Shown here: in pieces, positions 1 to 35,522 of the stretch | How positions within the stretch are numbered: position 1 is the first letter of the stretch | Layout of the letters: each line of letters opens with the position of its first letter | Origin: Flavobacteriales bacterium | GTDB taxonomy: Bacteria > Bacteroidota > Bacteroidia > CAIKAF01 | Direction of reading: 5' to 3' | Assembly: GCA_025055575.1 (NCBI GenBank) | Contig: JANWWP010000073.1 | Location: 1-35,522, forward strand | Length of the DNA stretch: 35,522 nucleotides | Program-made: the position numbers and the translations under genes | Notes under the pieces: generated by a model | What the model was told of the DNA's origin: nothing | Databases searched by the model: none | What the model saw: the letters and a program-made list of their open reading frames with translations, nothing else

Positions 1-1739
1 AAAGACGTTATGCGTCGGATACAGGAGGGGTGGCGCTCAACAATTACAACATGAACAACAATATGGCCAACCAGGCCAATTACAATTATGTGGCCAACCG
101 CTTAAACATCCACAATGTTATCGATTACATGATATTGAATACCTGGAGCGTCAACAGCGACTGGATCAACTGGAATACGATGTGGTGGCGCGGCCGAAAG
201 AGTCCGGGGGTAAAGTGGCGGTATGTATTGTGGGATATGGACAATGTTTTTGACCTTGGGGAAAATTTCTCGGGTTGGCAAACCACGGGATTCACGGCCT
301 CTCCCTGTGATCTGTCCAACAACTTCCAAAATGCGGGGCCCAGTATGGGATTTTTCGATATTTTCGGACGGCTGATGCAAAACCCAGGATTTAAAGCGCA
401 GTTCGCTGCGCGCCTGGGTCAGTTGCTTTCCGGGCCGCTGGATTGTCCCTATGTCATTGCCCATTTAGACAGTTTATCGGCCGTGGCTGCCACTGAAATG
501 GGGCGTCACACACAGCGCTGGGGCGGCAATGTGGCCCAATGGCAAAACAATCTCCAGTACATTAAAAATCAGATAAACGGAAGGTGTTCAGTGCTCACTA
601 ATACCGCTAATACTCTGGGGCCATGTTATGATATTACGGGCCCCTTCAACTTGGTGTACAATGTCAGCCCGGCCGGTGCGGGGACCATTGATTTGAACGG
701 CACTGTACTGCCGGCCTACCCCCATTCTATGACCTCCTATGGCAATATCACCAACAATCTGGTGGCCATTGCCAACCCGGGTTACACTTTCTCCCATTGG
801 GAAGTGAAGCACCACACCTTCAATCCGGACACGGTGACGGCCTCCGTCAGCTATTTATTAACTGCCTCCGATACCATTATTGCTCATTTCATTCAGGATA
901 ACCCACCCGTTCCAATTACTTTCATTGTAACCCCTCCGCTTTCCGGAAATATAGACATCAGCGGCTTCACGCCGGGGGGATATCCTTGGACGGGGTCCTA
1001 TGCCACCAATTCCAACGTGGCGCTTACGGCAACGCCTGTTCCAGGTTTCACATTTGACCATTGGAGCGCCGCACATCACTCTTTTACTCCAGGCTCCACT
1101 CAAGCCAATACTTCTGTCACAGTCCTTCAATCTGACACGATTTATGCCCATTTCGTGCAGGTGATTCCCCCGGCTCCTTCTAAGTTTTCGCTGACTCTGG
1201 ATGTGGCTCCGGCGAATAGCGGTAACATTGTTTTTAATGGCCAAACCTTTAGCCTCTTCCCAGTGACCGTGCAATTGGATTCCAATACGGCAGTTAATCT
1301 CGCAGCCATGGGGCTACCGGGCTTTTCTTTTCTGAATTGGACGTCCCATCATCATTTCCTTAACCCGGATCCAAGCCAGCCGCTCGTGAATTTCTTCCTT
1401 CAGCACAACGATACGGTGGTGGCTTGGTTTGAGGGAATACCCGAGGTCGAAAGGCCCATTCCCATGGTGCTCTTCCCCAATGCCTTCACACCGGATGGAG
1501 ACCAACTGAACGACGTGTTCAGGGCTTACTGGAATGAATTTATCCGGGAAGGTGAAATAACCATTTTCAACCGTTGGGGCGAAGTCATTTTCCGAAGCGA
1601 TAAATTAGATTTCCACTGGGACGGCACGCGGGGTGGGGTTCCCTGTCCGCAAGGGGCCTATGTGTATGTTTTCAGATATCTGACCACTTTAGAGGAAAAG
1701 GAATTTTATCAGACAGGCGTCTTGCTGCTATTACGTTGA
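1..1739 (+). CDS. CotH-kinase-like secreted protein with CHU_C T9SS tail (5' end missing)
   Basis: The frame is open to the left edge (first full codon at base 3), so the start lies outside the window; the GTG at 30 is only the first internal start-like codon. Bases 1 to about 640 match the C-terminal half of a CotH domain: an Asn-rich stretch, then an NIHNVIDYMILNTW segment and a KWRYVLWDMDNVF segment typical of the fold's Asp-containing core. Three tandem modules of about 83 residues follow (about 649-897, 913-1161, 1180-1431). They resemble divergent InlB-type beta repeats, and each carries F-x-x-W-x-x-x-H-H. Bases about 1461-1736 encode a gliding-motility-associated C-terminal (CHU_C) domain with FPNAFTPDGDQLND and FNRWGEVIF, a signal for T9SS export and surface attachment. 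CotH proteins can be atypical protein kinases, but the ATP-binding part is not visible here, so activity is inferred only. Confidence 0.85.
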   Translation, partial: RRYASDTGGVALNNYNMNNNMANQANYNYVANRLNIHNVIDYMILNTWSVNSDWINWNTMWWRGRKSPGVKWRYVLWDMDNVFDLGENFSGWQTTGFTASPCDLSNNFQNAGPSMGFFDIFGRLMQNPGFKAQFAARLGQLLSGPLDCPYVIAHLDSLSAVAATEMGRHTQRWGGNVAQWQNNLQYIKNQINGRCSVLTNTANTLGPCYDITGPFNLVYNVSPAGAGTIDLNGTVLPAYPHSMTSYGNITNNLVAIANPGYTFSHWEVKHHTFNPDTVTASVSYLLTASDTIIAHFIQDNPPVPITFIVTPPLSGNIDISGFTPGGYPWTGSYATNSNVALTATPVPGFTFDHWSAAHHSFTPGSTQANTSVTVLQSDTIYAHFVQVIPPAPSKFSLTLDVAPANSGNIVFNGQTFSLFPVTVQLDSNTAVNLAAMGLPGFSFLNWTSHHHFLNPDPSQPLVNFFLQHNDTVVAWFEGIPEVERPIPMVLFPNAFTPDGDQLNDVFRAYWNEFIREGEITIFNRWGEVIFRSDKLDFHWDGTRGGVPCPQGAYVYVFRYLTTLEEKEFYQTGVLLLLR

Positions 1740-1763
1740 ACCGGTTAAACTGGATTAGCTTTG
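1736..1763 (+). promoter_or_regulatory. Bacteroidota-type promoter for the two-component pair
   Basis: TTG at 1736-1738, a 17-base spacer and an exact TAnnTTTG box (TAGCTTTG, 1756-1763) match the known Bacteroidota -33/-7 promoter layout. The expected start of transcription lies about 10-15 bases before the GTG at 1781. The -33 element overlaps the last codon of the upstream gene. Confidence 0.55.
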
Positions 1764-1780
1764 GGTAATTTATTGCCCAG

Positions 1781-3025
1781 GTGAAACAGTTCTACCGTTT
1801 TATTAATCTTCTCCTCCTCTTCATCACCCTGTGCCTAGCGGCAGTCTATATCTATTTCATTATTTTTACGGTGAATCAGGGTAAAGGTGAAGGCCGCCGG
1901 GAGATAGAACACAGTTTTTACAAGACCTTGCTCAGCCCGCAGTGGAATATAAGCCGGGCTTCTTTTCGTGAAACATTGGATTCCGCCTCGGCGCAAATTT
2001 TTGTGAACTTTTTTCAGGAGGCTCTGATCGAGAACAACATTCGACATGATGTCAACATCCGGGTTTTTAATCCTTCGAATGAAGAAGTCTTTAACCAAAC
2101 CAATAATCCTCTCAGTTTTTTGGTTTCTCGAATCAGACTTTCCATAAAAAACAGAAACTTTCAGAAAGTCGGCGAACTGGAAGTGGAATATTCATCCCTC
2201 TCTCGACGCCTTTTGGCTCAAATCATCTTACTTGTCGTATCTCTGATTGTGATTCTAATAATTTTTGCAGCCACTATTTACTTAATAAATCTCCAACTCA
2301 AGCAGCAGGAAAAACAACAGCAAGCTACCCTTAACCTTATCGGAAATATTTCCCATGAACTTCGATCGCCCATCACCGCTATTTCCCTGGCCTGTGAGTC
2401 CTTACGCAAGGAAATGCCCGACAATAAATTGTTACAAGCTATTGATACTGAAAATCGCAGGATGGGGCTTCTGGCAGAGCGGGTGATACAAAACCTAAGG
2501 TTTCAGCAATTTTCCTTAGAGGCTCCTAAAAAGGAGCGTTTACATATTCATGAACTGCTCACTGAAATTGTGCAGAATGTCCGCATTACCCAACTGCCTT
2601 CAGACACCAGGCTGAGTTTGATTTTGAATTCAAACGAGGACGAAGTACTTGGAGATAAGGTACTTTTGACTTCAGTATTTTACAATCTCATTGAAAACGC
2701 CATTAAATATAGGGATCCTGCCAAGCCTTTCCATTGGATAGAAATTTCCACACTTTCACGGGGCATCACGCTAAGGATCAGCATTAAGGACAATGGGATC
2801 GGAATTCCTGAAAAATATATCCATAATATCTTCGACAGGTTTTTCAGAGTGCCTACCAACGATGTCCACAACGTCAAAGGGCACGGTCTTGGACTGGCAT
2901 TTGTGAAAAGCGTCATTGAATCCCACCAGGGATCCATTACAGTGCGCAGCATTGAGGGAAAAGAAACAGAATTTATTATTTTCTTAAATTTGTGCCCCAA
3001 AAATCAAAAACTCCTAAAACAATAA
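1781..3025 (+). CDS. sensor histidine kinase (two-TM, HisKA/HATPase_c)
   Basis: A 414-residue membrane sensor kinase that should autophosphorylate on His and pass the phosphate to the regulator encoded 3 bases downstream. A first membrane segment spans about residues 8-30, a small extracytoplasmic sensor region about 31-144, and a second membrane segment about 145-170. A short charged Gln-rich linker follows instead of a recognisable HAMP. The HisKA H-box is SHELRSPI with phospho-acceptor His192. The ATPase domain shows the N-box (LIENAIKYRD), G1 (DNGIGIP), F-box (FDRFFR) and G2 (GHGLGLA). The GTG at 1781 is used because it directly precedes the first membrane segment and sits just after a good promoter. 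The signal sensed cannot be read from the sequence. Confidence 0.95.
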   Translation: MKQFYRFINLLLLFITLCLAAVYIYFIIFTVNQGKGEGRREIEHSFYKTLLSPQWNISRASFRETLDSASAQIFVNFFQEALIENNIRHDVNIRVFNPSNEEVFNQTNNPLSFLVSRIRLSIKNRNFQKVGELEVEYSSLSRRLLAQIILLVVSLIVILIIFAATIYLINLQLKQQEKQQQATLNLIGNISHELRSPITAISLACESLRKEMPDNKLLQAIDTENRRMGLLAERVIQNLRFQQFSLEAPKKERLHIHELLTEIVQNVRITQLPSDTRLSLILNSNEDEVLGDKVLLTSVFYNLIENAIKYRDPAKPFHWIEISTLSRGITLRISIKDNGIGIPEKYIHNIFDRFFRVPTNDVHNVKGHGLGLAFVKSVIESHQGSITVRSIEGKETEFIIFLNLCPKNQKLLKQ

Positions 3026-3028
3026 AAT

Positions 3029-3745
3029 ATGGCAATAAGTAGCGCGCCAATTTTTAAGCTTCTACTCGTTGAAGACGAGGAAAATATCGGTCACATTGTC
3101 TCCGACTTTTTGACGAATAAGGGATATGATGTTACGTGGGCCAAAGATGGTCGGGAAGGTACGGAACTGGCCTTATACAATACATTCGATCTCTGCATCT
3201 TGGATGTGATGCTGCCCTATAAAAACGGCTTTGACCTGGCCCGGGAAATTAAACAAGCTTATCCGGATATTCCCATCATTTTCCTGACCGCTAAAAACAT
3301 GCCTGAAAACAAAATAGAAGGCTTCGACCTGGGGGCGGATGATTACATCTCAAAACCCTTCCTAATGGATGAGCTGGCCGCCCGCATCAACGCAGTACTG
3401 CGACGTACGCGGCACAGCGTGACGGTGTCCCCTACAAAACCTTTTAAAATTGGCAAATATGAATTCAACCCGCTGACCCAGGAGCTCTCTATTGGGGAAA
3501 ATAAAAGGAAACTCACCGCCAAAGAATCAGAGCTGCTACGCCTTTTGTGCCAAAATATGAACCGGGTGCTCGAGCGTAACTTTGCCTTACGTAATATTTG
3601 GCGGGAAGACTCTTATTTCAATGCCCGGAGCATGGATGTGTACGTTACCAAACTGAGAAAATATCTGAGCGAAGATCCGAACGTAGCCCTGCTGAATGTT
3701 CATGGTAAGGGTTTCAAGCTCGTGGTACCGGAAGAAACAGAATAA
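3029..3745 (+). CDS. OmpR/PhoB-family response regulator
   Basis: A 238-residue DNA-binding response regulator, the likely partner of the histidine kinase immediately upstream (3-base gap, one operon). The receiver domain covers about residues 10-122, with the acidic pocket EDE (15-17), phospho-acceptor Asp59 in LDVMLP, Thr87 and Lys109 in SKPF. A winged-helix OmpR-type output domain covers about 140-235 and includes an SMDVYVTKLRKYL recognition-helix region. It is expected to regulate transcription as a phosphorylated dimer. Neighbouring genes give no firm clue to its targets. Confidence 0.95.
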   Translation: MAISSAPIFKLLLVEDEENIGHIVSDFLTNKGYDVTWAKDGREGTELALYNTFDLCILDVMLPYKNGFDLAREIKQAYPDIPIIFLTAKNMPENKIEGFDLGADDYISKPFLMDELAARINAVLRRTRHSVTVSPTKPFKIGKYEFNPLTQELSIGENKRKLTAKESELLRLLCQNMNRVLERNFALRNIWREDSYFNARSMDVYVTKLRKYLSEDPNVALLNVHGKGFKLVVPEETE

Positions 3746-3771
3746 TTTTTCGGAAGCGGCACCAGGATTTT

Positions 3772-4440
3772 TTAAAGAAAAAGATCCATTCCCGTGAGCC
3801 GCAGGTTACGGCCAATCCAACGCCATATTTGCAGGGCGTGATGCTCTTCGGTGATATTTTTTTCCGGATCCTTCAGGTGTACCAATCGGATGTTATCCAC
3901 CCACTCCGGAATTCCGTCTTTGTCTAAATCCATCCATTGTGGGCTGTGACTTTCTTCAAGGAGTGCGCAGGGTATTTGTTTTCTAGAGCGACAACCGGGA
4001 TTTGAGAACAAAGTTTCAAATTGGCGGGCCTGCCAGGCGATTTGCATTTGTCCGTCCTCCCCAAGCGTCCAAACCCGGTACTCAACAATTTGGCTGCACG
4101 GTTCACGTCGGTGTTTTTCAAACCATATTTCAGCTTCCGGGGAAGCGTTTTTATTGCCGGGATACCAAGCCCACACTTCTTTTTCCAGGAGCCTGGGCCG
4201 ATCCTTTTCAGAAAATAGATCAAAAATTGCCCAAAGGGTGTCTCCATTGTGTGAATATTTTACGGCTAAACCATCTCTGGCCTGCCTGAGAGGGAATTGT
4301 TCAAAAGTTAGGTACGTGGCACTTGTTCCCAGGTATCTCGTTACGAGAGAAGAACAATAAGTGTCGTCCGCATGAAGCTGGATTTGTGCATTTAAAATAT
4401 CAAGGGAAAGATATAACCCAACGATCCAACAGACGCGCAT
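3772..4440 (-). CDS. exported protein of unknown function
   Basis: I do not recognise the family. From the ATG at 4440 it encodes 222 residues that begin with a signal-peptide-like segment (MRVCWIVGLYLSLDILNAQ), so it is probably exported. A longer reading from 4533 would overlap the DinB-like gene by 85 bases and bury the signal peptide, so I reject it. The mature part is Trp-rich and polar, with several Cys (for instance in SNPGCRSRKQIPC) that could form disulfides. Near residue 175 a DLDKDG motif resembles a Ca2+-binding DxDxDG loop followed by PEW. It is the last gene of a tight minus-strand cluster, 8 bases after the DinB-like gene, and converges on the response regulator gene. Confidence 0.75.
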   Translation of the reverse strand: MRVCWIVGLYLSLDILNAQIQLHADDTYCSSLVTRYLGTSATYLTFEQFPLRQARDGLAVKYSHNGDTLWAIFDLFSEKDRPRLLEKEVWAWYPGNKNASPEAEIWFEKHRREPCSQIVEYRVWTLGEDGQMQIAWQARQFETLFSNPGCRSRKQIPCALLEESHSPQWMDLDKDGIPEWVDNIRLVHLKDPEKNITEEHHALQIWRWIGRNLRLTGMDLFL

Positions 4441-4448
4441 CACATAAA

Positions 4449-4955
4449 TTAGGAAAGGTGTTTTTCTAAAGTTTGAATGTGCAGTTTTTCGTGACCTGCC
4501 GTGATCCGTACCAAAATTTCCGGCGAAAACCATGTGTTATTAGCCATGCCCTGGCGCTGAAAGTCTTCCGCACTGAAGGATGCAAAAAGCGTCAGGGTGG
4601 CAGAGCGTACGGCCTGATAGTCTTCCATAAGGCCTCTCATTTGCTGCGCCTGGTTCAGATGCCCATACGAGGCAGCCCATTGATCCTGATCGTAACCCGG
4701 CAGTGGATTCGGGGTGTTGCGCGCAATCCAGAGCGCCCGGAACTGGTACACCCTTTCTGCATCCGTCACATGGCGCAGCACCTGAAGCACATTCCATTTT
4801 CCAGGGGCGTAAGGCCGGGTGACATCCCAATGCCTGTTTTTCTGAAGCCACACATCGAAATTTCTTTTTTTAAGGTAGGCCAAGGCTTCATTTAGAGTTG
4901 GAAAGAGTTCAATATAAGGTTTGTAAAATACCGAAACTTCAGCAGGGGGGGGCAA
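4449..4955 (-). CDS. DinB-like four-helix metalloprotein
   Basis: A 168-residue protein of the DinB/YfiT superfamily. The metal-binding His triad is in place: His62 in LRHVTDAERVYQFR, then His155 and His159 in AGHEKLH near the C-terminus. A GKWNVLQVL helix precedes the first His. Family members bind divalent metal, and some are thiol-dependent transferases (bacillithiol S-transferase or similar); the substrate here is unknown. The only start available after the upstream in-frame stop is a TTG at 4955. It is followed at once by a run of eight G on the + strand (C on the coding strand, 4945-4952), so the exact N-terminus is uncertain. The gene sits 7 bases after the FG-GAP gene and 8 bases before the exported-protein gene, which suggests co-transcription. 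Confidence 0.85.
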   Translation of the reverse strand: MPPPAEVSVFYKPYIELFPTLNEALAYLKKRNFDVWLQKNRHWDVTRPYAPGKWNVLQVLRHVTDAERVYQFRALWIARNTPNPLPGYDQDQWAASYGHLNQAQQMRGLMEDYQAVRSATLTLFASFSAEDFQRQGMANNTWFSPEILVRITAGHEKLHIQTLEKHLS

Positions 4956-4962
4956 TCTCAGT

Positions 4963-7161
4963 CTAGTATTTGATGAAACGTGTTAGAGCTTTTTGGCCAT
5001 CACAGGAGGCCCGGATAAGGTAAAATCCTGGATTCAGATGGCCAATATCCACGGGGGCTTGAAGAGCCCGCTGGAGCACCCTGCCTTGCAGATCCAGGAC
5101 CTCTAGATTGTGGCAGGGGGTTTTTACGTGCACGTATTGAGAGGTCGGATTAGGATAGACTTGAAATGTGCCCACCGTAGGTTCCGGCCCAGGCATTTGA
5201 GAGGCTGTGGCGGATCCCATAAACAGGGTGAGGCCACCGCAATAGTTGCCCACCACCAGGTCAGGCAGGCCGTCGCTGTTGATGTCGGCCAAGCTCACCG
5301 CGGTACGCGCGCCCTCGCGCAGGCCCAGGAATGCTGGGGTCACAAGTTGAAAGGCCCCCGAGAGGTTGCCGGCGATGTTGGAATAATGAAAAATGCGGCC
5401 GTTGTGGCTGCCAACGAAGAGTTCCCACTGTCCCCCGGACGTTTTAAAAAACCAGGGAACACTGTAGCTGTTGAAGGACAGGGCGCTGTCGATAACGTTC
5501 ACCTGACCGAGGTCCGCGATGGTGGGTGTGGAAGAAAAGCCCGGCAGCTGGGGCGTTCCGGTATTCTTATAAAAATTCAATTTACCCAGGCGATGACCGC
5601 AGACGATGTCCAAAAGGCCGTCTTCATCAAGATCCACCAGTTGGGGTGCGCTGAATTGGGGTTCCTGAATGAAGCCCACGCCGGATTGTTTAAGCACAAA
5701 CTGGGGAATGCCCCCGTTGGTTCCACTGTTTTCATACCAGTAAAGCCGTCCAGTGGACTCACCAAAGAGGAGATCCGCATCGCCATCGGCGTCCAGATCT
5801 CCAAAAGTGGGCGTGATATTTTGATAATTCCCCGCCAGCAGGCCGGCCAGGTCTGAAGTCATAAGTTCAAATACCGGCTGAGTGGGGGTGCCCGTGTTTC
5901 TGAAAAAGTACAAACGGCTTCGGCTTTGACCGGACTGATAAATATTGCCGTTGCCCACCGTTAAATCCAACAATCCGTCACCATCCACATCATGGAAAAC
6001 AGGATATGCTCCTTCGCCCACGTCCAGCATGTCTTTTTGTAAAAAATCTGTCCCCCAGAATTGAAAGGATGGCAGGGAGTCCCAGCCTTCATTGAGGTAT
6101 AGCCAGAGGCTGCGCGCATTTTCTGAATTGACGTTAAAATTGGGCGAGGCCAATAGATCGCGCCGTCCGTCGTTGTTCACATCTGTATAAAAGGCCGCTG
6201 GAAATATGGCCAAATTCACCGGCACGGAAGTTCCAAGGCCCGCCGGAAACTGAGGATTTTGGCTTCCAATAATGGCCGTTCCAGGAGGGCCATTGTCCAG
6301 CAAGAGCGTGAGTGTGGGGTAGCTGAGATCCCCCACCACCAAATCCATGCGTCCGTCCCCGTTGGCATCCAAACTCATCAAGGTGCTGCCGCCGTGGCGG
6401 GGAGGCCCCGGATAGGTGTGGATAAATTGGCCATCGCAACTGTCGTTCAAATAGAGTGTGTTGTTATTCGGGTCTTCCACCACATGCCCCCAGTTGTCGG
6501 TATGTAATTTGAAAATCAAGCTATCGGAATGTCCATACCATTCGCGTGAAAGATTTTTATGCATTTCCAAACAGGCCCCTAGGACATTAAAATTTAAGAC
6601 GTCCAGGTCGCCATCCTTGTCCAAATCAGCAAATACCGGATAATCAGCCCCGGAAATATAAATGCCGGTGGTAAAATTACCATAGTTGCTCATCAAAACG
6701 GGTTTCACCAATTGAAAGGAAAGGCCCTGGGGCGCAGAACCTATGTTGCGGTACACGGCGGCGCTGCCATTTTTGTAGGTGAAAAGATCCACTCGGCCGT
6801 CCTTGTCGTAATCCGTAAAAAATGTCCAGGCCTGAAGCCCATCCGGAAAATACGGTCTGTATTCCGGGGCGGGACGGTAAAGCATCTGGCCCGGGGCGCC
6901 GATGTTGAGAAAAGGCAGAAGGCGATGCCCCGTCCGATCAAAAGTGATCAGGTCGTTGAGGCCGTCGTAGTTGAGGTCGATGCTGTGGATTTGAACATAA
7001 TTGAGGCCTCCGCTCCAGGCCATCGGGAGCGCCGCGCCATTGACAATTATCGGGACGGTGTCCGTTCGAATAAAAAACGCCGGCAGTTGGCCCTGAATTT
7101 TTAATGGAAGGCTCAGCGCACCCCACCCGAAAAAAGCAATTCTTTTAAAAATGAAAGTCAT
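4963..7161 (-). CDS. FG-GAP/VCBS-repeat secreted protein with T9SS C-terminal signal
   Basis: A 732-residue surface or secreted protein from the ATG at 7161; a TTG at 7200 gives a longer form without a better signal peptide. A Lys/Arg-hydrophobic signal segment is followed by about nine FG-GAP/VCBS blades. Each has a Ca2+-binding DxDxDG-type loop followed by a beta strand (DLDKDGDLDVLNF, DANGDGRMDLVVG, DVNNDGRRDLLA, DVDGDGLLDLTVG, DLDADGDADLLFG, DLDEDGLLDIVCG, DINSDGLPDLVVG and two earlier ones). This predicts a seven- or eight-bladed propeller, perhaps with extra blades. The tail (VYPNPTSQYVHVKT ... GFYLIRA) is a YPNP-type T9SS sorting domain. The start overlaps the end of the DoxX-like gene by 17 bases. 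The ligand is unknown; such proteins often act in adhesion or matrix binding. Confidence 0.9.
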   Translation of the reverse strand: MTFIFKRIAFFGWGALSLPLKIQGQLPAFFIRTDTVPIIVNGAALPMAWSGGLNYVQIHSIDLNYDGLNDLITFDRTGHRLLPFLNIGAPGQMLYRPAPEYRPYFPDGLQAWTFFTDYDKDGRVDLFTYKNGSAAVYRNIGSAPQGLSFQLVKPVLMSNYGNFTTGIYISGADYPVFADLDKDGDLDVLNFNVLGACLEMHKNLSREWYGHSDSLIFKLHTDNWGHVVEDPNNNTLYLNDSCDGQFIHTYPGPPRHGGSTLMSLDANGDGRMDLVVGDLSYPTLTLLLDNGPPGTAIIGSQNPQFPAGLGTSVPVNLAIFPAAFYTDVNNDGRRDLLASPNFNVNSENARSLWLYLNEGWDSLPSFQFWGTDFLQKDMLDVGEGAYPVFHDVDGDGLLDLTVGNGNIYQSGQSRSRLYFFRNTGTPTQPVFELMTSDLAGLLAGNYQNITPTFGDLDADGDADLLFGESTGRLYWYENSGTNGGIPQFVLKQSGVGFIQEPQFSAPQLVDLDEDGLLDIVCGHRLGKLNFYKNTGTPQLPGFSSTPTIADLGQVNVIDSALSFNSYSVPWFFKTSGGQWELFVGSHNGRIFHYSNIAGNLSGAFQLVTPAFLGLREGARTAVSLADINSDGLPDLVVGNYCGGLTLFMGSATASQMPGPEPTVGTFQVYPNPTSQYVHVKTPCHNLEVLDLQGRVLQRALQAPVDIGHLNPGFYLIRASCDGQKALTRFIKY

Positions 7162-7570
7162 GCAACAAAGGCGTGAACCATAGGACAAAAAATGCGGCAA
7201 GCGCCATCAACGCGTAGGGTACGAGGGCTGCCGCGCCGGCGTAATCCTTGGCCATACGTTGTCCGAAAAACAACGCCAGAACCGATACCATGGAAAGTAC
7301 GACACCAAAGAGAGCAGGCTTCATGTCGTCCATTAATACATACACAAAGCCCACGAAACAAAAAATGCCACTAAAAACTTCCAGCGCGGTGAGAATGCTC
7401 AAAAGCTGAGGCACTGAGTGGCGCAAACGGCTTTGGGCAAAATGCTGTTGAAGCCATTTTAAATTGTCGGCCCTGTGAATGAGTTTATCTATTCCGGACT
7501 GAAGGAAAAGGATCGCTAAAAAAGCGGTACAAAAAAGAGCAGGGATGTGACGGATGCCAGCTTCTATCAT
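7145..7570 (-). CDS. DoxX-like integral membrane protein
   Basis: A 141-residue protein with four hydrophobic segments (about residues 7-27, 55-78, 83-103, 113-134). An N-terminal FLQSGIDKLIHRADNLKW motif fits the DoxX/DoxD-like family (typically 120-150 residues, four helices). Members of this family are linked to redox or quinone-associated membrane functions, but the role of this one is not known. The ATG at 7570 has an exact TAATTTTG box upstream on the same strand. It is the first gene of the minus-strand cluster and overlaps the FG-GAP gene. Confidence 0.8.
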   Translation of the reverse strand: MIEAGIRHIPALFCTAFLAILFLQSGIDKLIHRADNLKWLQQHFAQSRLRHSVPQLLSILTALEVFSGIFCFVGFVYVLMDDMKPALFGVVLSMVSVLALFFGQRMAKDYAGAAALVPYALMALAAFFVLWFTPLLHDFHF

Positions 7571-7591
7571 GGGTATTTTTGTTATTCTCTA

Positions 7592-7599
7592 CAAAATTA
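7592..7599 (-). promoter_or_regulatory. candidate -7 box for the minus-strand cluster
   Basis: TAATTTTG on the minus strand is an exact TAnnTTTG match, 21 bases upstream of the ATG at 7570, which predicts a leader of about 15 bases. I see no clear -33 TTG at the normal distance. It lies in the divergent gap shared with gltX. Confidence 0.4.
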
Positions 7600-7615
7600 A
7601 AAAAAGCCGACGCAG

Positions 7616-7623
7616 TACTTTTG
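7616..7623 (+). promoter_or_regulatory. candidate -7 box for gltX
   Basis: TACTTTTG is an exact TAnnTTTG match, 21 bases before the chosen gltX ATG at 7645. A second exact box, TATTTTTG, lies at 7574-7581. Neither has a clear -33 TTG. A start of transcription near 7630 would place the upstream ATG-like extension (from 7579) outside the message and so supports the 7645 start. Confidence 0.4.
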
Positions 7624-7644
7624 GCGGGTTTTATATTGCATGCC

Positions 7645-9183
7645 ATGAGTGCCACCCCACAGGTGCGGGTGCGTTTTGCGCCCAGCCCTACAGGACCTTT
7701 ACATATTGGCGGCGTCCGCACCGCTCTGTACAACTATTTATTTGCCCGCCGTCATGGAGGAGCTTTTATCCTGCGTATCGAGGACACCGATCAGAGCCGC
7801 TATGTGCCCGGGGCCGAGGCTTACATCCTTGAAGCTTTAGACTGGCTGGGCATAAGCCCCGACGAGGGGCCGGCCACGGGCGGACCATTTGGTCCGTATC
7901 GTCAGAGTGAAAGAAAATCTCTGTACTGGTCATTTGCCGAAAAACTTCTGGATGCAGGGCATGCCTATTATGCTTTTGACACGGAGGAGGAGCTCGAAGA
8001 TATGCGGCAAAAGCTGTTAAAAAGTGGCCAAAAAGCAGCTGCCTACAACAGTATCACCCGCCACAGCATGAAGAATTCCCTCACCCTGCCTCAGGCTGAG
8101 GTTCAGGCCCGGATTCGCAACGGGGAGCCCTACGTGGTGCGCATTAAAATACCCCGCAACGAAGAAGTGAAGGTGTATGACCTGATCCGCGGGGTGGTGG
8201 TGGTGAACAGTTCCACGCTGGATGATAAAGTGTTGTTCAAGAGCGACGGCATGCCCACGTATCACCTGGCCAATGTGGCCGATGATTACCTCATGAAAAT
8301 CACGCACGTAATACGGGGCGAGGAATGGCTTCCATCAGCTCCTTTGCATGTGTTGCTTTACAAATATTTGGGCTTGGAGGCGGTGATGCCGGCCTTTGCG
8401 CATTTGCCGCTGATTCTTAAACCCGAAGGCCATGGCAAACTCAGCAAACGGGACGGCGACCGGCTGGGGTTTCCGGTTTTCCCGCTCAACTGGAAGGATC
8501 CCGCCACAGGAGAATTGAGTGCCGGCTACCGCGAGACCGGCTGGCTGCCCATGGCGGTATTGAATTTTCTGGCATTGCTGGGATGGCATCCCGAAGAAGG
8601 GCGTGATATTTTTTCTTTGGATGAACTGATTGAAAAATTTGATCTATCACGAATCTCAAAAGCCGGCGCCAAATTTGACCTGGAAAAAGCCAAATGGATC
8701 AACCGCCAATACCTGGCAGCCTTGCCCCCTGAAAAACTGGCCCAGGAACTACGCACTCAGGCACGCCACGCAGGAATAGAGGCTGACGAAGCCTATTGTC
8801 TGAAAGTTGTGGAGCTGGTGCGGGAAAGACTGAATTTTCTGACTGAAATATGGCAGGAGGCTCGCATTTTTTTTGTGGCCCCAGATCCTCTTCCTACCGA
8901 AGCGCTTCAGAGCCGGCTGAAGCCTGAAACGCCCGCGCTCCTGAACGAGGTTCTCCAGGCTTTGGCCCGCCTGGAAGTTTTTGACTCGGCCTCTATTGAT
9001 TCTATTCTTCATGAAACGCTGGCCCGACATCAGCAAAAGCCGGCGGCGTTGCTCCCTGTGTTGCGTCTCCTGCTGGCGGGCAGCCTGGCGGGTCCCGCTG
9101 TTTCGGACATGATGCAGGTGCTGGGAAAAGAAGAAGTTCTAAAGCGCTTAAAAAAATTTGAGGTATGGAGGGAGAAAGTCTGA
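7645..9183 (+). CDS. gltX: glutamyl-tRNA synthetase
   Basis: Charges tRNA-Glu with glutamate in the cytoplasm. The 512-residue class I synthetase starts MSATPQVRVRFAPSPTG. The HIGH-type motif is HIGG at His20, and the KMSKS-type motif is KLSKR at residues 265-269, followed by DGDRLGFPVFPL as in Bacteroidota GltX. The C-terminal helical anticodon-binding region fills the rest. An in-frame start at 7579 would add 22 residues (LLAGFILHA...) ahead of the conserved RVRFAPSPTG block. The normal family N-terminus begins a few residues before that block, so I use the ATG at 7645. The 3' end overlaps folB by 19 bases. Confidence 0.97.
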   Translation: MSATPQVRVRFAPSPTGPLHIGGVRTALYNYLFARRHGGAFILRIEDTDQSRYVPGAEAYILEALDWLGISPDEGPATGGPFGPYRQSERKSLYWSFAEKLLDAGHAYYAFDTEEELEDMRQKLLKSGQKAAAYNSITRHSMKNSLTLPQAEVQARIRNGEPYVVRIKIPRNEEVKVYDLIRGVVVVNSSTLDDKVLFKSDGMPTYHLANVADDYLMKITHVIRGEEWLPSAPLHVLLYKYLGLEAVMPAFAHLPLILKPEGHGKLSKRDGDRLGFPVFPLNWKDPATGELSAGYRETGWLPMAVLNFLALLGWHPEEGRDIFSLDELIEKFDLSRISKAGAKFDLEKAKWINRQYLAALPPEKLAQELRTQARHAGIEADEAYCLKVVELVRERLNFLTEIWQEARIFFVAPDPLPTEALQSRLKPETPALLNEVLQALARLEVFDSASIDSILHETLARHQQKPAALLPVLRLLLAGSLAGPAVSDMMQVLGKEEVLKRLKKFEVWREKV

Positions 9184-9575
9184 CCTGGATTGCCATAGAG
9201 AACCTTCGTTTTCACATGCCGTTGGGTGTTCATGATTGGGAGCAAGAATCCGGGACTGATGTGGAGATCACGGTGCGCGCTGCGTATGATGCGCTCCGTG
9301 CTTCTGTAACAGGTAGTTTGGAATGTGCCGTGGACTATGCCCGAATTTGCGACCGTATAGCTGAAATTTGTAATGAGCCTTGCCGATTGGCTGAACATCT
9401 GGCTGAAAAAATTGTTATGCACATATTAAGGGAAAATCCTCCCCTACAAGTGGTGGAAGTAGAAATTTCCAAGTTAAAGCCGCTTGTAGCAGGTGATCCC
9501 CGTTGCTTCAAAGTATTCCGGCGTGTCAGAAAACAAAAAGAAACCCCGCCCCAATCATATTTGCCCAGCCTGTAA
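9165..9575 (+). CDS. folB: dihydroneopterin aldolase
   Basis: A 136-residue FolB-family enzyme that converts 7,8-dihydroneopterin to 6-hydroxymethyl-dihydropterin and glycolaldehyde in folate synthesis. Family landmarks in order are IENLRFHMPLGVHDWEQE (N-terminal strand and active-site Glu), the long V-E-I-T strand, AVDYARICDRIAEIC, RLAEHLAEKIVMHIL, and EVEISKLKP, equivalent to the usual VSKPxA segment. It starts inside the end of gltX (19-base overlap) and is probably translationally coupled. The last 15 or so residues form a Lys/Pro-rich tail not typical of the family, and this is the part that overlaps the next small gene. Confidence 0.9.
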   Translation: MEGESLTWIAIENLRFHMPLGVHDWEQESGTDVEITVRAAYDALRASVTGSLECAVDYARICDRIAEICNEPCRLAEHLAEKIVMHILRENPPLQVVEVEISKLKPLVAGDPRCFKVFRRVRKQKETPPQSYLPSL

Positions 9576-9720
9576 GAAGCATTTTTATTGCCATGAGGCG
9601 GAGGGCTGCTGGTGCGAGAGTATTATTCTCACACGTTTAGTTTTGGCGCGGTTACGTCAAAAGTATGTCAGTTGTTTGTGCGAAAATTGTCTTTGGAAAG
9701 AAAGTCTTTCGCCCAATTAA
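9523..9720 (+). CDS. small Cys-rich CWC-family protein
   Basis: A short protein of about 65 residues. It carries CPACKKHFYC, then CWCES, then CLCENC (eight Cys), the layout of the cysteine-rich CWC family, which is probably a zinc-binding fold of unknown function. I choose the GTG at 9523 (SENKKKPRPNHIC...); a GTG at 9493 would add ten residues. Either start overlaps the 3' end of folB in a different frame, by 53 bases from 9523. The order gltX-folB-CWC with overlaps throughout suggests one transcript. The function cannot be read from the sequence. Confidence 0.75.
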   Translation: MSENKKKPRPNHICPACKKHFYCHEAEGCWCESIILTRLVLARLRQKYVSCLCENCLWKESLSPN

Positions 9721-10157
9721 AAGGAGCGGGCGGCCCTTTTCCATCACCAGAAAAACTGGCATTCCATAAGGTGCCTGATCAAAACTTCAGAATTTTTTTC
9801 ATTGGGCGCGTGAAAACGCAGGACATCCAGACCTGCCGGGAAAAAGCAAGGCAGGGTGTGGAAGCGCGGTCAATTCCTCCTAAAAAGTTTTTAATCTTTT
9901 CTAATGTCCTAAGGCTGAAAGGTGTTTTACTCGTTTTTTCAAACACTTTAATCTGCGTGGTTTAGGTCAAAAAAATTTTGGCGGCCTCAGGTAATACAAC
10001 AATGGGGAGAGGGGTGCGCGAATGAATAGATTTTTTTCTTCAAAAATGTTCAACAACATTTTCTGAATCTCAGGGAAAAGGGGGAAGATTCCCCTGAAAA
10101 TGGTCTCCTCCGCTTTTGAGGAAATGTCCGTTCAGAGGGCTCTAATTTTGCAAAAGG
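9721..10157 (+). other. 437-base gene-free stretch with several hairpins
   Basis: I see no convincing gene here. A frame open to 9965 is an out-of-frame continuation from inside the CWC gene with no family resemblance. Inverted repeats present are: GCGT-GAAA-ACGC (9808-9819, GNRA-like loop); CCTGCC/GGCAGG (9832-9855); AAGGTGTTT/AAACACTTT with one G-T pair (9919-9949); AAAATGTT-CAAC-AACATTTT (10043-10062); and GGGGAA/TTCCCC (10081-10094). They could be transcript ends, a small RNA or chance. The recG promoter lies at the right end. Confidence 0.4.
10114..10150 (+). promoter_or_regulatory. candidate recG promoter
   Basis: TTTTG at 10114-10118 and an exact TAnnTTTG box (TAATTTTG, 10143-10150) are separated by 24 bases, one more than the usual range. 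The box ends only 7 bases before the recG ATG, so the transcript may be nearly leaderless. Confidence 0.45.
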
Positions 10158-12263
10158 ATGACCGAAGAAGCCCGATGGTGGCAAACCCCCGTGGAATACA
10201 TCAAGGGTGTGGGCCCGCGCAGAGCCGAGTTGTTGCGCCTGGAAGCAGGAATTCACACCGCCGGGGATTTAATCTCCCATTTTCCTTACCGCCATCTGGA
10301 CCGAAGCCGCATTGACCTTGCGGCAGAACTTCGCGAAGGTCAGGCTTTTGCCCAGCTGAAGGGAAGGCTTACCAATATTCGGTGGGTGGAACGCGGCCCG
10401 CACCGGCGCTTGTCAGCCACTTTAACAGATCGAAGCGGCACCGTGGAACTCACTTGGTTTCAGGGTCTGAAATTCATTCGGCAAAGTCTGGTGGAGGGCG
10501 CCGAGTATCTTGTCTTTGGGAGGCCTGTGAAGCTGGGCTACACCTTCAGCCTGGCACATCCGGAAATGGAACGCACCACAGTAGGAGGGCCTGTGCGCCG
10601 CTTGGGGTTGATGCCGCTGTATTCCACGACAGAAAAAATGAAAAAAGCCGGTCTGGATAGCAAAGGTCTGGAAGCCATCATCCGCCGCCTTTTGGATGCC
10701 CTCCCGTTCACCTTTTCCGAAACGCTCAGCCCCGACGTGGTGGCTTCCGCCCGGCTTATCAGCCGGCATGAAGCCCTGCGCCAAGCACATTTTCCGGACT
10801 CTCAGGAAAGCCTTATGGCGGCAGTCCGGCGCTTGAAATTTGAAGAATTGTTTTTCCTCCGCCTGCAATTGCTCCGGCTCAATCTGGGCAGAAAACAGGA
10901 AAAACCAGGCATTGAAGTCGTTCGGGTGAACCGGCTGGTAAAAGAATTTTACGAAAACCATTTGCCATTCCGCCTTACGGGAGCTCAAATCCGGGTGCTG
11001 CGTGAAATACGGGAAGACATGGCCACCGGACGTCAGATGAGTCGCCTCTTGCAGGGGGATGTGGGCAGTGGAAAAACGATGGTGGCGCTCCTGGCCATGC
11101 TCAGCGTTGTGGATGCCGGCTTTCAGGCTTGCCTGATGGCGCCCACTGAAATTTTGGCCCAGCAGCATTACTTCGCTTTGGAGGCCCTGCTTCGCCCGCT
11201 TCGCGTGCCCGTGGCATTGCTCACCGGTTCCACATCCCGATCGGCCCGGCAGGAAATCCTTCCGGCTCTCGCGGAGGGTCGGCTACCTATCATCACCGGC
11301 ACCCATGCCTTGCTGGAGGAGGAAGTGCGTTTCCACAACCTGGCCCTGGCTGTCATTGATGAACAGCACCGTTTTGGCGTGGCCCAACGCGGACGCATGT
11401 GGCAAAAAAATGATATTCCGCCCCATATTCTTATCATGACGGCCACCCCCATTCCCCGTACTCTGGCCCTCACTGTTTACGGGGACCTGGACGTAAGCTT
11501 ACTGGACGAACTGCCACCCGGGCGCAAACCTGTGATCACACGCCTTCTCAAAGAGACACAAAGAAGAGAACTAACAGCGCTGGTGCGCACTGAACTGGAA
11601 AAAGGTCGTCAGGTTTATTGGGTTTTTCCTCTTATTGAGGAATCTGAAAAACTTGATTACACGCCCCTTGTGCGGGGATTTGAAGAGGTTCAGAAAGAAT
11701 TTCCGGGATGGGAAGCAGCGATGCTCCATGGCCGGATGACTCCGGGGGAAAAAGAACAAGTGATGCAACGTTTTGCTACAGGACAAGCGCAAATCCTCGT
11801 GGCCACTACGGTAATTGAGGTGGGTGTGAATGTGCCCAACGCTTCGGTGATGGTCATTGAACATGCCGAGCGTTTTGGCCTGGCCCAACTCCATCAGCTT
11901 CGGGGACGCGTGGGCCGGGGCGCTGAACAATCCTTCTGCTTCCTAGTGGCCAGTCCGGGCCTAAGCCGCGAAGGACTGCAAAGACTTCAAATCATGAGCC
12001 AAACCCAGGATGGCTTTCGACTCGCGGAAGAAGATCTCCGCCTGCGCGGATCCGGCGATGTGGAAGGCACCCGCCAGAGCGGCAATGTGCGCCTACGCAT
12101 CGCAGATCTCTCAAGGGATTTAGACATCCTGCAGGAAGCCGATGCTTGCGCCCGGGCTGTGCTGGCCGGCGACCCTTTTTTGGTGAGCCCTCTGCACGAA
12201 CCACTGCGCCGCACTCTCCACACCTTGCGCCAGGCAGAAAGTTTCTGGAAAAATATTGCCTGA
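10158..12263 (+). CDS. recG: ATP-dependent DNA helicase RecG
   Basis: A 701-residue superfamily 2 helicase that regresses stalled replication forks and branch-migrates Holliday junctions (E. coli RecG is about 693 residues). The N-terminal wedge/OB region begins TPVEYIKGVGPRRAELL. Helicase motifs in order are Walker A GDVGSGKT (300-307), motif II DEQH (401-404) in VIDEQHRFGVAQR, motif III MTATPIPRTLAL, motif V VATTVIEVGVNVPNA, and motif VI QLHQLRGRVGRG. The C-terminal TRG region (DGFRLAEEDLRLRGSGD) is intact. The ATG at 10158 fits the family N-terminus. It stands alone in its own transcription unit. Confidence 0.98.
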   Translation: MTEEARWWQTPVEYIKGVGPRRAELLRLEAGIHTAGDLISHFPYRHLDRSRIDLAAELREGQAFAQLKGRLTNIRWVERGPHRRLSATLTDRSGTVELTWFQGLKFIRQSLVEGAEYLVFGRPVKLGYTFSLAHPEMERTTVGGPVRRLGLMPLYSTTEKMKKAGLDSKGLEAIIRRLLDALPFTFSETLSPDVVASARLISRHEALRQAHFPDSQESLMAAVRRLKFEELFFLRLQLLRLNLGRKQEKPGIEVVRVNRLVKEFYENHLPFRLTGAQIRVLREIREDMATGRQMSRLLQGDVGSGKTMVALLAMLSVVDAGFQACLMAPTEILAQQHYFALEALLRPLRVPVALLTGSTSRSARQEILPALAEGRLPIITGTHALLEEEVRFHNLALAVIDEQHRFGVAQRGRMWQKNDIPPHILIMTATPIPRTLALTVYGDLDVSLLDELPPGRKPVITRLLKETQRRELTALVRTELEKGRQVYWVFPLIEESEKLDYTPLVRGFEEVQKEFPGWEAAMLHGRMTPGEKEQVMQRFATGQAQILVATTVIEVGVNVPNASVMVIEHAERFGLAQLHQLRGRVGRGAEQSFCFLVASPGLSREGLQRLQIMSQTQDGFRLAEEDLRLRGSGDVEGTRQSGNVRLRIADLSRDLDILQEADACARAVLAGDPFLVSPLHEPLRRTLHTLRQAESFWKNIA

Positions 12264-12407
12264 AAAAGAATATTCTACCACACGTTTTATTGGAATCTTG
12301 AAAAATTTTACCCGATACGAAAAAAATCCTAGTAAAGTTTTCCCAAAATGTTGGGTTGGACCAGATTAGAAATCCATCGGACATTTCGATTGTTTAAAAT
12401 GGGTCTT

Positions 12408-12441
12408 TTGAATTATTCCCGTTGAGCATTCCCTAACTTCG
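12408..12441 (+). promoter_or_regulatory. weak candidate promoter for the dehydratase gene
   Basis: TTG at 12408-12410, a 23-base spacer and TAACTTCG at 12434-12441 (one mismatch to TAnnTTTG), 11 bases before the ATG at 12453. A 10-base palindrome AGAATATTCT also lies in this gap at 12267-12276, just after recG. Confidence 0.3.
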
Positions 12442-12452
12442 CCGCCGCATTT

Positions 12453-13673
12453 ATGGAAAAAGCTGCGAAACAAGTGCATGTGCCCTACGGAAAAAGTGTG
12501 CACGGCGAAGAGGAAATAAAGGCCGTAGTTCAAGTGCTGCGCACATCCACCCAGATGGGTCCTCATGTGGCCGAAATGGAGCGCCGCGTGGCCGCACTTT
12601 TTGATAAGCCTTTGGGTCTGATGGTGAACAGCGGCAGTACGGCCCTCTATCTGGCCGCTGATCTGTTGGATTTTCCCGCAGGTACAGAAATCATTACCCC
12701 GGTGCTCACCTTCAGTACAACGGTGGCGCCCCTTGTGAAAAAAGGCTGGGTTCCTGCTTTCGTGGATGTGGAAGAGGGCACTTACAACATGGATGTTTCT
12801 AAAGTGGAGGCCATGATCACACCGCGCACCCGCGCCATGTTTGTACCCAATCTCATCGGGAATTTGCCCGATTGGCCCGCATTGCGTCAATTGGCTGAAA
12901 AATATGGCTTGGCAGTTGTGGAGGATAGCGCCGACACTTTGGGAGCCACACTGAATGGCAGATCCAGCGGGGCCTTTTCTGACATTTCCACCACCAGTTT
13001 CTACGGCTCCCACGTCATCAATTGTGCCGGCAACGGCGGGATGATCTGCCTGCGCGACGAAGCTTTATACCGTCGCGGGAAACTCCTGCGTAGTTGGGGA
13101 CGCAGCAGCAGTCTTTTTGTAGAGAGTGAGAAAATCGAAAACCGCTTTAATGTGGAGGTGGATGGTATTCCCTACGATGCCAAATTCGTATTCGAAGAGC
13201 CGGGCTATAACGTGGAGCCTTCTGAAATAGGCGCTGCTTTTGGTTTGGTTCAACTCAATAAATTGGAGGAAAATATTCGGCGCAGGGAAGAAAATTTCAG
13301 CTTTCTGCTGCACTTTTTCAAGCGTTACGAAGAATTTTTTATCCTACCCCGCCAATTGCCAGGATCGCGCACAGGATGGCTGGCTTTTCCCTTGACCATA
13401 CGACCCTCAGCCCCTTTTTCGCGCAGAGACTTTCAGATTTTTATGGAGCAGAACGGTATTCAGACCCGCACAGTCTTTACCGGAAATATTCTTCGTCAGC
13501 CGGGCTTTAAAAACATCGCCTGCATCCGGGCTCAGGCTGGCTATCCGGAGGCCGATGCAGTGATGGCGGGCGGCGTATTGCTGGGTTGCCATCAGGGGCT
13601 CGGTGAGGAGCATTTGAACCACATTTCCGACACTTTTTTAGCTTTCCTTGAACACAAGAAAATCCCTTCTTAG
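12453..13673 (+). CDS. DegT/DnrJ/EryC1-fold sugar 3-dehydratase-like protein (RfbH/ColD type)
   Basis: A 406-residue PLP-fold (aspartate aminotransferase type I) protein of the sugar aminotransferase/dehydratase superfamily. NSGSTALYLAADLL and VVEDSADTLGA contact the cofactor in the family. At the position of the Schiff-base Lys it has His187 (SFYGSHVIN), the hallmark of the 3-dehydratase branch (CDP-glucose E1/RfbH and GDP-mannose ColD) rather than an aminotransferase. Downstream blocks GYNVEPSEIGAAFGLVQL and FTGNILRQPGF also resemble RfbH. The [2Fe-2S] Cys set of E1 is absent: the stretch after LRSWGR has Ser and no Cys (about 218-230). It is therefore ColD-like in chemistry and could remove a sugar C3 hydroxyl. 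No nucleotide-sugar genes lie beside it, so the substrate is unknown. Confidence 0.8.
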   Translation: MEKAAKQVHVPYGKSVHGEEEIKAVVQVLRTSTQMGPHVAEMERRVAALFDKPLGLMVNSGSTALYLAADLLDFPAGTEIITPVLTFSTTVAPLVKKGWVPAFVDVEEGTYNMDVSKVEAMITPRTRAMFVPNLIGNLPDWPALRQLAEKYGLAVVEDSADTLGATLNGRSSGAFSDISTTSFYGSHVINCAGNGGMICLRDEALYRRGKLLRSWGRSSSLFVESEKIENRFNVEVDGIPYDAKFVFEEPGYNVEPSEIGAAFGLVQLNKLEENIRRREENFSFLLHFFKRYEEFFILPRQLPGSRTGWLAFPLTIRPSAPFSRRDFQIFMEQNGIQTRTVFTGNILRQPGFKNIACIRAQAGYPEADAVMAGGVLLGCHQGLGEEHLNHISDTFLAFLEHKKIPS

Positions 13674-13748
13674 GACAATTTTTTGAAATTAAGGTAAGGT
13701 GCCTTTTTCCAGTACAACACTTCTCAAAAAACTCAATAAACAAACCAT

Positions 13749-13756
13749 TATTTTTG
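13749..13756 (+). promoter_or_regulatory. candidate -7 box for the nqr operon
   Basis: TATTTTTG is an exact TAnnTTTG match, 18 bases upstream of the nqrA ATG at 13775. No TTG is found 17-23 bases before it. The gap from the upstream stop is only about 100 bases, so some read-through from the dehydratase gene is also possible. Confidence 0.4.
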
Positions 13757-13774
13757 CGCCGCCGTTTTGTATCC

Positions 13775-15124
13775 ATGAAATTTAAAATAAGGCGCGGGCT
13801 TAATCTGAAACTGGAAGGGGAAGCTGAGAAAATCACTACCGTTCAGGAGCAGATAGATACGGTGCGCATCAGCCCTTCGGACTTCCATCCCTACACTCCC
13901 AAACTTTTGGTTCAGGCTGGCGAAGAAGTGAAGGCCGGCACGCCTTTGCTGTATTTTAAGGAGCATCCTTCCGTGAAGGTATGTTCTCCGGTAAGCGGCG
14001 AGGTGGTGGAAATAGAACGCGGAGAAAAGCGGCGTTTGCTGGGCATAAAAATTTTGGCCGATAAAGCCATCACGTATCAAAAGTTTGAACCGTTCGACTA
14101 CCGCAACGCCGATCGCGCTGCCCTCATTCAAAGGCTCTGCGATATGGGGCTCTGGCCCTTTTTCCGTCAAAGACCCTTCGATGTGGTGGCCAATCCTCTC
14201 CAGGTGCCCAAAGCCATCGTGGTGAGCGCCTTTGATACAGCCCCTCTGGCACCGGACATGGACTTCATCGTCCATGGAAACGGCCCGGATTTCCAAGCTG
14301 GACTTGACATTCTCGCACGTCTTACACCCGGCAAAGTTTATCTCAATGTGCATGACGTTCGCACACGCAGCGATATTTTCCTTAATGCGCGGCAGGTGAC
14401 TGTGCATACCTTTTCGGGTCCGCACCCGGCCTCCAATCCGGGGGTTCAAATCCATCATATTGACCCTATCAACAAAGGGGAGGTGGTATGGACCCTTTCT
14501 GTTCCGGATGTGTTGTGTCTTGGGAAATCTGTGATGGAAAACCAGTTTGTGGCTTCGCGTGTTATTGCTCTCACGGGTAGTGAAATGCTCAGGCGTCGGT
14601 ATGTCAAAACAGTCATTGGCGCTTCTCTGAAGCCACTTTTGGCCGGCAATATCACCCACCCAGATAGCACCCGCATTATCAGCGGGAATGTTTTGACGGG
14701 AACCCACGTGGGGATGGACGGGCACTTGGGCTACTATCACAGCCAGGTAACAGCCATTCCGGAGGTGCAGGAACCTGAATTTCTGGGCTGGATTGCACCG
14801 GGATTCAGCAAATTTTCCATCAACCACAGCTATTTTAGCTGGTTAAGACCCGGCAAGAAATACATTTTAAATTCGGGTTTGCAAGGAGAAAAAAGGGCTT
14901 TTGTGGTGACAGGCGAATACGAAAAAGTATTTCCCATGGATATTTATCCCGTTCAGTTGGTAAAAGCTATTCTGGCGAATGACCTGGAGCAAATGGAAAG
15001 CCTTGGAGCTTATGAAGTGGCACCGGAAGATTTTGCGCTCTGCGAATTTGTATGCACCTCCAAAATTCCCGTTCAAAAGATTGTGCGGGAAGGCTTAGAT
15101 CTGCTAATGAGGGAAACTGCATAA
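13775..15124 (+). CDS. nqrA: Na+-translocating NADH:quinone reductase subunit A
   Basis: The peripheral cytoplasmic subunit of the Na+-pumping NADH:ubiquinone oxidoreductase, 449 residues from the ATG at 13775 (V. cholerae NqrA is about 447). It begins MKFKIRRGLNLKLEGEAEK, the usual NqrA N-terminus. It then has the barrel-sandwich-like PKLLVQAGEEVKAGTPLLYFKEHP and SPVSGEVVEIERGEKRR, and later TGSEMLRRRYVKTVIGASL and HPDSTRIISGNVLTG. The TTG at 13754 would add seven residues (RRRFVS) and is less likely. It is the first gene of an intact six-gene operon; nqrB follows after 21 bases. Confidence 0.97.
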   Translation: MKFKIRRGLNLKLEGEAEKITTVQEQIDTVRISPSDFHPYTPKLLVQAGEEVKAGTPLLYFKEHPSVKVCSPVSGEVVEIERGEKRRLLGIKILADKAITYQKFEPFDYRNADRAALIQRLCDMGLWPFFRQRPFDVVANPLQVPKAIVVSAFDTAPLAPDMDFIVHGNGPDFQAGLDILARLTPGKVYLNVHDVRTRSDIFLNARQVTVHTFSGPHPASNPGVQIHHIDPINKGEVVWTLSVPDVLCLGKSVMENQFVASRVIALTGSEMLRRRYVKTVIGASLKPLLAGNITHPDSTRIISGNVLTGTHVGMDGHLGYYHSQVTAIPEVQEPEFLGWIAPGFSKFSINHSYFSWLRPGKKYILNSGLQGEKRAFVVTGEYEKVFPMDIYPVQLVKAILANDLEQMESLGAYEVAPEDFALCEFVCTSKIPVQKIVREGLDLLMRETA

Positions 15125-15145
15125 AACACAAAAGCGTTTTGACCT

Positions 15146-16339
15146 ATGCATAAAATTTTAAGAAATTTATTTGAAAACAAGCTTGGTCCCTTGTTTCACG
15201 AAGGAGGGAAGTGGCACAAATTCTGGCCGGCCTACGATGCTTTTTATACTTTTTTATTTCTGCCCGCCGAAAAATCGAGAGAAGGTGTGCACGTGCACGA
15301 TGCCATGAACCTGAAGCGGCTCATGTCCATGGTGATCATCGCCCTCATTCCTCCCTTCCTTTTTGGGATGTACAACACCGGATATCAGCATTTTTTGGCG
15401 CTGGGCCAGCCCGCCGGGTTTTGGGATTGTTTCACCTATGGCGCCCTGAAAGTATTACCCATTGTGGTGGTTTCCTATGCGGTGGGATTGGGAATAGAGT
15501 TTGCCTTTTGTATTATAAAAGGCCATCCGGTGAGCGAGGGCTATCTTGTTTCTGGTCTTTTAATTCCTTTGGTTTTACCCGCCGACATTCCACTTTGGAT
15601 GGTGGCTTTAGCGGTGGCATTTGCCGTCATTTTCGGTAAAGAAGTTTTTGGAGGTACGGGCATGAACATTCTCAATGTGGCTCTCACAGCGCGGGCCTTT
15701 CTCTTTTTCGCTTATCCCTCTTACATGTCAGGCAACATTTGGGTGTCGGGCGTTCCGGCTGAAGTGAATGCCCGCAGTGGAGCCACGCTCTTGGCTCAGG
15801 CCGCCGATGCCGGCTTTCTTGGGCACTTCAGGGCTGTGAACGGTGTGGGTTATGACAATACCTTCTGGAGCGCTTTTGTAGGCCTCATCCCTGGCTCCAT
15901 CGGAGAAACCTCCGCCCTGGCTTGCCTGATTGGCGGGTTCATATTGGTATGGACAGGCGTGGGCAGCTGGCGGATTATTGTTTCAGTATTTGCGGGTGCA
16001 TACTTCACGGGTCTGCTTTACAATCTTCTGGGTTTTAATGCTTATATGCAGTTGCCGGCCCATTATCATCTGGTGATGGGAGGGCTGGCCTTCGGCGCCG
16101 TTTATATGGCCACGGATCCAGTGTCTGCAGCTCAGACCAACAAAGGAAAGTTTGTGTACGGTTTTCTGATTGGCGTGATGGCAGTGCTCATCCGCGTCGT
16201 AAATCCTGCCTATCCGGAAGGCGTGATGCTGGCCATTCTTTTGCTGAATGTCCTGGCTCCCGTGATTGATTATTTTGTGGTGCAGGCCAATGTGCGCCGT
16301 CGTCTAAAACGCTTCAAAACCGCTGCTCATGTTCAATAA
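15146..16339 (+). CDS. nqrB: Na+-translocating NADH:quinone reductase subunit B
   Basis: The large membrane subunit carrying a covalent FMN and the Na+/quinone path, 397 residues with about ten hydrophobic segments. The N-terminus has FHEGGKWHKFWPAYDAFYTF, and the core has FGKEVFGGTGMNILNVALTARAFLFFAYP. The flavin-attachment motif is SGATL with acceptor Thr214. The Asp that ApbE usually reads three residues before the Ser is Asn208 here (NARSGAT). The 3' end overlaps nqrC by 11 bases. Confidence 0.97.
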   Translation: MHKILRNLFENKLGPLFHEGGKWHKFWPAYDAFYTFLFLPAEKSREGVHVHDAMNLKRLMSMVIIALIPPFLFGMYNTGYQHFLALGQPAGFWDCFTYGALKVLPIVVVSYAVGLGIEFAFCIIKGHPVSEGYLVSGLLIPLVLPADIPLWMVALAVAFAVIFGKEVFGGTGMNILNVALTARAFLFFAYPSYMSGNIWVSGVPAEVNARSGATLLAQAADAGFLGHFRAVNGVGYDNTFWSAFVGLIPGSIGETSALACLIGGFILVWTGVGSWRIIVSVFAGAYFTGLLYNLLGFNAYMQLPAHYHLVMGGLAFGAVYMATDPVSAAQTNKGKFVYGFLIGVMAVLIRVVNPAYPEGVMLAILLLNVLAPVIDYFVVQANVRRRLKRFKTAAHVQ

Positions 16340-17141
16340 AGAAAGCAACTGGTACATTCTCCTTTTTTCGGCCTTGCTGGTCGTGGTAATGGGTACCGGG
16401 TTGGCCGTCATTAACCAGGTGACGCGGCCTTCCCAGGAACTCAATGAGTCCTTGGAAAAAAAGCAAAACATTCTGGCTTCTATCGGCATTCAGGCCAGCC
16501 GAAAAGAAGCGGGGAAACTTTTTGATCAGTACATCGTGGGCGCTGTGGCTATTGATACCGGCGGCAATGTGGTGACGGATAAATTAGAGGAAGTGTTTGC
16601 CATCAACCTGGCTGAAGAATTAAAAAAGCCTCTTCCACAGCAAAAATACCCCGTCTTTATTTCCAAAGTGGACGAAGAAACTCAATATATTGTGGCCATG
16701 CGAGGCAAAGGTCTATGGGATGCCATTTGGGGGTTTGTAGCCGTAAAATCCGATGGCCTCACCTTGGCCGGCGCCACCTTTGATCACAAAAGCGAAACGC
16801 CAGGCTTGGGCGCTGAAATTAAAGAAAAACCTTTTCAGCAACAATTTCCCGGAAAAAAAATGGTGGATCCTTCGGGTCAGTTTGTATCCGTGGCGGTCAT
16901 AAAAAAAGGCAGCGCGGCCAAAACCGATTATAATGTGGATGGCATTTCGGGCGGCACGCTCACCAGCAATGGCGTAAATGATATGCTTCGCAAATTTTTA
17001 GGAAGCTTCAGGAAATTTTTTGAAAAGACATCGGCGTTTTCCAACGCCTCTCCAGAGGGTCAACTTCAGCTTCCCGACTCCTTGGGAACGGATTCTTTAA
17101 AATCCCAAGCCGATCTAGAAAAAGACAGTCTTACCATCTGA
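16329..17141 (+). CDS. nqrC: Na+-translocating NADH:quinone reductase subunit C
   Basis: A single-span membrane subunit with a large extracytoplasmic FMN domain, 270 residues. The N-terminal helix is about residues 8-30. The FMN-binding domain includes GKGLWDAIWGFVAV and DHKSETPGLGAEI, and ends in the ApbE-type attachment motif DGISGGTLTS with Thr210 as the expected flavin acceptor; this has Gly where Ala is more usual. The region after the motif runs about 60 residues, longer than the roughly 30 in V. cholerae NqrC, and is Ser/Asp/Leu-rich. Confidence 0.97.
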   Translation: MFNKESNWYILLFSALLVVVMGTGLAVINQVTRPSQELNESLEKKQNILASIGIQASRKEAGKLFDQYIVGAVAIDTGGNVVTDKLEEVFAINLAEELKKPLPQQKYPVFISKVDEETQYIVAMRGKGLWDAIWGFVAVKSDGLTLAGATFDHKSETPGLGAEIKEKPFQQQFPGKKMVDPSGQFVSVAVIKKGSAAKTDYNVDGISGGTLTSNGVNDMLRKFLGSFRKFFEKTSAFSNASPEGQLQLPDSLGTDSLKSQADLEKDSLTI

Positions 17142-17164
17142 ATTAATAATAATATTCTTTAATT

Positions 17165-17851
17165 ATGACAACGCAGGCGGCAACTTCCGTAAAAAAGGAA
17201 AAAGAAGCCCTGTTCAGCAGAAAAAATTTGAAACTGCTGAAAGATCCTCTCAATGACAACAATCCTGTTACCGTGCAGGTGCTGGGTATTTGTTCAGCTC
17301 TGGCTGTCACGGTGCAGGTGAAACCCTCTTTTTACATGTGTATGGGCGTATTGTTTGTGGTGGCCATGGGCAACGTGGTGATTTCGGCCATTCGCAATTT
17401 TATTCCCAACCGGGTCCGCATCATTGCCCAGCTGGTGGTGGTAGCCGGGTTGGTCACTATCGTGGATCAAGTGCTCAAAGCTTATGCCTACGACATGAGT
17501 AAAAAACTTTCCGTGTTTGTAGGGCTCATCATCACCAATTGCATTGTGATGGGCCGTCTGGAAGCCTTTGCCATGGGCAACCGGGTGTGGCCATCCCTCC
17601 TCGATGGTATTGGTAACGCATTGGGGTATAGTGTGATACTGATGATCGTGGCCACCGTGCGGGAAATTTTCGGTAGCGGCACATTCTGGGGTATCCGGCT
17701 CATTCCCTCCAGCCTGTATGCCACGGAGTCTTCGGCTGGCTACGTGAACAACGGGATGATGCTCTTGCCTCCAATGGCCCTCATCATTGTGGGGATTATC
17801 ATATGGGTGCAGCGCGGAACCAATAAGAAACTCATCGAAAAACCGGAATAA
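17165..17851 (+). CDS. nqrD: Na+-translocating NADH:quinone reductase subunit D
   Basis: An integral membrane subunit of 228 residues and about six helices, homologous to RnfE and paired with NqrE. The two conserved intramembrane Cys are Cys43 (LGICSALAVT) and Cys126 (ITNCIVMGR), which with the NqrE Cys hold the buried Fe-S centre between the subunits. The N-terminal 20 residues are Lys-rich and cytoplasmic. It lies 23 bases after nqrC and 11 before nqrE. Confidence 0.97.
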   Translation: MTTQAATSVKKEKEALFSRKNLKLLKDPLNDNNPVTVQVLGICSALAVTVQVKPSFYMCMGVLFVVAMGNVVISAIRNFIPNRVRIIAQLVVVAGLVTIVDQVLKAYAYDMSKKLSVFVGLIITNCIVMGRLEAFAMGNRVWPSLLDGIGNALGYSVILMIVATVREIFGSGTFWGIRLIPSSLYATESSAGYVNNGMMLLPPMALIIVGIIIWVQRGTNKKLIEKPE

Positions 17852-17862
17852 TCCAATAAGTT

Positions 17863-18480
17863 ATGGAGAATCTGCTGAGCATTTTCGTTCGGTCCATTTT
17901 TGTGGACAACATGATATTCGCTTATTTTTTAGGTATGTGTTCCTACTTGGCCGTCTCCAAGCGGGTGTCTACGGCCATAGGCCTCGGGGCGGCCGTCATT
18001 TTCGTGCTCACCGTCACCGTGCCTGTGAACTACCTAATTGAAAACTATTTGCTGAAAAAAGGCGCCCTGAAGTGGCTTGGTCCCGAATTCGCTGCTTTAG
18101 ATTTAGGCTTCCTGAGCCTTATTTTCTTTATTGCTGTGATTGCTGCCATCGTTCAGATTGTGGAGATGGTTGTGGAAAAAGTGTCCCCCCCGCTGTATAA
18201 TGCTCTTGGAATATTTCTTCCGCTTATTGCGGTGAATTGTTCTATTCTGGGCGGGTCGCTTTTCATGCAAACGCGGGACTATGGTTCCCTGGCCGAAGCC
18301 ACCGTATTTGGTTTTGGTTCGGGCATCGGCTGGTTCATCGCGATTGTGGCTATCGCCGCCATTCGGGAACGCATTCGTTATTCTGACGTGCCGGCGCCTT
18401 TGCGGGGCCTTGGGATGTCATTCATCATCACAGGCCTCATGGGCATTGCTTTCCTCAGCTTCGCCGGTATAAAAATTTGA
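17863..18480 (+). CDS. nqrE: Na+-translocating NADH:quinone reductase subunit E
   Basis: An integral membrane subunit of 205 residues, homologous to RnfA. The conserved Cys26 ([12 protein letters not shown]) and Cys126 ([11 protein letters not shown]) match the pair that completes the intramembrane Fe-S centre with NqrD. Six hydrophobic helices fit the family, including [20 protein letters not shown] and a final helix ([17 protein letters not shown]). It sits inside the operon, 12 bases before nqrF. Confidence 0.97.
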
Positions 18481-18492
18481 TTTACCCAACCC

Positions 18493-19794
18493 ATGGATCC
18501 GATATTCATTATTTCCTCCATTGTCGTTTTTCTGGCTGTTATTTTTTTGTTGGTGGCCGTGCTTTTATTTGCCAAGGCCAAACTCACCAACACAGGTCCC
18601 GTTAAGATTATCATTAACGACGAAAAAGAAATCACCGTGCCGGCCGGGGGTACGCTGCTTGCCACGCTGAGCGCCGAAAAAATCTTCCTGCCTTCGGCAT
18701 GCGGGGGCGGTGGCACCTGTGCCATGTGTAAGTGTCAGGTTTTGGAAGGAGGGGGCGAAATTTTGCCCACGGAAAGAGGCTACTTCACCCGCAAACAGGT
18801 GCAGGAGCACTGGCGGCTGGGCTGCCAGGTGAAGGTGCGCAACAATATGCGCATCCGTGTGCCGGAAGAAATTTTTGGTATTAAAAAATGGGAATGTGAG
18901 GTGGTCAGCAATTATAACGTGGCCTCCTTCATCAAAGAATTTGTGGTGCAATTGCCTCCCGGCGAAACACTTCATTTTCAGTCCGGCGGCTACATTCAGA
19001 TTGATGTGCCGCCCTGCGAAGTGGATTTTAAAGATATAGATATACGGCCGCACCCGGACGATCCTGCGGGGCCTGATAAATTCAAGCCGGAATGGGATAA
19101 ATACAATCTCTGGAGCCTTAAAATGAAAAATTCGGAACCCATTTTCCGCGCCTATTCCATGGCCAACCATCCGGCCGAAGGCAATATCATCATGCTCAAT
19201 ATTCGTATTGCCACACCGCCCTGGGATAAAGCCAACAATCGGTGGATGAATGTGAATCCTGGTATTTGTTCATCCTACGTTTTTTCAAGGAAACCCGGAG
19301 ATAAAGTCACTATTTCAGGACCGTATGGCGAATTTTTCATTAAAGACACGGATAAAGAGATGATTTATATCGGCGGAGGTGCCGGTATGGCGCCGTTACG
19401 GTCGCATATTTTTCATTTATTTCACACCCTTAAAACCAAAAGAAAGGTTTCCTATTGGTATGGCGGACGGTCGCTGAGAGAGTTGTTTTACATTGACCAC
19501 TTCCGGAAAATTGAGAAAGAATTTCCCAATTTTAAATTCTACGTGGTTCTGTCGGAGCCACTTCCGGAAGACAACTGGAAAGTCAAAAAATCCCTCGACG
19601 ATCCCGAGGGCGACGGCTTTGTCGGTTTTGTGCATCAGGCTCTGATAGACAATTACCTCAGCAAGCATCCCGAACCTGAAGAAGTGGAATATTATTTCTG
19701 TGGCCCACCCATGATGAATGCCGCCGTATTGAAAATGCTGGATGATTTTGGCGTTCCCAAGGAAAATATTTCCTTCGACGATTTCGGAGGCTAA
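18493..19794 (+). CDS. nqrF: Na+-translocating NADH:quinone reductase subunit F (NADH entry)
   Basis: A 433-residue subunit that oxidises NADH with FAD and passes electrons to a [2Fe-2S] centre. An N-terminal membrane helix (about 5-27) is followed by a ferredoxin domain with Cys70, Cys76, Cys79 and Cys111, the same numbering as V. cholerae NqrF. The flavin domain has RAYSMANHP, equivalent to the RxYS FAD motif, and the NADH domain has [24 protein letters not shown] and YFCGPPMM. The protein ends in FDDFGG as in other NqrF. It is the last gene of the operon. Confidence 0.98.
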
Positions 19795-19803
19795 ATTTTT
19801 AGC
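19790..19803 (+). terminator. weak hairpin at the end of nqrF
   Basis: GCTAAA-TT-TTTAGC spans the nqrF stop codon. The loop is very tight and only two T follow, so it is a poor match to a factor-independent terminator; it may simply mark the operon end. Confidence 0.25.
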
Positions 19804-19833
19804 TTGGGATAACTTTTTCGACTGATTTTATTG

Positions 19834-19841
19834 TATATTTG
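19834..19841 (+). promoter_or_regulatory. -7 box for the T9SS cargo gene at 19860
   Basis: TATATTTG is an exact TAnnTTTG match, 18 bases before the ATG at 19860. A T-rich TTTTTCG lies near the -33 position. Between box and ATG is an ACACC-TG-GGTGT inverted repeat (19848-19859) that ends right at the start codon. Confidence 0.5.
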
Positions 19842-19859
19842 CATACAACACCTGGGTGT

Positions 19860-21383
19860 ATGAAAAAATTTTTTACGCTTCTCAGCTTTTTGTGCTATTC
19901 AATCACTTGGAGTCAGGCCTATTTGGTTCTGAACGATGGGTCCGGCACCTTGCGTTTTCGTATGACGGGCACTAATCCGTATTTGGTGCTGAATAACGCC
20001 CACTTCATTAACAATGCCTCCACCGCGGCTTTCGATCCGGGTTCCGCCTCAGCCTCCAGTGGTATCGTATTGGTGACGGGGAACAGCAATACGGACATCG
20101 GCGGATCAGCTTCCACGAGTTTTTCCAATTTGCACATTAATAAATCCTCCGCGGAGGTTCGCTTGCAGCAGAATATTACAGCCACGTACCGGGCCTCTCT
20201 AATTGGAAGCTCCAATAACAATGTAAACCTGGACGATTATCAGCTGACTCTTGGAAGCAATGCCATCATCACGGGGGAGAATATTACTTCTCTCACAGGG
20301 AGCCGTTTTTATTGCAACGACGATAAGCTAGGTACCATTCGAAAAGATACTTCTTTCACCGCAGGGCCCACGGGCCAAAACGTAGGCAACATGGGTGTGA
20401 GAATTTGGGCCGCCGGAAATCTTGGACCCACTACCACCATTATCCGCGGTCATGATCGTCAGCTCAGTACTGTGATGGGTGCGGGTACAAGTATTGGACG
20501 CTATTTTGATATTATTCCGGGTGGCGTTTGGAACGGAATAAATGGAGGCATCCAAATGTTTTATCATGAAGCAGAACTTGCACCTCAGTCGGAAGGCAAT
20601 TTGGTGTTTTACAGGTCGCCCAGTTACGGGGCGGTTACGAATGATTGGCAGGAATACGGTTTTGGCTCTTATGCCGGGTTTTACGCAGGCTTAGGAATAT
20701 GGGCTACAAATGATGTTTCCAACAACTATGTGGATTTAAATTATTCTTCCGGCAGTCTTGGATTCCACGCTTTCTCCCGCTGGACTGTCAGTGATCCATT
20801 CACGGATCCCTTACCGGTCACGCTTACCAACTTCACAGCCTTATGCCAGGATGGCGAAGTGGCCATCTCCTGGAGCACGGCTTCGGAAATCAATTCAAAA
20901 GAATTTGTGGTGCAGCGAAGCACCGATCTCCTGCACTGGACTTTTGTGGGTTCTAAGCCCGGTGCCGGCAATAGTAATCAGCCGATCACCTACTCGTTGA
21001 CAGACCCTCGTCCTGAGCCGGGAACCAATTACTACAGGTTGTTACAGTATGATTTTAACCAGAATGAACCCAGTCAATTGAGTACGGTTTCAACAGCATG
21101 CGGAGGTGTCGGGACGGAGAATCTTGAAAATTTAAGTTTTTATCCCAACCCGGCTACAGATTACCTCACTCTGGAAATCACCGTTCCCAATGGCTGGAAC
21201 AACAGCATTCTTCAAGTGATGGACGTCACAGGGAAGCAGGTTTTTTCAAAGAATTTGAATTTAAAGGAAGGGTTCAATCAGATTATTTTAGATGTGAGCA
21301 CATGGGCGCCTGCTCCCTACACTTTTAAAGTTTCCAATGGACTCCGTTCCTTCCCGGTTCAAAAATTTGTCATTCATCGTTAA
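19860..21383 (+). CDS. T9SS-secreted surface protein with C-terminal sorting domain
   Basis: A 507-residue exported protein. It starts at the ATG at 19860 with a clear signal peptide (MKKFFTLLSFLCYSITWSQA); a TTG at 19839 would lie within the -7 box and is rejected. Residues about 20-320 form a Ser/Asn/Gly-rich beta region with no family I recognise. About residues 325-415 form a fibronectin-like domain common before such tails (LPVTLTNFTALCQDGEVAISW ... NYYRLLQYD). The final 75 residues are a YPNP-type T9SS sorting domain (FYPNPATDYLTLEI ... YTFKVSNG). The gene has its own promoter and a strong terminator after it. The ligand or activity is unknown. Confidence 0.88.
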   Translation: MKKFFTLLSFLCYSITWSQAYLVLNDGSGTLRFRMTGTNPYLVLNNAHFINNASTAAFDPGSASASSGIVLVTGNSNTDIGGSASTSFSNLHINKSSAEVRLQQNITATYRASLIGSSNNNVNLDDYQLTLGSNAIITGENITSLTGSRFYCNDDKLGTIRKDTSFTAGPTGQNVGNMGVRIWAAGNLGPTTTIIRGHDRQLSTVMGAGTSIGRYFDIIPGGVWNGINGGIQMFYHEAELAPQSEGNLVFYRSPSYGAVTNDWQEYGFGSYAGFYAGLGIWATNDVSNNYVDLNYSSGSLGFHAFSRWTVSDPFTDPLPVTLTNFTALCQDGEVAISWSTASEINSKEFVVQRSTDLLHWTFVGSKPGAGNSNQPITYSLTDPRPEPGTNYYRLLQYDFNQNEPSQLSTVSTACGGVGTENLENLSFYPNPATDYLTLEITVPNGWNNSILQVMDVTGKQVFSKNLNLKEGFNQIILDVSTWAPAPYTFKVSNGLRSFPVQKFVIHR

Positions 21384-21801
21384 TCCATTTCTTTTTTTCC
21401 TTAAAAAGCCGTCCGTTTCCTGGGCGGCTTTTTTTATTGGGTTCAGCGTTTTTTGGTCCTGCCGTTCTCCCTATGGTGACTACCTTCAGTTTGGATCCGG
21501 TCGATTGTATTTTTTTCCCGAGGAAATAGATACGGCAGAGGTGGGGGCCTGTGGTCGTTTTCTGTTAAAAAACGGTTTTTTTAAGCCAGATCAATCTGGG
21601 GTGGCCCAGCTTAGGAAGAAAGATGGCGTTTTGTATTTCCGTTTCATAGCCCCTGAAAATTTCCGGGACGACAGTCTGTATCTGCCAATGGCACAAAATC
21701 TCCTGGAGGATCTGAAAAAACATGTCTTTCAGAATCAAGCTTTATCAGGGGCTATCTGTGATGCGTACTTTCGGGATGTGGAACGTTTGGAGCCCAAGTA
21801 G
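21337..21801 (+). CDS. small lipoprotein-like protein of unknown function, start uncertain
   Basis: I do not recognise the family. The longest form (154 residues, ATG at 21337) overlaps the T9SS cargo gene by 47 bases; an in-frame TTG at 21367 is an alternative. Either way a Lys-Lys-Pro then hydrophobic run (SVSWAAFFIGFSVFWSC) ends in a Cys that could be a lipobox, which would tether the mature part to a membrane. The mature part (about 110 residues) is charged, with LYFFPEEIDTAEVGACGRFLL and ICDAYFRDVERL. The signal segment is encoded by the same bases as the terminator of the upstream gene, so expression must come from read-through or from an unseen start. Confidence 0.6.
   Translation: MDSVPSRFKNLSFIVNPFLFFLKKPSVSWAAFFIGFSVFWSCRSPYGDYLQFGSGRLYFFPEEIDTAEVGACGRFLLKNGFFKPDQSGVAQLRKKDGVLYFRFIAPENFRDDSLYLPMAQNLLEDLKKHVFQNQALSGAICDAYFRDVERLEPK
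21403..21435 (+). terminator. factor-independent terminator after the T9SS cargo gene
   Basis: AAAAAGCCGTCC pairs with GGGCGGCTTTTT (one G-T pair) around a 7-base loop, and the T run continues to seven T. This is the strongest terminator in the window, 20 bases after the stop at 21383. It lies inside the reading frame of the following lipoprotein-like gene. Confidence 0.8.
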
Positions 21802-21807
21802 CCACCA

Positions 21808-21836
21808 TTCAGGAACTTTTCCGCTAATTCCCTGAA
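21808..21836. terminator. candidate two-way terminator between convergent genes
   Basis: TTCAGGAA (21808-21815) and TTCCCTGAA (21828-21836) form a stem with one bulged C between the lipoprotein-like gene and the convergent transporter gene. A GTTTTGTT stretch follows on the plus strand. The right arm lies within the last codons of the transporter. Confidence 0.3.
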
Positions 21837-23476
21837 GTTTTGTTCATAAATCCAAACCAGGCCAGGAATCCAAAACCGCCCACATCAAGCCAATATGACC
21901 ATCGAATGGCATTTTCTGCACCCCAACCATAGAGGCGCAGCAAATCGGCTATTTTCCCTTGGAGCGGCGGCAGGATAGCCCCACCCAGGATCATCATGAT
22001 CAAAAAAGCCGAACCTTGTGTGGTGAGAGGACCCAGATGGCGTACCGATATATCGAAGATACAGGGCCATAACACCGAACACATCAGACCAGTGGCCACA
22101 AAACACCAGCGGCTGTAGGGTCCTTCAAAAAACATCCCTGCCACTATTAGAAGAGCCCCTAGAAGGCTGAGGGTCCATAATGTGAGGGCGGGCCGGTGGT
22201 TTGTAAAATGGAATAAAAAAGCCGCCAGCACCGGGAAAGGCCAATAGGATAGAAAGGCCTGCAAAGGAAAACCATTCAAAAAAAACAAAACCAAAACCAC
22301 CCCAAAAGCCAGCAAAGGCATGCAGAACGTCAGAATTCTGCGGGGGACGCCCGATAGGGGAAAGGCAGCCACAGCTCCGGTCCACCGGCCCATCATGAGA
22401 CTCCCCCAGTACAATGCCACATAAGGGGCCAAAGCCGCTGTGGACACCGCCCCATAACCCGGCTGGCGCAACAATTCTCCTAAATTACTTACAATGCTCA
22501 CTTCTACGCCGACGTACACAAATATGGCCAGCATGCCCAGGCGCAGCTGACGGTCTTTTAAAGCCTCCGGAAGCTTACCTGCCAGGGCTTTTCTGGGATT
22601 GAGAAAAAATAAAATGTAGAAAAACACATAAAATGCAATGAATATCAAGGGGAGTAAGCGCATCCACTCCAAGCTGAGGGCGTTATGGAACCATTCGGTC
22701 TCCACGCGGGAATGGTAAGTAGCCAACACAAAAACAAACAGGAGGATGACAGGCAAAGCCAGGCCTAACAAAAGTATGAGCCCGCCGGTCTCCGCCTGAA
22801 CGGCTTTCCCCTGCAACTGCCCGGGAATATTTTTTGAGAATTGAAAGAGCGCTGCGGCAGCAACAAACAAAAGACCTACAGCACAGTACAACAACACTAC
22901 TTTGTGCAAAGACAGACCGCGAATGGCCTCATCGTTCATGGCCGAGGCCGAACCAAATAAAGCCAGCGAGACCACCAGAGGCCCGATGGCGGTGCCAAAC
23001 GAATTGACACCGCCGCCCAAACTGATGCGTGCCGCGCCGGATTCCGGATCCCCAAGCGCCAAAGCCAAAGGCTGGGCAGCCGTTTGTTGCAGGGAAAAAC
23101 CCAAGGCCATCACAAAAAGACCGGCCAGCATCCCCTCAAAGCTCCTGACCAACACCATTCCAATCATCACCGCAGCGCCGAACGCCGAAACCAACAGACC
23201 ACGAACCAGAGAGGCGCGGTATCCCCACAGGGCCACCACATCACGGCCTCCCCATACGCTCAGGGCATACAGCCCCATCGCACCTAAGAAATAGGCGAGG
23301 TAAAAGGAAAAATCAATGAGCTGGCTTTGAAACTGATCCAGGGCAAAAAAATGCTTACAAAAGGGAATAAAAACACTGTTGCCGGCAGCAATAAAACCCC
23401 AGAAAAAGAATACTGTAACCAAAGTGGCTAAAGCCGGATAAGGATTGGTCCTGTTCTCAGAACGCAAAGAATCCAT
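21824..23476 (-). CDS. FucP/GluP-like sugar MFS transporter
   Basis: A major facilitator permease of the FHS (fucose/glucose/galactose:H+ symporter) family, 550 residues and hydrophobic throughout. The family N-terminus is strong: FFFWGFIAAGNSVFIPFCKHFF, then FQSQLIDFSFYLAYFLGA, then ALGFSLQQTAAQPLALALGDPE with GGGVNSFGTAIGPLVVS. The extra length compared with E. coli FucP (about 438) comes from a larger middle region and C-terminal half. The ATG at 23476 (MDSLRSENRTNPYPA) is preferred over a TTG at 23503 that lies upstream of the -7 box. It probably imports a monosaccharide with protons; the substrate is not readable. Confidence 0.9.
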   Translation of the reverse strand: MDSLRSENRTNPYPALATLVTVFFFWGFIAAGNSVFIPFCKHFFALDQFQSQLIDFSFYLAYFLGAMGLYALSVWGGRDVVALWGYRASLVRGLLVSAFGAAVMIGMVLVRSFEGMLAGLFVMALGFSLQQTAAQPLALALGDPESGAARISLGGGVNSFGTAIGPLVVSLALFGSASAMNDEAIRGLSLHKVVLLYCAVGLLFVAAAALFQFSKNIPGQLQGKAVQAETGGLILLLGLALPVILLFVFVLATYHSRVETEWFHNALSLEWMRLLPLIFIAFYVFFYILFFLNPRKALAGKLPEALKDRQLRLGMLAIFVYVGVEVSIVSNLGELLRQPGYGAVSTAALAPYVALYWGSLMMGRWTGAVAAFPLSGVPRRILTFCMPLLAFGVVLVLFFLNGFPLQAFLSYWPFPVLAAFLFHFTNHRPALTLWTLSLLGALLIVAGMFFEGPYSRWCFVATGLMCSVLWPCIFDISVRHLGPLTTQGSAFLIMMILGGAILPPLQGKIADLLRLYGWGAENAIRWSYWLDVGGFGFLAWFGFMNKTSGN

Positions 23477-23482
23477 CGTGGC

Positions 23483-23490
23483 CAAAAATA
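23483..23490 (-). promoter_or_regulatory. -7 box for the sugar transporter gene
   Basis: TATTTTTG on the minus strand is an exact TAnnTTTG match that ends only 6 bases before the ATG at 23476. If used, the message would be leaderless or nearly so. A TTG on the same strand (23505-23507) is closer than the normal -33 spacing. Confidence 0.4.
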
Positions 23491-23639
23491 AGGAAATGGC
23501 CAAGCAACCCCACCGTTAAAAGTTCAGTTAAGGATTACGGCGAAAATGCCGCAATATTTTGATTTTGCGAGTTCAAGAGCCGCCGCATATCCTGTGATGA
23601 AAAGGAGAGAGAACTGCCTGGGTAATACCTTATTTTTTT

Positions 23640-23647
23640 TATTTTTG
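23640..23647 (+). promoter_or_regulatory. candidate -7 box upstream of the large T9SS gene
   Basis: TATTTTTG is an exact TAnnTTTG match, 114 bases before the ATG at 23762, in an A/T-rich gap. No good -33 element is seen. A nearer but imperfect box, TATTTTTC, lies at about 23706-23713. Confidence 0.3.
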
Positions 23648-23761
23648 TAAAGAAAGTCAGATGAAAATGAGTAAAGGTCTTGAGTCATAGGCCACCTTAC
23701 AACGTTATTTTTCGTCAAATATTTTAAGTGGATTATTAAAAATTGTTTTTTTCGAAGCCTC

Positions 23762-26700
23762 ATGACCCGTTCTCTTTCTGCCCTAATATGCTTTCTGAGT
23801 GGACTTGTGTATTTTCCTTTCCGAGGGTGGGCGGAGGGCCCTTTCTTTATTGAAAACAAGGGCCAGTGGCATACAGAAGCCACGCACCGCTGCCTGGTAT
23901 CCGGAGCTGCGCTTTTTCTTAGAAAAGACGGTTATTCCCATGTGCTCTACGACAAAACTATCCTGGAATCCTGGCATAACGGTACCAGCACCCCTGAAAA
24001 TAATCCGCTGAAATTGGTGCATGTTAAGGTGACCTACGGCTGGTTAAAACATTCGGAAGCAACGCTGGAAAATCTTGAAGAAACCCCTTATTATGAAAAT
24101 TATTTTGTCGGATCGGATCCGGCTTTTTGGGCATCTCGTGCCCGGTCTTTCCGGCGCGTCCACTTTGAATCTCCGGATCGAAAGTATCGCTTGGAATGGC
24201 TGAGTGGCCCTGGCGGACTCAAATACAACCTTGTGTTGATGCCGGGGTTTGAACCCCAACACCTCTTTCTGCGTTTTGAAGGAGCCCAGTCTCTGGCCAT
24301 AGATGAATCGGGCCGGCTTCTGGTGCGGACAGAAGGGGGCTATGTGCGCGAAGATCGTCCCCGAGCCTGGTATGCGGACAATCCTGATGAAGCCATTCCA
24401 TGCTGGTACGAAGTGGCTGAGGAGGGGCGTGTCTATTTCAGGTTTCCTGAGAGTGTGGACAGGCGCCGTTCGGTGGTGGTTGATCCAGTGGTATGGTATG
24501 GAAGTTATTCAGGGAGCGCTTCGGACAATTTTGGGTTTACGGCCACATACGATGCACAGGGCAATGTATTCATAGCCGGCAACGTCTTTAATGTGGGGTA
24601 TCCGGTGACGGTGGGTGTTTTTCAGCCGGCTTTTGCGGCCGGGCTTAACGATGTGTCCATCACCAAGTTGAATGCTACCCTCACGGCCAACCTATGGAGC
24701 ACCTACCTGGGTGGCAATGGTGCAGAAAATCCGCACAGTGTGGTGGTCAATAATTACGGAGATCTGTTTGTGATGGGCACCACGGGCTCCGCCAATTTTC
24801 CCACCACGCCGGGCTGTTTTGATAACAGCTTTAACGGAGGGAGTAGTATGAATGTCATTTATTCCTTTAACTATCCCCAAGGCTGCGATATCTTTATCAG
24901 CCGCATCAAGAGCGACGGATCCCAACTCCTGGCGAGCACTTTTGTAGGGGGCAGCGGCAACGACGGGGTCAATCTGGACAATGCATTGGACAATAATTAC
25001 GCCGATATCGCCCGGGGTGAGATAGACATTGATTTATTCAACAACATCTATGTGGCCTCCGTCACACAAAGCCAGAATTTTCCTGGGGTTCAGAACACCT
25101 TCGGGCCGGTGTTCGGGGGCGGTGGTCAGGATGCAGTATTGTTTAAAATGGACAACAATCTGACCACCCTAATCTGGGCGGGGTACCTGGGGGGCAGCAG
25201 CGCCGATGCCGCTTATTCACTGTCCATTGAAAAAACAGGGCATGTTCTTGTTTCAGGAGGCACGAGTTCAGCCAATTTTCCCGTCACAAACGTCCCGGGC
25301 TTTTCTACATACAACGGCAACGTGGACGGTTTTGTCAGCCGGATAAAATCCGACGGAACCGCCATCCTCACCTCTATTTACTTTGGAACCCCCCAGTTTG
25401 ACCAGGCCTATTTTGTGGAATCAGGTAAGTCAGGTGATGTGTATCTGTTTGGACAAACAACCCACACGGGGACACAATTGATCTTCAACGCCACCTATTC
25501 GGTGACCGGAGGAGGTCAGTTTGTGAGCAAGCTTTCGCCCGGCATGAATTCTATGATTTGGAGCACACAGTGGGGCACCACGCCCGGTCAGATCAACATC
25601 TCACCCACGGCTTTCCTGGTGGATGTGTGCAACAAAGTGTACATGAGCGGTTGGGGCGGCCAGGTGAACCAGTCCTACGTGCCCGGCAGTACCACCACGG
25701 GTTTGCCCACCACTGCAGGGGCGTTGCAAACCTCCACCACGGGCAGTGATTTTTATGTGATGGTCATGGAGGAAAATGCCGCCGGCCTGTACTATGCCAC
25801 TTTCTTCGGCGGACCCACCTCTGCAGAGCACGTGGATGGAGGTACCAGCCGGTTTAACCGAAAGGGTGAAATTTATCAGGCCGTGTGTGGCGGCTGCGGC
25901 GGTTGGTCCGATTTTCCCACTTCCCCTGGCGCCTGGTCGGCTACCAACAACTCCACCAACTGCAACAACGCCGTGTTTAAGATAAATTTTGACTTTCCCA
26001 CCCTGCTGGCGGATTTTACCGTGCCTCCGGCCCAATGCGCACCGGCCACTATCACATTCAATAATTTAAGTACCAACGGAATTACATATCAATGGAATTT
26101 TGGCAACGGCCAAACGTCCACCCAAACCAATCCGACAGTCACTTATACTTCCCCCGGCACTTACAACGTCACGCTTGTGGCTTTTAACAACACGGGCAAT
26201 ACCTGCAACGCGGTGGACAGTATGGTGAAACAAGTGTACATTTTTGGCAACAGTACTCAGCAGCAGCCCCCCGTGTATGTTTGCGATAACCAACCCACGC
26301 AAATCGGCTTTCCGCCATCGGGCGATCCTTCCGTCACCTACCAGTGGATCCCTGCCACGGGCCTCAGCAGTTCCTCAATATCAAATCCGATATTCAATCC
26401 GTTGGTTGGCAGCACCACCTATTCCGTCTTAATATCCAATTCCGTGTGCACGGACACTTTGATTCTGCCCGTCGTGGTGCAGCCTTTTCCCAATCTAAGT
26501 CTTAACGATACGACGGTTTGTGCTGGTCCTGTGCCCATCGGATTCCCAACGGTTATTCCGGGCGCTACGTATGTCTGGAGTCCGGCTTCGGGCCTGAGCG
26601 ATCCCAATTCTGCCAACCCTGTGGCGAATCTGACTCAGAGCGCTACATACACCGTCACTGTCACCCTGGGCAATTGCTCCACCACCGTGACCCGCACTCT

Positions 26701-27709
26701 CAACGTGATTTCCATCGGTAGTTTCAATACACCGGACACCACCATTTGCCGCGGCGATAGTTTTCAGGTGACGGACCTCCCGCTGAATCCCGGTCTCACG
26801 GCCCAGTGGAGCCCCGCCACCGGTTTGTCTTCAGCCACTTCTCTGCAGCCCTTTGCCAATCCCCTCACCACCACCACCTATACCATCATCATTTCCAACG
26901 GACAATGTACCGACACCCTGACCAAAACCATCCAGGTTATCGAATTCCCCGCCGAAGCGGGCAATGATACCACAATTTGTGCAGGGGATGCCATCGTCTT
27001 GGGGCCTGCCAGTCCTGTTCCGTTTTTATCTTACAATTGGTCGCCTTCCACAGGTCTAAGCGCTACGGATATACCCAATCCCTTGGCCAGCCCGGCCTCC
27101 ACAACCACCTACATTGTGTCCACATCGCTGGCATCCAACCCCCAGAGTTGTGTGCACAGCGACACGGTGCAGGTAAGCGTTTTTGCGGCTCCAGGCGGGG
27201 GCATCCTTTTTACGGAATACGCTTCCTGTCTGGGTTTGAGTGTGAAGGCTGAGCCCAATCCGCCAGGTGGATCAGGCAATTATACCTGGATTTTGCCCGA
27301 TGGCCAGACCGTTCAAGGCCCTCACGTCTTTATAGATGTGCCTTTTGAAACCACCATCCAGGTGGGTCTTGAGGTTCAGAACGGCCCTTGCCGGGATACG
27401 GTCTATTCCACTTTTGCAGCCAAACCGCTGGACCATTACTTTGGTAATATTGTGATGCCGAATGTGTTCACACCGGCCAGCTCCCCAACCCTGAACGATT
27501 GTTTTGCGCCGATCGGGTTATCCGAGTGTTTTGATTTGCTCGTGTACAACCGGTGGGGGAACTTAATTTTTGATTCCAGAGAATTGAACAAGAATTGTTG
27601 GGACGGCAAAGTTTGGAAATCTGATCAGATGGCCAGCGACGGGGTCTATTTCTATATTTTGGACGCCTTTGGCAGGACCTGGCATGGCACGGTCAGCCTG
27701 GTTCGTTAG
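23762..27709 (+). CDS. large T9SS cargo: DUF7948-like, SBBP-like propeller, PKD, Ig-like repeats, CHU_C tail
   Basis: A 1315-residue secreted surface protein. A signal peptide (about 1-24) is followed by FFIENKGQW and a domain (to about residue 240) like DUF7948 of Bacteroidota surface proteins. Residues about 245-690 hold repeated beta-propeller-type blades (FIAGNVF, WSTYLGGNGAEN, SANFPTT, AGYLGGSSADAAYS), similar to SBBP repeats. A PKD domain follows at about 750-815 (YQWNFGNGQTST ... SPGTYNVTLVAFNN). Four tandem Ig-like modules at about 840-1140 each carry W-x-P-x-(T/S)-G-L-S and NP. The last 87 residues are a CHU_C tail (NVFTPASSPTLND, YNRWGNLIFDS). It is likely an adhesin or matrix protein; no catalytic motif is seen. 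The next gene follows after only 14 bases. Confidence 0.92.
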   Translation: MTRSLSALICFLSGLVYFPFRGWAEGPFFIENKGQWHTEATHRCLVSGAALFLRKDGYSHVLYDKTILESWHNGTSTPENNPLKLVHVKVTYGWLKHSEATLENLEETPYYENYFVGSDPAFWASRARSFRRVHFESPDRKYRLEWLSGPGGLKYNLVLMPGFEPQHLFLRFEGAQSLAIDESGRLLVRTEGGYVREDRPRAWYADNPDEAIPCWYEVAEEGRVYFRFPESVDRRRSVVVDPVVWYGSYSGSASDNFGFTATYDAQGNVFIAGNVFNVGYPVTVGVFQPAFAAGLNDVSITKLNATLTANLWSTYLGGNGAENPHSVVVNNYGDLFVMGTTGSANFPTTPGCFDNSFNGGSSMNVIYSFNYPQGCDIFISRIKSDGSQLLASTFVGGSGNDGVNLDNALDNNYADIARGEIDIDLFNNIYVASVTQSQNFPGVQNTFGPVFGGGGQDAVLFKMDNNLTTLIWAGYLGGSSADAAYSLSIEKTGHVLVSGGTSSANFPVTNVPGFSTYNGNVDGFVSRIKSDGTAILTSIYFGTPQFDQAYFVESGKSGDVYLFGQTTHTGTQLIFNATYSVTGGGQFVSKLSPGMNSMIWSTQWGTTPGQINISPTAFLVDVCNKVYMSGWGGQVNQSYVPGSTTTGLPTTAGALQTSTTGSDFYVMVMEENAAGLYYATFFGGPTSAEHVDGGTSRFNRKGEIYQAVCGGCGGWSDFPTSPGAWSATNNSTNCNNAVFKINFDFPTLLADFTVPPAQCAPATITFNNLSTNGITYQWNFGNGQTSTQTNPTVTYTSPGTYNVTLVAFNNTGNTCNAVDSMVKQVYIFGNSTQQQPPVYVCDNQPTQIGFPPSGDPSVTYQWIPATGLSSSSISNPIFNPLVGSTTYSVLISNSVCTDTLILPVVVQPFPNLSLNDTTVCAGPVPIGFPTVIPGATYVWSPASGLSDPNSANPVANLTQSATYTVTVTLGNCSTTVTRTLNVISIGSFNTPDTTICRGDSFQVTDLPLNPGLTAQWSPATGLSSATSLQPFANPLTTTTYTIIISNGQCTDTLTKTIQVIEFPAEAGNDTTICAGDAIVLGPASPVPFLSYNWSPSTGLSATDIPNPLASPASTTTYIVSTSLASNPQSCVHSDTVQVSVFAAPGGGILFTEYASCLGLSVKAEPNPPGGSGNYTWILPDGQTVQGPHVFIDVPFETTIQVGLEVQNGPCRDTVYSTFAAKPLDHYFGNIVMPNVFTPASSPTLNDCFAPIGLSECFDLLVYNRWGNLIFDSRELNKNCWDGKVWKSDQMASDGVYFYILDAFGRTWHGTVSLVR

Positions 27710-27723
27710 TTTATTTGCTGCCC

Positions 27724-28773
27724 ATGGAAGAGTTTTCTCCCCGGCGGATCCGCCAGTTGGTGCTCCTGGGCATTCTGTTGGCGCTGGGTATCGTGTTGTT
27801 CCGCGAGTTATACTTTTTGCTCCCGGCTTTTTTAGGCGCCCTCACTTTATTTCTTCTTCTGGATAAGCCCTACCGTTGGCTTGCAGCACGCAAAGTGCCC
27901 CCGTTGGTGTCTTCCGTTTCTCTCATGATCGTGGCCTCAGGGGCCATCTTGTTACCCTTAGTCTGGTCGGCCTATGTGGTGATGCAGAAAATAGGGATGG
28001 ACCAATTGAGCCAGGAAAACCTTTTGCATCTGTTCACTTCCCTGGATGATGGATTTTATGATCTCACCGGATTTCATCTGACGGAAGAAAGCAACCTCAA
28101 GGCATTAGCCGGCTACGGGCAGCAAATTTTGCCCCAGTTGCTGGGGACATTGGGTCATGTGGGGGTGAATGTGGGCGTGATGTACTTTATACTTTTTTTC
28201 ATGCTCACAGAGAGAAAGTTGTTTTTACAGCTCATTTCCCGGCTGGTTCCATTGGAAAGCCGCTACTTGGGACGGCTACAGAAAGAGTTGGCCAGTCTCA
28301 TTCTGGTGAATGCTCTGGGCATCCCCCTGCTGGGATTGGTGCAGGCAGTGGTGGCCATGGGCGGCTATGCGCTGTTGGGTATTCCGGATGCCGTTTTCTG
28401 GGGCCTGATGACCGGCGTAGCCAGCGTGGTGCCGGTGGTGGGCACCATGCTGGTATGGATACCGATGGCTTTGTACTACGTTTCGCAAGAAGCGCCCCTC
28501 ACAGCCCTGTATGTGTTGCTGTATGGCTTTCTGGTCATTGGATCCAGCGACAATCTGATCCGTGCGATCCTTCAGAAACGTTTGGGAAATATTCATCCGC
28601 TCACCACCCTGCTGGGCGTTTTTGTGGGCCTAAGTCTGTTTGGATTTTTAGGGCTGATCTTTGGACCGGTGCTGATTTCTGCTTTTTTTCTTCTCCTGCG
28701 TTTTTATGCCGAAGAATTTGGTCACGGAGAAAGCACGTCCCACCAGCGCCCTGGTGCCCGGGACGGGACTTGA
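27724..28773 (+). CDS. AI-2E family (PerM/YdiK-like) transporter
   Basis: A 349-residue permease of the AI-2E family. Two N-terminal helices (RQLVLLGILLALGIVLF, FLLPAFLGALTLFLLLD) precede a soluble-like middle part. The C-terminal half has the family blocks GIPDAVFWGLMTGVASVVPVVGTMLVW and LLGVFVGLSLFGFLGLIFGPVL. Most members have unknown substrates; some export autoinducer-2 or Na+. The ATG at 27724 is used; a TTG at 27715 adds three residues. The final codons (about 28755-28773) run into the opposite-strand tRNA-Leu gene, and the stop TGA lies in the tRNA T-arm region. Confidence 0.88.
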   Translation: MEEFSPRRIRQLVLLGILLALGIVLFRELYFLLPAFLGALTLFLLLDKPYRWLAARKVPPLVSSVSLMIVASGAILLPLVWSAYVVMQKIGMDQLSQENLLHLFTSLDDGFYDLTGFHLTEESNLKALAGYGQQILPQLLGTLGHVGVNVGVMYFILFFMLTERKLFLQLISRLVPLESRYLGRLQKELASLILVNALGIPLLGLVQAVVAMGGYALLGIPDAVFWGLMTGVASVVPVVGTMLVWIPMALYYVSQEAPLTALYVLLYGFLVIGSSDNLIRAILQKRLGNIHPLTTLLGVFVGLSLFGFLGLIFGPVLISAFFLLLRFYAEEFGHGESTSHQRPGARDGT

Positions 28774-28838
28774 ACCCGTACAGCCTTGTGGGCCACAGGA
28801 TTTTAAGTCCTGCGTGTCTACCATTCCACCACCCGGGC
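28752..28838 (-). tRNA. tRNA-Leu (anticodon UAA), CCA encoded
   Basis: On the minus strand the acceptor stem GCCCGGG (28838-28832) pairs with CCCGGGC (28762-28756), followed by discriminator A and an encoded CCA (28754-28752). The anticodon arm is CAGGA-CTTAAAA-TCCTG, giving UAA. A long variable arm (about TGGCCCACAAGGCTGT) and a T-arm ACGGG-TTCAAGT-CCCGT fit tRNA-Leu. The mature length is 87 bases with CCA. The 3' end overlaps the AI-2E-type gene on the other strand. Confidence 0.95.
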
Positions 28839-28848
28839 TTGCGTTCTG

Positions 28849-28856
28849 CAAAAGTA
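28849..28856 (-). promoter_or_regulatory. candidate -7 box for tRNA-Leu
   Basis: TACTTTTG on the minus strand is an exact TAnnTTTG match, ending 10 bases before the mature tRNA 5' end at 28838. This distance would give a very short precursor leader. No clear -33 TTG is seen. Confidence 0.4.
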
Positions 28857-28975
28857 GTATGGAGCCTTACATCATCATTTTCTGGTAATAAATTTTTGGG
28901 AAAACAGCTTCATTGTGAAAAATTTTAGATGTTACAAAGAAATGCGGGATGGGAATTCGTGATTCTCTTCATGAG

Positions 28976-29854
28976 TTAATGTGTTGGTATGGCCAAATAA
29001 ATCCTTCGGTTCAAAAGATCGGTCATGACCGCCTCATTCTGGCTGCCGGCTTTTCGGTAGGCATGGTATAGGCGGGTGGTGGGATGCGCCTCTATATCCA
29101 TGCCCTGCACCACACATTCTTTCCCATCGGTTGGGCATCGGAGCCGGCCCTTTTCCTGAAGCTTTTTAAAAGTGGCCGCTTCCAGCTCCAGCGAAGCCTT
29201 TTGTCCAAAACTAAATTCCGGATGCACGACCAGGAGGGTATCGCCCAAGTTCAGTTTTTTTTTCAGAAAAGGACTCCACAGTTTGCCCTGCCACCGTCCT
29301 TCCCAGGCATGGGCGGAAGGAAAGCGCAGCCTACGCCGATGGCTGGAAACGACCGCCAGGCCTTGCATCGGGTAGAAAGCCCATACAGCCGCAGATAAAA
29401 AATTACATCCCAAAACCAGATCGGCATGGCAGGCTCTTAATAAGGAGTTCAGGCCCGCATCCGCTACAAAAGCATCCACCCCTTCAAACACCACAGCGCC
29501 GACCGTCACCTCCATCAGCGTGGTGATGGGCAAATCGGCGGGGGCAAGAAGATGGTGGAGCGGTGCGCGCGGCGAGCCCTGCCGCAGGCCCGGATAGTTT
29601 TTCAGCACTTCCGGCGAGAGGTACGAAGCGCTGCCCAGGCTCAGGATGGCTCTGTGCCTTCGAACGCTATCCCCCAGACCCACTTCCACTACGGGATACC
29701 CCATACAAATCTCCATGGAAAGGCTATCCAGATAGGCATGTTGCCGGGTGTAAGCTTCCGTCCAGTAATAATACCTTCCGGGCTGGGCCCAAAAGGCAAT
29801 ATCCTGAATGATGGTGAGCGCCAGGACCAGGCCGGCCAATTCCGCTTTAAACAT
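28976..29854 (-). CDS. retropepsin-like protein lacking the catalytic Asp (putative)
   Basis: A 292-residue protein with a weak N-terminal hydrophobic segment (AELAGLVLALTIIQDIAFW), so it is probably exported or membrane-tethered. The layout resembles Bacteroidota aspartyl-protease (retropepsin-like) proteins: PVVEVGLGDSVRRHRAIL, then a flap-like region, then ITTLMEVTVGAVVFEGVDAF and ADLVLGCNFLSAAVWAFYP, which matches the family's D-x-x-L-G-x-x-F-L-x-x-x-x-W block. Where the catalytic DTGAS should be, it reads LSLGSAS, with Ser for Asp. If the fold call is right it is a non-catalytic relative. I chose the ATG at 29854; a TTG at 29872 adds six residues. A second half rich in Lys/Arg is unassigned. 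Confidence 0.6.
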   Translation of the reverse strand: MFKAELAGLVLALTIIQDIAFWAQPGRYYYWTEAYTRQHAYLDSLSMEICMGYPVVEVGLGDSVRRHRAILSLGSASYLSPEVLKNYPGLRQGSPRAPLHHLLAPADLPITTLMEVTVGAVVFEGVDAFVADAGLNSLLRACHADLVLGCNFLSAAVWAFYPMQGLAVVSSHRRRLRFPSAHAWEGRWQGKLWSPFLKKKLNLGDTLLVVHPEFSFGQKASLELEAATFKKLQEKGRLRCPTDGKECVVQGMDIEAHPTTRLYHAYRKAGSQNEAVMTDLLNRRIYLAIPTH

Positions 29855-29908
29855 CTTCAGGTCAAATATCAAAAAATATTACAAAGAGGCCAGCTTTTAA
29901 AAATCGGT

Positions 29909-29916
29909 TATTTTTG
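29909..29916 (+). promoter_or_regulatory. candidate -7 box for the acyl-CoA synthetase gene
   Basis: TATTTTTG is an exact TAnnTTTG match, 17 bases before the ATG at 29934, in the divergent gap with the retropepsin-like gene. The -33 region has no TTG. Confidence 0.4.
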
Positions 29917-29933
29917 ACCTGATTCGATGTACC

Positions 29934-31736
29934 ATGCCAGAATTTAAATTGCTCTTCGAACTTCTGCCGTATGCCCGGGAAAAATACAATCTGGCCGACC
30001 AGTTGGCCTGTAAAAGAGACGGGAAATGGCACACCTATTCCCAGGATGATTTTATACGTATCACCGATCATCTGGCTTTTGGTTTGATGGCCGATGGTCT
30101 CCAGCCCGGGGATAAGGTGGCCATCATCTCCATGAACCGGCCGGAGTGGAATTTTGCCGATTTTGCCTGCATCAAATCCGGCCTGATTACCGTGCCGATG
30201 TATCCCACCCTGAGCTCCAAGGATTATGAATTTATTCTTAATGACGCGGAAGTGAAAGTAGTGTTCGTCGAGAATGCCGAGATTCTCGCGAAAGTGCAGG
30301 AAGTGCAGGAGCGGGTGCCCAGTCTCAAAAAAATTTATTCGTTCCAGGAAATGGCCGAAGTCGCCCACTGGAAAGCCTGTCTGCACCAGGGCGAGGAACA
30401 TCCTCAGCCGGAACGCCTGCAGGACATTCAAAATAGCATCCGGCCTTCGGATCTTTTCACCATTATTTACACCAGCGGCACCACGGGTGTGCCCAAGGGT
30501 GTGATGCTCACCCACAGCAACATCGTCAGCAACATCATCAGCGCATCAAAAATTTTCCCGGAGGGCAGGACGGCCTATACGAAAGCTTTGAGCTTTTTGC
30601 CCTTGTGTCACATTTTTGAGAGAATGGTCACCTTCGCCTACATGTATTTGGGCATCGCCATTTATTATGCCGAAAGCATGGACACCATCGGTGACAACCT
30701 GAAGGAGGTCAGGCCCCATTATTTCACCACCGTGCCGCGGCTTTTGGAAAAGGTATACGATAAAATTGTAGCCAAAGGCCAGGAGCTCACCGGTCTGAAA
30801 AAGAAATTATTCTTCTGGGCGCTGAATCTGGGCTTGCGTTACGAGTTGCATCACGCCAACGGATTCTGGTATCATCTCCAGTTGGCATTGGCCAATAAAA
30901 TCATCTTTAGCAAATGGCGCGAAGCCTTGGGAGGCAATGTCCAGTTTATTTTCAGCGGGGCAGCGGCCCTGCAACCGCGTTTGGCACGGGTTTTTACGGC
31001 GGCCGGAATTATTGTTTTGGAAGGTTACGGCCTGTCGGAAACCTCTCCGGTGGTGACGGCCAACCGGATTGAAGAAGAAAATCGCATGTTTGGCACCGTG
31101 GGAGTGCCCATTGATGATGTGGAGGTACGGATCGACACCCGGGATGGCGACTACAGACCGGGCGAAGGGGAAATCTGTGTGCGGGGGCCCAATGTGATGG
31201 CCGGCTACTACAAACGACCGGATCTCACCGCCGAAGTCATTGACAAAGACGGATGGTTTCACACCGGTGATGTGGGCATGTTGATCAATGGTCGTTTTCT
31301 CAAAATCACCGACCGTAAAAAAGAGGTGTTCAAAACCTCCGGCGGCAAATATGTGGCGCCTCAGCCCATGGAAAATAAGTTTAAGGAAAGTATCTACATC
31401 GAGCAGGTGATGGTGTTGGGCGAAAACCGAAAATTTCCCGCGGCTTTGATCGTGCCGGCCTGGGATGCGCTTAAAAAATGGGCGGATAGAAACGGACTGA
31501 AGTACGCCAACCACCAGGAGCTCATTGCTCAGGATTCCGTGAGAAAATTGTTTCAAAGCGAAGTGGATAAATACAATGCAGAATTTGGTTCTTGGGAACA
31601 GGTGAAAAAATTTGAACTGATACCTCACGACTGGTCGGTGGATGGAGGTGAAATGACCCCCACCCTCAAACTCCGCCGCAAGCCCATACTCGAAAAATAT
31701 GCCGCCCTGGTTGAGAAAATGTATACGGAGGCCTAA
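29934..31736 (+). CDS. long-chain acyl-CoA synthetase (AMP-forming)
   Basis: A 600-residue ANL-superfamily ligase that activates fatty acids through an acyl-adenylate and transfers them to CoA; its length and motifs fit the FadD15-like long-chain group. The phosphate-binding loop is YTSGTTGVPKG (from Tyr179), followed by VMLTHSN. The A5-like motif is GYGLSETSP, then DGWFHTGDVG. The FACS/A8 region is LKITDRKKEVFKTSGGKYVAP with the hinge in DRKKE. No membrane signal is seen. It has a divergent neighbour upstream and overlaps or abuts the M1 peptidase gene downstream. Confidence 0.93.
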   Translation: MPEFKLLFELLPYAREKYNLADQLACKRDGKWHTYSQDDFIRITDHLAFGLMADGLQPGDKVAIISMNRPEWNFADFACIKSGLITVPMYPTLSSKDYEFILNDAEVKVVFVENAEILAKVQEVQERVPSLKKIYSFQEMAEVAHWKACLHQGEEHPQPERLQDIQNSIRPSDLFTIIYTSGTTGVPKGVMLTHSNIVSNIISASKIFPEGRTAYTKALSFLPLCHIFERMVTFAYMYLGIAIYYAESMDTIGDNLKEVRPHYFTTVPRLLEKVYDKIVAKGQELTGLKKKLFFWALNLGLRYELHHANGFWYHLQLALANKIIFSKWREALGGNVQFIFSGAAALQPRLARVFTAAGIIVLEGYGLSETSPVVTANRIEEENRMFGTVGVPIDDVEVRIDTRDGDYRPGEGEICVRGPNVMAGYYKRPDLTAEVIDKDGWFHTGDVGMLINGRFLKITDRKKEVFKTSGGKYVAPQPMENKFKESIYIEQVMVLGENRKFPAALIVPAWDALKKWADRNGLKYANHQELIAQDSVRKLFQSEVDKYNAEFGSWEQVKKFELIPHDWSVDGGEMTPTLKLRRKPILEKYAALVEKMYTEA

Positions 31737-34700
31737 GCTCTTGGTCCATTTTTTCAGTTTCCTTTTCCTGTTATGGCACTTCATTGTTTTTTCCACAGTA
31801 CTGGCCCAACAGCCTTTCCATCAGCAAGCCGACCACTACCTGCGGGCGCGGCTGATACCTGAAAGCAGCAGCGTGGAAGTGTATGACAGCCTGGTGTACA
31901 CCCACCGTGCCCCCCGCCCATTAGATACCTTTTACCTGCACCTCTGGCCGATGGCCTACAGCCACGGGCGTACAGCCCTGGCCCGGCAGAAGGCCGAACA
32001 GGGGAATACCCAATTAAAATATAAAAAATCCGTCAGAGGCCGCATGGAATTTTCCAGGTTTGAGCAGGAAGGGGCCCCTGTTAACTATTCATTGTGGAAC
32101 AAAAACCCGGATGTAGTCTGGTGGCAGCTGCCACGTCCCTTGAAGTCCGGCGAAAAAACAACCCTGGTGTTCCGCTATCGGCTGCACATGCCTTCGGCCC
32201 AAATCAGCCGGATGGGTGTCCAGGAAGAGGACTATTTCGTAACCCAGTGGTTTCCCAAGCCGGCGGTGTATGATGCGGAGGGTTGGCATCCCATGCCCTA
32301 CCTGGATCAGGGCGAATTTTACTGCGAATGGGGCACCTACCGTGTGGAATTGGATGTGCCGTCCCGCTATGTGGTGGCCGCATCCGGGGTGCCCGACCCG
32401 GAATATTTGTATCAGTTGGAACAATGGGCTGCCCTGCCGGATCCGGCACAACGCGACAGCGCCGGTCGGCGAATCGTCCGTTATGTAGCCGAGCGGGTCC
32501 ATGATTTTGCCTGGTGCGCTTCACCGCATTGGCGGGTGGAAAAAAATATCTTCAATGACCCGGTCTCAGGTGAAGAAAAAACTCTTTTGGCTTACTATAA
32601 ACCGGACCACAGCGCCGTGTGGAAAGGCATCACAGAAGCGGGCCGCCGCACCTTGTCCTATTTTGCCGCGTATTTTGGCCAGGCTTACCCTTTTTCTTTT
32701 TATAATATTGTTGATGGCAGCCTCGCGGCGGGGGGCGGCATGGAATACCCCCAGCTGACTATTATTGGGCCTGTGAGCTCCAGAGAAGTTTTGGAAGAAG
32801 TGGTGCACCACGAGATGGGCCACATGTGGTTTCAGGGCATACTGGCCAACAACGAACGGGACCACCCCTGGCTGGACGAAGGCATCAACTCCTACTTCGA
32901 CAACCGTTTTGTGCGGGACACCCGTGGCGAGGAGGTCGGCAGAATGAGTATGCAATTAAGCCCCTTGAGAATAAAGCTGGGCGATTTGGAAAAAGGCTTT
33001 CAGACCGCCGAATATCTGCTCTGGAACTCTATGGTGCGCCTCGGCGCTTTTCAAGGACCGGCCCGTACCACTTCGGCCCGCTATACCACTGTCAATTACG
33101 GATTGTCCGTGTATCAGCATACCGCCTATTTATTTAGGTATCTGGAAGAAGTGCTGGGCCGGGCCACCCTCGATTCGGCCATGCGGCTGTATTACCGGCG
33201 TTGTGCCTTCAGCCACGTGCGCCCCTCGGATCTTCAGAACGCTTTTGAAGAAGCCAGTGGCCGCGACCTGGATTGGTTTTTCCAACATCTGCTGCGCGAC
33301 AACGGAGCCCAAAATTTCCGTTTGAAGCCGAAGGACCTCACCTGGGATCCCCAGACCCGGCGCCTGGGGGTCCATCTGTCCTATACCCGCCAGGCCGTGC
33401 CGGTTCCCGTGTACATAGGGCCCGAATACGATCGCGAAAAAAACCAGTGGGTGCTTTGGCCCGGTCAGGATGGCACAGCACGGGCCTACACGGACTCCCT
33501 GCCCTTCGAGCCCAAAAATTTCATGCTGGGCCGCCCGTTCACTTTGCCGGATTGGACCTACCGCGACAATTTTTACAACTTGAGCCATGGGAAATGGAAA
33601 AGAAAAAAAGGATTTTTAGTGATGCCGGTGTTAAATCTCGCCCAACTCCTGCGGCCGGGTATCGCCCTGTTGCCCGTTTATGGCTGGAACAACAACAACA
33701 AATCCATGTTGGGCATCCTGGCCCACAACTATGGGGTTCCTCCGGCGCGCCTTCAATATTATGTGATGCCCCTGTTTTCATTTAACCCCCATGGATGGGC
33801 CGGATCTGCCGGATTGGAATACAGGATTTATGGCCGGCGTGATTTCCGGGCCAGTCGCATTTCTTTAGATGTGCACCGCTACGCCTACGATTACACCACA
33901 CGGCCCCTGAATTATCTCAAGGCTTCGGCAGGGGCCCGGATACCTCTCACCGACCCCCGCCGCACCTGGCGGGCCTCCATGGAAGTGCGGGCCGAATATT
34001 TCTGCGTGGCGTGGGAACAGCATCTCTGGCAGCCCCAGCTGGGCCTCAACGACCGCAACCGCTACTTCCGCACCTTCACCGAACTGCGCCTGGAGCGGAA
34101 CAGCCGCTGGAATCCCCTGCGCCACAGCCTGTGCATCGAGGGTGTCTCCGAACATTCCGAAAAGAATTCCTTCCGTCAAACGGGCCATGCGTTCAAAATT
34201 TTTCAGGAATTCAGGGCCTCCGTTTACTTTATTCCCAAATACCGGGGGCTTCACCTCCGGTTTTTCCAGGGGGGCTTTCCCCGGACTCCGGACACGCGCA
34301 TCAACGTCAATTACAAACTTTCTTCCTGGCCGGGGTTTTTTGATTACACTTTCTCAGGCATATTCTGGGACCGCAGCGCCACAAGCGGTATTCTTTCCCG
34401 GCAGATGACCGAGGCCGATGGGGGCTTTCATCAATTTGTCAATTTTCAAAGCTGGCAATACCTGGCCGCACTCAATCTGCGTCTGGATCTCCCCCGGCCT
34501 CTCCCCGTGAGAGTGTTTGGCGATGTCGGTTACACCGCCACGGCCTATCCGACCGGTGCCGGAAAAAATGTACACCTGTTCTGGAGCGCCGGCCTCACCC
34601 TGCACCTTCTGGACGAAGCCTTGGCCGTGCATTTTCCCCTGTTTTTCAGCAGCGCCATCCGCCGCTCTTTGGAAATCAACAACGCTCTGAGCCTGGACCG

Positions 34701-34776
34701 TCAGATCCGGTTTGTGGTGGACTTCCACCGGCTCAATCCCCGCCGGCTGACGGAATGGTTCAGGTTTTTGAACTGA
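31699..34776 (+). CDS. exported M1-family metallopeptidase
   Basis: A zinc aminopeptidase-like protein of up to 1025 residues. The M1 active site is complete: HEMGH (371-375) and Glu394 in WLDEGINSYF, with 18 residues between His375 and Glu394. GGGMEYPQ upstream is equivalent to the GAMEN substrate motif. An N-terminal beta domain precedes it. After about residue 600 comes a long Arg/Tyr/Trp-rich beta-like region that is not typical of soluble M1 enzymes. The signal peptide is FFSFLFLLWHFIVFSTVLAQ. The ATG at 31699 overlaps the acyl-CoA synthetase gene by 38 bases and gives a basic n-region. A TTG at 31741 lies 9 bases after a GGAGG (31727-31731) and is a serious alternative. Confidence 0.9.
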   Translation: MPPWLRKCIRRPKLLVHFFSFLFLLWHFIVFSTVLAQQPFHQQADHYLRARLIPESSSVEVYDSLVYTHRAPRPLDTFYLHLWPMAYSHGRTALARQKAEQGNTQLKYKKSVRGRMEFSRFEQEGAPVNYSLWNKNPDVVWWQLPRPLKSGEKTTLVFRYRLHMPSAQISRMGVQEEDYFVTQWFPKPAVYDAEGWHPMPYLDQGEFYCEWGTYRVELDVPSRYVVAASGVPDPEYLYQLEQWAALPDPAQRDSAGRRIVRYVAERVHDFAWCASPHWRVEKNIFNDPVSGEEKTLLAYYKPDHSAVWKGITEAGRRTLSYFAAYFGQAYPFSFYNIVDGSLAAGGGMEYPQLTIIGPVSSREVLEEVVHHEMGHMWFQGILANNERDHPWLDEGINSYFDNRFVRDTRGEEVGRMSMQLSPLRIKLGDLEKGFQTAEYLLWNSMVRLGAFQGPARTTSARYTTVNYGLSVYQHTAYLFRYLEEVLGRATLDSAMRLYYRRCAFSHVRPSDLQNAFEEASGRDLDWFFQHLLRDNGAQNFRLKPKDLTWDPQTRRLGVHLSYTRQAVPVPVYIGPEYDREKNQWVLWPGQDGTARAYTDSLPFEPKNFMLGRPFTLPDWTYRDNFYNLSHGKWKRKKGFLVMPVLNLAQLLRPGIALLPVYGWNNNNKSMLGILAHNYGVPPARLQYYVMPLFSFNPHGWAGSAGLEYRIYGRRDFRASRISLDVHRYAYDYTTRPLNYLKASAGARIPLTDPRRTWRASMEVRAEYFCVAWEQHLWQPQLGLNDRNRYFRTFTELRLERNSRWNPLRHSLCIEGVSEHSEKNSFRQTGHAFKIFQEFRASVYFIPKYRGLHLRFFQGGFPRTPDTRINVNYKLSSWPGFFDYTFSGIFWDRSATSGILSRQMTEADGGFHQFVNFQSWQYLAALNLRLDLPRPLPVRVFGDVGYTATAYPTGAGKNVHLFWSAGLTLHLLDEALAVHFPLFFSSAIRRSLEINNALSLDRQIRFVVDFHRLNPRRLTEWFRFLN

Positions 34777-34936
34777 GGGGGGAGTTAAATTTTAAAAAAA
34801 CCTAAGACCTTTCTGTTGTGGTTTCCTTTCAAAGCTAAGGCCTTTTTGAAAAACAATTAGGCAAGTGGGTTGCCTGGAAGAGAGGGAAAAACCGAAAAAG
34901 CCAATACCAGGAATTTGAAATGATCATTAACTGAAC

Positions 34937-34965
34937 TTGTTTTTATTGAGATTGTTTTATATTTG
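34937..34965 (+). promoter_or_regulatory. Bacteroidota-type promoter for the small secreted gene
   Basis: TTG at 34937-34939, an 18-base spacer and an exact TATATTTG box at 34958-34965. It lies 44 bases before the ATG at 35010, with an A/T-rich leader. An AGGCAA-GTGGG-TTGCCT hairpin lies further upstream at 34859-34875. Confidence 0.6.
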
Positions 34966-35009
34966 CTCTGAATTTAAATTTAACTTTAACTATCAAAAAT
35001 TTTAATTGT

Positions 35010-35429
35010 ATGAGAACATGTATTTTGTCTCTTATATCCTGGCTTTTGGCCCTTGGTCTCGCAGCGCAGACAAATTCTAAAGAACCACCCCGTGATCCTG
35101 AAACGGGTAAGCCCATTGTGTATGTGGCGCCTAATCAACCCATGCCGGCCGATGTGCTGGTAGAGGAAATGCCGGTGTACAAAATTCATCCGGATTTAGA
35201 TCCCAACCTCACGGAAGAGGAGAGATCTCAAAGGGATCTGCAAAAAAAGATTGAATATTACCGCGCTCAGGGCATAGATTACAAAACAGGGCTCCCTCTG
35301 GGAAAGGATCAGAACGATGAAAAAGAGAGGGTTACGCAAAATGATCCTGAACTGAGGAAAAAGTTAATCCATGAAGAGAAGATGCAAATTTTACGTGAAA
35401 ACTCTACCTCCAACTCACCCCAAAAGTAA
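35010..35429 (+). CDS. small secreted protein of unknown function
   Basis: A 139-residue protein with a clear signal peptide (MRTCILSLISWLLALGLAAQ). The mature part is hydrophilic: Pro-rich at first (KEPPRDPETGKPIVYVAP), then a strongly charged helical stretch (LTEEERSQRDLQKKIEYYRAQG) and a Lys/Glu-rich end (PELRKKLIHEEKMQIL). It has no Cys after the signal and no catalytic motif that I recognise. It is preceded by a good promoter and followed after 25 bases by another gene that begins with a signal-like segment, so the two may be an operon of exported proteins. Confidence 0.75.
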   Translation: MRTCILSLISWLLALGLAAQTNSKEPPRDPETGKPIVYVAPNQPMPADVLVEEMPVYKIHPDLDPNLTEEERSQRDLQKKIEYYRAQGIDYKTGLPLGKDQNDEKERVTQNDPELRKKLIHEEKMQILRENSTSNSPQK

Positions 35430-35454
35430 TTCACTTTAAAATCCGAATACTACC

Positions 35455-35522
35455 ATGAAAAATTTCAATCTTTCCTTCGTTTTAAGTTTAAGGCACTTTC
35501 TAAGTTGCTTTCTTGTAGCCCT
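35455..35522 (+). CDS. start of an exported protein (3' end missing)
   Basis: An ATG at 35455 opens a frame with no stop to the window edge, 22 codons. The start MKNFNLSFVLSLRHFLSCF reads as a basic then hydrophobic signal-like segment. Too little is visible to say more. Confidence 0.5.
   Translation, partial: MKNFNLSFVLSLRHFLSCFLVA

Follow-up and report, generated by a model that had tools for sequence, protein, structure and literature searches.

The gene at positions 12453 to 13673 of the window, by which we mean the whole 35,522-nt stretch of DNA analysed, probably codes for an Fe-S-free, PMP/PLP-dependent 3-dehydratase of CDP-4-keto-6-deoxyglucose with ColD-like chemistry. We give this reading, in which both substrate and chemistry are predicted from sequence and gene context, a probability of about 0.7. 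The gene belongs to a separate family that spans more than one bacterial phylum and is unnamed in the libraries and the open-licence literature searched (a keyword search of open-licence PMC, in which 'ColD' also matched 'cold', returned no recognisable description of it). The following features of the gene are referred to below:

12453..13673, plus strand: predicted Fe-S-free RfbH-like nucleotide-sugar 3-dehydratase gene, ATG start, 406 aa
12933..12935, plus strand: codon of Asp161, which aligns with E1 Asp194 (Glu in ColD-type rows)
13002..13004, plus strand: codon of Tyr184, which aligns with E1 Tyr217 (Phe in ColD-type rows)
13011..13013, plus strand: codon of His187, which aligns with E1 His220 and replaces the PLP lysine (80/80 rows)
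13089..13151, plus strand: near-invariant segment, residues 213-233, in the place of the E1/RfbH Cys loop

The ORF is flanked by recG and nqrA, and its protein matched PF01041 (DegT/DnrJ/EryC1/StrS) with 257.9 bits against a gathering cut-off of 19.8. The best PDB sequences were E1 (3bcx, 5.7e-62) and then ColD (3b8x/2gms, 5e-42 to 7e-42), which were again the nearest solved sequences, in this order, when a profile of 60 family members was used. With the same profile, PDB 9wvy, a putative NDP-4-keto-6-deoxyglucose-3-dehydratase on which the open-licence PMC keyword search found no paper by name, gave 2.4e-36, weaker than E1 and ColD. As for NF011936, the NCBI model of RfbH, the window protein scored 293.5 bits and the family member of genome G050 scored 307 bits, both under the curated cut-off of 423, versus 710.6 and 715.5 bits for the RfbH proteins of genomes G019 and G030.

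The original prediction had described a protein with His187 instead of the PLP lysine, sequence resembling RfbH and none of the cysteines of the [2Fe-2S] enzymes, and all three points were borne out. His187 aligned with the corresponding His in ColD and in E1, where it is residue 220 of the chain; at this position Lys-type relatives have K. It was kept in 80/80 aligned rows, represented by the window protein and 79 of the best 80 loci among 304 stretches, and in 7/7 alphaproteobacterial members examined; with His in all 80 rows, a sequencing difference from Lys was ruled out. Hence the protein lacks the PLP lysine of the Lys-type DegT sugar aminotransferases. Asp161, Tyr184 and His187 reproduce the E1 set at positions 194, 217 and 220, of which we take the Asp and the Tyr to be catalytic, and all three were kept in the 7/7 alphaproteobacterial members. 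The four ColD-type proteins compared carry Glu/Phe/His at these positions, a signature that the window protein does not have.

The cysteines were considered by their positions in E1. Positions 251, 253 and 261 are Cys in 31/31 Cys-type RfbH rows (E1 included), and position 257 is Cys in just 4/31. In the alignment the window protein had no Cys at any of the four, the residues at 251, 253 and 261 being S, L and E (the last one being I in another alignment). The segment that replaces the RfbH cysteines reads RSWGRSSSLFxESExIENRFNV and is near-invariant in the 80-row alignment.

The family was collected by a scan of GTDB contigs, which gave 304 confirmed stretches, the best 80 of which were kept; these had 67-78% identity and, by record title, came mostly from Bacteroidota bins, e.g. 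Chitinophagaceae and Flavobacteriales. Among the Bacteroidia members identity was 66-78%, versus about 30-38% to RfbH. Two members at 70-71% identity, labelled Phycisphaerales (L044) and Azovibrio (L054), are probably misbinned Bacteroidota contigs. A search of plasmids at E<=1e-60 gave 26 records: 23 at 61-66% identity, from Sinorhizobium/Ensifer, Roseibium/Labrenzia, Leisingera and Palleronia, two at 46-48% (Rhodococcus and Embleya), and one that is an RfbH (Azospirillum). A family restricted to Bacteroidota, which we had also considered, was overturned by the alphaproteobacterial plasmid members. The Rhodococcus and Embleya relatives (L205:9989-11209 and L206:9998-11218) keep Asp and His and have Ala or Ser in place of Tyr, and no RfbF, RfbG, RmlC or RmlD-like gene was found within about 10 kb on either side of them. 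Without the Tyr and the RfbF/RfbG neighbours, these cousins suggest that not every relative shares the CDP-sugar role, and they may be His-type enzymes whose substrate is not a nucleotide sugar.

Three trees were computed, all of which carried long-branch warnings. The first tree omitted L092-L094 and L119 (from the same genomes as F_L012, F_L018 and F_L011), L118 (identical to the C61_own protein) and the repeat own-genome matches L005, L091, L108 and L112. In this tree the Bacteroidia members formed one clade (100/100) separate from Cys-type RfbH (100/99), and the order of ColD, window family and RfbH was left without resolution. A pruned, narrower tree, from which 12 rows were omitted (L002, L003, L098, L101, L104, L113, L123, L137, L141, L142, L147 and L148), grouped the window family and ColD (88/67; 87% of the bootstrap trees, against 8% with RfbH). 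A broader tree, to which alphaproteobacterial and actinobacterial members were added and from which L136, L143, L145, F_L036, F_L043 and F_L056 were omitted besides those 12 rows, placed it with RfbH at 91/77 (92%, against 5% with ColD). In the broader tree all the family members formed one clade (100/100), the Bacteroidia members grouped at 92/74 and Cys-type RfbH was separate (97/93). Whatever the branching order, the family was inside neither ColD nor Cys-type RfbH in any tree, and its place outside the Cys-type RfbH clade was seen in both the first and the broader one, in line with the new subgroup that the original prediction gave as one of two options. We preferred the broader tree because the family is sampled most widely there, so the sister group is probably Cys-type RfbH, with the order still unsettled. 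At 40 positions the family agreed with the RfbH rows but differed from the ColD-type ones, versus 14 for ColD, a count that leans against ColD because all four ColD-type rows had to agree and only 90% of the others.

The genomic link of the family to the CDP pathway is strong. In genome G050 (L183) the gene order is RfbF-RfbG-RmlC-RmlD-family gene, all five being consecutive; genome G019 (L181) has the identical RfbF-RfbG-RmlC-RmlD row, but the last slot is taken by a Cys-type RfbH (the 710.6-bit protein above, cut-off 423). The order in Azospirillum is rfbF-rfbG-rfbH. Precisely, among the best 80 of the 304 loci, an RmlD-like reductase was directly upstream in 6, all Flavobacteriales-type: in 5 of them RfbF, RfbG, RmlC and RmlD were all within 9 kb, and in the sixth there was RmlD alone. 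None of the four genes was found in the stored flank of 74/80 loci, some flanks being short. In the alphaproteobacterial plasmids RfbF-RfbG was directly upstream in 7/7 loci fetched (of the 23 records), in 3 of which the deposited gene names were rfbF/rfbG.

As for the window itself, no sugar-nucleotide gene was found among the ORFs scanned, a scan that took in part of the ORFs. Thus the earlier statement that no such genes are near holds locally and fails for the rest of the genome, in which contig C26 carries RfbF, RfbG, an RmlC-like and an RmlD-like gene contiguously. RfbF (358 bits, cut-off 300.25) and RfbG (379.8, cut-off 278.45) were over the NCBIfam cut-offs, and the RmlC-like (149.6 vs 155.75) and RmlD-like (154.9 vs 224.05) genes were below them. 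No PF01041 match was found on C26. The same four genes occur in G001, the genus neighbour of the window genome (L188). RfbF and RfbG are therefore unlinked to the family gene in the window genome and adjoin it in some relatives, and, taken together, these findings make the window gene the fifth member, now relocated, that the RfbF-RfbG-RmlC-RmlD operon lacks. The term "orphan", used for it originally, does not stand, and the proposed search of the genome for a partner 4,6-dehydratase or reductase gave both, RfbG and the RmlD-like gene on C26. The apparent orphan could be placed by means of relatives with an intact operon. Directly before RfbF in the operon of the window genome there is also a galactokinase-like kinase gene (L117:5839-6948).

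Co-occurrence pointed to the same pathway. RfbG was over its curated cut-off in 54/55 family genomes scanned, i.e. 5/5 relatives and 49/50 further genomes (the one without being G490), versus 7/55 relatives and 51/393 phylum members without the family. The 50 further genomes were an arbitrary pick of the 77 other family genomes, mostly with long loci and with L044 and L054 excluded, and a few genomes occur in both background samples. Within the taxonomic family of the window, RfbG was present in 4/4 genomes with the gene family vs 2/12 without it. The Fisher values for RfbG co-occurrence were 1.5e-4 and 9e-36, calculated with shared descent ignored. For the 30 RfbG matches with the highest scores (out of 49), RfbF was adjacent in 29 and an RmlC-like gene in 23; an RmlD-like protein was found in 47/50 family genomes and lacking in 3. 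One of the 50 family genomes had a further, RfbH-like match (E<=1e-42), which was Cys-type; in the other 49 the family would stand in for RfbH. As a yardstick, 26/27 phylum-sample genomes with an RfbH-like match have RfbG. Overall RfbG was found in 53/395 genomes of the phylum sample, 2 of which have the family, and in 25 of the 53 there was no strong match to either dehydratase, which implies a use of RfbG in other pathways as well. Genomes with a 3-dehydratase, whichever the kind, nearly always have RfbG, and RfbG does not require a 3-dehydratase.

Since gene order, co-occurrence and replacement within the operon all tie the family to RfbF/RfbG, CDP-4-keto-6-deoxyglucose, and not an unknown or a GDP sugar, is very probably what the enzyme acts on. 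The suggestion of a ColD-like enzyme acting on an unknown substrate is thus kept for the His-type active site without Fe-S cysteines and abandoned for the substrate. In the proposed route, RfbF (glucose-1-phosphate cytidylyltransferase) and RfbG (CDP-glucose 4,6-dehydratase) would supply CDP-4-keto-6-deoxyglucose, at the C4 ketone of which PMP would form a Schiff base; His187 would deprotonate the cofactor and the C3 hydroxyl would be lost, as in E1 and ColD. The 3,4-ene intermediate would then most likely be hydrolysed in a ColD-like manner to CDP-4-keto-3,6-dideoxyhexose with release of ammonia and PLP, and an amino donor, e.g. glutamate, would serve to regenerate PMP. We infer the hydrolytic ending, which is the simpler one here, and the use of glutamate solely from the absence of the cysteines, i.e. 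of a [2Fe-2S] centre to take electrons from a reductase. Finally, an RmlC-like epimerase, probably acting at C5, and an RmlD-like reductase, acting at C4, may lead to an ascarylose/colitose-type CDP-3,6-dideoxy-L-hexose. The protein remains best described by the second option of the original prediction, as a new subgroup that resembles RfbH in sequence and, presumably, ColD in chemistry.

These steps follow the known enzymes as set out in the accessible part of the review PMC8987622, in which His220 of E1 is named. There, E1, ColD and SpnQ share the first half of the reaction, namely the PMP Schiff base, the His-mediated proton removal and the loss of the C3 hydroxyl. E1 and SpnQ then reduce the intermediate through a [2Fe-2S] centre and a reductase, and in ColD the intermediate hydrolyses and PMP is remade from glutamate. 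Nucleotide and chemistry are thus paired in that text, CDP (E1) and dTDP (SpnQ) with Fe-S plus reductase and GDP (ColD) with hydrolysis plus glutamate.

An E1-like reductive deoxygenation of the CDP-sugar, with the electrons passing via different ligands of a metal or coming straight from a flavoprotein, is the alternative that survives best, and we consider it unlikely. The sister position to Cys-type RfbH in the broader tree and the common operon slot are in line with it, as are Cys191 and Cys379, both present in 80/80 Bacteroidia rows. However, Cys191 is Ala or Gly in 6/7 alphaproteobacterial members, and for this reason an alternative conserved cysteine set was ruled out; Cys199 is present in 75/80 Bacteroidia rows and 7/7 alphaproteobacterial members, and Cys379 is the sole one of the three recurrent cysteines kept in all the 80 + 7 rows. 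Moreover, in the operons that were looked through by eye, nothing resembling a redox partner adjoined the gene. The absence of a reductase near the family is not diagnostic, because among six RfbH stretches with wider flanks an E3-like reductase was seen by eye beside RfbH in only one (L184, a match to PaaE below cut-off) and not in L181, L182 and L185-L187.

The window genome also codes for a second His-type, ColD-like protein (G000:C61:17029-18159; L118:8826-10166), which lies directly after folE and is closest to ColD (2.2e-61 to 2gms). Being present in both the window genome and G001, it might be the CDP-sugar dehydratase of this genome, with the window gene doing something else, but we regard this as very improbable. 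In fact, C61-type proteins were found in 1/53 other family genomes (E<=1e-60) versus RfbG in 54/55, which rules them out as the general enzyme of the pathway, and it is the window family that the RfbF/RfbG operons contain. In addition, a GDP-mannose 4,6-dehydratase over cut-off (592.4 bits, cut-off 415) on contig C59 of the window genome could partner the C61 protein, and is likelier to do so. Least probable is another step of the same CDP pathway, e.g. on the RmlC-like product, or with PMP used for an epimerisation or a transaminase-like reaction at C4: sequence cannot tell which of the RmlC-like and dehydratase steps comes first, and His-type SpnQ shows aminotransferase activity without its reductase according to the accessible part of PMC8987622, but the window family lacks the PLP lysine and shares its slot with Cys-type RfbH.

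For the Fe-S-free dehydratase that we favour, E1/AscC/RfbH (CDP-6-deoxy-L-threo-D-glycero-4-hexulose-3-dehydrase; NF011936; 3bcx) is the closest solved enzyme in sequence and fold, with the Asp/Tyr/His set and the RfbF-RfbG operon slot in common; the family differs from it by a mean identity of 32%, by the lack of Cys at 251/253/261, by its separate clade and by scores under the NF011936 cut-off. ColD/WbdK (GDP-4-keto-6-deoxymannose 3-dehydratase; 2gms, 3b8x) shares His for Lys, the lack of Cys at the E1 positions and the PGYNVxPxE and CHQ/NHQ-like stretches. It differs in Glu/Phe versus Asp/Tyr, in a mean identity of 25% and in its use of GDP versus the CDP pathway context of the family. SpnQ (dTDP-4-keto-2,6-dideoxyglucose 3-dehydratase) was set beside the family by its description in the accessible part of PMC8987622: it too is a Lys-to-His 3-dehydratase, but one that carries [2Fe-2S].

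A CDP-pathway enzyme without Fe-S would break the pairing of nucleotide and chemistry given in that part of the review. It is an even call, in our view, whether the family is a third class of His-type 3-dehydratases, found in Bacteroidota and on alphaproteobacterial replicons, working iron-free on CDP-sugars with an older hydrolytic chemistry to which the Fe-S centre of E1/RfbH was a later addition (the tree behind this being one without SpnQ). The later addition is suggested by the ColD-type and Lys-type rows, which are also without the cysteines. If true, two chemistries could be compared on one substrate, and an iron-independent enzyme for making CDP-3,6-dideoxyhexoses would be at hand. The family could also flag CDP-3,6-dideoxyhexoses where the usual RfbH marker is missing (49/50 family genomes).

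A monomer model of the window protein had a mean pLDDT of 86 and was confident except at residues 1-3 and 215-251; the latter, i.e. the segment replacing the Cys loop, had pLDDT <50. As a guess, this near-invariant yet poorly predicted segment may be ordered by the dimer, the cofactor or the sugar. In fold searches with the model, E1 came top both by Foldseek and by Z (48.9, versus 46.3 for ColD). By Foldseek, Lys-type aminotransferases stood between E1 and ColD, which first appeared at rank 13, and by Z the predicted fold put ColD second, tied with GDP-perosamine synthase; with such enzymes ranking alongside ColD, the fold does not separate the chemistries.

Several minor observations were made on the loci. 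A C-methyltransferase (PF08484) follows the family gene in L202 and L208, both scanned, and a class I SAM methyltransferase is downstream of it in L203 and L207 (annotated) and L211 (by eye); none was seen in L201 and L204. A methyltransferase after the dehydratase gene suggests a C-methylated dideoxy sugar. A membrane-protein-like ORF of about 124 aa lies directly downstream on the same strand in 40/80 loci (L013 to L087), and one representative, searched against Pfam, had no family over cut-off. A small VOC/glyoxalase-like gene is near both the Rhodococcus and the Embleya relative (a Pfam match in L205, by eye in L206). A Synechococcus phage (L209:4887-6179) codes for an RfbH-like protein among sugar genes, with Cys at E1 positions 251, 253 and 261, annotated as CDP-4-dehydro-6-deoxyglucose 3-dehydratase. 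Elsewhere in the window, positions 30-1739, 4963-7200, 19839-21383 and 23762-27709 code for large proteins that carry sorting domains of type IX secretion (CHU_C, Por_Secre_tail).
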